Part shown: positions 1 to 64,000 of the stretch, in pieces
Position numbering within the stretch: the stretch's first letter is position 1
Layout of the letters: every line of letters begins with the position of its first letter
Assembly (NCBI RefSeq): GCF_001766235.1
Contig: NZ_CP015164.1
Span: forward strand, 1,659,501 to 1,723,500
Length of the DNA stretch: 64,000 bases
Direction of reading: 5' to 3'
Origin: Acetobacter ascendens
GTDB taxonomy: Bacteria > Pseudomonadota > Alphaproteobacteria > Acetobacterales > Acetobacteraceae
The notes under the pieces: model-generated
Told to the model about the DNA's origin: nothing
Databases searched by the model: none
What the model saw: only the letters and a program-made list of their open reading frames with translations
Program-made: the position numbers and the translations under genes

Positions 1-138
1 CAGCCTATTAGCCTACCACCTTACCTATTCCGGCATATGGCGGTGTTGCGTGCGCAAACAGGGCAAGCTTTTTGTGTGGTGATTGAAACCTACACTACAG
101 AAGCATTGGGGTTTCCGCCGCCAGCCATGCCAGCATAA
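1..138 (+). CDS. 3' end of an unidentified protein (partial)
   Basis: Frame 1 is open from the window edge to a TAA at 136-138, giving a 45-residue C-terminal tail that ends in a Pro-rich stretch (GFPPPAMPA). The start lies outside the window. It converges on hpnR, whose stop is 23 bp further on, which suits the end of a rightward gene. The tail has no recognisable motif, so no function is offered. It could also be a chance open frame, because only 45 codons can be seen. Confidence 0.4.
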   Translation, partial: QPISLPPYLFRHMAVLRAQTGQAFCVVIETYTTEALGFPPPAMPA

Positions 139-161
139 ACGAAAACCCCTTTACTTTGGCC

Positions 162-1721
162 TTAGGCTTCAGCGTCAGCCTCTGCGCATTCACCCATACG
201 GGTTGTATCTACAAATTTTTCAGTATCATCATCCAGCGCACGTGTTTTACGCCCACCGGGACCATGCACGTACAGGTCTTTCTTGTTCAGCTTGGTCACA
301 GCGTCAGGCTGCACAGGCATCAGATACCGTGCAGGGCGTTGGTGATCTGCCAGCTGAAGTTTGGGGTTAAAGACCGAATTAAACTTCCAGAGCATTTTTA
401 CAAAGTTGGTCTGGCCATTGCGTAGCAGACGTGCCGCAATACCTGCGGTGTCTTTTAATGCTTCCCAACCCATATGCTTGGTGTTGAGCACCTGCTGGGT
501 TTTCACCAGTTCTTCGTAAAATTCAGGCAGAGGCAACGTGGTAGGCAGCACTGCATGCTGAATATCGAACAGACGATAATCCCGCGTGGTCAGGCGGCGT
601 GCTTCCTTGTGCCAAATTTCTGTACCCGGATACGGCGTGGTGACAGAAATATTCACGATATCCGGGATTTCCAGACACCACTGACGCACCGTTTCAAAGC
701 GCTTCCGATCCCATGAAGGATCAGCAATGATGTTAATGGCAACAATCAGCCCCAGAGAACGCGCGTATTCCAGTGCTTCAAAGTTTTTATCAAGAGAAAC
801 ACGCTTACGGAACTGCTTCAGGCCTTCTTCATCCACGGCTTCCATACCGATGAAGATGTAGGAGAGCCCTATTTCACTCCAGACCTTGAACACTTCCTTA
901 TTGCGCAGCAGCACGTCTGCGCGCGTTTCAAGGTAGTATTCTTTTTTAATGCCGCGCTTCTTAATTTCGTTGGCAATGGCCATGCCATGCTCTTCATGCA
1001 CGAAGGCCACGTCATCCACGATAAAGATGCCCGGCTCCTTAATTTCCTCCAGCTCATCCGCAATCACCTGCGGGCTGGCTGTACGGTAGGAACGACCATA
1101 GAATGTCCATGCAGAACAGAACGTACAATCCCACGGGCAGCCACGCGCAAATTCGATAGAGGCTGCCGGATCCAGCGTGCCAATAAAGTATTTATTGCGG
1201 TGCCGCAGAAGATCACGCGCCGGGCGCACCTCATCCAGAGATTCTACAAAGATAGGCGGCGGGCCTTCACCATCCTTGGTGATAACGCCGGGCACTTCCA
1301 GAATATCCTTACCATTCTGCACGGCATCCAGCAGCAGCCCAACCGTGGCGTCACCTTCACCTTTAAGAATGCAGTTAATGGTACCTTCAGAAAGCTCCAG
1401 CACATCCTTTGCAATAAAGGATACAGAGTGGCCGCCTACAAACTGGAAGATATTGGGGTTGCGGTAGCGGGTTTCTCGGCACAGATCCAGAATTTCTGGC
1501 ACGTTTGCCAGATAGTTGCCGGAGTAACACACCACATCGGGCTGAAACTCATCCAGCATTTTCCAGTAATCTTCATGCGTTTCAGCCTGAAGATCTAAGA
1601 TCTGCACATCATGGCCGGCACTACGAGCTGCACCAGCAACCAGTTCCATGCCAAGAGGCTCCAGACGGAGAAAGACCCGCGTGTACATCAGGGCGCTGGG
1701 GTGAACCGCCAGAACTTTCAT
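162..1721 (-). CDS. hpnR: Hopanoid C-3 methylase, radical SAM/B12 type
   Basis: Predicted to transfer a methyl group to C-3 of the hopanoid A ring, giving the 3-methylhopanoids typical of acetic acid bacteria and some methanotrophs. The 519-residue protein has an N-terminal cobalamin-binding-like domain (about residues 1-150). The radical SAM core carries the CxxxCxxC cluster motif in RGCPWDCTFC (Cys195, Cys199, Cys202). A C-terminal region follows, as usual for the family. The start at 1721 was chosen because an AAAGGA ribosome site lies just upstream of the ATG and the homologous N-terminus MKVLAVHPSA begins there; an earlier in-frame ATG at 1748 has no such support. It stands alone, downstream of ndk on the same strand. 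Assignment to hpnR rather than another B12-binding radical SAM enzyme rests on overall resemblance. Confidence 0.88.
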   Translation of the reverse strand: MKVLAVHPSALMYTRVFLRLEPLGMELVAGAARSAGHDVQILDLQAETHEDYWKMLDEFQPDVVCYSGNYLANVPEILDLCRETRYRNPNIFQFVGGHSVSFIAKDVLELSEGTINCILKGEGDATVGLLLDAVQNGKDILEVPGVITKDGEGPPPIFVESLDEVRPARDLLRHRNKYFIGTLDPAASIEFARGCPWDCTFCSAWTFYGRSYRTASPQVIADELEEIKEPGIFIVDDVAFVHEEHGMAIANEIKKRGIKKEYYLETRADVLLRNKEVFKVWSEIGLSYIFIGMEAVDEEGLKQFRKRVSLDKNFEALEYARSLGLIVAINIIADPSWDRKRFETVRQWCLEIPDIVNISVTTPYPGTEIWHKEARRLTTRDYRLFDIQHAVLPTTLPLPEFYEELVKTQQVLNTKHMGWEALKDTAGIAARLLRNGQTNFVKMLWKFNSVFNPKLQLADHQRPARYLMPVQPDAVTKLNKKDLYVHGPGGRKTRALDDDTEKFVDTTRMGECAEADAEA

Positions 1722-1931
1722 GTCATTCCTTTTCGCTCGCCAAGCCAACAGCGCGCGGAGGTTTCCTCAACACGCAGCCGGAAAATTCTTTGGATGCTTA
1801 CATATTAGAGGAATGCTTATAGAGCAAATGTTAGGCATGACCTCATCTTTGCAGCCACACCTCCCATGCAAAAGGTGATTACCTCTTGTATACTGCGCCC
1901 AATAAAAGGCCACAGCAATATATTTATATAG

Positions 1932-1962
1932 CTCTGGCTGGCAGCAAATGCACCAGCCAGAG
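1932..1962 (-). terminator. Hairpin downstream of ndk
   Basis: A perfect 10-bp stem (1932-1941 with 1953-1962, CTCTGGCTGG arms, 11-nt loop) lies 18 bp past the ndk stop. Read leftwards it is followed by an AT-rich run rather than a clean U tract, so it is a plausible but not ideal intrinsic terminator. Confidence 0.5.
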
Positions 1963-1980
1963 TAAATCCGAAAAAACGGA

Positions 1981-2403
1981 TCAGGGCAGGATTTCGGTTT
2001 CCGCAAAGAAGAAGCGGATTTCGTTCGCTGCGTTTTCTGCACTATCAGAACCGTGCACGGAGTTTGCTTCAATGCTTTCAGCAAACTGAGCGCGGATGGT
2101 GTTGGGTTCTGCCTTTTTGGGGTCTGTTGCGCCCATCACTTCGCGGTTCTTGGCAACTGCGTTGTCACCTTCCAGAACCTGCACCACAACCGGGCCGGAG
2201 ATCATGAAGGACACCAGATCGTTATAGAACGGGCGTTCTTTGTGCACTTCATAGAATGCGCCAGCCTGAGCCGGAGACAGCTGGATGCGCTTCTGGGCAA
2301 CAATGCTCAGGCCTGCATCTTCAAACACGGCATTGATCTTGCCGGTCAGGTTGCGACGGGTTGCGTCCGGCTTGATAATGGATAGCGTACGTTCTTTAGC
2401 CAT
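1981..2403 (-). CDS. ndk: Nucleoside diphosphate kinase
   Basis: Transfers the gamma phosphate of ATP to nucleoside diphosphates through a phosphohistidine intermediate, balancing cytoplasmic (d)NTP pools. The 140-residue product has the family's usual length. It begins [14 protein letters not shown] and carries the active-site segment ANSVHGSDS with its catalytic His. The start at 2403 follows an AAGGAG ribosome site; a 20-codon upstream extension to 2463 does not fit the family N-terminus. It is a single gene, divergent from the ABC-F gene at 2539, with a hairpin after the stop. Confidence 0.97.
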
Positions 2404-2538
2404 TGGGTTTCTCCTTTTTTCTGGCATACCAGCACCATAAGGGTGGCAGCCGTAGCGCTCCATCTAGAGCATATCGGCGCGGGCTGGTAGGTACCATGCC
2501 GGATGTAATGCACGATTCATAAAGAAACGAGAGTTGCG

Positions 2539-4428
2539 TTGAGCCTTCTTGTCATATCCGATCTTACCCTGCGTATGGCAGGCCGCACCCTTCTGGACCA
2601 GGCAAACCTGTCTATAGAGCCAGGCCGCAAGGTGGGCCTTATCGGGCGCAACGGGGCCGGAAAATCTACCCTATTGGCTGCTATTGCGGGCGACATTTCC
2701 CCAGATGGCGGTGAAATTCGCCTATCTGCCCGCGCCCGTATGGCACGCGTAAAGCAGGAAGCCCCAGCAGATGGTGCATCGCTTCTTGATACCGTGCTGG
2801 CCGGTGATACCGAACGCAGCGCCCTTCTGGCAGAGGCCGAAACAGCGACGGACCCCGTACGCATTACAGAAATACATGAACGTCTGCGCGCGATACGTGC
2901 AGATAGCGCTCCAGCGCGCGCGGCCTCTGTTCTGGCCGGGTTGGGGTTTAATGCTGCCGCACAGGCCCGCCCTGTTTCAGACTTTTCCGGCGGCTGGCGT
3001 ATGCGTGTTTCCCTCGCAACGGCCCTGTTTCTTGAGCCAGATTTGCTGCTGCTGGATGAACCAACCAACCATTTGGATCTGGAAGCTACCCTTTGGCTGG
3101 AAGATTGGCTCCGCCGATTCGCAGGGGCTGCGCTAATTGTCAGCCATGATAGAGGGCTGTTAGATTCCTGCGTGGATGCCATTGCGCATCTGGACCACGG
3201 CAAGCTCAGCCTAACACCAGGTGGATACGAAAATTTTGTGCGTATTCGCACGGAGCAGGCCTTACAGCAGGCTCGGCAGGTTGAAAAAATTGCGGCTCAG
3301 CGGGCGCATATGCAGTCCTTTGTTGATCGCTTTCGGGCCAAGGCCACCAAAGCCAAGCAGGCACAAGCCCGCCTGAAGGCTTTGGAAAAACTGCCCGTTA
3401 TCGAATCCGTGGCGGAAGAAACACCCGCTCACTTTTCATTCCCAGAACCCGAGCAGCTTCCCCCTCCCATTCTGAGTATGAGCCGTGCCAGCGTAGGGTA
3501 TGATGGCAAGCCTGTGCTCAGCAATCTTTCCCTCCGGTTGGATATGGATGATCGCATTGCCCTGCTTGGCGCCAACGGCAATGGTAAATCCACCTTTGCC
3601 AAGCTTCTTGCTGGCAGGCTGGAACCACTATCTGGCATGGTAGAGCGTAATCCTCGGCTTAAAATTGGGTATTTTGCCCAACACCAGGCAGAAGAACTGC
3701 GCCTGAACGAAACACCTATCGATCACATGACACGTGCCCTACCAAAAGCCACACCTCCGGTTGTGCGTGCCCAGCTTGCGCGCTTTGGGCTGGATGCAGA
3801 ACGGGCTGAAACAGCGGTTAAAGACCTTTCGGGCGGAGAAAAAGCACGCTTGCTGCTGGCTTTGGCAACGCGTGATGCCCCGCAACTTCTGCTGTTGGAT
3901 GAACCCACCAACCATCTGGATCTGGATGCCCGCGATGCGCTTATTCGTGCATTGGCAGACTATGAAGGCGCAGTGGTTCTGATCAGCCATGATCCTCATT
4001 TGGTTGAACTGGTAGCGGATCGCCTGTGGCTGGTGGGTGATGGCAAGATCACCCCATTTGAAGGCGATATGGCAGAATATCGTGCATGGTTGATCGAGCA
4101 TAACCGCGCGGCAAACCGCCCCAAACAAGAGGGGGCAGCCCAGCCCAGCCGCAAGGATGACCGGCGTGAGCGTGCAGAAGCCCGCAAAGCCTTGGCACCA
4201 TTGCGCAAGATTATAAAAGACGCCGAAGCACGCCTTGCCAAACTGGCGCTGGAGCAAAAGAAAATTGAAGCCAGTTTGGCTGACCCTGCGCTGTATAGTG
4301 AAGGAAAAACACAAGATCTTACGCGCCTGAACACACGCCTTGCTGCCCTTAAAAAAGAGCAGGAAGAAGTAGAAGAACGCTGGCTGGCGGCCGAAGCTGA
4401 AATAGAAGAAGCGGCTAACGAAGCATGA
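2539..4428 (+). CDS. ABC-F family ATPase (YheS/Uup-like)
   Basis: Soluble twin-ATPase protein of the ABC-F family, whose members act on ribosomes rather than as transporters. Both nucleotide-binding domains are complete. The first has Walker A GRNGAGKST (about residues 36-44), signature FSGGW and Walker B LLLLDEPTNHLD. The second has Walker A GANGNGKST, signature LSGGEKAR and the same Walker B. A charged linker between the domains and a Lys/Glu-rich C-terminal coiled coil of about 90 residues complete the family plan. There are no membrane segments. At 629 residues it matches YheS-type members. The start is a TTG at 2539 and is not strongly supported by a ribosome site. It is divergent from ndk and followed by its own terminator. 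The exact subfamily was not resolved. Confidence 0.93.
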   Translation: MSLLVISDLTLRMAGRTLLDQANLSIEPGRKVGLIGRNGAGKSTLLAAIAGDISPDGGEIRLSARARMARVKQEAPADGASLLDTVLAGDTERSALLAEAETATDPVRITEIHERLRAIRADSAPARAASVLAGLGFNAAAQARPVSDFSGGWRMRVSLATALFLEPDLLLLDEPTNHLDLEATLWLEDWLRRFAGAALIVSHDRGLLDSCVDAIAHLDHGKLSLTPGGYENFVRIRTEQALQQARQVEKIAAQRAHMQSFVDRFRAKATKAKQAQARLKALEKLPVIESVAEETPAHFSFPEPEQLPPPILSMSRASVGYDGKPVLSNLSLRLDMDDRIALLGANGNGKSTFAKLLAGRLEPLSGMVERNPRLKIGYFAQHQAEELRLNETPIDHMTRALPKATPPVVRAQLARFGLDAERAETAVKDLSGGEKARLLLALATRDAPQLLLLDEPTNHLDLDARDALIRALADYEGAVVLISHDPHLVELVADRLWLVGDGKITPFEGDMAEYRAWLIEHNRAANRPKQEGAAQPSRKDDRRERAEARKALAPLRKIIKDAEARLAKLALEQKKIEASLADPALYSEGKTQDLTRLNTRLAALKKEQEEVEERWLAAEAEIEEAANEA

Positions 4429-4432
4429 TTCC

Positions 4433-4472
4433 AAAGCTAGCGTGAGGCATTTTTGCCAATGCGCTAGCTTTT
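4433..4472 (+). terminator. Terminator after the ABC-F gene
   Basis: The arms AAAGCTAGCG (4433-4442) and CGCTAGCTTT (4462-4471) pair perfectly. The inner GGC/GCC segments can extend the stem, and a short T run follows, just after the stop at 4428. Confidence 0.8.
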
Positions 4473-4613
4473 CGTGTCTGACTTTTCAGAATTTTCTTCT
4501 CAGATCGTGAGACACATGGATAAGAATACACCTCAAACACAATAGCACGCCCTTCGCGCCTACCCCTTCCAAACATTCCAGTTTTCAAGCAGCATTTCGA
4601 AAGACACTTGCGC

Positions 4614-5738
4614 ATGCCTTCAGATACCCCTTCTTCTCCTGCCGCTCCTCTTTCTGGCGGGCCGTATGAAGGCAAGCCGCACTCTGCGGATTGGTTGCAA
4701 TCTATCTCCAGAATTCTGCGTATGACCTTCAGCGGCGCTATTATTGCGCTGGTGGTGTGGTTAATGGGCGATGTGCTGATGGTGGTGTTTGCAGCAGTGC
4801 TTTGCGCTGTGGTGCTGCATGGGCTGTCTAAAATTCTGGTGCGTCATCTTCGGCTGCCATATGGGTGGGCACTGAGTGCAGTTATCTGCGGATTAATTGG
4901 AAGCGCTGTCTTTTTGGTCTGGAACAGCGGGCCAGCCATGATCAGCGAAGCCCTGCGCCTGCAAGATGCCTTGCGCCAGCAGGAAACCGCACTGCGTAGC
5001 ACCTTGCAAAGTACACCCACAGGACAGATGATTCTGAATTATCTTCCGGCTTCTCTGGGTGGTCATCAGGCAGGTGGTGGAGATACCAGCAGCCTTGCTT
5101 CTCTTGGCTCACGCATTGCCGGATCCATGACTGGTATTCTGGGGTCTGCTTTTGGGACTATTGGCACATTGCTGGTTGTGCTGATTGCCGGGTTGTATTT
5201 TGCCATGTCCCCCGCAGTTTACGCCAATGGCTTCCTGCGGTTGGTGCCTGTTTCTAAACGCCCCAAAGTGCGTGATCTTCTACTACGGGCTGGGCAGACA
5301 CTTTGGGCGTGGGTTGCCGGGCAATCCTTAGACATGCTGGTGGTTGGCACGCTTTCTGGCCTTGGCCTGTGGTTTATTGGCGTACCTTTGGCGCTTGCAC
5401 TGGGTGTGCTTGCCGGGCTGTGTAACTTTATCCCGTATATTGGCGCCATTATGGGGGCCGTTCCTGCGTTGTTGCTGGCACTTTCTCTTGGCACACGGGA
5501 AACCATTATGGTGGCTGTACTTTATAGCGTGATCCAGTTTCTAGAAGGTAATGTGCTGACCCCGGTTATTCAGCGCCATGCCGTGCAAATGCCCCCTGCT
5601 CTTACAGTTTTGTCACAGACCCTGTTTGGCGCCATCTTGGGTTTTCCGGGCCTAATTTTTGCCTCTCCGCTTACGGCTGTGTTGATGGCAACATTGGATG
5701 GCCTTACCCCCAAGCTGGATGAAAAAGACCAGATTTGA
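4614..5738 (+). CDS. AI-2E/PerM family membrane protein
   Basis: Integral inner-membrane protein of the AI-2E/PerM (UPF0118, YhhT-like) family, which includes putative permeases and Na+/H+ antiporters; the substrate here is unknown. It has several hydrophobic segments: a pair near residues 30-75, one near 85-110, a long amphipathic central region rich in Gln and Leu, then four or five segments in the C-terminal half. The family's conserved C-terminal stretch around GVLAGLCNFIPYIG is present. The 374-residue length is typical. The ATG at 4614 was preferred to an in-frame TTG two codons earlier. The gene is separate from its neighbours, with a terminator upstream and a response-regulator gene 75 bp downstream. 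Confidence 0.85.
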   Translation: MPSDTPSSPAAPLSGGPYEGKPHSADWLQSISRILRMTFSGAIIALVVWLMGDVLMVVFAAVLCAVVLHGLSKILVRHLRLPYGWALSAVICGLIGSAVFLVWNSGPAMISEALRLQDALRQQETALRSTLQSTPTGQMILNYLPASLGGHQAGGGDTSSLASLGSRIAGSMTGILGSAFGTIGTLLVVLIAGLYFAMSPAVYANGFLRLVPVSKRPKVRDLLLRAGQTLWAWVAGQSLDMLVVGTLSGLGLWFIGVPLALALGVLAGLCNFIPYIGAIMGAVPALLLALSLGTRETIMVAVLYSVIQFLEGNVLTPVIQRHAVQMPPALTVLSQTLFGAILGFPGLIFASPLTAVLMATLDGLTPKLDEKDQI

Positions 5739-5813
5739 ACGCGGACCGTGACATGAATGTATATTTATCGTAAGGTTTTGGTAATACGCTCTGGATAATG
5801 TAAGGTCTGGATC

Positions 5814-6491
5814 ATGCGCGTTCTTCTTGTTGAAGACGATCAAACAGTTCGCAATTTTGTAGCCAAAGGCCTGGCAGAAGCTGGGCATTTGGTTGAGCAG
5901 GCTGAAGATGGCAAAACCGGGTTATCTCTCGCTGCCAGCGAAAAGTTTGATGTCATCATTCTAGATCGCATGTTGCCAGGCGGTGTAGAGGGCCTTCATA
6001 TCCTACAAACATTGCGAAATCAAAATAACCTAACCCCCGTACTGCTGCTTTCCGCCTTAGCCGATGTGGATGAAAAAGTGGCCGGACTAAAAGCGGGTGG
6101 GGATGATTACGTTACAAAGCCCTTCTCGTTTTCCGAGCTTCAAGCGCGTCTGGAAGCATTGGTGCGCCGTAACAGAAATGAGGCTCAACCCCAGACGCGC
6201 CTGGCCATTGGAGATCTGGAAATAGATCTGCTCTCACGCAATGTACGGCGCGCAGGCCAGAAGGTTGAATTGCAACCGCGTGAATTCCGCCTATTGGAAT
6301 TTTTAATGCGCCATGCCGGTCAGGTTGTTACGCGCACCATGCTGCTTGAAGGCGTGTGGGATTATCATTTTGACCCCCAGACAAACGTAATTGACGTGCA
6401 TATTTCCCGCCTGCGCCAGAAAATAGACAAGCCGTTCCAGCACGCGCTGGTTCATACCATCCGTAATGCGGGGTATATGCTACAAGAATAA
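5814..6491 (+). CDS. OmpR-family response regulator
   Basis: Cytoplasmic transcription factor of a two-component system. The receiver domain (residues 1-115) has the acidic pocket VEDD (Asp8, Asp9), phosphoacceptor Asp51 in ILDRMLPG and the conserved Lys102 in TKPFS. The winged-helix DNA-binding domain follows (about 128-225; RNVRRAGQKVELQPREFRLL, then HISRLRQKID and a terminal GYMLQE). The length of 225 residues is normal. A histidine kinase gene starts 70 bp downstream and is presumably its partner, but that kinase appears to have lost its sensor half. The signal and target genes cannot be told from the sequence. Confidence 0.93.
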   Translation: MRVLLVEDDQTVRNFVAKGLAEAGHLVEQAEDGKTGLSLAASEKFDVIILDRMLPGGVEGLHILQTLRNQNNLTPVLLLSALADVDEKVAGLKAGGDDYVTKPFSFSELQARLEALVRRNRNEAQPQTRLAIGDLEIDLLSRNVRRAGQKVELQPREFRLLEFLMRHAGQVVTRTMLLEGVWDYHFDPQTNVIDVHISRLRQKIDKPFQHALVHTIRNAGYMLQE

Positions 6492-6561
6492 ACAGAATTG
6501 CAGCCAGAGGGCCGGATAAGAACCTCTTTGGCGCGGTTTAAATTGTTTAGCCTTAGCTGGA

Positions 6562-7455
6562 ATGAGCAGCGCAATGTTTCAACGTATTATTCGTCTCATT
6601 CACAAAACCACTGCAGCTATCACTCAAGGCGATCTTTCCCAACGTATCCCACTCTCTAGCAACAAAGATGAAGAAGATAATGTTGCCTCCGCCATAAATA
6701 CCATGTTGGATAGCGCCAGCCAGCAGATGGAGGATGTGAGGCAAACTTCCAACGCCATTGCGCATGATCTGCGTGCCCCTATCGCACGCGCACGCTCTCA
6801 ACTGGAAGATGCTGCCCTACATGCACGCACTGAGGCTGAACTTCGGGCAGCCATTGAGCGTGCGGTTGAGCATCTGGATGCTGTTACCAGCATTGGTGAC
6901 GCACTGTTACGTATTGCGCAGATAGAAGCCGGTACCCGCCGCTCTGCTTTTACCCAGTTTGATATAGTGCCTGCCCTACAGGATATTTTAGAGCTTTACG
7001 CCGCCGTTGCAGAAGATCGCGGGGTAGCAATCCAAGCTACTTTGTCCGAAGAACTTCCTTTTTATGGTGATCGCGCCATGTTCCAGCAGGCTATTGCCAA
7101 TGTGCTGGATAATGCCATTAAATTTTCTCCGTCAGGAGGCAGCATTACCTGCTCTGCCCAGCTTATTCCGCCCTCACTTCATTCAGAAAATGACGGCACT
7201 ATAGAACTCACCATAGCTGACAACGGCATGGGCATGACACCAGAAGACATGCTGCATGCCACAAAACGTTTCTTTCGGGCTGAACAGACACGCCATATTT
7301 CCGGCTCAGGCCTTGGGCTTTCTGTTGTGCAGGCTATTGTGCAGCTTCATGGGGGGCAACTGCACCTCGCCAACAACAATCCCGGCTTGATTGTGCGTAT
7401 TGAAGCCCCGTTGCCCAGCAAGACAATCAGTAAGATTGCGGAAATTAACGGTTAA
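6562..7455 (+). CDS. Histidine kinase lacking its sensor and membrane domains
   Basis: The 297-residue product holds only the cytoplasmic half of a sensor kinase: a HAMP-like segment (about residues 5-55), the phosphorylation helix with His68 in NAIAHDLRAPIARA, and an ATP-binding domain with N box NVLDNAIKFSP, DNGMGM and GSGLGL. Family members beside such regulators normally carry two membrane helices and a periplasmic sensor first, about 450 residues in all. Only 70 bp separate this ORF from the regulator stop, and TAA 6517-6519 blocks this frame upstream. Another frame at 6498-6563 reads like a kinase N-terminus (RTSLARFKLFS), which suggests an out-of-frame deletion fused the two ends. The ATG at 6562 has no good ribosome site. 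It may be a pseudogene or a soluble remnant. Confidence 0.65.
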   Translation: MSSAMFQRIIRLIHKTTAAITQGDLSQRIPLSSNKDEEDNVASAINTMLDSASQQMEDVRQTSNAIAHDLRAPIARARSQLEDAALHARTEAELRAAIERAVEHLDAVTSIGDALLRIAQIEAGTRRSAFTQFDIVPALQDILELYAAVAEDRGVAIQATLSEELPFYGDRAMFQQAIANVLDNAIKFSPSGGSITCSAQLIPPSLHSENDGTIELTIADNGMGMTPEDMLHATKRFFRAEQTRHISGSGLGLSVVQAIVQLHGGQLHLANNNPGLIVRIEAPLPSKTISKIAEING

Positions 7456-7653
7456 TCTAACGTTTTAGAGACAACCCTACCTTTGCAGCAGATACATTGC
7501 CTTTCTGCCTTGAACTTGCCCCACTGATAGATTGTTATCGTAGTAGCAAGCATTCACCTGTTGTAGACAGCCTGAGAAAAAAGCGCTGCTCTTTGCCAAT
7601 AGGGAAACATCTGGTCTCATTCATTTTCTGATATCAAAAGGAAACACACCCTG

Positions 7654-8364
7654 ATGCGTTTTTATTCTCGTTCCATGTTGTTCCTCCTTTCCGCAAGTTC
7701 CTGCGCATTCATGACAATGCTCCCCACAGCTCATGCGGAAGACACAAATACTTTCACCAAACTTGAGCTTTCTGCTTCTGGCACCACAGATGCCACGCCA
7801 GACCAGCTTACCGCCATATTCCGGGCAGAAGCACGCAACAAAAATGCAGCAACCGCCCAGCAGGCTGTAAATGCACTGGTGCAGAAAGTTACCGAACAGA
7901 TAGGCAAAAATGATGCCGTGCAGTTAGCGGTAACAGGATACGATGTTTCTGAAACACGCCCAGACAAAGACCCTGCTTTCTGGACAGCCACCCAGAGATT
8001 GAGCCTAAAGGCCCAAAATGGCAACGCGCTCCTGCCTTTAGCCGGACAGTTACAGGCGAATGGCCTTATTCTGGAAAGTCTAGATTGGTCTATTTCTGAT
8101 GATAAGCGCGAAGCTCTGTTTTTAGATGCTGAAAAGAACGCCATTGCCGAGCTTAAAAAACAAGCAGATACGGTGGCGGCATCTCTGGGCTTACATGTTG
8201 TGCGTTTTTCAAACGTAATCATGTCTGAAAACCAAATCATGCGCCCCATGCCTATGATGATGTCCATGGCTCGCAGCGCAAATGCCCCGGCAGCACCATC
8301 CAGCACAGCGCAAACCCAGCACGTTCGCGCAAATGCACACGCAACTATCTTACTCGCACCATAA
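7654..8364 (+). CDS. Periplasmic SIMPL-domain (DUF541) protein
   Basis: Secreted protein of the SIMPL/DUF541 family; function unknown, although some members have been linked to oxidative-stress tolerance. It has an N-terminal signal peptide (about residues 1-28, Arg then a hydrophobic core ending PTAHA before ED), followed by the family's beta-alpha repeat region starting KLELSASGTTDATPD and a TATQRLSLKAQ segment. A Met/Ala-rich loop (MRPMPMMMSMARSA) precedes the final strand; Met clusters sometimes bind metals, but here that is only a possibility. Its length of 236 residues is typical. The gene stands alone, with a bidirectional terminator between it and infC. Confidence 0.82.
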   Translation: MRFYSRSMLFLLSASSCAFMTMLPTAHAEDTNTFTKLELSASGTTDATPDQLTAIFRAEARNKNAATAQQAVNALVQKVTEQIGKNDAVQLAVTGYDVSETRPDKDPAFWTATQRLSLKAQNGNALLPLAGQLQANGLILESLDWSISDDKREALFLDAEKNAIAELKKQADTVAASLGLHVVRFSNVIMSENQIMRPMPMMMSMARSANAPAAPSSTAQTQHVRANAHATILLAP

Positions 8365-8370
8365 AACAGA

Positions 8371-8405
8371 AACCCCCTGCCTCCTTAATAAGGAGGCAGG
8401 GGGTT
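8371..8405. terminator. Bidirectional terminator between SIMPL gene and infC
   Basis: A perfect 16-bp inverted repeat (8371-8386 with 8390-8405, 3-nt loop), with AA at one end of the stem and TT at the other, lies between the convergent stops of the SIMPL gene and infC. It can serve both transcripts. Confidence 0.85.
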
Positions 8406-8433
8406 GTACTGGAAATCAGACTAAAAACACGGT

Positions 8434-8970
8434 TTAGCGCGGGGCCAGAACCATGATCATCTGGCGGTTTTCAAGGCGCGGCATCTGCTCCACCTTGGCA
8501 ACCTCATCCATTTCGCCACGAATGCGTTCCAGAACCTTAATACCCAGTTCCTGATGCGCCATTTCACGACCACGGAAGCGCAGCGTAACCTTTACTTTGT
8601 CACCTTCACCAATAAAGGTTTTCACAGCACGCATTTTAACCTGGTAGTCATTTTCGTCGATATTCGGACGAACCTTGACTTCCTTGATTTCAATGACCTT
8701 CTGCTTCTTCTTGGCTTCGTTGCGCTTTTTCTGCTGTTCGTACTTGAACTTGCCGTAATCAAGAATCTTCGCAACAGGCGGTTCGGCATTCGGGCTTATT
8801 TCAAGAAGATCCAGCCCAACACTATACGCTTTTGCCAAAGCATCACGCACAGTCATAATGCCTGCCATTTCGCCATTTTCATCAATAAGGCGAACCTGTG
8901 GCACACGGATTTCTTCATTCACTCGCGGCCCTTCTCGGCTGGGCGGCGCGGGATACGGTGATCTGGCTAT
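8434..8970 (-). CDS. infC: Translation initiation factor IF-3, apparent AUA start
   Basis: IF-3 binds the 30S subunit, prevents premature 50S joining and enforces correct start-codon and initiator-tRNA selection. The conserved N-terminal block [17 protein letters not shown] and the C-terminal domain ([18 protein letters not shown]) are present. The only ordinary start is a GTG at 8922, with no ribosome site. Sixteen codons upstream in the same frame an ATA at 8970 is preceded by AGGAG at 6-nt spacing, and an in-frame TGA lies a little further up. Starting at ATA gives 178 residues, the usual IF-3 size. Non-AUG starts are known for infC, where they allow autoregulation, so this start is favoured. 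It lies downstream of thrS, as in many bacteria, but rpmI-rplT do not follow. Confidence 0.93.
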
Positions 8971-8982
8971 GGTCGGCTCCTG
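8971..8982 (-). promoter_or_regulatory. Ribosome-binding site that decides the infC start
   Basis: On the minus strand CAGGAGCCGACC directly precedes ATA at 8970. The AGGAG core with 6-nt spacing is the only good Shine-Dalgarno in the interval between the upstream in-frame stop and the conserved IF-3 sequence. Confidence 0.7.
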
Positions 8983-9124
8983 TAGTACATTTCAATAATT
9001 TGCAGAGGCCCCTTTCGGAGCTTCTACCTGTGGTTAGTATGTGCGCAATTATCTGCGCTTTATCAAGCAGGGCAAGCACAAAAACATCTTCATTGCTGCC
9101 CTGCTGTGGCAATAAAACTCCGGT

Positions 9125-11056
9125 TCACCCTTTTTTGCGCAAATCTGGCGGTGTTGCTTCGTTTTTCAGGCGGGCAACAGCATCATCCAAGCTCAGAGTC
9201 TCTTGTGCCTGGGTGCCAAGGCGGCGCATGGCAACAGTGCGTTCTTCTGCCTCACGCCGGCCAACAACCAGAATAACCGGAACACGGGCCACGCTGTGCT
9301 CGCGCACTTTGGCGTTGATCTTGTCATTCCGCACATCGGCTTCCACAGCCAGCCCGGCTTCACGCAGAGCAGCAGCTACTTCCTCTGCATAAGGTGCGGC
9401 ATCGCTTACGATGGAGGCCACAACCACCTGCACAGGTGCCAACCAGAGTGGGAAACGCCCTGCGTGCTGTTCGATCAGAATACCAAGGAAGCGTTCGAAA
9501 GAACCCAGAATGGCACGATGCAGCATAACGGGGCGATGCCGCCCGGAGTCTTCACCAATATAGCTGGCATCGAGTCGTTCTGGCAGAACCAGATCAACCT
9601 GCAAGGTGCCGCACTGCCAATCACGCCCAATGGCATCACGCAGCACAAACTCCAGTTTGGGGCCGTAGAATGCGCCTTCACCGGGGTTATGTTCGTATTC
9701 CACCCCAGCCACGGTGCAAGCTTCTTTCAGAGCGTTTTCAGCCTTGTCCCACACTTCATCGCTGCCAGCACGCTGCTCTGGGCGGTCAGCAAACTTTACG
9801 CGCACATGCTCAAAGCCCAGATCCTGATACACATCATGCAGCATCTTTACGAAGCGCACAGTTTCATCTGCAATCTGATCTTCGGTGCAGAAAATATGCG
9901 CATCATCCTGCGTAAAGCCACGCACACGCATCAGGCCATGCAATGCGCCTGAAGGTTCATACCGATGGCATGCACCAAATTCTGCCATACGCAGCGGCAG
10001 TTCCCGATAAGAGCGCAAGCCATGCCGGAAAATCTGCACATGGCAGGGGCAGTTCATGGGCTTGAGCGCAAGAGTTTTGTTCTCGTCCTCAACCGTCGCA
10101 ATGAACATGTGGTGGCGGTATTTATCCCAGTGGCCAGAAGCCTCCCACAAGGCACGGTCAACAAGCTGCGGTGTGCGCACTTCCTGATAACCGTGACGTG
10201 TTTGGGCGCGGCGCATGTAATCCTGCAGCGCCGTATAAAGCCGCCAGCCTTTAGCGTGCCAAAACACCTGCCCCACGGCTTCTTCCTGAAAATGGAACAG
10301 GCCCATTTCCTTACCGATCCGGCGATGATCGCGCTTTTCTGCTTCTTCCAACTGGTGCAGGTGAGCATCCAGCTCCTTCTGATCACGCCACGCCGTGCCG
10401 TACACACGGGTCAGCATGGGGTTACGATGGTCCCCACGCCAATAAGCGCCAGCCACCTTCATCAGTTTGAAAGCATTGCCTACATCCTTGGTGGTACGCA
10501 AATGTGGGCCACGGCATAGATCCAGCCATTCACCCTGCCGATAGATGGAAATTTCTTCATCTTCCGGCAGATCACGAATCAGTTCGGCTTTGAACTTTTC
10601 ACCGCGCTCTTCAAAAAAACGGATCGCATCATCGCGCTTCCAGACTTCACGCACAAAAGGCTCAGCCTTAGCGACAATTTCACGCATCTTGGCTTCAATG
10701 GCCGCAAAGTCTTCCGGGGAGAACGGTTCAGAACGATAGAAATCGTAATAGAAGCCGTTTTCGATGGACGGGCCAATCGTCACCTGAGTGCCGGGGGATA
10801 GCGCCTGCACGGCTTCTGCCAGCACATGGGCAGCATCATGCCGGATAAGTTCCAGAGATTCCGGGTCCTTGCGGGTAATAAACCGCAGGGCGGCATCTTT
10901 GTTGATGGTCTGGCGGATATCGCACAGTTTTCCATCCACTTCCATGGCCAGGGCGGCTTTGGCAAGACCGGGACCGATAGCTTCCGCCACCGTCGTGCCT
11001 GTCACCGGCCCGTCAAAACTACGAACAGAACCGTCAGGCAAGGTAATGGCGGGCAT
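9125..11056 (-). CDS. thrS: Threonine-tRNA ligase
   Basis: Charges tRNA-Thr with threonine in the cytoplasm. All expected parts are present in order: an N-terminal TGS domain ([23 protein letters not shown]), the editing domain with a HDAAH motif near residue 75, the class II catalytic core with zinc-binding [10 protein letters not shown] and [19 protein letters not shown], motif 3 in [15 protein letters not shown], and a C-terminal anticodon-binding domain. At 643 residues it has the normal length. The ATG was chosen over a TTG two codons upstream because GGAG spacing suits it better; the start position may be off by one base. It follows the GT9 gene after 45 bp and precedes infC. Confidence 0.97.
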
Positions 11057-11101
11057 GGTCAAAGGCTCCAGAAAAGAAAATCAGAAACTGATAGAAGATG
11101 C

Positions 11102-12058
11102 TTAATGACGCCACCAGAGCGCGGCTGCAACCCTTTGCACACAAAGCAATGCAAGATCTCGCACACGTAGCACGCGCACCTGCCCTGCCTGCCACCCTAA
11201 CGGGGCTGTAAGTGCAGGGTTACTATCAGCAGAAAACAGCACAACGCAGCGGCAACCCATAACGGCAGCCAAATGCATGGGGCCTGTATCATTCCCCACA
11301 GCACATTGGGCCCGTGCTGCCAGCCCGGAAAGCTCTGGCAGAGTGGTTTTGCCCATTAGATTTAGGGCTTGTGGGCAATAATCCAGAATATCCTGCGCCA
11401 AAGGCTGCTCGGCTTCATGCCCCACCATTACGGGAAGCAAACCACGACGGGCAATTTCTGCTGCCAGTTCACCATACCGTCTGGCAGGCCAGCGCTTGGC
11501 TGGCCGATGCACGGCTGCCCCGGGCACAATCAGCACATAGGGTTCATCTAGTTTTGGCCCTTTATCACGCAACCATGAAACATCTGGTTGCGGCACATCC
11601 TCAATACCAGCCACACGTAGCTGATCACGCTGGCGAGCACGGGTGTGCATTTCATCCCGCCATGGGTTTAAATGGGCCAGATTACCTTTTCCCACATGCC
11701 CACACCATGATGCAGGCCGACCAGCCAGCACAAAATATCGCGCTGTGCGAGCAGATGTCTGCAAATCATAAACCCAATCATACCTGCGCAACATCTTACG
11801 CAGGGCGCGTATTTGGGGTACATCTGTCCAACGCGGGCGTGTATCCGTAAGCACTTCATCAAACCAAGGTGAAAGCCGGGCCAGCTCAACAAACGGCGCA
11901 GTTGTTAGCAAGGTGATATGTGCAGCAGGATATGCCTGCCGAATGGCCTGAAACGGGCCAAAACTTTGCACGAAATCTCCCAACGCACCCAAACGGATAA
12001 CAAGAACCCGTTGCGGTGTGTGCCCTTGGTTTTTTTCAGAATGAACTAAATTGCTCAT
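11102..12058 (-). CDS. Glycosyltransferase family 9 (heptosyltransferase-like)
   Basis: Probable ADP-heptose or related sugar transferase of the lipopolysaccharide core, acting at the cytoplasmic face of the inner membrane. The fold is visible from the N-terminal block RVLVIRLGALGDFVQS, with the conserved GD that forms the active-site turn. The C-terminal half has VIVPGAAVHRPAKRWPARRY and the donor-site motif AVGNDTGPMHLAAVMGCRCVVLF. The length of 318 residues fits GT9. The ATG overlaps the stop of the upstream TPR gene by 4 bp, so the two are translationally coupled; thrS follows. The acceptor sugar cannot be determined from the sequence. Confidence 0.88.
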   Translation of the reverse strand: MSNLVHSEKNQGHTPQRVLVIRLGALGDFVQSFGPFQAIRQAYPAAHITLLTTAPFVELARLSPWFDEVLTDTRPRWTDVPQIRALRKMLRRYDWVYDLQTSARTARYFVLAGRPASWCGHVGKGNLAHLNPWRDEMHTRARQRDQLRVAGIEDVPQPDVSWLRDKGPKLDEPYVLIVPGAAVHRPAKRWPARRYGELAAEIARRGLLPVMVGHEAEQPLAQDILDYCPQALNLMGKTTLPELSGLAARAQCAVGNDTGPMHLAAVMGCRCVVLFSADSNPALTAPLGWQAGQVRVLRVRDLALLCVQRVAAALWWRH

Positions 12059-12888
12059 GGTGTATCCGGATCTGCGGCCATAACGGCAAGATCCTGCCGA
12101 GCCAGATCTGCTTCATGGCTATCTGGCGCCAGATCAAGCACCCGCTGCCAATCTGCCTGTGCGCCGGTAGCATCTCCTTTGCGTTCACGCACAATGCCGC
12201 GTTCCAGCAAGGCTGCCGGGTTTTCCGGCTCTATTTCCAAAGCATGCGCGACATGCGTGGCAGCCGTATCAAGTTGCCCTACGCGGCGCTCTGCAGATGC
12301 CAGCAGAACATAGGCATCGGCTCCAATATCTGGCTTTTTGGCCACCAGCGCAGAAAGTTCTTTAACCACAACATCGGCCTGATCCTGCGCCAGCAAAGCA
12401 CGGGCACGCAGCAAATGCAGGCGGGTATCATCTTCAAACGCCAGCCCGTAATCTACACTGCTCAAGGCTTTTTCTGGCTGCCCAGCAGAAAGCCAAGCAT
12501 CTGCTGCATCTTCCTCCAACCCAGCGCGAAAGCTGGAAGGTGCGCGCTCTGCGTGTTCTATAGGCTGGTGGGCAAGTTCATCCAGTTCCTGTGCCGCGCT
12601 TTCTTCATCCCCGGCTTCCAGCAATGCCAGAGCGTGACAATGCTTGGCCTCCTGCCCTCCGTTGCCGTGGCGCTCCCAGTCCAGCGCGTAATCTCTGGCG
12701 CCAAATGGATCATCCCTCACCATGGCCATACAGGCTTCGACCGACCATTTCTGCCCATTGACTGGCCCGGATGCAGCCGCAGCATGGCCGCGTGCAGTGG
12801 CCGCCATAACAGGTGCGGAAACAAGCAACGCTGTGCCTGCAACCACGCAGGGAAGATGCCGCCGTGTAGGCACAAAAGAAAACTTCAT
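12055..12888 (-). CDS. Secreted TPR-repeat protein
   Basis: Exported protein with tetratricopeptide repeats, likely a periplasmic scaffold; no enzymatic motif was seen. A signal peptide (MKFSFVPTRRHLPCVVAGTA then a hydrophobic core ending VMAA) precedes about 250 residues of helical repeats; TPR-like units such as AYVLLASAERRVGQLDTAA and PAALLERGIVRERKGDATGA are clear in the C-terminal half. The ATG at 12888 was chosen over an upstream start at 12918 because GGAGGCAGG lies just before it and the signal peptide then begins properly. It is the first gene of the leftward run with GT9, thrS and infC. It faces a divergent glycosyltransferase gene 118 bp away, and both may use that interval as promoters. 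Confidence 0.75.
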   Translation of the reverse strand: MKFSFVPTRRHLPCVVAGTALLVSAPVMAATARGHAAAASGPVNGQKWSVEACMAMVRDDPFGARDYALDWERHGNGGQEAKHCHALALLEAGDEESAAQELDELAHQPIEHAERAPSSFRAGLEEDAADAWLSAGQPEKALSSVDYGLAFEDDTRLHLLRARALLAQDQADVVVKELSALVAKKPDIGADAYVLLASAERRVGQLDTAATHVAHALEIEPENPAALLERGIVRERKGDATGAQADWQRVLDLAPDSHEADLARQDLAVMAADPDTP

Positions 12889-13006
12889 CCTGCCTCCATA
12901 CCAAACAGGTTCATTCACGCACAGGCCGGGAACCTGAAAAGGAAGAACAGTTCTGCCCTACTGATCTTATGGCACAAAATGTGCAAATTGTGATAACACC
13001 CTGTTC

Positions 13007-14236
13007 ATGAGCAGTTTTCTGGCCTCTGCCTCCATTCTGCAAATCCTGCCCGCTCTGGAGCAGGGCGGAGTGGAAAGAGGCACCATAGAAATGGCGCAGG
13101 CCATTACGCAAGCTGGGGGCAAAGCACTTGTCATCAGCTCTGGTGGGCGTATGGAACCTCTGTTGCGGCATAGTGGCGCAGAGCATATTACCCTTCCCGA
13201 TTGTGGCAGCCGAAACCCGTTAAAAATTGCCAAAAACAGCCATTTCCTCAGCAACATCATCCGCCAGCACAATGTGCAGCTTGTTCATGCCCGCTCTCGC
13301 GCACCTGCGTGGGTTGCCAGAATGGCCTGCAAGCGCACACAGACACCTTTTGTCACAACATGGCATGGCGTGCATGCCAACAGCTTTCCCGGCAAACGGC
13401 ATTACAATGCCGTTTTAGCATCTGGTGACCGTGTTATTGCCATTAGCAACCATATCGCCCAGCGCCTTGCGGAAGAATACCATGTAGGACCAGATCGACT
13501 ACGCACTATCCCGCGCGGGGCAGATACCGATCAATTTTCACCTCAAGTGGTGTCCAGCCAGCGTGTGCACCGTTTGGTAGAAGCTTGGGCGCTTCCGGCT
13601 GATGCGCCGGTTATTCTCATGCCCGGCAGGCTGACAGCGTGGAAAGGCCAAAGCCTTGTACTGGATGCGCTGGCACAACTGCTAGACCTTTTACCGGATA
13701 TAAACTGGCACTGCGTGTTTGCTGGTGGTGGCACGCCAGAAGATAAATATGCACAGGAACTTAGTACAAAAGCCGCACAACTGGGCCTGACTGACCGCGT
13801 GCGTTTTGCGGGCCATTGCGATGATATGCCTGCCGCCATGATGCTTGCCAACATGGTGGTTGTGCCCTCCCTCCGCCCAGAACCCTTTGGCCGTGTGGTG
13901 GTGGAGGCTCAGGCAATGTGCTGCCCGGTTATTGTAGCGCATCATGGCGCAGCAGTAGAAACCGTAGCCCACGGCCAAACGGGCTTTAGCTTTACCCCTG
14001 AAAACGCCAATGAACTGGCACAGGCCATTTATGATGTGCTAGCTGCGCCGCCAGAAATTTTGGAAGCTATAGGATACACTGCGCGCCAGATGGTACTGAG
14101 CCATTACAGCACCTTTGCCATGCAACACGCCACACTGGCTGTGTATGACGAACTGCTTGGCACCACTCTGGCAGAACACTTTGCTAGCATTAAAAATGAC
14201 CCTGCCCTCTTTCAGGAACCAACATTTGCGGGATAA
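13007..14236 (+). CDS. Glycosyltransferase family 4
   Basis: Retaining GT-B sugar transferase, probably adding a hexose to lipopolysaccharide or an exopolysaccharide. The N-terminal acceptor domain starts ILQILPALEQGGVERGTIEMA, the Gly-rich loop typical of family 4. The C-terminal donor domain has MPGRLTAWKGQ and the EX7E-like segment EPFGRVVVEAQAMCCPVI. The 409 residues suit the family. No membrane helix is evident, so it is probably cytoplasmic or peripheral. It starts the rightward run with nadK (49 bp on) and the Pro-rich OmpA-like gene, and diverges from the TPR/GT9 run. This pairing suggests a shared envelope-polysaccharide role, but substrates are unknown. Confidence 0.87.
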   Translation: MSSFLASASILQILPALEQGGVERGTIEMAQAITQAGGKALVISSGGRMEPLLRHSGAEHITLPDCGSRNPLKIAKNSHFLSNIIRQHNVQLVHARSRAPAWVARMACKRTQTPFVTTWHGVHANSFPGKRHYNAVLASGDRVIAISNHIAQRLAEEYHVGPDRLRTIPRGADTDQFSPQVVSSQRVHRLVEAWALPADAPVILMPGRLTAWKGQSLVLDALAQLLDLLPDINWHCVFAGGGTPEDKYAQELSTKAAQLGLTDRVRFAGHCDDMPAAMMLANMVVVPSLRPEPFGRVVVEAQAMCCPVIVAHHGAAVETVAHGQTGFSFTPENANELAQAIYDVLAAPPEILEAIGYTARQMVLSHYSTFAMQHATLAVYDELLGTTLAEHFASIKNDPALFQEPTFAG

Positions 14237-14285
14237 GGAAGAAAGACTTTAATTTTCCTGACCTGGAAGGAAGCAGGACACAGGC

Positions 14286-15101
14286 ATGACTGCTACTTCT
14301 CTTACAAACCCGCCCTCAATCTTTATGCGGCCTCCGCAACATCTGGCCTTTATGGCAGCCCCTACAGAAACCGCCCGAGATGAGCTTGACCGGCTGGTAA
14401 CCCGTTATGGCAACTGCCACCCCGGCGAGGCAGACGTTGTGATCTGCTTGGGCGGTGATGGTTTTATGCTGGAAACCCTGCGCGTTATTCTGGAAGCCGG
14501 GTTGACCACCCCAGTTTATGGCATGAACTGTGGATCTGTAGGGTTTCTGATGAACCCTACAGATGAAGAAGATCTGCCCTACAGATTGGCGCATGCACAA
14601 GCTGCAATTATTCACCCCCTGCGTATGAAAGCCGTAACAGCGCACGGTGAAGCGCAGGAAGCACTGGCGCTGAACGATGTTTATCTGTTCCGCCAAACAC
14701 GACAGGCAGCCAAATTACGCATTGATGTGGACAGGCTGGTGCGCATTCCCGAGCTAATTTGTGATGGTGCGTTATTAGCCACGCCAGCCGGTTCCACCGC
14801 CTATAATCTTTCTGCCCACGGGCCAATTGTACCGCTTTCTGGCAATTTGCTTCCACTCACCCCTATCTGCCCATTTCGGCCACGCCGCTGGCGCGGGGCA
14901 CTTCTACCTTCCTCGGCCCATGTCGGCTTTAGTGTTCTGGAGCACGATAAACGCCCGGTTGCAGCCGTTGCCGATTCGATAGAAATTCGAGATGTTGTTT
15001 CTGTGCAGGCGTGGGAAGACCGTGAATTGGCCGTAACCTTGCTGTTTGACCCCGGGCAAACCCTTTCCGAGCGTATTGCGGCGGAACAGTTTTCTGCATG
15101 A
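14286..15101 (+). CDS. nadK: NAD kinase
   Basis: Phosphorylates NAD+ to NADP+ in the cytoplasm. The family landmarks are present in order: [12 protein letters not shown] (the GGDG nucleotide loop, about residues 56-67), [13 protein letters not shown] (NE/D-type substrate loop), ALNDVYLFR, and [25 protein letters not shown] followed by FRPRRWRG. The 271 residues match short alphaproteobacterial NAD kinases. The start ATG follows a GGAAGGAAG-type ribosome site. It lies between the GT4 gene and a Pro-rich secreted protein. The NAD-synthesis genes nadA-nadC are 39 kb away in the window, so there is no operon link. Confidence 0.95.
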
Positions 15102-15184
15102 TGCCGCAGTGTGGCCGCTTTCAGGCACCAAAAGCAGGTTGCCTCTGTTCTTCTTCCTCTTTTTCTGGATTAGTCTTCCATTTA

Positions 15185-16087
15185 ATGCAGAACATGTTTC
15201 CTTTCTCTCGCCGCCTTGTCCTTCTGTGTGCCGCAAGTTTACTTGCCACCAGCGCGGTCTCACATGCTCAGATTGTCACCAACAGTCAGGCTCTGGACAG
15301 CTTGGGCGGCGGCGCACCCGTAGCAGCACCCACAACTCCTGCTGCACCTGTGCGTGAAGCAGCTCCACGCCGGACAACAACGCCCGTGCGCACTGAAACG
15401 CGCCGCCGCGTTGTGGAAAAGCCGCAAGCCACCACAACGCAGAAAAAAGAAACATCCAGCGTAAAAAATACGCAGCCGGCTGCAACTGCGCCTAAAAGTG
15501 CACCAGCCCCTAAACCGACAACCACGGTTCCGACCGTACCCGCACCCGTGGCTAAGGCTCCGCCTGCCCCGGCGCAAGAAAGCAAAAGTGCAGCACCTGC
15601 AGTTCAGCCGCACAAACCACCGCCACCGGCAACAATACCCAATGCTCCTCCTCCGCTGCCGCAACTAACTCCGGCACCATCAGACGTGGAAGTTCATCCT
15701 TTCCCCGTGCCTCCGCAGCCCTCTGTGGATCTGAAAGCCCAAGGCGTGGTGACGCCTATTGAAGGCGGTGTGCGCATTACCTTTGCGCCAGAAGCAGCCA
15801 CACTTAACCCAGAAACACATCAGGCCATTCTGGCATTTGGGCAGCGCTTGTCTGACAAACCGCATGAACGCGCCCTGATAGATGCCTACAGCTCTGGCGC
15901 TGTAGATGATCCATCATTGCCACGGCGTATGGCATTGGCACGCGGGTTGGCCGCACGCAGTGTGCTTATGAATGGAGGCACACCCTCCACCCGCATTTAT
16001 GTGCGCGTTATTGGTCTACCCAAACAATCCGCACCCAACACACCGCAAGATTATATTGATATTTATCAATCTGATGTTGAGCCCTGA
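15185..16087 (+). CDS. Secreted Pro/Ala-rich protein with OmpA-like C-terminus
   Basis: Envelope protein of about 300 residues. It has a signal peptide (SRRLVLLCAASLLATSAVSHA), a low-complexity Pro/Ala/Thr/Lys-rich stretch of about 150 residues that could span the periplasm, and a C-terminal domain (from about GVVTPIEGGVRITFAPEAAT) resembling the peptidoglycan-binding OmpA family (AILAFGQRLSD, RMALARGLAARSVLMNGGT). The start is uncertain: ATG 15185 and ATG 15194 both give a signal peptide, and neither has a strong ribosome site. A longer frame from 15098 overlaps nadK and would bury the signal. It probably tethers or organises the envelope; the precise function is unknown. Confidence 0.72.
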   Translation: MQNMFPFSRRLVLLCAASLLATSAVSHAQIVTNSQALDSLGGGAPVAAPTTPAAPVREAAPRRTTTPVRTETRRRVVEKPQATTTQKKETSSVKNTQPAATAPKSAPAPKPTTTVPTVPAPVAKAPPAPAQESKSAAPAVQPHKPPPPATIPNAPPPLPQLTPAPSDVEVHPFPVPPQPSVDLKAQGVVTPIEGGVRITFAPEAATLNPETHQAILAFGQRLSDKPHERALIDAYSSGAVDDPSLPRRMALARGLAARSVLMNGGTPSTRIYVRVIGLPKQSAPNTPQDYIDIYQSDVEP

Positions 16088-16098
16088 GAACGGACTCT

Positions 16099-17589
16099 TC
16101 AGTTCTGCGGCATCTTAAAGGGGTGTGACCATATCAGCAGAATATTGCTGCCTATGGGTATTTCCCTTTGTGCAGGCCCAAACTGCGTTTGCGCCTGCCG
16201 GGCCTGATCTGCACTTTCACATACAATAAAATTGCCGCCTGTTTCATACCATTGCCGCTTGCTGAGGGTATGAAATGCTTTGATGCCTGATGGCATGAAC
16301 TCAATGGGCGCAAGACGTGTCGGAAATGGCAGACTATTGCGGGCAGCGCTCCAATATGGGGCAAAACCCTGCTTAAGCTCCATTTGTTCCAGAGTGCGAT
16401 TTACGGGAAAGTTTTGGTTTGCCGCAGCATATCCCAAAACAGGGTGTGGCAGAATTGTTACCGCATATAAAATACAGCAGGCACCCAACAGCAAACCATA
16501 ACCACGGGACATCTGCACATGCCGAATGACCAGCAAGACAGACAACAAACACGGAAAAACCAGATAGCGGAATGACTGCTCATCCATTGTCAGTTCGCCA
16601 AAAACAAAAGCAGCCAACATAATAACAATGGCAAATACGGATGAGAGATCAAACAGGCTCCATTGCCGGTTTTTGCGCAGCGCATAAAAGCAGCTCCATA
16701 CTGCGCCACCAGCACAAGCCAGATGGAACAGTTCGCGCCCAGACCCTGAAAGCGTTATCGGCTTTCCAAAAAAATCAGCACCAAAATACTGCAAAAAGCC
16801 GGAAAACAGGACGCTCAGATTATAAGAGGCCCGACTTTGTGAGCCAAAAGACGAACTCCACAACCCCGGCACATGGAAGGCCCCATTATGGACCAGCACT
16901 GTCTTAATAACGTGCTCCAGCAGCAAAGCCCCCACCATGCCGCTGGCAAGCCCGAAATATCTTGGAGCACGTTGTTCGAGGCTGCATCCGATAGCCGCCA
17001 GAATAACTGGCAAAGCCAGAGTGTATTTTACCAGATCATCACTGCTTAACAGCAGCGCAACAAACAAAACGGTACCACTCCAGCACGCGCAGGTGCCGAA
17101 CGCACTTTTGGATTGTAGGTATTGAGGCTTCTGCAACCACATCAGCCAGAACAGCAACATGCCCACATAAGCGCCAACATGATAACAAGGCGACAACACC
17201 AGATGGACGGCAAAGGCGCTAGGCACCCCTAACAACACAAGAAGCGGCCACCCCGTATTGCCCTTTGCCAAACCAGCAATATGAAACGCCAATAACATGG
17301 CAATGGCCCACAGCATGGCGGGCACGATGTAATAAAAAGATACATGCCAGCCAAACAGGCCGACCATCACAACATAAGGCAGTATTTCGGTAAAATAGAA
17401 GGATTGGGTAGAAAGGTCCCACCCTTTCAGCAAAACATTGCCGTGCAGAATATCCTGCGCTGCCAGCAAGGTAGAAACACTGTCTGAATTAAAAGGCTGC
17501 GTCATACCCAAAGTAGTATAAAGCAGCGTTAAAGCCACAAACGCCACCATATACCCTGCTACGGTTTGGTATGTTTTGTGTTCAGCCAC
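16099..17589 (-). CDS. Polytopic membrane protein, GT-C-like, function unknown
   Basis: About 496 residues with roughly ten to twelve hydrophobic helices spread over residues 10-400, then a soluble C-terminal tail of about 100 residues ending near IPIGSNILLIWSHPFKM. The arrangement and an early acidic/polar loop (QPFNSDSVSTLLAA) recall membrane glycosyltransferases of the GT-C/ArnT type, but no diagnostic motif was identified, so this is only a suggestion. The GTG at 17589 is favoured because GAGGGA lies 9 nt upstream; an ATG at 17616 abuts the rnhA terminator and has no ribosome site. It converges on the OmpA-like gene. Confidence 0.75.
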   Translation of the reverse strand: MAEHKTYQTVAGYMVAFVALTLLYTTLGMTQPFNSDSVSTLLAAQDILHGNVLLKGWDLSTQSFYFTEILPYVVMVGLFGWHVSFYYIVPAMLWAIAMLLAFHIAGLAKGNTGWPLLVLLGVPSAFAVHLVLSPCYHVGAYVGMLLFWLMWLQKPQYLQSKSAFGTCACWSGTVLFVALLLSSDDLVKYTLALPVILAAIGCSLEQRAPRYFGLASGMVGALLLEHVIKTVLVHNGAFHVPGLWSSSFGSQSRASYNLSVLFSGFLQYFGADFFGKPITLSGSGRELFHLACAGGAVWSCFYALRKNRQWSLFDLSSVFAIVIMLAAFVFGELTMDEQSFRYLVFPCLLSVLLVIRHVQMSRGYGLLLGACCILYAVTILPHPVLGYAAANQNFPVNRTLEQMELKQGFAPYWSAARNSLPFPTRLAPIEFMPSGIKAFHTLSKRQWYETGGNFIVCESADQARQAQTQFGPAQREIPIGSNILLIWSHPFKMPQN

Positions 17590-17616
17590 AGTGATTTTTC
17601 CCTCACAATGCGCCAT

Positions 17617-17643
17617 GAAAAAAACCGGCCTTTCAGCCGGTTT
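17617..17643 (-). terminator. Intrinsic terminator of the ispH-thrB-rnhA run
   Basis: The arms AAACCGGC (17622-17629) and GCCGGTTT (17636-17643) form an 8-bp stem with a 6-nt loop; on the minus strand it is followed by a run of T. It sits 5 bp past the rnhA stop and immediately before the membrane-protein gene. Confidence 0.85.
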
Positions 17644-17647
17644 GTTT

Positions 17648-18148
17648 TTAGCTCTCTAAAAGAGACTGCTCTATTTTTTCCCGGGCTTCTGTTGCCAATT
17701 GGTCCACCCGTTCATTTTCTGGTACACCGGAATGTCCTTTTACCCAGTGCCAAGAAACCTCATGCCTTTTGGCTACGTCCAGCAGCCTGCGCCATAAATC
17801 CATATTGGCAACTGGATCACCCGATGCATTGCGCCAATTCCGCCTTACCCAGCCTGTATGCCACCGGGTAATGCCATTGCGCACATATTCGCTATCTGTA
17901 TGCAGGTTCACCACACAGGGGCGTGTCAGAGCTTCCAGCGCTTCTGCTGCGGCTGTGAGTTCCATACGGTTGTTGGTGGTTTCACGCTCACCGCCAGAAA
18001 GTTCCCGTTCTACGCCTTTGCAGCGTAGCAGAACGCCCCAGCCACCTGGGCCGGGGTTTGGGCGGCATCCGCCATCTGTCCAGATTTCAACCGCCAGAGC
18101 GGGTTGTTCTGTTGCGTTGCTATTTTCAGAATCCGTAGGCATCGGCAC
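17648..18148 (-). CDS. rnhA: Ribonuclease HI
   Basis: Cleaves the RNA strand of RNA:DNA hybrids during replication and R-loop removal. The acidic metal-binding residues are visible in [18 protein letters not shown] (Asp), NNRMELTAA (Glu), [12 protein letters not shown] (Asp) and the later ENERVDQLA (Asp), with the conserved His in VKGHSG just before. The 166 residues match the bacterial type HI. It overlaps the 3' end of thrB by 23 bp and ends at a strong terminator, closing the ispH-thrB-rnhA operon found in many alphaproteobacteria. Confidence 0.96.
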
Positions 18149-19100
18149 TTTCCGTTTCCAAATGGAAGCGCAGGCGCTTCAGATAATCCATAGGATCTTT
18201 GGGCGTGACCAAGGCATCTGCTGGCGTGTTGATCCAGTCATACAGCCGGGTTAGCAAAAAGCGCATGGCCGCACCTCTGGCCAGAACAGGCATAAGCTTA
18301 CGTTCTGCTGGCTCCAGTGGGCGTATTTCCTCATACCCTTGCATCATGTGCCGGGCAAAGGTGATGTTAAACGCCCCATCCGCCTGAAAACACCATGCGT
18401 TCAAACAGATGGCAATGTCGTAGGCCAGTAAATCCGTGCAGGCGAAATAGAAATCAATCACGCCTGAAACGGCATGATCCAGAAAGAAAACATTATCTGG
18501 AAACATGTCTGCATGAATCTGCCCGCGCGGCAGAAGTGGATTATTCCCCCGTCCCGGCCAGAACGGCAGAATATGCTCAAGCGCATTTTGCAGTTCATCC
18601 CGCAAGCCAGCGCACACATTATCCGCGCCTGCGCCACAGCTTTGCAGCAGCGCAAACCACGCATCTGGCCCCAAACCATTCTGACGTTCCGGCTTATAGG
18701 AACGCCCTGCCACATGTAGTTGTGCCAAAGCGCGCCCAAGCGGGCGGCAGTGTTCCAGCCTAACCACACGCGGCCAAACACCGGGCAAAAATGTGGTAAT
18801 AGCAGCAGGCCTGCCAGCCAGTGTTTTGAGCACATGACCTTGCGAATCAGCCACGGGCTGGGGGCATGTTACCCCCTCACGCGCCAGATGCTGCATCAGC
18901 CCTAAAAACCAGGGCAGATCCTGCGCATTCACCCGTTTTTCGTACAGGGTAAGAATGTAATCTCCATCTGTTGTACGCAGCTGGAAATTACTGTTCTCCA
19001 CCCCTTCGGCAATACCGCGAAACGCAACCAGAGACCCTATGGCGTAATCCTGTAAAAACGCTTCTAGGGCCTCGTTCCCAACGTCCGTATAAACGGCCAT
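18126..19100 (-). CDS. thrB: Homoserine kinase, aminoglycoside-phosphotransferase-like type
   Basis: Phosphorylates L-homoserine to O-phosphohomoserine in threonine synthesis. This is the APH-fold type found in alphaproteobacteria, not the GHMP type of E. coli. It shows an N-terminal lobe ([28 protein letters not shown]) and the catalytic segment [13 protein letters not shown] followed by the metal-binding [11 protein letters not shown]. The length of 324 residues is right. It lies 9 bp downstream of ispH and overlaps rnhA, so the three form one operon. Gene order and sequence agree on this identification. Confidence 0.93.
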
Positions 19101-19109
19101 GCAGCACCT

Positions 19110-20111
19110 TTAGCCTAGCGGTGCGGGAAGGCGGAACGTTACGTTTTCTTCCTTCACAATCCGCTCTTCAATGCACAGCGTGTAACGCTTGGCCATTTCT
19201 GCCAGCATTTCCTGCACCAGTGCTTCTGGCGCAGAAGCACCAGCCGTAATGCCCAGCGTGTTCACGCCTTCCAGCACAGACCAATCCAGAGAATCCAGAC
19301 GTGGCACCAAAAGTGCGCGCGGCGTGCCGGAACGTTCTGCCACTTCACGCAGACGCTGGGAGTTGGAAGAGTTGGGAGAGCCAATAACAATGACCAGATC
19401 GCACTCGGGTGCGATGGTTTTAACAGCTTCCTGACGGTTTGTGGTAGCGTAGCAAATATCTTCGCGCTTTGGCCCTTCAATCAGCGGAAACCGCGCACGC
19501 AGAATATCTACGATTTCTGCCGTATCATCCACAGAAAGTGTTGTCTGGGTGATAAAGGCTAGACGTGTTGGATCTTCCGGCTCTACCGTACGGGCTTCTT
19601 CTGCATCGTTAATCAGCGTCATGGCACCCGGCGGCAGTTGGCCCATTGTGCCAACCACTTCTGGGTGGCCTGCATGGCCAATCATCAGAATATGGCGGCT
19701 TTCTGGCCCACCACCAGCGAAATGACGCTCAGCTTCACGGTGCACCTTAGAAACCAGCGGGCACGTGGCATCTAGATACAGCAGGTTACGGCGTTCGGCC
19801 TCAACCGGCACGGTTTTTGGCACGCCATGAGCAGAGAAAACAACGTGGCCATCTACGGGAACTTCATCCAGTTCCTCAACAAAAATGGCGCCTTGTGCTT
19901 CCAGCTCTTCCACCACTGTCCGGTTATGGACAATTTCATGGCGGACATAAACAGGCGCGCCGTAGCGGCGGATGGCTTCTTCCACCACACGGATGGCGCG
20001 GTCCACCCCTGCGCAGAAACCACGTGGGCCTGCCAGCAGAACCTTAAGAGATCTGCCGTACTGAGCATCTGCGCTCTGGGGCGGGGTAAGGGTATCAGTT
20101 TGATCGGGCAT
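19110..20111 (-). CDS. ispH: 4-hydroxy-3-methylbut-2-enyl diphosphate reductase
   Basis: Last enzyme of the non-mevalonate isoprenoid pathway; its iron-sulfur cluster reduces HMBPP to IPP and DMAPP, which here also feed hopanoid synthesis. The three cluster cysteines are in [25 protein letters not shown] and [13 protein letters not shown]. Other landmarks are HEIVHN, the HGVP motif and TQTTLS. The ATG at 20111 (MPDQTD) was chosen because GGGGA lies 5 nt upstream; an in-frame start at 20168 lacks this. It gives 333 residues, typical of LytB/IspH. It is first gene of the ispH-thrB-rnhA operon. Confidence 0.95.
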
Positions 20112-20347
20112 GGTGTTCCCCAAAGTTGCAGCGGACTGTATAGAAGAAAACTGGCTATGAAGAAGCATATTGAAAACAGGCTATGCCCGAAACCCATAAA
20201 GGTGACGGAAGTTGTGGCCTACGCAAAGGACGCATGGGATGCAACCCGTTTTACGGCATCAAAGCCTTGAAAAACATACCTATGTGGGTGTGATGGCTGC
20301 TATCTGCTGTGTTCAACCCGTTTTAACCGATAACGCCGGATCCATAC

Positions 20348-20938
20348 ATGTTCCCTAATCACAACCAACGGCGCAGCCTGTTCCCCCGTATTGCCGCCCC
20401 GGGTCTGGCAGCACTTGGGCTGCTGGCCACCCTTAGCGGCTGCGGTGATGGTGAAAGCAAATCCATGGATTTTGCGCCCACCTGCCCCATTACGCATATT
20501 CCCTCTGAAGCCGCAGATTACTACCTCTACCAAGGTAAGCAGACGGGTTTTAAAAACATGATCGCCCGCGCCAGCATCCTGCAATTACAGGGTGATTGCC
20601 TTGCCGCAGGCCCCAAGGACCTGAAAACCCGAATCGTATTGCGCTTTGTGATTGAACGTGGCCCAGCAGCGGCAGCCAATACGCTTACCCTACCGTGGTT
20701 TATTGCCGTGCTGCACGGGGACAGGATTGTGAACAAGCATGTGTTCCGCCACACCGTGTCCTTCCCGGCCAACCTCTCTACCTTTGAAGACGATACAAAG
20801 GTGATCACAGTGGATCTGCCTATTCCACCCAAAAATGTGGATTCAGATTATCGGTTTGAAATTGGTTTCCAGCTCACCAAGGATCAGCTTGAATATAATC
20901 AGCTTCACCTTAAGCGCGCGGCTTATCAGGCTTACTGA
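20348..20938 (+). CDS. Putative lipoprotein of unknown function
   Basis: The 196-residue product starts with Arg residues and a hydrophobic stretch (IAAPGLAALGLLATLSGCGDG) that ends in a lipobox LSGC, so Cys32 should be lipidated and the protein anchored to a membrane. The mature part is a beta-rich domain with no familiar motif (TRIVLRFVIERGPAA, KVITVDLPIPPKN, FEIGFQL). No enzyme residues were recognised. It is divergent from ispH with 236 bp between starts, and convergent with the ABC1-kinase gene, separated by a hairpin. Confidence 0.8.
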   Translation: MFPNHNQRRSLFPRIAAPGLAALGLLATLSGCGDGESKSMDFAPTCPITHIPSEAADYYLYQGKQTGFKNMIARASILQLQGDCLAAGPKDLKTRIVLRFVIERGPAAAANTLTLPWFIAVLHGDRIVNKHVFRHTVSFPANLSTFEDDTKVITVDLPIPPKNVDSDYRFEIGFQLTKDQLEYNQLHLKRAAYQAY

Positions 20939-20957
20939 TATTAGGTGGTAGCACTTT

Positions 20958-20982
20958 GCTGGGGGCTTTTATCACCCCCAGC
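20958..20982. terminator. Hairpin between convergent genes
   Basis: The arms GCTGGGGG (20958-20965) and CCCCCAGC (20975-20982) pair perfectly between the lipoprotein gene and the ABC1-kinase gene. There is no clear T run on either side, so it may act only as a weak bidirectional terminator. Confidence 0.5.
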
Positions 20983-22361
20983 TAAAACACCTTTGATCGG
21001 GAAGCTGGCTGCGTTTCTGGAGGGAAACGTGCGGCCTTTATGGCTGCCTGCTGGCGCTGTGCCAGAGCCTGTTCATCAAAATCCTGCACGATTTCATGGA
21101 ATAGCTGATACCAGTTCATCTTAACCTTCAGCCGCATGAATACAGAACCCAGCCCAAGAGCTGAACGATCAACCAGCACAAACTCACGCGGCAGGCGCAC
21201 ACCTCCGGCTTTTTGCAGCCCATCATGCACCTTGGAAAGAATTTCCCGCCCAAGGGCTGGGTTGTTATCATCCTGAATGTAGCGTTCTTCATCTACCATC
21301 AGCGGGGCATATAACAGCCCTGCCCATTCGTTCAGAACAGCCACTTTCTCACGCGTCAGGTCACGGAAGCCCCATGCTTCATAAGCATGAGCGGCCATGT
21401 CCATATCCTTGTTACGGAGCGCGTAATACAGATCAATATTACCCTTGATGAACGAAGGCTGGAAAATACGGATAGCCCCAAAATCCAGTAGATTCAGGCC
21501 AGCATCTTCCCGCATGGTAAAGTTGCCCATATGCGGGTCACCATGCACCACGCCATACTGATACAGTGGCACATACCATGCTCGGAACAGCGCGCGTGCA
21601 ATGCGTTTTTTCTGTTCTTCTGTCAGGCCGGCCTTGATGGCTGCATTGAGGTTTTGCCCCTGCACCCACTCCATAGTCAGCAGCCGCTGCGTGCATAGTT
21701 CATCTATTGGCAAAGGCACCGTAACTTCGGGGCAATCTGCCAGCACGGCATGATAGAGGCGCATATTGGCGGCCTCGTGCCGGTAATCCAGCTCTTCCCG
21801 CAGTCGTTCAGAAAGTTCCTCCACCACATCATCCTGCCGGATGGCATTATCCAGCTTGTGGTAAACCCCAATAGCCATACGGAACTGGCGCAGATCGGCC
21901 TCAACAGCCGCCTTCATATCAGGATACTGCAACTTACAGGCTACGCGGCGGCCATCAGTCAACACAGCCTGATGCACCTGCCCAAGGCTGGCCGCGGCAG
22001 CAGCTTCCCGCCCGAAGGAACGGAAATTCTTTTCCCACCCCGGACCAAGCTCCGCCGTCATGCGGCGGCGCACGAAGCTCCATCCCATTGGCGGCGCGTT
22101 AGACTGGAGCTGCGCCAACTCATCGGCATATTCATCCGGCAACGCGCCGGGAATGGTGGCCAAAAGCTGCGCTGCCTTCATGAGCGGGCCTTTCAGCCCA
22201 CCCAGCATGGATTTAAGATCTTCTGCGTGAGAAGCCCCACCAGAACGCAGGCCGATCTTGTTACCTGCCAGCCGGGCTGCAATGCCACCAACGGTTCCGG
22301 TTGTTTGCACCATACGGCGCAGTTCACCAAAAACGCCGGTATTATCCATATCTCGCGCCAT
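20982..22361 (-). CDS. ABC1/UbiB-family atypical kinase
   Basis: Member of the ABC1/AarF/UbiB family of protein-kinase-like ATPases linked to ubiquinone and other lipid metabolism. It has an Ala-rich loop instead of a Gly-rich loop (AAAAASLGQVHQA), the ATP-binding Lys in RVACKLQYP, the catalytic VVHGDPHMGNF and the metal-binding LLDFGAIR. The usual KxGQ motif reads KAAQ in GPLMKAAQLLAT, which sets it apart from ubiquinone-linked UbiB. No C-terminal membrane helices are obvious. The 459 residues begin 2 bp after the pepF stop, so the two are co-transcribed. The substrate is unknown. Confidence 0.85.
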   Translation of the reverse strand: MARDMDNTGVFGELRRMVQTTGTVGGIAARLAGNKIGLRSGGASHAEDLKSMLGGLKGPLMKAAQLLATIPGALPDEYADELAQLQSNAPPMGWSFVRRRMTAELGPGWEKNFRSFGREAAAAASLGQVHQAVLTDGRRVACKLQYPDMKAAVEADLRQFRMAIGVYHKLDNAIRQDDVVEELSERLREELDYRHEAANMRLYHAVLADCPEVTVPLPIDELCTQRLLTMEWVQGQNLNAAIKAGLTEEQKKRIARALFRAWYVPLYQYGVVHGDPHMGNFTMREDAGLNLLDFGAIRIFQPSFIKGNIDLYYALRNKDMDMAAHAYEAWGFRDLTREKVAVLNEWAGLLYAPLMVDEERYIQDDNNPALGREILSKVHDGLQKAGGVRLPREFVLVDRSALGLGSVFMRLKVKMNWYQLFHEIVQDFDEQALAQRQQAAIKAARFPPETQPASRSKVF

Positions 22362-22363
22362 AA

Positions 22364-24214
22364 TCAGCCTTGCTCCAACTGGTCAATAAAGCCGGAAATG
22401 ACATCCAGCCCCTTGCGCCAGAAACCCGGATCAGATGCATCCAGCCCGAAGGGAGCCAGCAGTTCCTTATGGCGGAGGGTGCCGCCTGCTTCCAGCATGG
22501 CAATGTATTTATCCTGGAAACCCGGCGCGCCTTCACTGAACACCTGATACAGCGCATTCACCAAGCAATCTCCGAATGCATAGGCATACACATAGAACGG
22601 AGAATGGATGAAGTGCGGAATATAAGCCCAAAACACATCGTATTCCGGCGTAAAGTTAAAGGCTGGACCAAGGCTTTCTGTCTGCACACTGCGCCAGATA
22701 ACGCCAATCTGTTCGGGAAGTAGCTCACCCTTTTTACGGGCATCGTGCACGCGGGTTTCAAATTCATAAAATGCAATCTGGCGCACCACGGTGTTGAGCA
22801 TATCCTCAACCTTGGCGGCCAGTAGCAGACGACGGCGCTGCGGATCTTTTTCTGCATCCAGAAGAGACTGGAATGTTAGCATCTCGCCAAACACACTGGC
22901 CGTTTCAGCCAGTGTCAGCGGCGTGTCGGACATGAAGTAGCCCTGCTTTGCCGCCATAACCTGATGCACACCGTGGCCCAACTCATGCGCCAACGTCATG
23001 ACATCCCGAATACGACCATGATAGTTCAACAGAATATAAGGATGTGCTGAAGGCACAGTAGGATGTGCAAACGCACCGGGGGATTTGCCCGGTGCAGGTG
23101 GCACATCAATCCACGGGTTGGTCAGGAAAGTGTTAATAACCTTCCCCATACGCGGGTCAAAACCATCATATGCTTTTTGCACAATGTTTTTGGCTTCAGA
23201 CCACGGAATCAGCTTGTCATCATTGCCGGGTAGCGGGGCGTTGCGGTCCCAATGTTCCAGTTTGTCCAGCCCCATCCACTTAGCTTTTAAGGCATAATAG
23301 CGATGGGAAAGACGCGGATAATCTTCCCGCACGGCAGAAACAAGCGCATCCACCACTTCATCTTCCACCATGTTAGAAAGATTGCGAGATGAGGTTGGCC
23401 GCGCAAAATGCCGCAGATTATCCGAAATGGATTTATCCTTGGCCAGCGTATTGGTAATGAGCGCAAAGAGGCGGACATTCTTTTCAAAAACGCCACCTAC
23501 AGCTTTGCCTGCCTGCTCTCGCGTTGCCCGATTTGTATCAGACAAACGGTTGAGCGCATCTCCCACCGTAATTTCCTGCCCATCCAGAGTGACACGCAGG
23601 GCTGCAATCGTTTCATCAAACAGACGGCACCATGCCTGCCCACCGGTTACGGATTTTTCTAGCAAAACCTTTTCCACATCATCAGAAAGCTGATGCGGGC
23701 GATACATGCGGATATCACGCAGGTAAGGCTGCCAATGCGCCAGTGCGGGATCTTTCAGCTTTTCTTGAAGGTCCGCTTCTTCCAGCCGGTTCAGTTCCAG
23801 CGTGAAAAACAGCAGATGGGTGGAAATGGCCGTCAGCCGTTCATTGATGGACTGGCTGAACTGACTGATGGAGGCATCTGAAGAATCTGCGGCAAACAGC
23901 AGGGAAGCGTAAGACCCTGCCTTGCCCAGCATTTCCTCAATAACTTCAAAGGCTGCGATGGCGTCTGCCAGTTCCTTGCCGGAAAGGCCGCTGATTTTGC
24001 CCTGATACTTCTTGGCAAAATCCTGTGCCTTTTTTTCTGCTTCAGCCAGATCAGCATGCAGCTTCGGATCATCCATCCCTGCGTAAAGGGCTGAAAGATC
24101 CCAACGCGGAAGAGAGGCCGCCCCCTGCCCTGCAGGTGTGTTGGCAACGGTACCGGCTTGTGTTGCAAAAACCGGAAGCGAATGTGAACGGAGGGAATGC
24201 GCTGTGTGTTCCAT
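22364..24214 (-). CDS. pepF: Oligoendopeptidase F-type M3 peptidase
   Basis: Zinc metallopeptidase of family M3 that degrades short peptides in the cytoplasm. The zinc site is HELGH in TLAHELGHGVHQ, followed about 25 residues later by the Glu ligand region AETASVFGEML. An N-terminal helical region (about residues 30-330) precedes the catalytic half, as in PepF. The start at 24214 (MEHTAHS) is a best guess giving 616 residues; an earlier start at 24349 adds 45 residues unlike the family and lies in the gltB terminator area. It is co-transcribed with the ABC1-kinase gene. Confidence 0.9.
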   Translation of the reverse strand: MEHTAHSLRSHSLPVFATQAGTVANTPAGQGAASLPRWDLSALYAGMDDPKLHADLAEAEKKAQDFAKKYQGKISGLSGKELADAIAAFEVIEEMLGKAGSYASLLFAADSSDASISQFSQSINERLTAISTHLLFFTLELNRLEEADLQEKLKDPALAHWQPYLRDIRMYRPHQLSDDVEKVLLEKSVTGGQAWCRLFDETIAALRVTLDGQEITVGDALNRLSDTNRATREQAGKAVGGVFEKNVRLFALITNTLAKDKSISDNLRHFARPTSSRNLSNMVEDEVVDALVSAVREDYPRLSHRYYALKAKWMGLDKLEHWDRNAPLPGNDDKLIPWSEAKNIVQKAYDGFDPRMGKVINTFLTNPWIDVPPAPGKSPGAFAHPTVPSAHPYILLNYHGRIRDVMTLAHELGHGVHQVMAAKQGYFMSDTPLTLAETASVFGEMLTFQSLLDAEKDPQRRRLLLAAKVEDMLNTVVRQIAFYEFETRVHDARKKGELLPEQIGVIWRSVQTESLGPAFNFTPEYDVFWAYIPHFIHSPFYVYAYAFGDCLVNALYQVFSEGAPGFQDKYIAMLEAGGTLRHKELLAPFGLDASDPGFWRKGLDVISGFIDQLEQG

Positions 24215-24292
24215 ATTGAACACTTTACAGTGCATTTCTGCTGGAAGCGAGAGGCCGTGAACACAAGCGCGGTTCACATGCACAACAGATAT

Positions 24293-24329
24293 GAAAAACA
24301 AATGGGCGGAAGGTTTCCCCTCCGCCCAT
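24293..24329 (-). terminator. Intrinsic terminator of gltD-gltB
   Basis: The arms ATGGGCGGA (24302-24310) and TCCGCCCAT (24321-24329) pair perfectly. Read leftwards they are followed by TTGTTTTTC, a good U tract, 34 bp beyond the gltB stop. Confidence 0.78.
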
Positions 24330-24362
24330 CTGCTTCTGTCAGCTTGCAATCAGCCTTATGGT

Positions 24363-27300
24363 TCAGGCTGTTTTTTCTAGCTGCTGCTCCGGCACCGTAA
24401 AGCCGATAATACGGGCGTAATCCTTGGGAACAACGTGCCAGAAGTGCGGCAGAACCTCATCCCATTTATGCAGCAACATGCTGGCATAAGCAGAACCTGT
24501 TTCTTCCACATGCCGTTCAACAAGGCCGCGCAGCATCTGTTCCCATTTAGGTTCAGTTACGCGCACCCATAGCAAGGATTCGGGGTTTACCCGGCTATCA
24601 AACACATTGCTCTTGTCCAGCACAAAGGCCATGCCGCCGGTAAAGCCCGCGCCAAAGTTATCACCCACATCATCCAGCACCACTACGGTGCCGCCAGTCA
24701 TGTATTCACACCCGTTAGACCCACAGCCTTCTACAACTGCGGTTGCGCCAGAGTTACGCACGGCAAAGCGTTCACCCGCCTGCCCTGCGGCATATAGTTC
24801 ACCCGCAGTGGCCCCATACAGAACCGTGTTACCGATAATGGCGTTCTTGTTAGATACCAACGTGGAGGACGGAGAAGGACGCACCGTAATGGTTGCGCCA
24901 GAAAGCCCTTTACCCACGTAATCGTTGGCATCGCCCAGCACTTCCAGCTTGAGCCCCTGCACGGCAAACGCCCCCAGAGACTGACCGGCAGAACCACGCA
25001 GGCGCACTGTAAGATGCCCCGGTGCCAATGTTTTCATGCCAAACTGACGCACGATCAAAGAGGAAATGCGCGTGCCAATGGCGCGCTGGGTGTTCTGCAC
25101 ATTGTAGTGCAGCTGCATTTTTTCACCATGATCGAACAGCGGCTTAGCATCGCCAATCATCTGCGCATCCAGCGTATCGGGCACTTCATTCCGGCCATCC
25201 AGAGTGCAGTAGCGCGCAAACGGCCCCGGATCTGCCTGAGACAGCAGAGAGTTCAGATCCAGATCATCCAGATAATCATCCCCGCGGGAAACCTGCCGCA
25301 GCAGATCCGTGCGCCCGATAATTTCATCCAGAGAGCGGAAGCCCAGCGAAGCCAGAATATTCCGCACATCCTCTGCAATGAAGGAGAACAGGTTGATGAC
25401 CTTTTCTGGCGTACCTTCAAATTTGGCACGCATTTTGGGGTCCTGCGAACACACGCCCACCGGGCAGGTGTTGGAATGGCACTGGCGCACCATAATGCAG
25501 CCCATGGCCACAAGGCTAGCCGTGCCAATACCAAATTCCTCAGCCCCAAGCATGGCGGCTATCACCACATCACGCCCGGTTTTGATGCCACCATCGGCCC
25601 GCAAACGCACACGATGGCGCAGGCGGTTAAGCATAAGCACCTGATGTGTTTCTGCCAGCCCAAGCTCCCACGGCAAGCCCGCATATTTAATGGAGCTTAG
25701 CGGACTTGCGCCTGTGCCACCACAGTGGCCGGAAATCAGAATGGCATCAGCTTTTGCCTTGGCCACACCAGCGGCAATGGTGCCAATACCAGAACGTGCC
25801 ACCAGCTTAACGGTAACCGTTGCTTCCGGGTTAATCTGCTTCAGATCGTAAATCAGCTGCGCCAGATCTTCGATCGAATAGATATCATGGTGCGGTGGCG
25901 GAGAAATCAGCGTCACACCCGGTGTGGCATGGCGCAGCTTGGCAATTAGCTCCGTGACCTTAAAGCCCGGAAGCTGCCCACCTTCACCCGGTTTGGCACC
26001 CTGTGCCACCTTGATTTCCAACTCACGGCAATCATTCAGATACTGCGCCGTTACACCAAAGCGGCCAGATGCCACCTGTTTGATGGCGGAAGATGCGTTA
26101 TCCCCATTCGGGCGTGGCTTGGCGCGTGCCGGATCTTCCCCACCCTCACCAGAATCGGATTTTGCACCAATGCGGTTCATCGCGATGGAAAGCGTTTCAT
26201 GCGCTTCCGGGCTGAGCGCACCCAGGGAAATTGCCGGAGAAATCAGGCGTTTACGCAGTTGCGTAATACTTTCCACTTCTTCTACCGGAATAGGCGTGCG
26301 CCCATCACGGAAGTCCAGCAGATCACGCAGGGCTACAGGCGGCTGAGCATGTACGGCATCTGCATAGCGCTGGTAGATGGTAAAGCTGCCAGTGGCCACT
26401 GCTGTTTGCAACATATGGATAAGGCCGCCATCAAAAGCGTGCTGCTCCCCACTCCGGCGCAGCTTGTAAAGGCCACCCACCGGCAGAGTGAGCGCATTGG
26501 TTGCAGCCCATGCACGTTCGTGCAGTTGCAGCACGTTGCGCGCAATACCGGAAAGCCCAATACCAGAAATACGCGAAGGCATGCCCGGGAAGAATTCTGC
26601 CGTAAGCGCGCGGGAAAGGCCCACCGCCTCAAAATTACAGCCGCCACGATAAGATGCCACGATGGAAATACCCATCTTAGACATGATCTTGAGCAGGCCT
26701 TTATCCACCGCTTTACGGTAGCGTTCCATGCACTCACGCAGGCTCATCTGCCCAAACAGACCACGGCGATGCCGGTCTGCAATGCTTTCCTGCGCCAGAT
26801 AGGGGTTAACCGTGGTGGCGCCCACGCCAATTGTTACCGCAATGGCGTGCACATCCAGCGCCGTAGCTGTACGCACGTTCAGAGACGTAAATGTGCGCAA
26901 GGATGTGCGCACCAGATGCGTATGCACAGCACCTGTCGCCAAAATCATGGGGATAGATGCACGTTCGGCAGACTGATCTTCATCCGTCAGGAACACGTGG
27001 GTGCACCCACCGCGCACACCTTCTTCTGCCTCACGCCGGATACGGGCAATGGCTTCACGCAGACCTGCTTCCCCATCCTTGGAGGAGAATGTGCAGTCAA
27101 TCACGCAACCAGACGCACCAGTGAAATTACGCAGCCCTTCATACTCACCAGATGTCAGCACCGGGCTAGGCAGTTGGAGCATGTCACATTGTTCGGGCGA
27201 CTGATCCAGAATATTACCCAGATTTCCCAACCGCGTTGTCAGACTCATTACGCGGGATTCGCGCAGAGAATCGATTGGCGGGTTGGTAACCTGGCTGAAC

Positions 27301-28919
27301 ATCTGCCGGAAATAGTGCGCCAACCCACGATAACGCGGAGAAAGCACAGCCAACGGCGTATCATCACCCATGGAGCCAATGGCTTCACTGGCGGTAGATA
27401 CCATCGGATGCAGAATAGCTTCCAGTTCTTCCAGCGTGCTGCCCACAGCCAACTGGCGGCGGCGCAGTTCTTCACCTTCATAATAAACTGGCTCCGTCAC
27501 ATCCGAACGGACGATATGGCCAATTTTCTGGGTGCGTTTAATCCAACTGGAAAAATCCTGCCGTGCAGCAAGCAGATCAAGCAGTTCGGTATTACCGTAC
27601 AGCTTGGCTTCCTGAAGATCGACGCCGATCATCTCACCCGGTCCAAGGCGGCCACGGCTGACAATAGCGTTTTCAGGCACGCGCACCATGCCGGTTTCAG
27701 AGCCGACAATCAGCAGATTATCAGTTGTGACCGTATAGCGCAGCGGGCGCAGGCCGGAACGATCCAACCCGGCCACAACCCAGCGGCCATCTGTAGCGCA
27801 GAGTGCTGCGGGGCCATCCCACGGTTCCATGACTGCGTTGCAATACGTGAACATGTCACGGTGCGCGGGCTTCATGGAGGAATTGCCACTCACGCTTGCC
27901 GGGATCATCAGCGCCTTAGCAAATGGGGCATCACGCCCTGCAAAAGTCAGCAGTTCGTAAACATTATCCAGAGTTGCGGTATCGGACCCACCAGCCTGCA
28001 CCAGCGGCTTGATATCTGCCATCCACGGATCAAGATCTGGGTGAGAAAGCCGTGTTTCATGACTTTTCATCCAGTTGATGTTGCCTGAAATGGTGTTGAT
28101 TTCACCATTATGCGCAAGGCGACGGAATGGCTGTGCCAGCTTCCATGTTGGGAAGGTGTTAGTGGAGTAGCGCTGGTGATAAATAGCAAAGCGGCTGACA
28201 AAGCGTTCATCCAGCAGATCTGGGTAAAACTCTGTCAGATGCTCGGCAAGGAACATACCTTTATAAATAACAGACCGGCATGATAGCGAGCAGATATACA
28301 GATCAACCTGCGCGGCAATGGCTGCTTTTTCTATCCGGCGACGGATCACATACAGATCACGCTCAAATTCCTCTTCCCCCTTGTTGGGAAGATTGCGGAT
28401 AAGGATCTGCTCAATTTCCGGGCGCGTTGCGTTGGCTTTTTCACCAATGCAGGAGGTATCAATCGGCACCTGACGCCAGCCATAAATGCCGTATCCAAAC
28501 GCCAGAATCTGGGTTTCGATAATCTGGCGGCACTGTTCCTGCGCAGCCAAATCGGTTTTGGGTAGAAACACCTGCCCCACCGCAATCCGGCTTTCGTCTG
28601 GGCGATCACCCGTGCTGGTGATGGCATCTGCAAAAAATTCCTGCGGAATTTCTACATGGATACCTGCGCCATCACCTGTTTTACCATCGGCATCCACAGC
28701 GCCGCGGTGCCAGATAGCTTTCAGCGCGGCAATACCGGCTTCAACCACCTCACGCCGGCGCTTGCCATCCAGTGCGGCCACAAGGCCCACACCGCAGGAA
28801 TCGCGCTCATCAGCGGGATCATACAGCCCATCCAGCGCGGCCACGTTGGAATCCCACGCTTTCAGAAATTCCTCGCCACTTTCAGCGGAAACGGTGTTGG
28901 GAAACTGTTCCATATCCAT
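24363..28919 (-). CDS. gltB: Glutamate synthase (NADPH) large subunit
   Basis: With GltD converts 2-oxoglutarate and glutamine to two glutamates. The N-terminal class II glutaminase domain begins at Cys42 in RDSCGVGLVAAL, which should become the N-terminal nucleophile after propeptide removal. The central domain, the FMN-binding synthase domain (PPHHDIYSIEDLAQLIYD, GHCGGTGASPLSS) and the Cys-rich [3Fe-4S] segment (CIMVRQCHSNTCPVGVC) follow. A C-terminal beta-helix region has GSNGCEYMTGGTVVVLDD. The length is 1518 residues. The ATG at 28919 shares its first base with the gltD stop (TAATG), so translation is coupled. A 16-codon upstream extension inside gltD is not supported. Confidence 0.97.
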   Translation of the reverse strand: MDMEQFPNTVSAESGEEFLKAWDSNVAALDGLYDPADERDSCGVGLVAALDGKRRREVVEAGIAALKAIWHRGAVDADGKTGDGAGIHVEIPQEFFADAITSTGDRPDESRIAVGQVFLPKTDLAAQEQCRQIIETQILAFGYGIYGWRQVPIDTSCIGEKANATRPEIEQILIRNLPNKGEEEFERDLYVIRRRIEKAAIAAQVDLYICSLSCRSVIYKGMFLAEHLTEFYPDLLDERFVSRFAIYHQRYSTNTFPTWKLAQPFRRLAHNGEINTISGNINWMKSHETRLSHPDLDPWMADIKPLVQAGGSDTATLDNVYELLTFAGRDAPFAKALMIPASVSGNSSMKPAHRDMFTYCNAVMEPWDGPAALCATDGRWVVAGLDRSGLRPLRYTVTTDNLLIVGSETGMVRVPENAIVSRGRLGPGEMIGVDLQEAKLYGNTELLDLLAARQDFSSWIKRTQKIGHIVRSDVTEPVYYEGEELRRRQLAVGSTLEELEAILHPMVSTASEAIGSMGDDTPLAVLSPRYRGLAHYFRQMFSQVTNPPIDSLRESRVMSLTTRLGNLGNILDQSPEQCDMLQLPSPVLTSGEYEGLRNFTGASGCVIDCTFSSKDGEAGLREAIARIRREAEEGVRGGCTHVFLTDEDQSAERASIPMILATGAVHTHLVRTSLRTFTSLNVRTATALDVHAIAVTIGVGATTVNPYLAQESIADRHRRGLFGQMSLRECMERYRKAVDKGLLKIMSKMGISIVASYRGGCNFEAVGLSRALTAEFFPGMPSRISGIGLSGIARNVLQLHERAWAATNALTLPVGGLYKLRRSGEQHAFDGGLIHMLQTAVATGSFTIYQRYADAVHAQPPVALRDLLDFRDGRTPIPVEEVESITQLRKRLISPAISLGALSPEAHETLSIAMNRIGAKSDSGEGGEDPARAKPRPNGDNASSAIKQVASGRFGVTAQYLNDCRELEIKVAQGAKPGEGGQLPGFKVTELIAKLRHATPGVTLISPPPHHDIYSIEDLAQLIYDLKQINPEATVTVKLVARSGIGTIAAGVAKAKADAILISGHCGGTGASPLSSIKYAGLPWELGLAETHQVLMLNRLRHRVRLRADGGIKTGRDVVIAAMLGAEEFGIGTASLVAMGCIMVRQCHSNTCPVGVCSQDPKMRAKFEGTPEKVINLFSFIAEDVRNILASLGFRSLDEIIGRTDLLRQVSRGDDYLDDLDLNSLLSQADPGPFARYCTLDGRNEVPDTLDAQMIGDAKPLFDHGEKMQLHYNVQNTQRAIGTRISSLIVRQFGMKTLAPGHLTVRLRGSAGQSLGAFAVQGLKLEVLGDANDYVGKGLSGATITVRPSPSSTLVSNKNAIIGNTVLYGATAGELYAAGQAGERFAVRNSGATAVVEGCGSNGCEYMTGGTVVVLDDVGDNFGAGFTGGMAFVLDKSNVFDSRVNPESLLWVRVTEPKWEQMLRGLVERHVEETGSAYASMLLHKWDEVLPHFWHVVPKDYARIIGFTVPEQQLEKTA

Positions 28920-30367
28920 TAGCCCTGCTCCGCCTTGGCGGTAGCCATTATATTTTCCTGAATCCATGTGTGCATGCAGGCGGCTGCATCGCGCCCATCA
29001 CGAATGGCCCACACAACCAGACTGGCCCCACGCACAATGTCCCCTGCGGCGAACACGCCCGGCAGAGATGTCATGAAATCTTTCTGACCAACCTTGAGCG
29101 TACCCCAGCGAGATACGGCCAGATCCTTCTGCCCCCACAGTTGCGGCAAAGGTTCCGGATCAAACCCAAGAGCCTTGATAACCAAATCAGCATCCAGCGT
29201 GAAAGAAGACCCCTCCAACGGCTCGACCGACTGGCGGCCCGTAGCATCTGGTAGGCCCAACTTCATCCGCACGGCACGCACGGCAGAAACATGACCTTCG
29301 CCCAAAAATGCTTCGGGGGCTGCCAGCCATTCAAACTGCACGCCTTCTTCTTCCGCATTTTTTACTTCGCGGGCAGAACCGGGCATGTTGGCTTTATCGC
29401 GCCGATACACACATTTCACGGATTTTGCGCCTTGGCGAATAGCCGTACGCACGCAGTCCATTGCGGTATCACCACCGCCCAGAACTACCACGTTTTTGCC
29501 CGCTGCATCCAATGCCTGAGCTTCTGGCGGCAAGGTATCCCCCAAGGAACGCCGGTTAGAAGCCGTAAGGTAATCCAGCGCCTTTTCAATACCTGCCAGC
29601 CCAACGCCGGGGCCACCGATTTCACGCGATTTGTAAACGCCTGTTGCAATCAAAACGACATCATGGCGGCTACGTAAATCTGCAAAAGACAGTTCGCCTT
29701 CACCATCGCCAATGCCTTGGCCGAGATGAAAGACCACGCCACCTTCTTCCAGCAACTGATGGCGGCGCGCCACAATATGTTTTTCCAGCTTAAAGCCAGG
29801 AATACCGTAAACCAGCAGACCGCCTACCCGATCATACCGATCATATACATGCACTTTATAACCTTGTGCACGCAACTGATCTGCCGCTGCCAAGCCAGCC
29901 GGGCCCGCACCAATAATGGCAACAGATTGGCTGCGCTCCAGCACCGGGCTAACAGGTTTAACCCAGCCTTTTTCAAACGCGGTATCGGTAATGTAGCGCT
30001 CTACAGCGCCAATGGTCACACTTTCGAAACCCGGCTCGATAACGCAGTTACCTTCACACAGCCTATCCTGTGGGCAAATACGACCACAGATTTCTGGAAA
30101 GGTATTGGTGGCGGAGGAAACGCCATAGGCTTCTTCCAACCGCCCCTGTGCCGTGAGCATCAGCCAATCAGGAATATTGTTGCCGAGCGGGCAATGGACC
30201 GAACAGAACGGCACACCGCACTGCGAACACCGGCTGGCCTGTTCGGTGGCTTCTGGTGTTGCGAAGTCCTTATAAATTTCATCAAAATCTGTCCGCCGCG
30301 CCGTAGCCGCGCGCTTGTCTGGCTGCTTTTGCGGCACAGAGACAAATTTAAGCATCTTGGTCGTCAT
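28919..30367 (-). CDS. gltD: Glutamate synthase small subunit
   Basis: Takes electrons from NADPH by FAD and iron-sulfur clusters and passes them to GltB. The N-terminal part has the two cysteine clusters CSQCGVPFCSVHCPLGNN and CGRICPQDRLCEGNC. FAD- and NADPH-binding Rossmann motifs follow: GAGPAGLAAADQLRAQGY and VLGGGDTAMDCVRTAI. The C-terminal segment GVFAAGDIVRGASLVVWAI is typical. The length is 482 residues. It precedes gltB, the reverse of the E. coli gltBD order. The ATG follows GGGGATGCCAC. Confidence 0.97.
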   Translation of the reverse strand: MTTKMLKFVSVPQKQPDKRAATARRTDFDEIYKDFATPEATEQASRCSQCGVPFCSVHCPLGNNIPDWLMLTAQGRLEEAYGVSSATNTFPEICGRICPQDRLCEGNCVIEPGFESVTIGAVERYITDTAFEKGWVKPVSPVLERSQSVAIIGAGPAGLAAADQLRAQGYKVHVYDRYDRVGGLLVYGIPGFKLEKHIVARRHQLLEEGGVVFHLGQGIGDGEGELSFADLRSRHDVVLIATGVYKSREIGGPGVGLAGIEKALDYLTASNRRSLGDTLPPEAQALDAAGKNVVVLGGGDTAMDCVRTAIRQGAKSVKCVYRRDKANMPGSAREVKNAEEEGVQFEWLAAPEAFLGEGHVSAVRAVRMKLGLPDATGRQSVEPLEGSSFTLDADLVIKALGFDPEPLPQLWGQKDLAVSRWGTLKVGQKDFMTSLPGVFAAGDIVRGASLVVWAIRDGRDAAACMHTWIQENIMATAKAEQG

Positions 30368-30523
30368 GTGGCATCCCCGGAGAAAGGGCGCGCCAGACAG
30401 ACTCCGCCCCTAAACTTTGCTGGGGCTAACATGCTTCTTCTCCGTAAATATAAAAAGACAGCAATGCTTACCTTTTTATATTTTTCGTCATGCCGAAACC
30501 AAAATTCATCCAAGCGGTCAGAT

Positions 30524-30549
30524 AAAAAGGTATTTTTTCGGACCTTTTT
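30524..30549. terminator. AT-rich hairpin between gltD and the NDUFA9-like gene
   Basis: The arms AAAAAGGT (30524-30531) and ACCTTTTT (30542-30549) enclose a 10-nt loop. On the minus strand it can end transcription of the upstream NDUFA9-like gene, whose stop is at 30562. The stem is mainly AT, hence the reduced certainty. Confidence 0.6.
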
Positions 30550-30561
30550 GGCCTTAACCTA

Positions 30562-31515
30562 TTATGCAGGAATGGATATGTCTTTTTGGGCTCCACCAAC
30601 CCTAAACCGCGCCAAATAAGTCGGCACAATAGCCGCAACGCTTTGCGGCACTATATTCAATGCCTCAAAACCGGACTTTCCTGCCGGCACTACATTATCG
30701 GTTGCCAGCATGCGCAGTTGGTCCTGCGTAAGAAAATGCCCTGGCAGTCGCTCTAAAACCATAGCCTGCAACTTTGCCAGCACTGACGGCACAATAAAAA
30801 TGGGCTTATGCCGCTGCGTTACGCGCAACACAAATCGAGCAATATCCAGCATGGTCATTTCCTGCGGACCACCTAACAAAAGCTCCTTCCCCGCAAAAGC
30901 CGGAGATTGCGCAGCCATGAATACCGCCTGCGCCACATCTGCCACATACACGGGCTGTAGGCGCGATTGCGCACCGTAAACCGGCAAGCACGGCAAATAC
31001 CGCGCAAGACCAGCAAACATATTAAAGAAATGATCGTCTGGCCCAAAAATAACAGAAGGCCGTATGATCACAGCGTCAGGCCGATATCGGCGCACGGCCT
31101 TTTCACCCGCTGCGCGGCTTTTGCCATAAGCCGAAAGAGCTGTTTCTGAAGCCCCAAGCGCTGACATTTGTACAAACACAGGCACTTTTACTTCTGCGGC
31201 TATGCGGGCTACACGCCCCGCACCTTCTACATTAATAGCCTGTAGTGTTTGCCGCTTTACTGAAGACAAGACAGCCACAAGGTTGATGACCACATCCGCC
31301 CCCTGTACCGCGCAAGCCACGGAAGCATCATCCAAAACAGATGCATAAAAAGGTGCAATTTGCCCAACACGCCCCAATGCGTGTGAACGCGCAGTTAAAT
31401 CTGGCCGACGGCTGGCAACGCGCACCTCATATCCAGCCCGCGCCAGATTTTGCACCACATAACGCCCTACAAACCCGCCGCCACCCAATACGGTTGCAAT
31501 TTTACGCGCACCCAT
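30562..31515 (-). CDS. NAD(P)-binding protein, NDUFA9-like
   Basis: Atypical short-chain-dehydrogenase-fold protein of the complex I NDUFA9/NmrA-like group, proposed in alphaproteobacteria to assist complex I or quinone metabolism. The N-terminal dinucleotide loop is VLGGGGFVGRYVV, followed by a second-strand SRRPD typical of NADP(H) preference. The conserved NVEGAGRVARIA and PSVIFGPDDHFFN segments are present. The catalytic Tyr-Lys motif is modified to YGKSRAAGE. The length of 317 residues is normal. No complex I gene is nearby. It is transcribed toward gltD on the same strand, separated by a hairpin. Confidence 0.83.
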   Translation of the reverse strand: MGARKIATVLGGGGFVGRYVVQNLARAGYEVRVASRRPDLTARSHALGRVGQIAPFYASVLDDASVACAVQGADVVINLVAVLSSVKRQTLQAINVEGAGRVARIAAEVKVPVFVQMSALGASETALSAYGKSRAAGEKAVRRYRPDAVIIRPSVIFGPDDHFFNMFAGLARYLPCLPVYGAQSRLQPVYVADVAQAVFMAAQSPAFAGKELLLGGPQEMTMLDIARFVLRVTQRHKPIFIVPSVLAKLQAMVLERLPGHFLTQDQLRMLATDNVVPAGKSGFEALNIVPQSVAAIVPTYLARFRVGGAQKDISIPA

Positions 31516-31696
31516 AAGTCACCCTCATTTTCCACGTTTAGCCAGTGTTTTGTGCACTGTGTGCTATTCCCCTCGCCCACGCCAGACAGGCAAATGACAC
31601 AAATCTGTCAGAAAAATCATTTTCCCTGTTGACGCCCCCACCACAGCGGGGTAAACGGCTCTTCACCAGCCGGGAACACTCCTGGTTGCCATTTGA

Positions 31697-31783
31697 GCCC
31701 AGATGGCGGAATTGGTAGACGCGCAGGTTTCAGGTACCTGTGGCCGCAAGGTCGTGGAAGTTCGAGTCTTCTTCTGGGCACCA
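31697..31783 (+). tRNA. tRNA-Leu (anticodon CAG)
   Basis: An 87-nt class II tRNA. Acceptor arms GCCCAGA (31697-31703) and TCTGGGC (31773-31779) pair fully, with discriminator A and an encoded CCA at 31781-31783. The anticodon stem CAGGT/ACCTG holds the loop TTCAGGT, so the anticodon is CAG. A short variable arm (GTGGCCGCAAGGTC region) and the T loop TTCGAGT are present. No neighbouring gene shares its strand closely; the EamA gene begins 140 bp downstream. Confidence 0.96.
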
Positions 31784-31923
31784 AATATCATATATAGCTT
31801 ATATGATATTTTCTTCTCCCTAAATGGTAAATATAAAGAATTGAGTGTTCAATTCAGCCTTCGGGCTGTTTATGACACCTCTTTATTCTTTTCACTTACG
31901 CGCCATTAGGCAGAGCAAAACAC

Positions 31924-32862
31924 ATGAAACTTAGCCCGCCCACCAAGGGCCTGCTGCTGTCTTTATTGGGGTTTGCAGCTTTCTCCATAAGTGATGCTTT
32001 TTCCAAACTGCTTACCGGCAGGCTCAACCCATTTGAGGTCGCCTTTTCTGGTGGCGTTTTTGGGTTGCTGCTGGTCCCGTTTGTTAAAACACGCGGGCAA
32101 TCATGGCTGAACATTCTGCCCATTCAAAAACCGGACATGTGGTGGATTCGGGCTATCGCAACATTTATTGCCACAGCCGCCAGCGTAGAATCCTTCATGC
32201 TTCTGTCTATGCCAGAAGCGCTCTCGCTGATGTTCCTAATGCCTTTTATTGCTACCATTCTTTCTGTGGTGGCCCTTAAGGAAAAAGTGTCTCCTTGGGG
32301 CTGGGTTGCCGTGGCAATCGGGTTTCTGGGAGTTCTGATTGTACTGCGCCCCGGCGTGCGGCCACTCCATTTTGGACATGCCTGCGCATTAGCCGCTGCC
32401 ATTGCCAGCGCTGTAAATGTTATCGCTTACCGGGTAGCTGGTACGGGCACAACAAAGTTGGGGGTTCTTGGCTCCAGCCTTGCCGGACCACTATTAGGGG
32501 ATGGCCTTCTGGCCCTTCCCAACTTTACATGGCCCGATACGGTTGCTGATTGGGGAAATCTGTTTGGCTATGGGTTTCTAGCTGCTCTCGGCCAATTGCT
32601 TATCATGCTGGCCGCCACCCTCACCCCCGCCAGCCGCGTAGCGTTGCCTCAATACACCCAAATGGTTTGGGCTGTGTTGTTCAGTTATACGCTGTTCCAC
32701 GAACCGTTGGATAAATGGACAATCATTGGCGTAACCGTTGTTACACTATCCGGCATGCTGGATTGGTTCCGCAAGCACCTGCTGATCCTTAAGCAACGCC
32801 GTCTTGCTCGTAAGCAGGCGCGCCTTCAGCCCGCAAGCCCCACCCCGGCTGATGCAAAATAA
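31924..32862 (+). CDS. EamA/DMT-family transporter
   Basis: Inner-membrane transporter of the drug/metabolite superfamily. The 312-residue chain has about ten hydrophobic helices in two EamA repeats, with the family pattern SVESFMLLSMPEALSLMFLMPFIATILS in the first repeat and LTPASRVALPQYTQMVWAVLFSYTLFHE in the second. A basic Arg/Lys/Gln-rich C-terminal tail lies in the cytoplasm. The substrate is unknown; relatives export amino acids or small metabolites. Its 3' end overlaps that of the convergent amidase gene by 37 bp. Confidence 0.88.
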   Translation: MKLSPPTKGLLLSLLGFAAFSISDAFSKLLTGRLNPFEVAFSGGVFGLLLVPFVKTRGQSWLNILPIQKPDMWWIRAIATFIATAASVESFMLLSMPEALSLMFLMPFIATILSVVALKEKVSPWGWVAVAIGFLGVLIVLRPGVRPLHFGHACALAAAIASAVNVIAYRVAGTGTTKLGVLGSSLAGPLLGDGLLALPNFTWPDTVADWGNLFGYGFLAALGQLLIMLAATLTPASRVALPQYTQMVWAVLFSYTLFHEPLDKWTIIGVTVVTLSGMLDWFRKHLLILKQRRLARKQARLQPASPTPADAK

Positions 32863-33725
32863 CGATTAACGGCGTCTCGCATGGCCCCGGCCACCATGGC
32901 CCGGTGGCCTGCCTGACGCAACGCAGCCTCATCCATCCGGTTTGACATAAAGCCCATTTCAACCAGAACAGAAGGAATCTGGGCAGATTTCAACACCGCA
33001 AAAGCCGCATGCCTATGCGGGTGCGGCAACAACAATACCCGAGAATTAAACGCCGACACCACAGCCTGCGCCATGTGGGCCGAGCCTTTACGAGTTTCCT
33101 CGGTGACCAAACTGGCGAGAATCTGCTGCACCTCTGGTGATGCACTGTGCACCATTGGCCCACCACATCTATCTGCACTGTTTTCGGTTTTAGCCAAATC
33201 TGCCGTCTGGCTATCTGATGCACCGTGCGAATGAGTGTAAACACTTGCGCCGCGCACCTGCGGGCTGTGCAAAGCATCTGCATGCATGGAAATAAAAAGC
33301 GAAGCCCCATGCTGCTGTGCCAGTTCTACCCGTCCATCCAGCGGCACAAAATGGTCTCCGGCACGCGTCATGGCTACACGGTAGCGCCCTGTTGCCAACA
33401 ATTGCCGCCTAAGCTCCTGCGCGGCAGCTTCCGCTACATGCTTTTCATATGTGCCGGTATACCCAATGGCTCCAGGATCTTTGCCCCCATGTCCTGGGTC
33501 TAGCATAACAAGAGGGGCTGCTGGCCGTGCTTTACCAACAATAGCCGGAGCTGCCAGTTTATGCGCCGTTACTTGCTTATTTGCAGCCCAAACATCTGTA
33601 GATGCTACTGTAGCAATCAGCCCGCCACCGCCTAAATACAGCAGCCCGGAACGGCGTGTTATACTCTTCCGCACCGTTGCAGAAGCAACAGTTTTGCCGT
33701 CCATCTTGTCTGCCTGAAAAGCCAT
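32826..33725 (-). CDS. Exported N-acetylmuramoyl-L-alanine amidase
   Basis: Zinc amidase (Amidase_3, AmiC type) that cuts the stem peptide from peptidoglycan, usually in daughter-cell separation. The catalytic domain runs from VMLDPGHGGKDPGAIG (first zinc His) through a Glu in the TYEKHVAEAA region and SMHADALHSP (second zinc His) to SVLVEMGFMSN. The N-terminus has a twin-arginine-like ITRRSGLLYLGGGG before a hydrophobic stretch, suggesting Tat export, as in E. coli AmiA and AmiC. There is no separate binding domain. The 299-residue start could instead be the ATG seven codons in. It diverges from rne. Confidence 0.88.
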   Translation of the reverse strand: MAFQADKMDGKTVASATVRKSITRRSGLLYLGGGGLIATVASTDVWAANKQVTAHKLAAPAIVGKARPAAPLVMLDPGHGGKDPGAIGYTGTYEKHVAEAAAQELRRQLLATGRYRVAMTRAGDHFVPLDGRVELAQQHGASLFISMHADALHSPQVRGASVYTHSHGASDSQTADLAKTENSADRCGGPMVHSASPEVQQILASLVTEETRKGSAHMAQAVVSAFNSRVLLLPHPHRHAAFAVLKSAQIPSVLVEMGFMSNRMDEAALRQAGHRAMVAGAMRDAVNRYFASAGVGLAG

Positions 33726-34216
33726 TAAAGTGCTCCTGTTTACTTTATGCCAAAGCGTGCACTGAAAATGACAGAAAAAAGGTATATCGGCACCCTAAAA
33801 CAGTGTTTGTTACGAATGGCTTGCGATTTATGGTTATTTGAGCCATGTTCACACAGCGTGGCACAAGGGTAGAAATGCCCGTCATGCGCTTTTTCCGCTC
33901 CGTCCATGCCGTGAACGGGGGCCGCCGGTTACATAACACCGCGCCCGCACGCATAAAGATCAGGGGCAGAAAACACTGACTGAAGGATACATGACCATCG
34001 CCCGCCCCACCCCTTTGCTGAAAACAGCCAGACCACAGGCCGTACCGTGCCTGAAGGATGCTGATACAGGGGCAGCTGTGGAAACTTTGTACGCCTTCCA
34101 ATTTTTATCGCATGCCTGTTTATATCCGCCGGAAGAGCCCCTGCTCCGTCGTGCCATGCCATTTACACGGCAGCACCACACAGGCTGGCCACCGGCGCAC
34201 CGGAGTTTTTCTTTTT
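33726..34216 (+). other. Divergent amidase/rne region and long rne leader
   Basis: There are 491 bp between the two starts and no convincing protein gene. It must hold the promoters of both genes and a long 5' leader for rne. RNase E mRNA leaders in other bacteria are targets for self-regulation; a comparable role here is inferred only. A small frame from 33991 has GAAGGA just 3 nt before its ATG and runs into rne in another frame, but its composition is not gene-like. No tRNA, riboswitch or IS was recognised. Confidence 0.5.
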
Positions 34217-37051
34217 ATGTCAAAGCGTATGCTGATCGACGCGACACACGCGGAAGAAACGCGTGTTGTTGTGATGGACGGAAATCGGCTTGAAGATTAC
34301 GATGTTGAATCTGCTGCAAAAAAGCAGCTTAAAGGAAACATCTACCTTGCCCGCGTTGTTCGCGTAGAGCCAAGCTTGCAGGCCGCTTTTGTAGAATATG
34401 GCGGCAACCGCCACGGCTTTCTGGCTTTTAGCGAAATTCATCCGGATTACTACCAGATCCCGGTTTCTGACCGTGAAAAGCTGCTGGCTCTTCAGGCTGA
34501 AGAAGAAGCTTTGCTGGAAAACAGCGAAAACGGCTCTGATGAAGAAGAAGACGCGCCAGACACCGCAGAAACGCAGGCATCTGACGCAGAGCAAGACACT
34601 GCCGCTTCTTCCGCCCAGAATGAAGAAGAGGAAGGTTCTGAACGGGAAGAACGTTCTGCCAACAAGCAGGATGCGCCTGATTATGTAGGTGGCGAAACAG
34701 ATACGGGTGAAGAAGCCCTTATTCAAAAACGTATTGCCCGATTCCTGCGCAACTATCGCATTCAGGAAGTTATCCGCCGCCGGCAGGTGCTGCTGGTGCA
34801 AGTAGTTAAGGAAGAGCGTGGTAATAAGGGCGCAGCCCTGACCACCTATGTTTCTCTGGCTGGCCGCTATTGTGTGCTTATGCCAAATGCCCTGCGCGGT
34901 GGTGGCGTTTCACGCAAGATTACATCTGTGGCGGACCGCCGCCGCCTGCGGGATATTGTTTCCGATCTCAACCTGCCACGTGGCATGGCCATGATTGTGC
35001 GCACAGCAGGCGCCCAACGCCCCGGCCCGGAAATTACACGGGACTGCGAATACCTGCTCCATCTGTGGGATGATATCCGCGAGCATACGCTTCAATCTGT
35101 TGCGCCTGCGCTGATCTATGAAGAAGCGAGCTTGGTGAAACGTGCTATCCGCGATGTTTACACCCGCGAAATCAGCGAAATTGTGGTAGATGGAGAAAAT
35201 GGCTGGAAGGCCGCGCGTGACTTCATGCGGATGCTGATGCCTCAGCACGCAGAAAAAGTCCGACTGTGGAACAAGGAAAACCAGCCCTTGTTCACACACT
35301 ACCACGTGGAAGGGCATCTGGATGCCATGTTCTCCCCCGTGGTGTCTCTGCGCTCCGGCGGTTATTTGGTTATCAACCAGACAGAAGCCTTGGTTGCCAT
35401 TGACGTAAATTCCGGCAAAGCCACCAGCCAGCGTAATATTGAAGAAACAGCCTTCCGCACTAATCAGGAAGCCGCTGATGAAGTAGCGCGCCAGTTGCGC
35501 CTGCGCGATCTGGCCGGTCTGATTGTGATCGACTTCATTGATATGGAGGCTCGCCGTCACAATTCCATGATCGAACGCCGCCTGAAAGATGCCCTGCGGC
35601 ATGATCGGGCACGTATCCAGATCGGCTCCATTTCCCACTTCGGGTTGCTGGAAATGTCACGCCAGCGGCTCCGGCCATCTGTGGCAGAAGCCGCTTTCAT
35701 GCCCTGCCCGCACTGTAATGGCACAGGCATGATGCGCAGCATTGAAAGCTCCGCCCTGCATGTTCTGCGCGCAGTGGAAGAAGAAGGGGCACGCCGTCGG
35801 TCTTCGGCCATTACCGTGCATGTTGCTGCGGATATTGCTTTCTATATCCTGAACAACAAGCGGGATTGGCTGACCCAGATTGAACAGCGCCACCAGATGG
35901 AAGTGCTGTTTGCCGCAGACAATACGTTGCCAGCTCCGGAAGTTCGGATCGAACGCCGCCAGCACGCACGTCCACCACGGATTCAGCCGCCATTGCCGCC
36001 GGTTGAAAACATTGTGGCTGATGAAGTTGTTGCTGCCGTACCAGAAATTCCGGCTGCGGAAGCCTCTGCTATTCAAGAAACTGTCGATAATTCTGATGAA
36101 CCACGCCGTCGCCGTCGGCGTCGTCGCCGTCGGCGGAGTGATCAAGATACCAATCAGGTTCCTGAAACACAGGCACAGTCTGATACAGAAACGCCAGAAT
36201 CTGGTGAGGCTGCCTCAATTGTTGCCTCTGAAAATGCAGCAGAACCTGCCCCTGAAACAGAAACCAATCTGGTACCAGGCCGGCGTAGAACCCGCCGCTC
36301 ACGCGTGCGCAAACCGGCTGAAACACGCACAGAAATCCACGTAGATATTGAAGAAGGCCCTGCACCACGGCCCAATATGCCAGCATGGGAAGGTCCAACA
36401 CCGGCCAACCCATTTGGCGGTGCGCCGGATATTTTCGAGCTACTGGAAAACACTGCGCGCCAACAGACTACCGAAGTAACACCGGCGTCCAAAGCAGCAG
36501 ACGTACAGGAAGAAACTGCAAGCGTGCCTGTTGAACCGGCAAAAACAGAAGAGATTGCGCCTCAGCCTGTTGCTGCTGCAGTGGAAGAGCCTGAAAAAAC
36601 GGAAGAAGCGCCTAAACCACGCCGTCGCCGTACACGGAAAAAGGCAGAACCCGCAGCAGAAGAAAATGCCGAACAGACTGAAGCATCTGTAGCGGCACCG
36701 GCAGCCGAAGCTGCCCCAGCGGAAGCAGAAGCCCCTAAAAAGCCTGTACGCCGCCGTGCACCCCGCCGCAAAACAGCGGTAAAGGATGAAACTGCAGAAA
36801 CGGCTGAAGCTTCCACAGCGGAAACTGCTGAAGAAAAGCCGAAGAAAACAACTCGTCGGCGCACCACGCGTAAAAAGGCAGAAGCCGCACCCGCTACGGA
36901 AGCTGCCAGCGGAAGCGAAGTAACATCTGCTCCTGCACCAAAAGAGGCTGCAACCGAAACTTCTGATAAGGAAGAAGCCGTAGTTCAGCCTATCGTGATC
37001 GAAGATAGCCCACCGGCCACACGCAGGCGTACCGGTTGGTGGAAAAAGTAA
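34217..37051 (+). CDS. rne: Ribonuclease E
   Basis: Essential endoribonuclease that starts mRNA decay and processes rRNA and tRNA; membrane-associated core of the degradosome. The catalytic half has an S1 domain interrupted by an acidic, low-complexity insert (about residues 90-180), normal in alphaproteobacteria. It also carries the catalytic aspartates in LVAIDVNSGKAT and LIVIDFIDM and the Zn-link CPHCNGTG. The C-terminal half is a disordered scaffold with repeated basic patches (a run of about 10 Arg, then RRRTRKKAE-type motifs three times) between acidic stretches, ending RRRTGWWKK. The start at 34217 (MSKRMLIDATH) gives 944 residues. The 53-residue upstream extension is not family-like. 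Confidence 0.96.
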   Translation: MSKRMLIDATHAEETRVVVMDGNRLEDYDVESAAKKQLKGNIYLARVVRVEPSLQAAFVEYGGNRHGFLAFSEIHPDYYQIPVSDREKLLALQAEEEALLENSENGSDEEEDAPDTAETQASDAEQDTAASSAQNEEEEGSEREERSANKQDAPDYVGGETDTGEEALIQKRIARFLRNYRIQEVIRRRQVLLVQVVKEERGNKGAALTTYVSLAGRYCVLMPNALRGGGVSRKITSVADRRRLRDIVSDLNLPRGMAMIVRTAGAQRPGPEITRDCEYLLHLWDDIREHTLQSVAPALIYEEASLVKRAIRDVYTREISEIVVDGENGWKAARDFMRMLMPQHAEKVRLWNKENQPLFTHYHVEGHLDAMFSPVVSLRSGGYLVINQTEALVAIDVNSGKATSQRNIEETAFRTNQEAADEVARQLRLRDLAGLIVIDFIDMEARRHNSMIERRLKDALRHDRARIQIGSISHFGLLEMSRQRLRPSVAEAAFMPCPHCNGTGMMRSIESSALHVLRAVEEEGARRRSSAITVHVAADIAFYILNNKRDWLTQIEQRHQMEVLFAADNTLPAPEVRIERRQHARPPRIQPPLPPVENIVADEVVAAVPEIPAAEASAIQETVDNSDEPRRRRRRRRRRRSDQDTNQVPETQAQSDTETPESGEAASIVASENAAEPAPETETNLVPGRRRTRRSRVRKPAETRTEIHVDIEEGPAPRPNMPAWEGPTPANPFGGAPDIFELLENTARQQTTEVTPASKAADVQEETASVPVEPAKTEEIAPQPVAAAVEEPEKTEEAPKPRRRRTRKKAEPAAEENAEQTEASVAAPAAEAAPAEAEAPKKPVRRRAPRRKTAVKDETAETAEASTAETAEEKPKKTTRRRTTRKKAEAAPATEAASGSEVTSAPAPKEAATETSDKEEAVVQPIVIEDSPPATRRRTGWWKK

Positions 37052-37068
37052 ATCACACCATGCCTCTG

Positions 37069-37101
37069 CCAGATTTAAAGGGCCTTCCCCTTTAGATCTG
37101 G
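37069..37101 (+). terminator. Hairpin after rne
   Basis: Arms 37069-37082 and 37088-37101 (CCAGATTTAAAGGG with one mismatch) form a 14-bp stem shortly after the rne stop. There is no T run after it, so it may protect the mRNA end rather than terminate. Confidence 0.45.
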
Positions 37102-37226
37102 TGGGTGGCCATATCTGCCAGAAGCAAACTGATGACAGATGTGGCCACTACATATTTTTCTTCTGCTGCGCCTTGTGGTAGGAGTGCAGGCCTAATTTGA
37201 CACGCCTTGCCTCCGCCGGAGTTTTC

Positions 37227-37958
37227 ATGAACCATCCCCGCCCTGCCCATCAGACCGAAACATCTTTCGGCACGGAAGATAACGGGCGCATTGTTCTGGC
37301 TCTCCCCAAAGGCCGTATCCTCAAAGCTGTGTCACCCCTTATGTCTGGCACAGGTATGGCCCCTGCCCCGGAATGTCTGGGCGGAGATAGCCGCAAACTG
37401 CGCTTTCCTACGCAGGACCCACAAGTTGATGTGGTGCGCGTGCGCTCGTTTGACGTTGCAACCTTTGTAGCCAGCGGTGGTGCTCAGGTTGGCGTTTGCG
37501 GCGCTGATGTGCTGATGGAATTCGATTACCCAGAAATTTATGCCCCGCTTGATCTGGGTATTGGCGCATGCCGCATTTCTGTCGCGCAGCCCGCTCACCT
37601 TCCCCATGATCCGCAGGAATGGAAGCGCTGGTCTGAAGTGCGGGTAGCTACCAAATACCCTGCTATCACACGCCGCTTTTTTGCAGCGCGCGGCATTAAC
37701 GCCACCATCGTGCATTTGCACGGCGCCATGGAACTAGCCCCCATGCTTGGGCTTTCTCGTTTGATTGTGGATTTGGTGGATACGGGTTCCACCCTGAAAG
37801 CCAACGGCCTGAAGGAAGTGGAAACCATCGCTCAGGTTACCAGCCGCGTTATTGTTAACCGCACAGCGCTGAAAACCCGTCCAGAACAGATTGACCGCAT
37901 TCTCTCCCGCTTTCGCACGGCGCTTGCAGCATCTTCGCCCGTTGCGGAAAATGTGTAA
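37227..37958 (+). CDS. hisG: ATP phosphoribosyltransferase catalytic subunit (short form)
   Basis: First step of histidine synthesis, joining ATP and PRPP. The 243-residue chain ends after the two catalytic subdomains and lacks the C-terminal ACT-like regulatory domain. Such short HisG proteins need HisZ for activity, and hisZ is not in this window. Key segments are RIVLALPKGRIL, VCGADVLMEF, ATKYPAITRRFF and the PRPP loop LIVDLVDTGSTLKANGL. The ATG at 37227 is preceded by GGAG at 6-nt spacing; a TTG 10 codons earlier is less likely. hisD follows after 14 bp. Confidence 0.95.
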   Translation: MNHPRPAHQTETSFGTEDNGRIVLALPKGRILKAVSPLMSGTGMAPAPECLGGDSRKLRFPTQDPQVDVVRVRSFDVATFVASGGAQVGVCGADVLMEFDYPEIYAPLDLGIGACRISVAQPAHLPHDPQEWKRWSEVRVATKYPAITRRFFAARGINATIVHLHGAMELAPMLGLSRLIVDLVDTGSTLKANGLKEVETIAQVTSRVIVNRTALKTRPEQIDRILSRFRTALAASSPVAENV

Positions 37959-37972
37959 GGCAGACGCATTCT

Positions 37973-39286
37973 ATGAAACGGCTTGATACGCGCGAACCGA
38001 ATTTTGAAACCGCCTTTACTACTCTTCTTTCCAACCGTGAGGAACAAGGGCAGGAAGTTCATAAACCGGTTGCAGATATTCTGGCTGCCGTGCGCAAAGA
38101 GGGCGATGCCGCACTTTGTGCTTTTACGGAACGCTTTGACCGCCTGCCCCTTACCGCTCAACAGCTTGCCTTTACGGCACAGGAAGTTGAGCAAGCACGC
38201 GCAAAAGTAAGCCCGGAACTGCTGGAAGCGCTGGATGTTGCGGCACAGCGTATCGAGTCCTTCCATAAAAACCAGCTACCTTCTGATATCCGTTACACAG
38301 ATGATGTGGGCATGACACTGGGGATGCGGTGGATTCCGCTGGATGCAGTCGGCCTGTATGTGCCCGGTGGTAAAGCGGCATATCCCTCTTCCGTGTTGAT
38401 GAACGCCATTCCAGCCAAGGTTGCTGGAGTAAGGCGTTTGGCCATGTGCGTGCCAACTCCTGATGGGGTGATTAACCCACTGGTGCTGGCCGCAGCGCAT
38501 CGAGCAGGTGTAACAGAAATCTATCGTGTTGGTGGCGCGCAAGCCGTGGGCGCCATGGCTTACGGCACACAAACCATCCGCCCGGTTGACCGTATTGTTG
38601 GCCCGGGCAACGCCTATGTGGCCGAAGCCAAGCGTCAGGTTTTTGGATATGTGGGCATAGATAGCATTGCTGGCCCATCTGATGTGGTGGTGATTGCCGA
38701 TTCGAATACGAATCCGCGCCTGATTGCTCTGGATCTACTGGCACAGGCTGAGCACGACGAATGTGCGCAGGCTACGCTAATCACACCAGATGCTGCGTTT
38801 GCAGACACCGTTATTCAGGCTGTGGAAGCAGAACTACGCGTGCTCTCCCGCGCAGCTATTGCTGGAGCAAGCTGGGCCCGTAACGGTGCCGTTCTGATCT
38901 GCCGCGATATGCAGGAAGCTGTGGAACTAGCAAACCGTCTGGCCCCTGAGCATCTTGAGCTTATGGTGGATGATCCGGAAAGCCTGTTTGCCCATGTGCG
39001 CCATGCCGGGGCTGCTTTTCTGGGCCGTTTCTGCCCAGAAGCTATTGGGGATTACGTAGGTGGCCCCAACCATGTGCTGCCAACTTCGCGCACAGCACGT
39101 TTTGCTTCTGGCCTGTCTGTTTTTGACTTCATGAAGCGCACAACGTTCCTATCCGGCGGGCCGGACGCCCTCCGCCAGATTGGCCCTGCCGCTGTGGCGT
39201 TGGCTCAGGCCGAAGGGCTGGAAGCCCACGCACTTAGCGTTTCCGCTAGGCTGGATGTTCTGGCAGCCTCAACACCTAATACTTGA
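37973..39286 (+). CDS. hisD: Histidinol dehydrogenase
   Basis: Zinc enzyme that oxidises histidinol in two NAD-linked steps to histidine. The family pattern is clear over 437 residues: YVPGGKAAYPSSVLMNAIPA, the NAD-binding and zinc region GGAQAVGAMAYGT, IVGPGNAYVAEAKRQVFG, DSIAGPSDVVVIAD, and LAQAEHDECAQATLI with the conserved Glu/His pair. RLAPEHLELMV and GAAFLGRFCPEAIGDYVGG follow. It lies 14 bp after hisG in the same operon, with infA 74 bp downstream. Confidence 0.97.
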   Translation: MKRLDTREPNFETAFTTLLSNREEQGQEVHKPVADILAAVRKEGDAALCAFTERFDRLPLTAQQLAFTAQEVEQARAKVSPELLEALDVAAQRIESFHKNQLPSDIRYTDDVGMTLGMRWIPLDAVGLYVPGGKAAYPSSVLMNAIPAKVAGVRRLAMCVPTPDGVINPLVLAAAHRAGVTEIYRVGGAQAVGAMAYGTQTIRPVDRIVGPGNAYVAEAKRQVFGYVGIDSIAGPSDVVVIADSNTNPRLIALDLLAQAEHDECAQATLITPDAAFADTVIQAVEAELRVLSRAAIAGASWARNGAVLICRDMQEAVELANRLAPEHLELMVDDPESLFAHVRHAGAAFLGRFCPEAIGDYVGGPNHVLPTSRTARFASGLSVFDFMKRTTFLSGGPDALRQIGPAAVALAQAEGLEAHALSVSARLDVLAASTPNT

Positions 39287-39360
39287 CCATAGGCTGCCGC
39301 TCACCCATATCTGCTCACCAAGATTGACCTTTAACGGCTCTGAAACATACGAAGGATGCA

Positions 39361-39579
39361 ATGTCTAAAGAAGACATGATTGAATTTAGCGGCACGGTAA
39401 CTGAACTGCTGCCTAATGCCATGTTCCGCGTAAAGCTGGACAATGAACACGTTATTCTGGCGCACACCAGCGGCAAAATGCGTAAGAACCGTATTCGCGT
39501 TCTGGCGGGTGACCGCGTGAATGTTGAAATGACACCTTACGACCTTTCCAAAGGTCGCATTACGTTCCGCTTCAAATAA
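39361..39579 (+). CDS. infA: Translation initiation factor IF-1
   Basis: Binds the ribosomal A site during initiation together with IF-2 and IF-3. The 72-residue product is a single S1/OB-fold domain beginning [20 protein letters not shown], with [14 protein letters not shown] and the terminal [10 protein letters not shown], as in other bacterial IF-1. It comes 74 bp after hisD and 4 bp before maf. Confidence 0.98.
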
Positions 39580-39583
39580 AGCC

Positions 39584-40216
39584 GTGACAGTTTCCGGCCA
39601 GCAGAACTCCGTTAAAGGAGAGACACCTCTCCTTGTACTGGCATCTGCTTCGCCCCGGCGGGTATATCTGCTACGCCAGATTGGCGTAGTGCCTGACCGC
39701 ATTGTTCCGGCTGATATTGACGAAACGCCCGCGAAAAACGAACTTCCCCGCACCTATGCCCGCCGTATGGCGTTGGAAAAAGCACGGGCTGTTGCCAGTA
39801 GTGTTACCGAACCTGCATTAATTCTTGCAGCAGATACAGTGGTCACGCTAGGGCGGCGTATTCTGCCAAAAGCCGAAAATCGCGAAACAGCGCAATTCTG
39901 TCTAGAACGCCTTTCTGGCAGACGGCATACGGTAATTACATCAGTTACTGTAATGCCTAGCCTCAACTGGTCTCAAGGTAGAATAGCAGAACGGCTGGTA
40001 GAAACAGCCGTTACATTTAACCGCCTCACACCACATCAGATCAATACACTGTTGGACGCAGGAGACTGGGAAGGCAAAGCTGGCGGGTATGCCCTGCAAG
40101 GTCATGCCGCTGGCTTTATTCGTTTTCTGTCTGGCAGCAGTTCGGCTGTTATTGGTTTACCGCTATTTGAAACAGCCCAGCTTTTACGCGGGCAACCCGG
40201 ACACTGGCTAGCGTGA
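39584..40216 (+). CDS. maf: Maf-family nucleotide pyrophosphatase
   Basis: Hydrolyses non-canonical or selected nucleoside triphosphates to monophosphates, removing modified nucleotides. The Maf N-terminal signature LVLASASPRRVYLLRQIG is followed by VPADIDETP, the substrate-binding LAADTVVTLGRRI and RLSGRRHTVIT. YALQGHAAGFIRFLSGSSSAVIGLPL ends the fold. The start is a GTG 4 bp after infA. The last 4 bases overlap the GTG start of the next gene. The subfamily (dTTP/UTP or m7GTP) was not resolved. Confidence 0.93.
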   Translation: MTVSGQQNSVKGETPLLVLASASPRRVYLLRQIGVVPDRIVPADIDETPAKNELPRTYARRMALEKARAVASSVTEPALILAADTVVTLGRRILPKAENRETAQFCLERLSGRRHTVITSVTVMPSLNWSQGRIAERLVETAVTFNRLTPHQINTLLDAGDWEGKAGGYALQGHAAGFIRFLSGSSSAVIGLPLFETAQLLRGQPGHWLA

Positions 40217-41298
40217 TTCAATATTTGCGCGTTGCCACCTTTCCGGGTGAAATGCGCCTTGCCGTTACCCAAGATGAAGCGCTGCTGGATTACGCACTCT
40301 GGCGGCCAACTGCCCCAGATCTTGTTGGCAATATTTATGTTGCCCGCGTGGCGGCACAAGCTGCCTTTATGGGCGGTGTTTTTGTTGATTTAGGCCAAGG
40401 TCTACAAGGCTTTTTATCTGATCAGAAAGCCGTATCGGACCTTACCGAAGGCCAAAGCATAACGGTTTGCGTTTCGCGCGCTGCGCAAGGCGGCAAGGGT
40501 GTGCGTGTACGTATGCTAGAGCCTTCTGCACAAGGTAAGGGTATTGGCCTTGTAACCCCTGGCCCAACGCCTTTGGAGCGTCTGGCCCGCCAGTGGCCGC
40601 ATGCAACCATTGTCGTAGATACTCCACAGGCAGCAGCCCTTGTGCCTCTACCCTTACGCTCAAGACGCGAATCTGGGTTTACACCCATGCCGCCAGAAAT
40701 CACGGCAGCATGTCATGCACTGGAAGACAGCACTGTAGAGCTACCCGGCAATATGCAGGCAACCATTACGCCAACCCCTGCCCTGATTGCCATTGATATG
40801 GACGCCCCACCTGTTGCGGGTTCTCGCTTCAAACAGACCGCACAATTTGCTGCAAACCGAGATACTCTGCCCGAGCTTTTGCACCAAATTCGCCTGCGCA
40901 ATCTTTCTGGAGCAATTGTAATTGACCCAGCAGGCATGGCCATGCGCAAACGTCAGGCTTTGCAAGAGGTCGTGCAAGCGGCTTTGCGGGCAGACCCACT
41001 TCGCCCACGCTGCCTTGGTATAAGTGCCTTAGGGCTCATTGAAATTGTGCGCCCGCGCATTCACCCCTCCCTTCCAGAGCTTCTCAATTCTCCCCATGGG
41101 CATGCGCTTAGGGCACTCCGAACCATCTTGGCAGAAGCCCCTACAGCAACCATCTTACGTGGTAGTATTCCCCTTATTCGGGCACTGGAGCAGGATCCGC
41201 AGGCTGTGGCAGACTGCGTGCAACTTCGCGGCAAACCTTTGGCCCTAAAGGCTGATCCTGCTTTGCCTGATTTTTTCTGGACGGTTCAGGACGCATGA
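40213..41298 (+). CDS. Divergent RNase E/G-like protein
   Basis: A shortened RNase E/G relative of 361 residues. It keeps the S1-like start (LVGNIYVARVAAQAAFMGGVFVDLG) and the two catalytic Asp positions in LIAIDMDAPP and GAIVIDPAGM. However, the residues around the first Asp differ from the usual IDVNSG. The GPxR/RHN-like stretch after the second is MAMRKRQAL, and the Zn-link CPxCxG is missing, so cleavage activity and tetramer assembly are uncertain. It starts with a GTG overlapping the maf stop by 4 bp and overlaps yacG by 4 bp. This infA-maf-RNase-yacG order recurs in alphaproteobacteria. Confidence 0.8.
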   Translation: MIQYLRVATFPGEMRLAVTQDEALLDYALWRPTAPDLVGNIYVARVAAQAAFMGGVFVDLGQGLQGFLSDQKAVSDLTEGQSITVCVSRAAQGGKGVRVRMLEPSAQGKGIGLVTPGPTPLERLARQWPHATIVVDTPQAAALVPLPLRSRRESGFTPMPPEITAACHALEDSTVELPGNMQATITPTPALIAIDMDAPPVAGSRFKQTAQFAANRDTLPELLHQIRLRNLSGAIVIDPAGMAMRKRQALQEVVQAALRADPLRPRCLGISALGLIEIVRPRIHPSLPELLNSPHGHALRALRTILAEAPTATILRGSIPLIRALEQDPQAVADCVQLRGKPLALKADPALPDFFWTVQDA

Positions 41299-41480
41299 CT
41301 TCTAAACCAGCTAAATGCCCCGTATGTGGCAAACCTGCACAAGCAGAATTCCGCCCTTTTTGCTCAAAACGCTGCGCAGATGTGGATCTGGGCCGTTGGT
41401 TTTCTGGCGGCTATCGTATTCCGGGTGCACCTGCTGCGATTGAAAATGATGAAAAAGCTGAAAGAAATGACGAAAGGTGA
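41295..41480 (+). CDS. yacG: DNA gyrase inhibitor/zinc protein YacG
   Basis: Small zinc-binding protein; E. coli YacG binds GyrB and blocks gyrase. The 61-residue chain has the four zinc ligands Cys8, Cys11, Cys23 and Cys27 (CPVCGKP and FCSKRCADVDLGRWF), followed by the conserved YRIPG and an acidic tail. It overlaps the RNase E/G-like gene by 4 bp and is the last gene before tRNA-Phe. Confidence 0.93.
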   Translation: MTSKPAKCPVCGKPAQAEFRPFCSKRCADVDLGRWFSGGYRIPGAPAAIENDEKAERNDER

Positions 41481-41535
41481 CTTGATCTCCAGCAGAGAGT
41501 GAGATACATGCTCTCTCACGCCGCAAGGCTGCGGT

Positions 41536-41611
41536 GCCCAAGTAGCTCAGTTGGTAGAGCATGCGACTGAAAATCGCAGTGTCGGTGGTTCGATCCCGCC
41601 CTTGGGCACCA
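41536..41611 (+). tRNA. tRNA-Phe (anticodon GAA)
   Basis: A 76-nt cloverleaf. Acceptor arms GCCCAAG (41536-41542) and CTTGGGC (41601-41607) pair fully, with discriminator A and encoded CCA at 41609-41611. The anticodon stem TGCGA/TCGCA holds the loop CTGAAAA, giving GAA. The D loop has AGTTGGTAGAGC and the T arm GGTTCGATCC. Confidence 0.98.
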
Positions 41612-41998
41612 TTAAATGGCAGTACACTGCTAACCTCCCTTAAAAATTTAATGTAATTGTGGTTTTAGGTCCGTACTTATTATATGCGGGCGTGATCGAT
41701 TCTTTATTTCCATACTTATTACCTCTGGAATAAAGAGCTGTTCCTTCAAAAATATCCTCTCAATTCCATTTAGAAAAATAGATGTGCTCACGCAAAATGC
41801 GCTTTACCTCATGCGCTCTGTTCTCTCTTTTTTGCGCAGCTATCTCACTACTTCATCCCTTATTTGCAGCCGCAAAGCCTTTCTTCCGCCCTGATTGTTC
41901 GAAATAAAGAAAGCGTATTCTTTCAACCTCCTTAGGTTGAGAAGATAGGTTATCCGTGTATAGTCATTTCATTATCGAACAGTTTTCAGGAGTATTTT
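41612..41998. other. AT-rich intergenic region before the cytochrome c gene
   Basis: There are 387 bp with no believable gene, richer in A and T than the neighbours. A small inverted repeat (TCAACCT/AGGTTGA, 41923-41940) and a possible promoter lie close to the cytochrome gene. No insertion sequence remnant or RNA gene was recognised. Confidence 0.5.
41937..41964 (+). promoter_or_regulatory. Candidate sigma70 promoter of the cytochrome c gene
   Basis: TTGAGA (41937-41942) and TATAGT (41959-41964), 16 bp apart, resemble -35 and -10 boxes and lie 35 bp before the ATG at 41999. Confidence 0.45.
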
Positions 41999-42469
41999 AT
42001 GAAAAAGACCGTTCTCGCTCTGCTAGCAGCTCTTACCGGAGGCGTAGGCTTTTCCGGTGCGGCGCATGCAGCGGCAGATGGCGCGCAGCTTTATGCAACG
42101 CACTGCGCCATGTGCCACCAGAGCAGCGGCGATGGCGTTCCAGGGCAGTTTCCACCCCTGAAAGGACGCATTGACAAAATTGCGGCTTCTCCTGAAGGCA
42201 AAACCTACGTGACACACGTACTGCTGAACGGTCTTGCTGGTAGCCTGAAGGCTGCTGGCGGTTCTTACATGGGTTACATGCCTTCCATGTCATCCATGTC
42301 TGATGAAGAAATTGCTGCTCTGCTGACCTATGTTTCTTCCCTGAGTGGCGCGGCTTCTACGCCTACCTTCACGGCGGACGATATTAAAAAGGAACGTGCT
42401 ACCACCCTGCAACCGGGTGTTGTGCTGGAAGAGCGTGAAAAGCTGAACGCTGCTCATCCTCTGCCATAA
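41999..42469 (+). CDS. Periplasmic c-type cytochrome
   Basis: Electron carrier with one covalently bound heme. A signal peptide (MKKTVLALLAALTGGVGFSG, cleavage near AAHAA) is followed by the heme motif CAMCH (Cys36, Cys39, His40) and a GYMPSMSSMSDEEIAALLTYV segment that supplies the likely Met axial ligand and the C-terminal helix. The 156 residues suit a class I cytochrome, and it resembles the small cytochrome domain of dehydrogenase complexes. AGGAG lies 8 nt before the ATG. It is monocistronic, with a good terminator. The partner dehydrogenase is unknown. Confidence 0.9.
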   Translation: MKKTVLALLAALTGGVGFSGAAHAAADGAQLYATHCAMCHQSSGDGVPGQFPPLKGRIDKIAASPEGKTYVTHVLLNGLAGSLKAAGGSYMGYMPSMSSMSDEEIAALLTYVSSLSGAASTPTFTADDIKKERATTLQPGVVLEEREKLNAAHPLP

Positions 42470-42476
42470 ATAAACC

Positions 42477-42513
42477 AAGAGCCAGTCATTCTCAGAAATG
42501 GCTGGCTCTTTTT
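42477..42513 (+). terminator. Terminator after the cytochrome c gene
   Basis: Arms 42477-42489 and 42498-42510 (AAGAGCCAGTCAT with one G:T pair) are followed by a run of T (42509-42513), beginning 8 bp after the stop. Confidence 0.85.
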
Positions 42514-42538
42514 AATTCTCTTTAATTTTTAAAATTAT

Positions 42539-42757
42539 TTAGCCGCTAACGTCTGGGGGGCTTTCGGTAACTTCTGCCTTACCGCCTCTTTTTCGGCGTC
42601 CATCTACTGCTTCTGCAATTTCAGACACCAGATCCAGATATTTATCCCGATCTGTTTCTACAGAAGAACCAAACTGGTTAAGCAAGCCAAGAATCAGGTC
42701 CTCACGTGTTGCATGTTTTTTCTCCCGCCTTGGAGAGAAGTGCTTTTTACCGGACAT
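42539..42757 (-). CDS. Small basic protein of unknown function
   Basis: A 72-residue ORF, MSGKKHFSPRREKKHATRED and so on, with basic ends and an amphipathic middle (LILGLLNQFGSSVETDRDKYLDLVSEIAEAV). An AAAGGAGTG ribosome site lies 10 nt before the ATG, which supports translation. It has no signal peptide, membrane helix or known motif. It lies downstream of the SDR gene on the same strand (48 bp) and converges on the cytochrome c terminator. Confidence 0.6.
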   Translation of the reverse strand: MSGKKHFSPRREKKHATREDLILGLLNQFGSSVETDRDKYLDLVSEIAEAVDGRRKRGGKAEVTESPPDVSG

Positions 42758-42805
42758 AAAATTTCACTCCTTTACACCTGCACGTAGTTACCATCTGCAC
42801 TCTGC

Positions 42806-43567
42806 TTATTGTGCGGTGTACCCACCATCAATGACCAGCTCACTCCCTGTGACAAACTTGGATTCATCAGAGGCAAGATACAAAATGCCGTACGCAATAT
42901 CATTTGGCTCACCCAGATGGCCAATGGGGTGCAGATCAACCAGCTTTTGGCGTGCAGCAGCATCTTCCTTAGTTAAACCGGCCACCATAGGTGTCCAGAT
43001 ATAGCCAGGATGCACTGAGTTTACCCGAATTTTGTATCCAGATTTGGCACAATGTAGGGCCGCAGATTTTGTAAACAGCCTTACCCCACCTTTACTGGCG
43101 TTATAGGCGGCCAGCATTGGATCCCCAATCAGTCCTTCAATGGATGACAGATTGACAATGGAGCCACCGCCAGATTTCTTCATGGCCTCAATAGCCACCT
43201 GTGTACCCAAAAACACGCCATCCAGATTGATAGACTGAACGCGCCGCCAATCTTCCAGAGATGTGCTTTCTACACTGCCAGAATACGCAATACCTGCATT
43301 GTTAACTGCGATATCCAGCCGCCCATAAAGCTTAAGCGTCTGCTCAATAGCGGCCTTCCATGCAGCCTCATCTGTTACGTTCAGTTTGACAAATGCGGCT
43401 TCACCACCTACTGCCTTAATTTCTGCAACGGTTTTCTGCCCATCTTCTTCTTTCAAGTCGCCAATAACAACTTTTGCGCCTTCCTTGGCCAAAAGCTGTG
43501 CAGTCGCCTTACCGATACCGTTAGCGGCCCCAGAAACAATGGCAACCTTGCCTGCTACACGTGCCAT
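42806..43567 (-). CDS. Short-chain dehydrogenase, R-alcohol-dehydrogenase-like
   Basis: Classical SDR of 253 residues; likely a secondary-alcohol/ketone oxidoreductase. It has the cofactor loop SGAANGIGKA (about residues 12-21), NNAG, and the catalytic Ser142, Tyr155 and Lys159 in NLSSIEG and YNASKG. Several stretches (SSIEGLIGDP, GHLGEPNDIAYG, the end ELVIDGGYTAQ) closely recall the Lactobacillus R-specific alcohol dehydrogenases. Asp37 at the end of the second strand (VVIGDLKEED) suggests NAD(H) rather than NADP(H). It lies 192 bp downstream of an aldehyde dehydrogenase on the same strand, so alcohol-to-acid oxidation is plausible. The substrate is inferred. Confidence 0.87.
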   Translation of the reverse strand: MARVAGKVAIVSGAANGIGKATAQLLAKEGAKVVIGDLKEEDGQKTVAEIKAVGGEAAFVKLNVTDEAAWKAAIEQTLKLYGRLDIAVNNAGIAYSGSVESTSLEDWRRVQSINLDGVFLGTQVAIEAMKKSGGGSIVNLSSIEGLIGDPMLAAYNASKGGVRLFTKSAALHCAKSGYKIRVNSVHPGYIWTPMVAGLTKEDAAARQKLVDLHPIGHLGEPNDIAYGILYLASDESKFVTGSELVIDGGYTAQ

Positions 43568-43759
43568 AATACTACCCCTTGCTTACGCCTTATGTTGCGT
43601 TACATGCTGATCCTAACCTGAATCAGATATCCCAACCATGACCTGCATCAATTCTTGCAAATGTGTATTTTGGGGCATCGCAAAACAACCGAAAGATTGG
43701 GACAAATTTCTGCCCTGAACATAATGTTTTGAGGCTATGATAGTTTCTTTTCGAGCCAT

Positions 43760-45211
43760 TTACTGCTTTTTTGAGTCTGCCCCGTATCCAACAATTGCTT
43801 TGGTTTCCAAAAACTCTGCAATTCCAAAACGGCTGCATTCACGGCCATTGCCAGATAAACCATACCCACCAAACGGAGCTTTTACGGTCCATGCTGCACC
43901 ATTAAGGGTAACTGTTCCCGCCCGGAGTTTACGTGCAACCCGACGCGCACGCTCCATGCTGCCAGATTGCACATATGCCGCCAAACCATATGGAGTGCTA
44001 TTTGCCAGCCGGATGGCATCATCTTCATCCGCATATCCCATGATGGACAAAACTGGACCAAAGATTTCTTCCTGAGCAATCACCATATCCGATGTAACAT
44101 GACCAAACACGGTAGGCCGCACGTAATACCCTTGTGTTAGCCCTTCTGGGCGCCCTCCCCCGCCAGCAGCCAGAATGGCTCCTTGGGCTGTACCTTTTTC
44201 AATCAATGCCTGAATACGATTAAACTGGGAGGCACTTACAACGGGGCCAAGCTCTGTCATGCTATCTGTCGGATCACCCACACGCAGACTATTCGCAACT
44301 TTAGCTGCAATATCCATAGTCTTTTCCATCAGATCATACGGCACCAACATACGGGTTGGTGCATCACAGGATTGGCCTGAATTTCCGAAACACTCCTGAG
44401 CACCCCGTTCCACTGCATCTGCAAAATCCGTATCGGGGAAAATGATATTGGCAGACTTGCCCCCCAGTTCCTGCAAAACACGTTTAACAGTAGGCGCTGC
44501 GGCCTGCGCCACGGCAATACCTGCCTGTGTTGATCCGGTAAAAGACATCACATTCACCAACGGATGCCTGGCCAAGGCTTCTCCGGCTACAGGGCCATCA
44601 CCATTCACCATATTATATACACCAGCGGGAACACCTGCTTCGTGCAGGATTTCTGTAAATATAATGGCAGATAACGGCGCAATTTCACTGGGTTTGAGCA
44701 CAACAGTGCATCCAGCAGCCAAAGCTGGCATAACCTTGCAAGCTATCTGGTTCATGGGCCAGTTCCATGGCGTAATCAGCCCGGCAACACCTATGGGTTC
44801 ATGAGTGATGAGAATACCATCCTCACATTCCTCAAACTGGTAGTGGCGCAAGGCATCTAGCGTTTCTTCTATATGTGCCAAGCCTGCTGGTGTCTGACTT
44901 TCCCGCGCAAGGGTGATAGGGGCACCCATTTCCAGAGAGATTGCCTGCGACATCTCTTCCGCTCTGCGCTGATAGATAGACGGAATACGGCCTAGAATCT
45001 CCAGCCGTTCAGCACGTGTTATGGCACTCCATGCTTCAAATGCCGCATGGGCAGCCTCAACAGCCCGATTCACATCCTGCGCGTGTGCCAATGCAATACG
45101 GCCACACGGTTCTTCTGTCGCTGGGTTGATAATGTCTTTTTGATCTTGCGCAGAAGGGGAAACCCACTGCCCATTGATAAAAAATCTTTCAGAATTTTCC
45201 AAACAATTCAT
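43760..45211 (-). CDS. NAD(P)-dependent aldehyde dehydrogenase
   Basis: Soluble ALDH-superfamily enzyme of 483 residues that oxidises an aldehyde to a carboxylate. The catalytic Glu248 is in LQELGGKSANIIF and Cys282 in GNSGQSCDAP, preceded by the cofactor segment ITPWNWPMNQIA and GSTQAGIAV. The C-terminus has PFGGYGLSGNGRECSRFGIAEFLETK. The ATG at 45211 was chosen because GGAGGGAG lies upstream; an earlier start at 45235 would swallow it. The SDR gene lies downstream on the same strand. It diverges from dld. The aldehyde substrate is not determined. Confidence 0.92.
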   Translation of the reverse strand: MNCLENSERFFINGQWVSPSAQDQKDIINPATEEPCGRIALAHAQDVNRAVEAAHAAFEAWSAITRAERLEILGRIPSIYQRRAEEMSQAISLEMGAPITLARESQTPAGLAHIEETLDALRHYQFEECEDGILITHEPIGVAGLITPWNWPMNQIACKVMPALAAGCTVVLKPSEIAPLSAIIFTEILHEAGVPAGVYNMVNGDGPVAGEALARHPLVNVMSFTGSTQAGIAVAQAAAPTVKRVLQELGGKSANIIFPDTDFADAVERGAQECFGNSGQSCDAPTRMLVPYDLMEKTMDIAAKVANSLRVGDPTDSMTELGPVVSASQFNRIQALIEKGTAQGAILAAGGGGRPEGLTQGYYVRPTVFGHVTSDMVIAQEEIFGPVLSIMGYADEDDAIRLANSTPYGLAAYVQSGSMERARRVARKLRAGTVTLNGAAWTVKAPFGGYGLSGNGRECSRFGIAEFLETKAIVGYGADSKKQ

Positions 45212-45466
45212 TTCATCTCCCTCCAGTAACCGCATGATGCGTTGGGCATTTTAAGATAATACGACAAACGCGCCCCAACATGTTATAACAGCCATGCGTT
45301 ACCAAAAACGGGGGTAGCCAGAGACTTTCTTGCTTGTCTGTGACATGTTTCTTGTCATTTGTTATTCACAGCGCAATATCAAGCGTAATCGTGAAAACAG
45401 CTTTACGTTATACTCTTGCCGGTTATCTGAAATACGACCTCCGGCTGCCGTAGAAAGGATTTATGC

Positions 45467-47182
45467 GTGACAACCGCCGCAGGAAACAACAAGCAGTTGA
45501 TTGAACAGCTGAAGAATATAGCTGGCCAGCACCATGTCCTGACCGGAGAAGACAGCACATATCGCTTTACCCACGGTTTTCGCTTTGGCGCGGGTAAGGT
45601 GCTTGCTGTTGTTCAGCCGGGTTCACTTATCGAGCTTTGGCGCATTGCTCAGGCCTGCGTAAATGCCGACAAAATTATTATCATGCAGGCCGCTAATACT
45701 GGTCTGACTGGCGGCTCCACTCCCGATGGCAATAATTATGACCGCGATATCGTGCTTATCAGCACGCTACGGCTGGATAAATCTCACCTGATTGGCAACG
45801 GCAAGCAGGTTGTATGCCTCCCCGGCGCCACGCTTTATGAACTGGAAAGCAAACTGGCTGCCATTGGGCGGGAACCGCATTCCGTTATTGGCTCCTCCTG
45901 TATTGGCGCTTCTGTTCTAGGCGGCGTAAGCAATAACTCTGGTGGCGCATTGGTGCAGCGCGGCCCGGCTTACACAGAAATGGCTGTGTTTGGTCAGGTT
46001 GGGCCGGATGGTAAACTGCAACTCGTCAATCATCTGGGTATCCAATTGGGAAATGACCCAGAAGCGATACTGCAGAAACTAGAAGCTGGCACCTTTACAG
46101 AAGCGGATATTGATTGGAACGCCGGCAAAGGGCACGATGGCAATTACATCAACCACGTGCGCGAAATTGATGCTGATACCCCCGCCCGCTACAATGCAGA
46201 TCCAGCACGCTGGTACGAAGCAGCAGGCTGCGCAGGCAAGTTGGTTGTATTTGCTGTGCGCCTTGATACCTTTCCCGCCAACAAAGATACGTCTGTTTTC
46301 TATATTGGCACCAATAATACGGATGAACTGGAAAACCTGCGCCGCCATGTGCTGACAGCATTTAATGAACTGCCGATTTGCGGGGAATATATCCACCGTG
46401 ACGCGTTTAATATTGCTGAAAAATACGGCAAGGATACCTTTGCTGTTATCCGTTATTTTGGCACCAAGTTTTTACCAAAAATGTTCGCCATGAAATCACG
46501 GTTTGACATTTTTTCCAAAAAGCTTGGCTTCCTGGCAGATCATCTGAGTGATCGGATCATGCAGGCAATCAGCTACCTGTTGCCGCGCCAACTGCCTACA
46601 CGGATGTTGGAGTATCGGGACAAGTTTGAACACCATCTGATGCTCAAGGTCTCGCACGATCTGGCTGGGCCTATGCGTCAGTATCTGCAAACATATTTTG
46701 GCAGCGTAACTGGCGAATATTTTGAATGCACGCCAGAAGAAGGCAAGCTTGCCTTCTTGCATCGTTTTGCTGCCGCAGGTGCGGCTGTAAGGTACCGCGC
46801 TGTGCATCATAAAGAAGCAGAAGATATTGTAGCGCTGGACGTTGCCCTGCGCCGCAATGACCATGAGTGGTTTGAAAAACTTCCGCAGGATATTGAAGAC
46901 AAGCTGATTGTTAAACTCTATTACGGCCACTTCCTCTGCCATGTCATGCATCAGGATTACGTGGTGAAGAAGGGTTATAACGCTATAGCTGTTGAGCATG
47001 AAATGCTGCCCGGTTTGGATGCCCGTGGGGCACGCTATCCGGCAGAGCATAATGTGGGCCACCTGTATAAGGCCCCGCAAAACATGCTCGACCACTATCA
47101 GCAGCTTGATCCCTGCAATTGCATGAACCCCGGCATTGGCCAGGCTACAAAACGCAAAAGCTGGGTTGCAGAAAGCGTATAA
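45467..47182 (+). CDS. dld: Quinone-dependent D-lactate dehydrogenase
   Basis: FAD enzyme on the cytoplasmic face of the inner membrane that oxidises D-lactate to pyruvate and feeds the quinone pool. It is the E. coli Dld type: the FAD domain is near the N-terminus (NTGLTGGSTPDGNNYDRDIV, PHSVIGSSCIGASVLGGVSN). The middle and C-terminal parts include the membrane-association region (LSDRIMQAISYLLPRQLPTR) and a closing LDPCNCMNPGIGQA. Its 571 residues are normal. The GTG start is preceded by AAAGGA with 7-nt spacing. An ATG 4 bp earlier is out of frame. It ends at a strong terminator. Confidence 0.95.
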   Translation: MTTAAGNNKQLIEQLKNIAGQHHVLTGEDSTYRFTHGFRFGAGKVLAVVQPGSLIELWRIAQACVNADKIIIMQAANTGLTGGSTPDGNNYDRDIVLISTLRLDKSHLIGNGKQVVCLPGATLYELESKLAAIGREPHSVIGSSCIGASVLGGVSNNSGGALVQRGPAYTEMAVFGQVGPDGKLQLVNHLGIQLGNDPEAILQKLEAGTFTEADIDWNAGKGHDGNYINHVREIDADTPARYNADPARWYEAAGCAGKLVVFAVRLDTFPANKDTSVFYIGTNNTDELENLRRHVLTAFNELPICGEYIHRDAFNIAEKYGKDTFAVIRYFGTKFLPKMFAMKSRFDIFSKKLGFLADHLSDRIMQAISYLLPRQLPTRMLEYRDKFEHHLMLKVSHDLAGPMRQYLQTYFGSVTGEYFECTPEEGKLAFLHRFAAAGAAVRYRAVHHKEAEDIVALDVALRRNDHEWFEKLPQDIEDKLIVKLYYGHFLCHVMHQDYVVKKGYNAIAVEHEMLPGLDARGARYPAEHNVGHLYKAPQNMLDHYQQLDPCNCMNPGIGQATKRKSWVAESV

Positions 47183-47220
47183 TCGCTAAATTGTTCTGAG
47201 CTTAGCGTATTACAATACTA

Positions 47221-47264
47221 AAAACCCGACATGGCACTTTTGTGCTGCGTCGGGTTTTATTTTA
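47221..47264. terminator. Terminator between dld and the zinc peptidase gene
   Basis: The arms AAAACCCGAC (47221-47230) and GTCGGGTTTT (47249-47258) form a perfect 10-bp stem with an inner GGCAC/GTGCT stem, followed by T-rich DNA on both strands. It probably serves both convergent genes. Confidence 0.85.
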
Positions 47265-47291
47265 CGTGCATATCAAACACCGTAAAAAAGT

Positions 47292-48368
47292 TCATGATTT
47301 ATTCTGAATATTTCGGATAAGATCATGAATAAAATGCAGTTTGTGCACAACTCCCTGCGTTAACGTAAACGGATAAAAATCAGGCAAACCCATGGAACGA
47401 TTCAAATTATTGACTGCATAAGTTAACGGAACCCATGCATTGATAATTTCCTCAAAAGGCATGGTTGTGTAAGGGTCTCCATGAGGAGAAAGAAGCGCAT
47501 CTCCGCCTACTGTGGCGCTTACGGTCATATCGTAAGCTAATGCTGTTTCCAGTGTAGAAACGATATGGAAGTAATGCGCCCATGTTTCTGCAAAATCTTC
47601 CCATGGATGAGATGTCGCATAAAAGCTTACAAAATTCTCGCGCCAGTTCTGTGGGGGAGATTGCGCATAATAAGTTTGTAATGCAGCCTGATAATCTGCG
47701 CGATCATCGCCAAATATAGCACGGCAGGCTTCCAGATTTCCGCCATCTCTTACCAGAATATTCCAGTAATAATGTCCAATCTCATGGCGAAAATGCCCTA
47801 GAAGGGTGCGATAATACTCTCCCATTTCAATACGCATTTTCTCACGATAGGCATCATCCGCTTCTTTGGTGGCAATTGTGATAATGCCATTGCTATGACC
47901 CGTCATGATAGCAACCGAGCCATCTGCTGCATCATCCAGAAAATCAAATGCTAAGCCGTTTTCTGGGTCTTGCCGTCGATTTTTGAATGGAAGCTTCAAA
48001 CGCAGGATTGTGTAAAACATCCTGTGTTTTGCAACTTCCAATTTGTACCAACGGTCTTTATTTTCCGGCACATTCAGGTTAGGAATCATACGGTTAAATT
48101 GGCAGGCAACACAAAACCCAGCAGTTGCACTACTATCTGCTGCCAATGTCAGCCAATTACACACACCATAGACATGATTGATACAAAAGGCGCGTGCTTT
48201 CCCTTCAGCCTTTTGTTCTAAAGGAAACCATGTACCATCTGCCTGTGGTTTTAACGCCGTCATGGCCACAAACTCGGGTAAATACCCTACGGTAATACCA
48301 CAATATCCACACTGCGTTGCCTCAAACCCCACCAAATGATTGCAGGATTGGCAGGAAAACCGTTTCAT
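47292..48368 (-). CDS. Putative zinc metallopeptidase with zinc ribbon
   Basis: Protein of the putative zinc-binding metallopeptidase family (DUF2248-type), 358 residues. The N-terminal zinc ribbon has Cys6, Cys9, Cys20 and Cys23, and further cysteine pairs lie near residues 62-89. The catalytic motif is HEIGH (His195, Glu196, His199) in LGHFRHEIGHYYWN, with a candidate third ligand in the ATSHPWEDFAETWAHYFHI segment. The family often accompanies transglutaminase, ATP-grasp and alpha-E genes in a predicted peptide-ligation/processing system, and all of these are here. The start overlaps the transglutaminase stop by 4 bp. The natural substrate is unknown. Confidence 0.85.
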   Translation of the reverse strand: MKRFSCQSCNHLVGFEATQCGYCGITVGYLPEFVAMTALKPQADGTWFPLEQKAEGKARAFCINHVYGVCNWLTLAADSSATAGFCVACQFNRMIPNLNVPENKDRWYKLEVAKHRMFYTILRLKLPFKNRRQDPENGLAFDFLDDAADGSVAIMTGHSNGIITIATKEADDAYREKMRIEMGEYYRTLLGHFRHEIGHYYWNILVRDGGNLEACRAIFGDDRADYQAALQTYYAQSPPQNWRENFVSFYATSHPWEDFAETWAHYFHIVSTLETALAYDMTVSATVGGDALLSPHGDPYTTMPFEEIINAWVPLTYAVNNLNRSMGLPDFYPFTLTQGVVHKLHFIHDLIRNIQNKS

Positions 48369-49204
48369 TGTCGGGGCAAGTGTTGCACTTGCATGAACAC
48401 ATCAAATACAGCCTTACAACAATCCAGCACGCCAGAAACCGGTGCCGCATCCTGCGGTGTATTTGCAACCGCCAACGGAATATGCCCTGCCCCCGCCAGA
48501 AAACCAGATGTGGTATCAAACCCAATCCAGCCCTTTTGCGGAATAAGAACCTGCGCCCACGCATGCAGATCACCATTCAGCGTTGTAATTTTACCTTCCG
48601 CACATTCTTCCTGAATAAGATAACCTGAAACAAAGCGGGCCGAAAACCCAAGTTGGCGCGCGACACTTACCAACAACCATGCGCTATCTCGGCAAGAACC
48701 AGTTGCGCGCTGCAATGTTTCCTCAGCCGTCCAAACACCCGGCTCCATACGCCGTTGATATTGAATCCGCTGTGCAATAACTTGATTAAGTGCCTTAATT
48801 TTATCCAGCGGATCTTGCGCTGCCAGAACTTGGTGCGCACCGATGAGTGACTGCATGTTTTTACTTATACGCTGCGGTGTTAGCCCTTCTTCCTCACGCA
48901 AAGGTTCAGGGCATATGGCTGCATCAGCAACTGGATCATACGGCGTCAGATCCACCATAAGCGCCACTTCAATATCAAACTGCGTTACCTGATCGGCACA
49001 TTCAACGCATGCAACCTGATTGCCCAATGCATCTTGTGTCCATTTTACCAAGGACTCAGTTGGTTGCACATTCAGATTATATGAGAGCACAGGTGTGCGA
49101 GAATACAGCGTAGGGCGCAGCCGGATTGTTTGTGGCCCCATGCTGACAGGCCTATCATACCGATAGCAGGTTCGATGCGTCAGCATAACGTGAGAACTCA
49201 TCAA
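48365..49204 (-). CDS. Transglutaminase-like cysteine protease
   Basis: Cytoplasmic transglutaminase-fold protein of 279 residues. An N-terminal beta domain (TCYRYDRPVSMGPQTIRLRP) precedes the catalytic core with Cys171 in RATGSCRDSAWLL, His214 in NGDLHAWAQV and Asp230 in WIGFDTTSG, the full papain-like triad. In this gene context such proteins are thought to act as peptidases or amide-bond processors rather than cross-linkers. It is followed, with a 4-bp overlap, by the zinc peptidase gene. It diverges from the ATP-grasp gene, leaving 244 bp for promoters. Confidence 0.88.
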   Translation of the reverse strand: MMSSHVMLTHRTCYRYDRPVSMGPQTIRLRPTLYSRTPVLSYNLNVQPTESLVKWTQDALGNQVACVECADQVTQFDIEVALMVDLTPYDPVADAAICPEPLREEEGLTPQRISKNMQSLIGAHQVLAAQDPLDKIKALNQVIAQRIQYQRRMEPGVWTAEETLQRATGSCRDSAWLLVSVARQLGFSARFVSGYLIQEECAEGKITTLNGDLHAWAQVLIPQKGWIGFDTTSGFLAGAGHIPLAVANTPQDAAPVSGVLDCCKAVFDVFMQVQHLPRQ

Positions 49205-50579
49205 ACCCTAACCCTGTCTTTTATCTTATTCATGGCAAGCATTGTTGCCTCGTTCAACAAGAACACACACTTGTAGCGTAAAACCATAGCAGCATGACGC
49301 GCACATGCAATACATATCCAACACAATCAAAAACTTGCTCAAGTAGCCGCTATTTTAGACTTGGCAAACATCTGGAAACCTGTTCAGTTAATTCGGTAGT
49401 GAAACAAGTTGAGGCCATACTGGCCACCAGCCTGACGGGAGAGAAACCATGACACCCACAGCCCTGCATGCTCCCCCTCTGGCTGCTTCCTCTGGATTAC
49501 TGGACGATTACCGTATCCCTAATTTTTTTTGTGAGTTGATGAATCGGCGTGATCCAACGCCCCCTGCCCTACAATGCGTAAAAGACCGGCTTGCAGCTCT
49601 CAGTCTGCCAGAACTGCGCCGCAGAACGCAGGCTGCAGAGGCCCAACTTTACCGTATGGGCATTACCTTTACAGTGTATTCAGATAAGGAAGCTATTGAC
49701 CGTATTCTGCCGTTTGATGCCATCCCGCGCGTTATTACCGCGCAAGAGTGGGAACACGTAGAGCGGGGTGTGCAACAGCGTATTCAGGCTATCAATCTGT
49801 TTTTGCATGATATTTACCATGATCGAAACATCCTGCGTGATGGCATATTGCCCGCCAAACTGGTGCTGAATAACCCCAATTACTGTGATGCCATGATAGG
49901 GGTAGATGTTCCGGGCGGCGTTTATGTGCATATCAACGGCACGGATCTGATACGGGACGATAACGGCCAGTTTCTGATTTTGGAAGATAATGCCCGCACG
50001 CCCTCCGGTGTATCCTACGTTATTGAAAACAGGCACATGATGCTGCGCCTTATGCCGGATCTGGCATCTGGCCTACCCATTCGCTCGGTTGATGAATACG
50101 GCCTTCGCCTGCACCAGACCTTGTGTGAAGTGGCACCAGAAGGGGTGGCTGACCCGCAAGTCGTTCTTCTTTCACCCGGTATTTATAATTCCGCTTACTT
50201 TGAGCATGTTTTTCTCTCCCGCGAGATGGGCGTGCCCCTTGTGGAAGGTAAAGATCTATTTGTTGAAAATCATCGGGTGTTTATGCGTACGGTTAATGGG
50301 CCACGTGCTGTTCATGCCATTTATCGCCGCTTGAATGATGATTTCTTGGATCCGTTGGTGTTTAATCCGAACAGTCTTCTGGGAGTTCCCGGATTAGTGG
50401 AAGCGTATCGACGCGGCAACGTCACACTCGCCAACGCCTTGGGCACAGGTGTTGCTGATGATAAAGCCGTATACGCTTATATGCCACGTATTATTCAGTA
50501 CTATTTAGGGCAGGACCCTATCCTGCAAAGTGTTGAAACGCACATCTGCGCAGAACCAGACGGCCTTGCTTATACGTTA

Positions 50580-51484
50580 GAGCCCTTTTGGAAATTCACG
50601 GATGAGCGTTTCGGCGTAGCATGAGGCTTCCCATGGCGATGTGGATCATGGCCTCTGCGACGTCGATCCGCTGTTCGTAGTCCTTCACAAGGCGACGCCA
50701 GCGGATCATCCAACCGAAGGTCCGTTCCACAACCCACCGACGCGGCAGGATTTCAAACCCTTTTGCTGTCTCTGACCGCCGGATGATCTCGACTGTGAAG
50801 TCGAGAAAAGTGGCCTTATCCATCAACTGGAGGCGGTCATAGGCTCCATCGGCAAACAGGTGCTTCACCCAAGGCCAGCGTTTGCGAATGGCATCAAGGA
50901 TCATCTGTCCTCCTGCACTGTCCGAAATATCGGCTGTTGTCAGCTGGACCAGGAGAAGGCGGCCATCCGTATCAACTGCGATGTGACGTTTCCGACCGAC
51001 GATCTTCTTGCCTGCGTCATAACCACGTGTCTTTGCGTGGGGTGCCTTGATACTCTGGCTATCAATGACACCACCCGATGGACTGGTTTCGCGTCCTGTC
51101 GCTTCACGATCGAGCATCAGACAGACATCATGAATGGTCTGGAACAGGAAACGGCGCATCAGCCTGCGGAACCACCAGTAAACCGTTTGACATGGGCCAA
51201 AATGAACCGGAAGCATCTCCCAACCGCAGCCTGAGCGCACGAGATAGCGCAGAGCATTGATGATCTCACGGAAATCGGTTGTCCGTTTCCGACCACGCCG
51301 GTTCGCAGGGGGCATCAGAGGCGCTATGCGCTCCCATTCCTCATCTGTCAGATCAGACGGATAGCGTTTCGTCTTGCGTGTAATTCCGGCCATGCGGCCT
51401 CGTTGTGCTGGCGTCCACATCCTGCCTTTGAATCACGCTCAAAACCTCTTGAAAACCTATCATAGCGAATTTCCAAAAGGGCTC
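50580..51484 (-). mobile_element. IS5-family element, IS1031-like
   Basis: A complete 905-bp insertion. Perfect 18-bp terminal inverted repeats start GAGCCCTTTTGGAAATTC (50580-50597 and, inverted, 51467-51484). The 3-bp duplication TTA flanks it (50577-50579 and 51485-51487), matching the TNA target preference of the IS1031 group common in acetic acid bacteria. It carries one transposase gene, opposite in direction to the ATP-grasp gene. Confidence 0.95.
50596..51420 (-). CDS. IS5-family transposase (IS1031 type)
   Basis: DDE transposase of 274 residues encoded by the first insertion. The catalytic acids are in GGVIDSQSIKAP (Asp), HLFADGAYDRL (Asp) and WVVERTFGWMIRWRRL (Glu, with the IS5-type Tyr/Arg-rich spacing). 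The N-terminal DUF4096-like segment (YPSDLTDEEWERIAPLMPP) is typical. The frame is intact, so the element could still be active. The stop falls inside the left terminal repeat. Confidence 0.95.
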   Translation of the reverse strand: MWTPAQRGRMAGITRKTKRYPSDLTDEEWERIAPLMPPANRRGRKRTTDFREIINALRYLVRSGCGWEMLPVHFGPCQTVYWWFRRLMRRFLFQTIHDVCLMLDREATGRETSPSGGVIDSQSIKAPHAKTRGYDAGKKIVGRKRHIAVDTDGRLLLVQLTTADISDSAGGQMILDAIRKRWPWVKHLFADGAYDRLQLMDKATFLDFTVEIIRRSETAKGFEILPRRWVVERTFGWMIRWRRLVKDYEQRIDVAEAMIHIAMGSLMLRRNAHP

Positions 51485-51587
51485 TTAGCCAATATGAACA
51501 AACTTGTAATAAAACCTGTTGGAGAATCAGGTGGTTATGGCTTGCTGATTGGCCCCCATGCCAGCCAGAAAGAACTACGGCGTGTCG

Positions 51588-52342
51588 TCAGTTAAGCAGG
51601 ATGATGATTGAGGCGAACTGCACGGCTGCGAGGAAGGTCGATTTCAGTTTATCGTAGCGGGTTGCGATAGCGCGAAACTGCTTGAGTTTATTGAAGAACC
51701 TCTCAACAAGGTTCCGTTCGCGGTAGAGAGAAAAATCGGTTTTCCGTCGTGTCGTTCTGTTGCGTTTTGGCGGGATGACCGGGGTAATCCCGCGCTGTAT
51801 CAGCCGATCGATCAACCTGTCCGCGTCATACGCCTTGTCAGCAAGGAAAGCATCCGGTTCGATGTTTTCCAGAAGTGGTTCTGCCTGGGTGATATCGGCA
51901 TCCTGTCCCGGTGTGATGCCGAGTTCCACTGGATTGCCCAGAGCGTCGCAGATGGCATGGATCTTTGTAGTTAGCCCGCCTCGTGATCGTCCGATGGCCT
52001 GATCCGTGCCCCTTTTTTGAGAGCTCCGGCACTATGCTGATGCGCTCGGACAATTGTGCTGTCGATCATCATGTATTCGTTGTCGTAATCAGCGGCCAGA
52101 TAACGAAATATCCGTTCGATGACGCCGCTTTCACACCAGCGGCGCAGACGCCGGTGCACGTTTTTCCAGTCACCGAAACGGGCAGGAAGGTCGCGCCATG
52201 GAATACCCGCGCGATAGCGATACAACACCGCCTCCACGAACAGACGGTTGTTCACCGCAGTGCCGCCGACATAGCCTTCTCGACCAGGAAGAAGATCCTT
52301 TATCCGCTCCCACTGGTCATCGCGTAAACTATAGCGCCGCAT
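51588..52342 (-). CDS. IS427-type transposase OrfAB via -1 frameshift
   Basis: OrfA (52342 to 51971) starts MRRYSLRDDQWERIKDLLPG and holds the first catalytic Asp in YMMIDSTIVRAHQHSAG. OrfB (ending 51588) holds FLADKAYDADRL and NLVERFFNKLKQFRAIATRYDK, the remaining DDE residues. The frames meet at the A6G stretch at 52018-52012. Slipping back one base there joins OrfA to GTDQAIGRSRGGLTTKIHA, the sequence expected between the two. The two halves together give a full-length transposase of about 250 residues. A longer OrfA start at 52414 adds residues not found in the family. Confidence 0.9.
52012..52018 (-). promoter_or_regulatory. Slippery site A6G for programmed -1 frameshifting
   Basis: On the minus strand AAAAAAG follows CTC in the OrfA frame (CTC AAA AAA GGG). 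Re-reading one A puts the ribosome in the OrfB frame and restores the conserved transposase sequence. OrfA alone would stop 14 codons later. Confidence 0.75.
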
Positions 52343-52697
52343 CTGTCTGTCTCCCCAAAAAAACGGGAAAACAGTCAGCACACGCAGACACAAAGTACAA
52401 CCCTCACGTGCCACTCTCAGGGCTTAACTGACGACACGCCGTAGCAGATTTTAGAGAAAAATTACTGGCTGATCCTTCCAACTATATCAGCCAACCCGTT
52501 ATCAATTTGTCTGTCACCCCCACCCTCTGCCCAGATGGCGTGGAAGCCAGACATGTAGACCTTCGCCCCTTTGCCCTAACCGGCCGTTCTGTTTGGGTTT
52601 TACCCGGCGGGCTGGCCCGTGTGGCGCTCCGCAAAGGGTCTCTGGTGGTCAATTCTTCTCAAGGTGGTGGCTCTAAAGATACATGGGTGATGGCATC

Positions 52698-53705
52698 ATG
52701 ATGAACGAAACACAGGGCCATCTGCTCTCTCGCTATGCAGAATGCATGATGTGGCTAGCGCGTTATATGGAGCGCACAGAAAATCTAGCCCGCCTTCTAG
52801 AAGTGACAGAAACATTTGTGCGCGATGCCAATGGGCAGATTGCATGGCATTCCATTGTGCAAATTAACTCGGATGAGCAAACTTTCCTTGCCTTACATCC
52901 ATCAGGCGATGCAGATGCCGTAGCCAGCTTTTATCTGACTGAGCAGGCAAACCCGGCATCTATCTGCGCAACCGCCCATGCGATACGTGAAAATGCGCGC
53001 GCGGTTCGCCCCCTCGTTTCTATTGAAATGTGGACGCAGTTAAATGTGTTCACACGCTGGGTGCTGGATCTGAAAGAAAAGGATATTTATCAAAACAGCC
53101 TTTCAAGCCTGTGCACACATATCAAACAGGATTGTCAGGCCCATTTTGGCGTTACGGAAGGCACGCTTTACCGCGATCAAGCATGGCTTTTCTATAAGTT
53201 AGGCAAAACGCTTGAGCGGTGTGACCAGATTACGCGCTTGGTAGATATTCGCTACCATATGCTACTGCCCCAAGGGGAAGTTCCTGGCTCTGAAATTGAC
53301 ATCACGCAATGGACAGCCGTATTGCGCTCTGCGGCTGCTTACCATGCCTTCCGCCGTTTGCGGCCTGTTACAATTACACCTGCCAATATTGTAGGCTTTT
53401 TGCTGAAAAATGAAGGTTTCTGCCGCTCCTTAACCACCAATTTACGTTTAATGGATGAAACACTTGCGCTTTTAGCCTCTTACCCTGGCTTACGTTCACG
53501 TTGCAACCAACTGCAAGAATGTGTTGCAGAGCTACGCGTTACCCTTGCTGAACAAACTGCGGAAGACATTATTATCCGCGGCCTGCATGATTACATGAGC
53601 TGGATACAACAGCATCTTTCTCAATTGCAGGGGCAAATTGCATCTGAATTCTGGCCGCCTGTTTCGGCTGTGGCCGTTCAGACAGATTTTCAGATGCAAG
53701 CGTAA
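52698..53705 (+). CDS. Alpha-E domain protein
   Basis: All-helical protein of the alpha-E (DUF403) family, 335 residues, found next to circularly permuted ATP-grasp proteins and presumed to be their partner in peptide synthesis. The N-terminal motif [27 protein letters not shown] and the later [24 protein letters not shown] are the family's duplicated Glu/Arg-rich helices. The ATG at 52698 overlaps the ATP-grasp stop (ATGA), so translation normally depends on that gene, which is now disrupted. A start 5 codons earlier is possible. Its own reading frame is intact. Confidence 0.9.
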
Positions 53706-53751
53706 GGTTGTATGCATATAGTATAAAATCTTTTGGATATGTTTTGAAAAA

Positions 53752-54609
53752 CTAGATGTAATCCAAGCCAATATCTAAAGCTTTTACGCTATGCGTCAGC
53801 CAACCTGCGGAAATAACATCCACTCCGGTTTCAGCAATTGCGCGCACTGTTTCATGCGTAATCCCTCCTGATGCCTCGGCTATGGCAGAGCCGTTAATCA
53901 TATTTACAGCTTTGCGCAGAGTGTCCGTATCCATATTATCCAGCAAATAGGCATCAGCGCCACCACTGGCCAACGCGGCCTCCAACTGTTCCAGCGTATC
54001 TACTTCCAGTTCAATTTTCATAAGATGGCCTGCCCGCTTACGCGCCTTTTGCAAAGCCTCATCCACCCGACCACCACACAAAGCCAAGTGATTATCTTTA
54101 ATCAAAATAGCATCATCTAACCGAAAACGGTGATTGCCACCTCCACCTGCCTTTACGGCATACTTTTGTAAAACTCTTAACCCCGGAAGCGTTTTGCGTG
54201 TGCAGCAAATAGTAGCTTTAGTGCCGACCACAGCATCCACCATCTGGCGCGTTTGGCTAGCAATACCACTAAGATGAGAGAGGATGTTCAAGGCTGTCCG
54301 CTCTCCCGCCAGAACGGTTAGGGCATCACCTTCTACTTCAGCCAGCACATCACCAATGGCCAGCCTCTCCCCATCCTGCGTGAAAGTGCGAAACTGCACG
54401 TGTTCATCTAAAAGTGCAAAAGCCTGCCGAGCTCCTTCAAGCCCAGCAACAACACCCTGATGACGTGCACGAAATACTGCGCGTATTTTCTGCCCGGGCG
54501 TTGCCAATACTTGTGTGGTACTATCTCCACCCTGCCCCAGATCTTCAAGCAGTGCTGCTTGAATAATAGGTTTCCATAACAAAGCAGGTAAATGACATGC
54601 GTAAGACAT
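53752..54609 (-). CDS. nadC: Nicotinate-nucleotide pyrophosphorylase (carboxylating)
   Basis: Converts quinolinate and PRPP to nicotinate mononucleotide with loss of CO2 in de novo NAD synthesis. The family core is clear over 285 residues: ALLEDLGQGGDST, RTALNILSHLSGIAS, CTRKTLPGLRVLQKYAVKAGGGGNHRF, IKDNHLALCGG and EASGGITHETVRAIAETGVDVISAGWLTHS. It lies 26 bp downstream of nadA in the same unit. No nadB is visible next to them. Confidence 0.96.
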   Translation of the reverse strand: MSYACHLPALLWKPIIQAALLEDLGQGGDSTTQVLATPGQKIRAVFRARHQGVVAGLEGARQAFALLDEHVQFRTFTQDGERLAIGDVLAEVEGDALTVLAGERTALNILSHLSGIASQTRQMVDAVVGTKATICCTRKTLPGLRVLQKYAVKAGGGGNHRFRLDDAILIKDNHLALCGGRVDEALQKARKRAGHLMKIELEVDTLEQLEAALASGGADAYLLDNMDTDTLRKAVNMINGSAIAEASGGITHETVRAIAETGVDVISAGWLTHSVKALDIGLDYI

Positions 54610-54635
54610 ATGTATGAAAGCTCCTATCCTTGCCT

Positions 54636-55616
54636 TTAAATAAGCAACATGCGCTCAACAGCCAGACGAGCGCGCTCTTGCAAGGATTCAGGAATAACAA
54701 TCTCCGCCTCCAGATTTTCCAAAGACTTTCGGATAGCGGGCAATGTAATGCACTTCATATGCGGGCACAGATTACAGGGCCGCACGAAAGTAGTGTTTGG
54801 GTATTCTGCGGCCAAATTATCACTCATGGAACATTCAGTAACCAGAAGAACTTTTTCAGGTTTTTCTTCTGCAATATATGCAATCATTTGGGCTGTTGAA
54901 CCTGAATAGTCTGCTGCTTCCACCACTTCTGGCGGGCATTCAGGGTGCGCCACAACTTTGACACCCGGATGCATACGCCGATACTGCCGAATTTCCTGCG
55001 GAGTGAAACGTTCATGCACCTCGCAATGTGCAGGCCATGTTATCATTTCAATCCCGGTTTCAGCCTGAATATTACGGGCCAAAAATTCATCTGGAATCAT
55101 GATAACACGCGGAACGTTCAGACTTTCCACCACCTTGCGTGCATTACCTGAAGTACAGCAAATATCGCTTTCGGCCTTAACTGCGGCCGTGCTGTTCACA
55201 TAAGTTACAACAGGCACACCGGGATACGCCTGTTTAAGGCTACGTACATTTTCGGCTGTAATACCTTCTGCCAAAGAACAACCTGCCGCCACATCCGGAA
55301 TTAGAATTTTCTTTTCTGTATTCAGCAACTTGGCTGTTTCTGCCATAAAATGCACGCCAGCCATAAGAATAATGTCGGCATCTATATTCTGTGCCGCACG
55401 TGCAAGAGCAAGGCTATCGCCCCGAATATCAGACACACAATGAAAGATTTCTGGCGTTTGATAGTTATGCGCAAGAATAACGGCATTATGCTGCTTTTTA
55501 AGGCGTATAATCGCCTCAATATCGGCGGCATAACGCTCTTCCCAAAAATCTCGTGCCATAATGCTGGCTACAGGCTGATACAAAGTATCCCTGTCTGGAA
55601 TATTGAGTGCCAACAT
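54636..55616 (-). CDS. nadA: Quinolinate synthase
   Basis: Condenses iminoaspartate with dihydroxyacetone phosphate to quinolinate using an oxygen-sensitive [4Fe-4S] cluster. Cluster ligands are expected among the cysteines in PDVAAGCSLAEGI, VVAHPECPPEV and CNLCPHMKCIT. Other landmarks are VILAHNYQTPEI, LMAGVHFMAETAKLL, YVNSTAAVKAESD and CTSGNA. The 326-residue length is typical. GGGAGGG lies 5 nt before the ATG, partly within the right arm of the 45-bp palindrome. A Nudix-type regulator gene precedes it. nadB is not in the cluster, so iminoaspartate must come from an enzyme encoded elsewhere. Confidence 0.96.
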   Translation of the reverse strand: MLALNIPDRDTLYQPVASIMARDFWEERYAADIEAIIRLKKQHNAVILAHNYQTPEIFHCVSDIRGDSLALARAAQNIDADIILMAGVHFMAETAKLLNTEKKILIPDVAAGCSLAEGITAENVRSLKQAYPGVPVVTYVNSTAAVKAESDICCTSGNARKVVESLNVPRVIMIPDEFLARNIQAETGIEMITWPAHCEVHERFTPQEIRQYRRMHPGVKVVAHPECPPEVVEAADYSGSTAQMIAYIAEEKPEKVLLVTECSMSDNLAAEYPNTTFVRPCNLCPHMKCITLPAIRKSLENLEAEIVIPESLQERARLAVERMLLI

Positions 55617-55625
55617 GAATACCCT

Positions 55626-55670
55626 CCCTTGCGGTACATATGCTCAATTTGAGTATATGTACCGCAAGGG
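55626..55670 (-). promoter_or_regulatory. 45-bp near-perfect palindrome before nadA (candidate NrtR operator)
   Basis: Positions 55626-55670 read the same on both strands except for one mismatched pair (55642/55654): outer arms CCCTTGCGGTACATA and an inner CTCAATTTGAG. A -10-like TATACT (minus strand, 55657-55652) lies inside it, and its left edge reaches the nadA ribosome site. It may be a repressor binding site, an mRNA hairpin that hides the ribosome site, or both. The adjacent regulator gene makes an NAD-responsive operator the leading idea. Confidence 0.65.
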
Positions 55671-55696
55671 AAAAACAAGCGCTTTTAACCTACTTT

Positions 55697-56581
55697 TTAT
55701 AACAATGGCGTTAGCGGCAATTTAGCGCCTGCCAGATAGCAGTGCTGCCCTGCTTCTGGCCGAAAACGATATAGCTTTGCAGGCCGCCCCTGTTGCGGAA
55801 CATCAAAAGCACCCGTTTCTTCCACCAGCTTTTGCTGCAAAACCAGACGTCTGAAATTTTGCTTATGCATCCAACAGCCCGCCAATGCTTCCATGGCCTG
55901 CTGAAGCTGCAACAATGTAAAGGTTTCTGGCAGCAGATCGAACACAACAGATGTATAGCGAATTTTCGCCCGCACGCGTGAAAGGGCAGTCGCCAAAACG
56001 CGTCGGTAATCTGCCTGCATTGGCAAACCTAATTGGATCTGCCCTTCACAATGTTTGGCCTCGTGCACCAAACCCGCTTCCCACAAAATTTCATAACGGT
56101 CCAAAGCCAGTTCATCATTCCATGAATGTGGAGGGAGGCCGAATAATCTGGCACATCTTTGCTGTTTAGCGGCACTCTTCCCGGCCCAGTTTTTCAGTAA
56201 TACAACAATGTGCTGCAACAGAGCATGAGCCTCTGGATATCTACGATCTTCCCACGGGAAATAATCATATATGGGACGTTCTGCTATTGTTTGATCTGCA
56301 TTAGAACTGATCAACGCCATATAGGAAATACGCACCAACCGGCTTTTATCGGCCACCTGTGTATCTGCAAATGTATAAAGCTGTTCTGTATGCCCTAACA
56401 CCACGCCAGTTTGCTGCTCCACCCATCCGCATAGTTCCTTTTGCAAGGAACGCCCGCCCATGGTTAATGGGCCGGATGGCAGGGCCTGACCGTTTTCCAG
56501 CGTGAGCACACAGGGCGTATCTTTTCTGATATTCAAAAGAACGGCTACAAGCTCTGTCCTGCAAAACGCTGTCTGTTTCAT
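55697..56581 (-). CDS. nrtR: Nudix-domain transcriptional regulator, NrtR-like
   Basis: Likely regulator of NAD metabolism. The N-terminal part (about residues 8-150) has the Nudix fold (ELVAVLLNIRKDTPCVLTLENG), but the Nudix-box catalytic Glu residues are not in the usual GX5EX7REUXEEXGU pattern (GGRSLQKELCGWVEQQTG). This suits NrtR proteins that bind ADP-ribose without hydrolysing it. The C-terminal part (about 190-285: SVVFDLLPETFTLLQLQQAM, NFRRLVLQQKLVEETGAF, GRPAKLYRF) is the winged-helix DNA-binding domain of this family. It is immediately upstream of nadA-nadC. The length is 294 residues. Confidence 0.87.
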   Translation of the reverse strand: MKQTAFCRTELVAVLLNIRKDTPCVLTLENGQALPSGPLTMGGRSLQKELCGWVEQQTGVVLGHTEQLYTFADTQVADKSRLVRISYMALISSNADQTIAERPIYDYFPWEDRRYPEAHALLQHIVVLLKNWAGKSAAKQQRCARLFGLPPHSWNDELALDRYEILWEAGLVHEAKHCEGQIQLGLPMQADYRRVLATALSRVRAKIRYTSVVFDLLPETFTLLQLQQAMEALAGCWMHKQNFRRLVLQQKLVEETGAFDVPQQGRPAKLYRFRPEAGQHCYLAGAKLPLTPLL

Positions 56582-56629
56582 GAAGCCTCAATAATGGACC
56601 AAAAATCAAAATATCATGGGTAATATCTG

Positions 56630-56648
56630 CATACTCATTTTTCGTATG
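56630..56648 (-). promoter_or_regulatory. Possible second regulator site upstream of nrtR
   Basis: CATACTCATTTTTCGTATG, 50 bp upstream of the nrtR start, has CATAC/GTATG arms and shares ATACTCA with the nadA palindrome. Autoregulation is plausible but the match is short. Confidence 0.3.
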
Positions 56649-56836
56649 GGCGTGAAGATTTCACCCCCAAACAGATATTCCTGAAAATGTTTCGACTACA
56701 ATATTTTCCAAATGAACATGTCTCATGTATTATACAGCTACATCATTCATCTCTGCCATCATCAGGCTTATATTTGTGTCAGTTTAGAAAAGACAATATA
56801 AACGTTTTTGAAAGAAATCAGGACATTTTCGCGCCC

Positions 56837-57529
56837 ATGAATACGCCGACAAAACATGATATCGCAAAAAAGAAAATTGTAGATTCTGCACGTGCGCTTA
56901 TTGCTGAACGCGGATTTTCGGCTGTGGGTCTTTCGCAAATTCTGGAAGTTGCGGGTATTCCCAAAGGTTCATTTTACCATTATTTCGCGTCTAAAGAGGC
57001 TTTTGGTGAGGAACTTCTACGCTCTTACATGCATGATTATTTAATAAATATTCATGAACTCTTCACCGCACCAGATAAAAATGGCGCACAGAAGCTGTTT
57101 TCTTATCTGGATTTCTGGCGGGTCTCCCATATCAAAGGTCAAGTTGGGGATAAATGCCTGATCGTTAAACTGGCGGCAGAGGTTTCCGATATATCAGAAC
57201 GCATGCGCCGTATCATGGAAACCGGCACAGCTTCCGTTATCATTCATCTTTCTGAAGTCATCAAAACCGGGCAGCAGGATGGATCTTTACACTCCTCCCT
57301 ACCCGCCCATAAACTTGCATCATCACTCTATCAGCTTTGGCTGGGTGCAACCTTGATGACGAAGATTAAGCGTTCATCTCATCCATTGGATGAAGCATGG
57401 CAAACTTCGTTCACCCTTCTGGGTTGCGCATCAGATCAGTCCAAGCGCACAGAAGGTCGAATAACGGTTTCCACCATATCTGCAAAGATGGACGCCAAGC
57501 CGCGTATCCAACCAAACAGCTCTATCTGA
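56837..57529 (+). CDS. TetR/AcrR-family repressor
   Basis: DNA-binding repressor of 230 residues. The N-terminal helix-turn-helix (KKKIVDSARALIAERGFSAVGLSQILEVAGIPKGSFYHYFASKEAFGEELL, about residues 9-60) is diagnostic. The C-terminal ligand domain (LWLGATLMTKIKRS) is of the type regulating oxidoreductases or efflux. The start was set at 56837 (MNTPTK); the upstream 50 codons are not family-like. The last 94 bp overlap the 3' end of the convergent ndh-like gene and encode a tail unlike its relatives. A possible target site exists upstream of the aldehyde dehydrogenase at 60299. The inducer is unknown. Confidence 0.88.
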   Translation: MNTPTKHDIAKKKIVDSARALIAERGFSAVGLSQILEVAGIPKGSFYHYFASKEAFGEELLRSYMHDYLINIHELFTAPDKNGAQKLFSYLDFWRVSHIKGQVGDKCLIVKLAAEVSDISERMRRIMETGTASVIIHLSEVIKTGQQDGSLHSSLPAHKLASSLYQLWLGATLMTKIKRSSHPLDEAWQTSFTLLGCASDQSKRTEGRITVSTISAKMDAKPRIQPNSSI

Positions 57530-58728
57530 TGCTGCCGATAAAGCATGATATGCCCCATACGGACTGAAAGCCCATGCAGCATACCGCCGCCCATAACGCG
57601 GCCACCCGGCAAAGCGGCCCAGCCATTGTAATTACCCAATGCGACAATAGCGCCTTTGTTGCGGAAAATGCAGGAAGGAACTTCCTTGCCACTCTCTAGC
57701 CATGCAGGCAGATGTTGTGCCAGATGATGCGCCTGCTGGCGGGCAACCTGTGCGGTCGCAGGCAACGGATCATCTACAATGTAGGAGCAATCCCCCATTG
57801 CAAAAATACGATCATCATCAACAGAGCACAGATTGGGTTTAACGTTGATCTGGCCGGAACGACTGAGAGAAAGACCACCATAGGTTTTTGTCACTGCCGG
57901 TGCTTTAACCCCAGCGGCCCATACCCGCAGTGTTGCTGGCACATGTGTGCCATCTTTAAGTATAAAACCAGTAGCGTCAGCCGCAGCAACGCGTGCTGAT
58001 GTGCGCACATTAACACCAATCCGCTCCAGTTCCTGCTGTGCTGCCATTGAAACAGATTCAGGAAAAGCAGGCAGAATGCGGGCACCAGACTGTAACAGTG
58101 TAATGCTCAGCTTCGGCGGAGCCTTGCCAAAAGCATGCAGGCTTACTGGATCAACAATTTCGAGAGATTTATGAAGTTCCGCAGCAAGCTGGGTGCCTGT
58201 AGCCCCGCCCCCAACAATAGCAATATCGAGTTCCGAATTATCAGCAAATGACTTCAGAATTTCCATTCTGAACTTTTCGTTAAAGGCATTTGCTTCAACA
58301 AGGTTATCAATAAACAGGCAGTTTTCTAGCACACCGGGTGTGCCAAAATCGTTAGCGCGGCTTCCGATGGACAGGACAATGGCATCATACGTCATGGTTC
58401 TGCTATCCAGAACCTTGCTGCCATCTGATGCATGTAAGGGGCTTAAAACAACTTCCCGCTTTTCTCTATCAATAGAAACAACTTCACCGGGCCAGAATTC
58501 AAAATTGTGGCTACTGGCCTGAGCCATAAAACTGATGCGGTCATTTTCATTCTGCACTGTGCCAGCGGCAAAACAATGCAGCATGGGCTTCCATACGTGT
58601 GAAAAGCTTTTATCAATGAGCGTGATACGTGCTTTTCCGTGCCGGCCAAGTGTTTTACCCAGACGCGTTGCAAGGGCAAGTCCTGCCACTCCGCCACCGA
58701 CAATAAGAATTTCAGACTTGGACGACAT
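57436..58728 (-). CDS. Type II NADH dehydrogenase-like FAD oxidoreductase
   Basis: Single-subunit flavoprotein resembling NDH-2, which passes electrons from NADH to quinone at the membrane without pumping protons. FAD-binding GGGVAGLALATRLGKTLG is at the N-terminus, NADH-binding IAIVGGGATGTQLAAEL near residue 170, and the second FAD motif IFAMGDCSYI near 315. The C-terminal amphipathic region (MLYRQHQIELFGWIRGLASIFADMV) fits membrane attachment. The length is 430 residues. It converges on the TetR gene with a 94-bp overlap. Other quinone-reducing oxidoreductases share these features, so the exact donor is uncertain. Confidence 0.88.
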   Translation of the reverse strand: MSSKSEILIVGGGVAGLALATRLGKTLGRHGKARITLIDKSFSHVWKPMLHCFAAGTVQNENDRISFMAQASSHNFEFWPGEVVSIDREKREVVLSPLHASDGSKVLDSRTMTYDAIVLSIGSRANDFGTPGVLENCLFIDNLVEANAFNEKFRMEILKSFADNSELDIAIVGGGATGTQLAAELHKSLEIVDPVSLHAFGKAPPKLSITLLQSGARILPAFPESVSMAAQQELERIGVNVRTSARVAAADATGFILKDGTHVPATLRVWAAGVKAPAVTKTYGGLSLSRSGQINVKPNLCSVDDDRIFAMGDCSYIVDDPLPATAQVARQQAHHLAQHLPAWLESGKEVPSCIFRNKGAIVALGNYNGWAALPGGRVMGGGMLHGLSVRMGHIMLYRQHQIELFGWIRGLASIFADMVETVIRPSVRLD

Positions 58729-58907
58729 CAGGTTTACATGCCTCTTTCAGGAAGTAAGCGGGAGATAACGTTATATTTTTGTATGAATATTTTTATTAAA
58801 AAGAATTATTCTGTTATTACACTATATAATTCTATTTACTTATGTTTCTTATACTATGCGTATTCTGTGCAAGCAGGCACCTTTACAGGCGCCTGCTAAC
58901 AGTATGA

Positions 58908-60299
58908 TCAGAACGGTGCGTCGATATCGACCGTGTTGATCAGCTTGTGGTTCACAAACTCTTTGATACCAAGACCAATCAGTTCACGACCATAACCGGA
59001 GTTCTTAATACCACCGAAAGGCAGATCTGCCTTAGGTACCAGCGGATGGTTGATGAACACCATGCCTGTGCAGATTTTTGCAGCCACACGTGCGCCACGT
59101 GCTTCGTCTTTGGTAAAGACAGCGCCACCCAGACCGTAAGGAGAATCATTGGCGATACGGATTGCATCGTTTTCGTCTTTTGCACGATACAACTGCGTTA
59201 CCGGGCCAAAGAATTCCCAATGGCGGGCTGCGTTATTGCCGTCCAAACCGGTCATCAGCAGCGGACGGAAGAAAGCACCTTTACCGGGAACTTCTGGCCC
59301 AATGACTTCAACCTTCGCACCATGCTTGATGGCTTCTGTAACCTGACGGTGCAGATCATCCATAGCGCCTTTGGAGCACACCGGTGCCAACGTTGTGGAA
59401 GGATCCATCGGGTCACCAGCTTTCAGCTCGGAAACACCCTTTTTGTACAGTTCCAAGAAGCGATCATAAACAGCATCAGCAACAATCAGACGCTTGGCAG
59501 ATACACACACCTGACCAGCATTCCAATGGCGGCCAATAACAGCCCATTTAGCGGCTTTTTCTACGTCGGCATCATCCAGAACAATAAAGGCATCTGCACC
59601 GCCCAGTTCCATGGTAGCCTTTTTCAGGGCTTTACCAGCAACGCCAGCAATAATGGTGCCTGCGCCTTCAGAACCTGTCAGAGCCACACCGCAAACGCGT
59701 GGGTCATTCAGGATAACTTCCGTGTGGCGACGTGCTGTATAAAGGTTACGGAACAGACCCTTCGGCAGGCCAGCTTCGTTCATCAGCTCTTCACAGGCAG
59801 CAGCGCACTGCGGCAGGTTGGAAGCGTGCTTGAGCAGAACAGCGTTACCAGCGGAAAGCTGCGGCGCAATAATACGGACAACCTGATAGAACGGGAAGTT
59901 CCATGGCTCAATTGCCAGCACGATACCAAGAGGTTCATGCACCAGAACGGCCTTACCTTCAGCCGGATCAGCCACTGGCAGAGATTCTGGCTTCAGCAGT
60001 TCTTCTGCATATTTTGCATAGTATTCGAAAATTTCAGCAGAAAGAATAACCTCTGCTTTAGACTCAGCAAACAGCTTGCCCATTTCCAGCGTGCCCAGAC
60101 GGGCATACTTATCAACATCACGACGCAGAATGGCAGCTGCGGCATTCATAATACGAGCGCGTTCAGCAAAGGAGGTATCACGCCATTTTTCAAAAGCGGC
60201 ATGAGCTTCGGACAGTGCGGTCTGAACTTCCTGATCTGTAGCTTCAGGAAAATTAGCAAGAACTTCCCCTGTGTAGGGATTGGTTGTCGCGTACGCCAT
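58908..60299 (-). CDS. Succinate-semialdehyde-type dehydrogenase (NAD(P)+)
   Basis: ALDH-superfamily enzyme of 463 residues, closest in appearance to NAD-dependent succinate-semialdehyde dehydrogenases (GabD/Sad type). The catalytic Glu231 is in TMELGGADAFIVLDD and Cys265 in NAGQVCVSAKRLIV. The family end PFGGIKNSGYGRELIGLGIKEFVNHKLI is present. The start at 60299 follows GAGGTAAAA; a longer frame to 60407 is not supported. It stands alone, with a palindromic TAGACCGGTC element upstream. Substrate assignment is by resemblance only. Confidence 0.85.
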   Translation of the reverse strand: MAYATTNPYTGEVLANFPEATDQEVQTALSEAHAAFEKWRDTSFAERARIMNAAAAILRRDVDKYARLGTLEMGKLFAESKAEVILSAEIFEYYAKYAEELLKPESLPVADPAEGKAVLVHEPLGIVLAIEPWNFPFYQVVRIIAPQLSAGNAVLLKHASNLPQCAAACEELMNEAGLPKGLFRNLYTARRHTEVILNDPRVCGVALTGSEGAGTIIAGVAGKALKKATMELGGADAFIVLDDADVEKAAKWAVIGRHWNAGQVCVSAKRLIVADAVYDRFLELYKKGVSELKAGDPMDPSTTLAPVCSKGAMDDLHRQVTEAIKHGAKVEVIGPEVPGKGAFFRPLLMTGLDGNNAARHWEFFGPVTQLYRAKDENDAIRIANDSPYGLGGAVFTKDEARGARVAAKICTGMVFINHPLVPKADLPFGGIKNSGYGRELIGLGIKEFVNHKLINTVDIDAPF

Positions 60300-60411
60300 T
60301 TTTACCTCGTGAACAGTGAAATGGAAAAAGCAGAACGAGCCCGCAAATGCGGCATGCACCCGGCAGAGCAAAATGCTCCAATGTGTGGCATCGTCTCCCT
60401 CATCCAAAAAA

Positions 60412-60423
60412 TAGACCGGTCAA
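60412..60423. promoter_or_regulatory. Candidate TetR-type operator
   Basis: TAGACCGGTCAA contains the perfect palindrome GACCGGTC and lies about 115 bp before the aldehyde dehydrogenase start. A related dyad, AGACCAGTCGTCT, occurs at about 60553-60565. Such sites are bound by TetR-family repressors in other bacteria; the link to the TetR gene at 56837 is a guess. Confidence 0.35.
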
Positions 60424-60659
60424 CTTTTATCGAGAAGGAAAATCCCTGATGGCAAAAATCCATATACAAACTGGAAATATTCCTACCGAATCTGTATGGC
60501 CTGTTCTGGCTATCTATATATGAATGGATATAGATGAAGTCAATTCATAATTAGACCAGTCGTCTTATAACTCTTATCCTATTTATGGTGGGATCGCATA
60601 AATCCGATCAAAACCGTTACTATCCCCCTGCCCCACACCTCTTGGCGCTCAACAAATAC

Positions 60660-60693
60660 AAAAAAAGCTGGAAGGCATATATCCTTCCAGCTT
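60660..60693 (-). terminator. Terminator of the MFS transporter gene
   Basis: The arms AAGCTGGAAGG (60665-60675) and CCTTCCAGCTT (60683-60693) form a perfect 11-bp stem, followed on the minus strand by a run of T (60664-60660), 60 bp past the MFS stop. Confidence 0.88.
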
Positions 60694-60752
60694 AAAGCGT
60701 TCGTGCAGAACTCAATATAAAACAAGAATATGAAACACTATAATGTTTCTAT

Positions 60753-61988
60753 TCAGGAGATAGGTTGTCTGATTTCTTTCTGTCCACTCCGACGCAATAC
60801 CAGAATTGCCAGCAAATACACAACCAGACCACCTGCTGAAAGAACAGCCCCACCAACACCCAGAGCCGAATAACCAAACTGATGCGCCAGCAGCATACTC
60901 CCTAGAGCGGCCCCTAATGCATTGGCGATATTAAACGCTGAGTGATTGAGAGAGGCTGCCAAAGTTTGAGCATCCCCTGCAAAATCCATCAAACGCGTTT
61001 GCAAAGCAGGCCCCAGACCATTCACAAATGTAGGGATAAGAAATACAGCAAGCGCCAAGAGCAACGGCTGATGTAGCACTGTGGAAAAGCCCAGCATAAC
61101 AATAGCACTGCCACCTAGTGCCAATACTGCGGCCAGATCCAACTTGCGATCTACAAGCCATGCACCAACATTAGCCCCAACCAGCATGCCCATACCCCAA
61201 ATGACCATATACACCATAACGGACCATTCAGGCACATGGGTTACATTCTGCAAGATACTGGTAAGGTATGTATAAATGGCAAACATGCCGCCAAAGCCGA
61301 TAGCCGCTGTTAGCAACGTAAGCAGAACCTGCGTGTTACCCATGGCAGAAACTTCTTTAAGCGGTGAGTTCTTGCGGTTGGGCTGATCAGCCGGAATATA
61401 ACGCCACACTCCCAAAAAGGTAATACAGCCAAATATACCGATAATCAGATATGCCACGCGCCAGCCAAAATGATCCGCTGCAAATGTAGAAAACGGTGCA
61501 CCCACCAGAGTGGAAATGGCAATGCCAGACAAAACACGGCCAACAGCCCACCCTCGGCGTGAACGTTCCACCATTGAGGCCGCAACCAACGCAGAAATAC
61601 CAAACAATGCCCCATGTGGCAGGCCCGTAATAAACCGTGCAACTTCAACCAACTCTGGTGAAGGCATGCAAATGCTCAGGAAATTCCCGAAACAAAACAG
61701 CACCAACAAAGAAAGGAGAAGTTCCCTACGGGAAAGCCGCGCGCCCAAAATTGTAATAAGTGGCGCACCAATTACTACACCCAAGGCATAGGCGGTAATG
61801 GCATATCCTGCATCTGCCGCAGATAGATGTAAGGAACGGGCAAATTCTGGCAGCATGCCCATAATGGCAAACTCACCTGTTCCAACAACAAAAGTGCCAA
61901 AAGTGAGAATAAATAAGGCTGCTGCACGCCCATGAGGCGGTTCTATGAATGAGGTGCTTGCGGGAGGAGGCTGAGGAGCTGTTGTCAT
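60753..61988 (-). CDS. MFS transporter, AraJ/DHA1-like
   Basis: Inner-membrane exporter of the major facilitator superfamily, 411 residues with about twelve hydrophobic helices. The N-terminal block ILTFGTFVVGTGEFAIMGMLPEFARSL and the Arg-rich loop ILGARLSRRELLL (MFS motif A position), with TGLPHGALFGISALVAA after it, are characteristic of the AraJ/YdhP-type drug:proton antiporters. The substrate is unknown. It lies 24 bp downstream of a GlcG/HbpS-like gene and is probably co-transcribed with it. Confidence 0.9.
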   Translation of the reverse strand: MTTAPQPPPASTSFIEPPHGRAAALFILTFGTFVVGTGEFAIMGMLPEFARSLHLSAADAGYAITAYALGVVIGAPLITILGARLSRRELLLSLLVLFCFGNFLSICMPSPELVEVARFITGLPHGALFGISALVAASMVERSRRGWAVGRVLSGIAISTLVGAPFSTFAADHFGWRVAYLIIGIFGCITFLGVWRYIPADQPNRKNSPLKEVSAMGNTQVLLTLLTAAIGFGGMFAIYTYLTSILQNVTHVPEWSVMVYMVIWGMGMLVGANVGAWLVDRKLDLAAVLALGGSAIVMLGFSTVLHQPLLLALAVFLIPTFVNGLGPALQTRLMDFAGDAQTLAASLNHSAFNIANALGAALGSMLLAHQFGYSALGVGGAVLSAGGLVVYLLAILVLRRSGQKEIRQPIS

Positions 61989-62012
61989 TTAAAAACTCAA
62001 AAACAAGAAAGG

Positions 62013-62414
62013 TCAGTTATTTACGGCCTGCTTCATTGCAACACGAGCAATGGCAATATCATCTTCCGTTTTGGCACCAGAAACACCTATGGCACCTAAA
62101 AAAGAGCCATCTGTAGCTTTAATCACTAGTCCACCACCAAAGCTGGTTAAACCACCATTTGTATTTTCCAGCGTATAGGCTTCACCATCCGGGCGGCCTT
62201 TTGCTGCAAAATCTGCACTATCCATCTGGAACAGCGCAGCAGTGCGTGCCTTTTTCTGGCTGACATCCACCACACCTAACGGTGCCCCATCCATCCGGGC
62301 AAAAACCACAGGCCATGCTGCAGCATCTACAATGGACACACATACATTCACTTCAAGCCGGCGCGCCTCTGCCAAGGCGGCATCCAGTATGGATAAGGCC
62401 GTAGAAAGCTTCAT
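62013..62414 (-). CDS. GlcG/HbpS-family (DUF336) protein
   Basis: Small soluble protein of 133 residues in the GlcG/HbpS family; some members bind heme or cobalamin-related ligands, but the role is often unknown. The family core is ILDAALAEARRLEVNVCVSIVDAAAWPVVFARMDGAPLGVVDVSQKKARTA and the Gly-rich GGLTSFGGGLVIK with SGAKTEDDIAIA. GGAG lies 13 nt before the ATG at 62414; a GTG six codons upstream is less likely. It has no signal peptide. It is first gene of a likely unit with the MFS transporter. Confidence 0.87.
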   Translation of the reverse strand: MKLSTALSILDAALAEARRLEVNVCVSIVDAAAWPVVFARMDGAPLGVVDVSQKKARTAALFQMDSADFAAKGRPDGEAYTLENTNGGLTSFGGGLVIKATDGSFLGAIGVSGAKTEDDIAIARVAMKQAVNN

Positions 62415-62578
62415 GAAACAAAACTCCTGCACGAAGAAAAGCGCGCAGACTACTCATCTCGCTCTTAAATGAAAGAGAAATTATACATAAAACACATTTA
62501 TTTAACGGCAATGAACATATTCTTGTTACAAATGAAGCATGAGGCCCATATTGGTTTTATTTTCAGCCTCAGAAATCC

Positions 62579-63160
62579 TTAGATAGTCTGCTTTTGTTCT
62601 CTGCGTGCCATATCTGCCAATGACTGTATCTGCCGCGTGAGAAATGCGCGTGTTTTCTCGTCAGTCAGTTCCAGCTTGTCTATATCAAACTTATCTGCTG
62701 CCTGACCGATCATGACTTCCGGCCTATTCAGCACAAGGGCATCCATAAACACCATACTCTGGCGTATGTGATACTGCGCACGAGCACCCCCAATCATGCC
62801 GGGTGAGACTGTCTGAAGCGCAACGGGTTTGCGTGCAAATGGTTGCGGCGTAAGACGAGAAAGCCAATCCAGCATGTTTTTAAGCACACCCGGCACAGAA
62901 TAATTATATTCTGGCGTTACGATAATAACGCCATCGGCTTTCCTGATCCGCTCTCCCATTACCAGCACAGAAGCAGGGAAACCCTGCTCCTGCACATCCT
63001 GATTATAATGCGGAAACTCAGCGATAGATCCGAGCGCCGAAATAGTTATTCCATCTGGAGCCAACATAGGTAACGTGCGTGCCACAATACCATTATAAGA
63101 TGCCTTACGCAGGCTACCCAACACGGTCACAAAATGCAGATGTTCTTTTTCCTGCGTCAT
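62579..63160 (-). CDS. NADPH-dependent FMN reductase
   Basis: Flavodoxin-fold reductase (NADPH:quinone/chromate reductase type) of 193 residues that reduces FMN, quinones or similar compounds, often in oxidative-stress defence. The FMN phosphate loop is VLGSLRKASYNG, and the second site is VTPEYNYSVPGVLKNMLDWLSR with AALQTVSPG-like MIGGARA. It lies 99 bp downstream of the pirin gene on the same strand. The substrate is not determined. Confidence 0.91.
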   Translation of the reverse strand: MTQEKEHLHFVTVLGSLRKASYNGIVARTLPMLAPDGITISALGSIAEFPHYNQDVQEQGFPASVLVMGERIRKADGVIIVTPEYNYSVPGVLKNMLDWLSRLTPQPFARKPVALQTVSPGMIGGARAQYHIRQSMVFMDALVLNRPEVMIGQAADKFDIDKLELTDEKTRAFLTRQIQSLADMARREQKQTI

Positions 63161-63259
63161 GCTTCTGTCCTGCCTTTGAAGTATTTATTGAAAAAATTGC
63201 CTGTCATGGATGACATAACAGGCAACCTGTATGATTGTTGCGATACATGGCCCGACATA

Positions 63260-64000
63260 TCAGGCTGAAATATTGCCAAAACGGCCGCTATTGAAATCTT
63301 CAAATGCCTGCCGAATTTCTTCCCGCGTATTCATGACAAACGGCCCATATCCAGCAATGGGTTCATTCAACGGCGCTCCAGTTAAAACAAGAAAGCTAGA
63401 GGCTTGGGGAGCTTGCAATGTTACATCCGTGCCTTCCCGGTCCAGAAGTGCAAATTGTGCACTTCCCACTTCTTCTGCACCATTCACAATTAACTTCCCT
63501 TCAAGCGAAACAATAGCGGCATTATGCCCAGCAGGGAGAGAAAGTGTGATGTATGCTCCTTCTTCCAGCTTCCCATCCCACACGTTTAGTGGAGAGAAAA
63601 TACGCGCAGGCCCATGCTGACCTTCATAGTCTCCCGCAATAATACGTAGGCTGCCCCTCTTATCTGGAAACGCAATAGTTGGAATTTCTGCAGCCTGTAG
63701 AGTTTGATAACCGGCAGGCACACCTTTATCTTTAGCTGGCAAATTAACCCATAACTGCACCATCCGAAAATCACCCCCAACTTTTGCATATGCCGGAGAA
63801 TGAAATTCCTCGTGCTGGATACCGTTGCCGGCTGTCATCCACTGCACATCGCCGGGACCAATAATGCCACCACCGCCAGATGAATCACGGTGTTCCACTT
63901 CACCATCATAAACAATGGTAACGGTTTCAAACCCTTTGTGTGGATGCTGACCTACGCCGCGCCGTGTATCTGTTGGCGCAAACTTATGCGGACCTGCATA
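63260..64000 (-). CDS. Pirin-family protein (5' end outside window)
   Basis: Bicupin metal protein of the pirin family; bacterial members can have quercetinase activity or regulate central metabolism. The visible 246 residues run from the window edge to the stop at 63260. The N-terminal cupin has the metal ligands in RGVGQHPHKGFETVTIVYDG and GIQHEEFHSP, plus GPGDVQWMTAGNG. The C-terminal cupin ends near EIRQAFEDFNSGRFG. The frame is open at base 64000, so the start lies just beyond. It precedes the FMN reductase gene, and both may respond to redox stress. Confidence 0.92.
   Translation of the reverse strand, partial: YAGPHKFAPTDTRRGVGQHPHKGFETVTIVYDGEVEHRDSSGGGGIIGPGDVQWMTAGNGIQHEEFHSPAYAKVGGDFRMVQLWVNLPAKDKGVPAGYQTLQAAEIPTIAFPDKRGSLRIIAGDYEGQHGPARIFSPLNVWDGKLEEGAYITLSLPAGHNAAIVSLEGKLIVNGAEEVGSAQFALLDREGTDVTLQAPQASSFLVLTGAPLNEPIAGYGPFVMNTREEIRQAFEDFNSGRFGNISA

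What the first reader, a model, noticed from the sequence alone, without database searches (positions are those of the whole stretch)
49449..52701. One ATP-grasp gene hit by two different IS5-family elements 90 bp apart
Seen in sequence: IS A (50580-51484) with TTA duplication and 18-bp ends, and IS B (51578-52441) with TA duplication and 20-bp ends, both inside one gene. Removing both restores a single frame of 493 codons with the family motifs intact. The remaining fragments carry no visible decay, so the insertions look recent. Two independent hits in a gene of about 1.5 kb suggest either a hot spot or selection for loss of this pathway, for example in a domesticated or laboratory strain.
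Basis: partly seen in the sequence, partly recalled or inferred. Interest (0 to 1): 0.7.

Follow-up and report, generated by a model that had tools for sequence, protein, structure and literature searches.

The report
Gene broken by two jumping elements
In a vinegar bacterium of the genus Acetobacter, a well-conserved peptide-ligase-like gene has recently been broken by two different mobile elements that both occur in many copies in that genome, which makes a natural knock-out but is otherwise an ordinary event.

Summary
IS A (50580-51484, TTA duplication) and IS B (51578-52441, TA duplication) lie 93 bp apart in one circularly permuted ATP-grasp gene; outside them one 493-codon frame continues and aligns end to end with intact relatives. 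IS A is IS12528 (99.6%). The gene is the genome's only CP_ATPgrasp_1 locus; 41 of 49 genus genomes carry it in one piece. Its past is constrained (dN/dS 0.03-0.05), with no relaxation seen on this branch; under the model used, inactivation falls in the last 4-8% of that branch at most. Both elements have burst here: 28 and 27 full copies, against 0-2 each in four near-complete relatives. 'Hot spot or selection' is not needed: random placement gives some gene-sized bin two hits in half of simulations, both targets are the elements' ordinary ones, and copies cluster genome-wide. Against pure chance: in A. lambici the gene is split between contigs, at least one of which runs into IS1032-type sequence.

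The parts
49449..50579 (+). 5' part of the CP-ATP-grasp gene, 377 codons including the TTA target
   Evidence: PF04174 E 1.7e-131, profile 1-285 of 332; the frame runs 14 more codons into IS A (ORF 49449-50624, 391 aa)
50580..51484 (-). IS A: complete IS12528-type IS5-family element, 905 bp, TTA duplication
   Evidence: ends and duplication; 99.6% to copies annotated IS12528 on G. oxydans 621H plasmids; 28 full copies in this genome
50596..51420 (-). transposase ORF of IS A, 274 aa
   Evidence: NF033580 241.2 bits, cut-off 110
51488..51577 (+). 30-codon middle fragment of the ATP-grasp gene, carrying KPVGESGGYG
   Evidence: KPVG(E/D/A)SGGYG at the same place in 79 of 80 named loci; the 80th (L072) was cut short in that alignment
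51578..52441 (-). IS B: second, different IS5-family element, 864 bp, TA duplication, target CTAG
   Evidence: 27 full copies in this genome
51971..52414 (-). IS B transposase, first ORF (147 aa)
   Evidence: NF033580 134.1 bits
51588..51929 (-). IS B transposase, second ORF (113 aa as listed), presumably reached from the first by a -1 shift at A6G
   Evidence: NF033580 120.1 bits; A6G run
52444..52701 (+). 3' part of the ATP-grasp gene, 85 codons and stop
52698..53705 (+). Alpha-E gene, open; this start overlaps the ATP-grasp stop (an in-frame ATG lies at 52683)
   Evidence: PF04168 E 2.9e-74; directly downstream of ATP-grasp in 77 of 80 named loci
48365..49204 (-). transglutaminase-like gene, divergent, open
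   Evidence: PF08379 and PF01841; divergent within 1.5 kb in 75 of 80 named loci
47292..48368 (-). putative zinc metallopeptidase (Peptidase_Mx), open
   Evidence: PF15887 E 1.5e-106; within 3 kb in 66 of 80 named loci

Best explanation
The genome's only CP-ATP-grasp gene was inactivated recently by two separate, ordinary transposition events: IS12528 at a TTA and a second IS5-family element at a CTAG. Shown: two complete elements with their own duplications, a frame that continues outside them, intact homologues in the nearest relatives, a constrained past and no sign of later decay. Inferred: the product is inactive, because the frame ends 14 codons inside IS A and the conserved KPVGxSGGYG segment is cut off as a 30-codon island between the elements. 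Inferred: the double hit is a by-product of a recent burst of both elements, the second hit being free once the first had killed the gene (the order cannot be told). The Alpha-E, transglutaminase and metallopeptidase partners are still open.
For: Anatomy. Alignment over both junctions. 28 and 27 full copies: all 27 other full IS A copies have 0-5 mismatches to the window copy; of 25 other full IS B copies fetched (of 26), the 22 of equal length have 0-3, the other 3 are one base longer and were not scored. Four near-complete relatives: full-length IS A 0-2 and IS B 0-2 per genome, plus fragments. Targets: TNA at all 20 IS A sites with a matching duplication (of 28 sites); TA at all 26 IS B sites looked at (of 27), C before it in 21 and G after it in 18. 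dN/dS 0.032-0.047 against the three nearest relatives; window-branch N:S 5.5:44.5 against sister 6:45; share of the branch after inactivation at most 0.037-0.082 in three polarisations. Random two-hit probability 0.496.
Against: Only one genome per species is held, so it is unknown whether the insertions are fixed or confined to one culture. The simulation uses two IS kinds and equal bins, not real genes. Other IS kinds were not counted. Two gaps of 100 bp or less against 0.10 expected (P 0.004; one of the two is the pair in this gene) means placement is not random. A. lambici points to some recurrence.
Confidence: 0.88

Rival explanations
1. Selection for loss of this pathway in a fermentation or laboratory habitat, with repeated IS hits as the mutational route.
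For: A. lambici LMG 27439 (L010 = G014) has the gene split at residues 447-448 between two contigs. The 109-bp tail of one is 100% identical to a plasmid copy annotated IS1032 family; the end of the other reads like the end of an IS5-type transposase, judged by eye from its translation. Three of 49 genomes have no match at all, two of them of only 1.5-1.7 Mb.
Against: 41 of 49 genomes keep the gene in one piece, and 78 of 80 named loci have it nearly full length in one stretch. Purifying selection is strong, and the neighbours in this genome are open. No enrichment over other genes was shown: in the same 80 loci the transglutaminase gene is nearly full length in one stretch in 70, has no match in 5 and is partial or split in 5, with divergence and draft errors possibly contributing.
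Confidence: 0.1
2. A sequence hot spot for IS insertion in this gene.
For: Two hits 93 bp apart; the gene supplies a TTA and a CTAG.
Against: Such targets are common: 47 CTAG in the 64-kb window. The B target needs a CTAG that 1 of 79 named relatives has and the three nearest lack, which points to a synonymous CTG to CTA change in this lineage. IS clustering is genome-wide, not peculiar to this gene.
Confidence: 0.04
3. Assembly artefact.
For: Both elements are high-copy repeats.
Against: Four-contig assembly listed as 100% complete; each element has exact duplications at its two junctions that match its own rule.
Confidence: 0.02

Closest known systems
IS-caused loss of function in acetic acid bacteria (IS1380 and ethanol oxidation in A. 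pasteurianus: title in a reference list; IS1031A and cellulose production: passage; gumD in Kozakia: start of abstract in a listing)
   Same: A chromosomal gene of an acetic acid bacterium inactivated by a mobile element
   Different: Two different elements in one gene; no phenotype known
Anbu-type operon (ATP-grasp, Alpha-E, transglutaminase, Anbu), as in Yersinia bercovieri (passages of PMC6376114; PMC5666114)
   Same: Same three families, ATP-grasp and Alpha-E adjacent
   Different: No Anbu found: the one proteasome-family hit of the genome is followed by an ORF that reads like HslU (by eye), so it is taken as HslV; the transglutaminase is divergent and a Peptidase_Mx gene lies next to it
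PDB 3N6X, putative glutathionylspermidine synthase
   Same: The intact homologue in L166 matches it over residues 55-490, E 1.2e-169
   Different: The window copy is interrupted

Membership tests
IS12528 (IS5 family) | Sequence identity over the whole element | tested here: met
   905 of 905 bases covered, 99.6% to copies annotated IS12528 family; the original IS12528 paper is not held
IS5 family | IS5-type transposase | tested here: met
   NF033580 above its cut-off for IS A and for both ORFs of IS B
IS5 family | Short A+T target duplication and terminal inverted repeats | tested here: met
   TTA with 18 bp; TA with 20 bp; matching duplications at 19 of 27 other IS A copies and 25 of 25 other IS B copies fetched
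CP_ATPgrasp_1 (PF04174) | Profile match over the cut-off | tested here: met
   438.6 bits against 23.1 for the 5' part alone
CP_ATPgrasp_1 (PF04174) | Unbroken domain with its conserved glycine-rich segment | tested here: not met
   profile match breaks off after position 285; KPVGESGGYG isolated between the elements
Anbu operon | Anbu gene present | tested here: not met
   single PF00227 hit in the genome, followed by an HslU-like ORF, judged by eye
CP-ATP-grasp enzymes | Ligase activity | not testable with these tools
   no assay; phosphate release from ATP reported for the Yersinia homologue (passage)

The most novel reading that the evidence does not exclude
In fermentation-adapted Acetobacter the ligase step of the CP-ATP-grasp/Alpha-E/transglutaminase system is being discarded by selection through IS hits (this lineage and A. 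lambici independently), leaving the partner proteins as orphans and offering natural knock-outs for a system of unknown product.
Probability: 0.08. Interest if true: 0.45.

Novelty: new member of a known kind. Interest (0 to 1): 0.15.

Why it matters
It is a natural, recent null of a widely kept gene whose biological role is unconfirmed, in a food-associated bacterium, so it could serve as a comparison strain. It also illustrates that two hits in one gene are expected somewhere when two elements have burst in a genome. It does not change what is known about IS elements.

Tried and rejected
A proteasome-linked (Anbu) system: rejected, because the only proteasome-family hit is followed by an HslU-like ORF. 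Outward promoters in the IS ends that could drive Alpha-E: 1 promoter-like site in 49200-52800, on the - strand, against a mean of 3.3 in shuffles; nothing to report. Relaxed selection on the partners: Alpha-E window branch 3:17 against sister 1:46, Fisher P 0.08, and 0.18 and 0.26 in the other two polarisations (counts rounded); not taken as evidence. In G037 the gene lies on two contig ends, with no match to IS A or IS B better than E 0.02; unresolved. Naming the host strain: the best plasmid matches are to Acetobacter of the pasteurianus, ascendens, oryzoeni and pomorum names, but records of the own genome may be left out; not pursued. A domain-profile count of whole genes was replaced by a full-length count, because the profile ends before the break in G014.

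Full report
What was checked. The coding sequence outside them is in frame: 377 codons, 30 codons and 85 codons plus stop once a single copy of each duplication is counted, 493 codons in all. The reading aligns without a break to intact homologues: 94.9% identity to A. pomorum over 492 residues, 96.5%, 97.4% and 96.3% to G026, G028 and G025. G026 and G025 are probably A. oryzoeni and A. oryzifermentans, because an IS match has identical coordinates in a named plasmid (35 and 37). G031 gives the same values as A. pomorum L001 and is taken as the same genome, so it is not an extra case.

The gene. The 5' part matches CP_ATPgrasp_1 with 438.6 bits; the neighbours are Alpha-E downstream, and transglutaminase-like and Peptidase_Mx genes on the other strand. 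In 80 named relatives Alpha-E follows directly on the same strand in 77 (two of the other three end at a contig end, and in L072 the ATP-grasp match is broken), the transglutaminase is divergent within 1.5 kb in 75, and Peptidase_Mx lies within 3 kb in 66. The locus is the only CP_ATPgrasp_1 match of the genome, seen as two pieces. The one solved structure found is 3N6X. Operons of this type were proposed to be involved in peptide synthesis or protein tagging (passages); in those passages the Yersinia ATP-grasp releases phosphate from ATP, and the physiological role is said to be unconfirmed. No Anbu gene was found here: the single proteasome-family hit is followed by an ORF that reads like HslU (by eye). 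A phrase search for 'circularly permuted ATP-grasp' gave 3 papers, seen as a listing only.

What the insertions do. The frame runs from the start codon into IS A for 14 codons. The middle fragment holds KPVGESGGYG; at this place 79 of 80 named loci have KPVG(E/D/A)SGGYG, the 80th (L072) being cut short in that alignment. I infer loss of activity.

How recent. dN/dS against the three nearest relatives is 0.032-0.047. Polarised counts on the window's branch are 5.5 N:44.5 S, 6:41 and 6.5:41.5, against 6:45, 3:56 and 4:39 on the sister branch; none differs significantly (P 1.0, 0.18, 0.74, rounded counts). If the gene evolved neutrally after the first hit, at most 3.7%, 8.2% or 6.5% of the branch lies after it. 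Among the copies fetched, IS A is identical to one other and IS B to eight others.

The elements. IS A is IS12528 by annotation of near-identical plasmid copies. It has 28 full copies here. In four near-complete relatives (3-4 contigs each) G026 has one copy at 99% and one nearly full-length at 85%, G025 and G048 have partial matches only, and G012 has none. IS B has 27 full copies here; G025 has two near-identical ones (99% and 98%), G048 one nearly full-length at 72%, and the other matches in these genomes are partial. The genome search listed 40 matches per element in the own genome, its apparent limit, so fragments are under-counted. IS A sites with matching duplications are all TNA (TTA 15, TAA 5 of 20, window included); IS B sites are TA in 26 of 26 looked at, mostly CTAG (one IS B copy at a plasmid contig end was not fetched). 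The TA duplication was tested at two other IS B sites: one was clear in three of three relatives, the other had TA in one and CA in two. At the window's B site the three nearest relatives have CTG where the window has CTA, and CTA followed by G occurs in 1 of 79 named relatives: a synonymous change apparently created the target.

Is the double hit remarkable? No. Placing 52 chromosomal full copies at random, some bin of 1479 bp receives two or more in 49.6% of runs. Real copies are more clustered than random (gaps of 100 bp or less: 2 against 0.10, one of the two being this pair; 1 kb or less: 7 against 0.93), including an IS B copy 16 bp from an IS A copy at 1004-1006 kb. Of the other sites with a matching duplication, 8 of 19 (IS A) and 10 of 25 (IS B) have a frame open across both 150-bp flanks, against 77% of random 298-bp stretches from the first 48 kb of the window. 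So insertion in coding DNA looks under-represented but frequent, and there may be up to eighteen other interrupted genes for these two elements (some of those frames may be open by chance).

Is loss recurrent? Of 49 genus genomes, 41 have the gene in one piece, 5 have it split (own, G014, G021, G030, G037) and 3 have no match. The earlier domain search had counted G014 as whole because the profile ends before its break. G014 is A. lambici LMG 27439: its contig end equals that of L010. Its two pieces meet at residues 447-448. One contig tail is 100% identical over 109 bp to a plasmid copy annotated IS1032 family; the other contig end reads like an IS5-type transposase end, judged by eye from the translation. 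The two ends do not show a clean matching duplication (TAA against TTA by my reading), so a single insertion is likely but not proven. This is the best argument for recurrent loss and keeps that rival alive at about 10%.

Literature. IS-rich genomes and IS-caused loss of function are established in acetic acid bacteria: more than 280 transposons in A. pasteurianus IFO 3283 substrains (passage of PMC4686929), many extra IS elements in A. aceti 1023 (passages of PMC4047455), IS1031A and cellulose (passage of PMC9818992). I found no paper on this locus in the searches made; none was aimed at this strain by name.

Noticed in passing
L168 (G025) about 2970-2990: In G025 one extra C before the ATP-grasp stop puts ATP-grasp and Alpha-E in one 839-codon open frame. 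It could be a real fusion, like the separate paralogues of about 840-930 codons in other species that match both families, or a sequencing error.
   Followed up: partly
IS A copies L103, L104, L105, L109, L112, L117, L121, L122: 8 of 27 other full IS12528 copies have unequal 3-bp flanks, 7 of these 8 still T-N-A on both sides. Recombination between copies or a mismatched central target base could explain it; not tested.
   Followed up: no
G000:C1 2148970 and 2223956 (L104, L103): Two IS12528 copies 75 kb apart share an identical 150-bp left flank but differ on the right, a trace of duplication or rearrangement.
   Followed up: no
L010 / G014 (A. lambici): The same ATP-grasp gene appears interrupted by an IS1032-like element, and its transglutaminase region is in two overlapping frames.
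   Followed up: partly
G038, G039, G046: Three Acetobacter genomes have no match to either ATP-grasp or Alpha-E; two of them are only 1.5-1.7 Mb.
   Followed up: no
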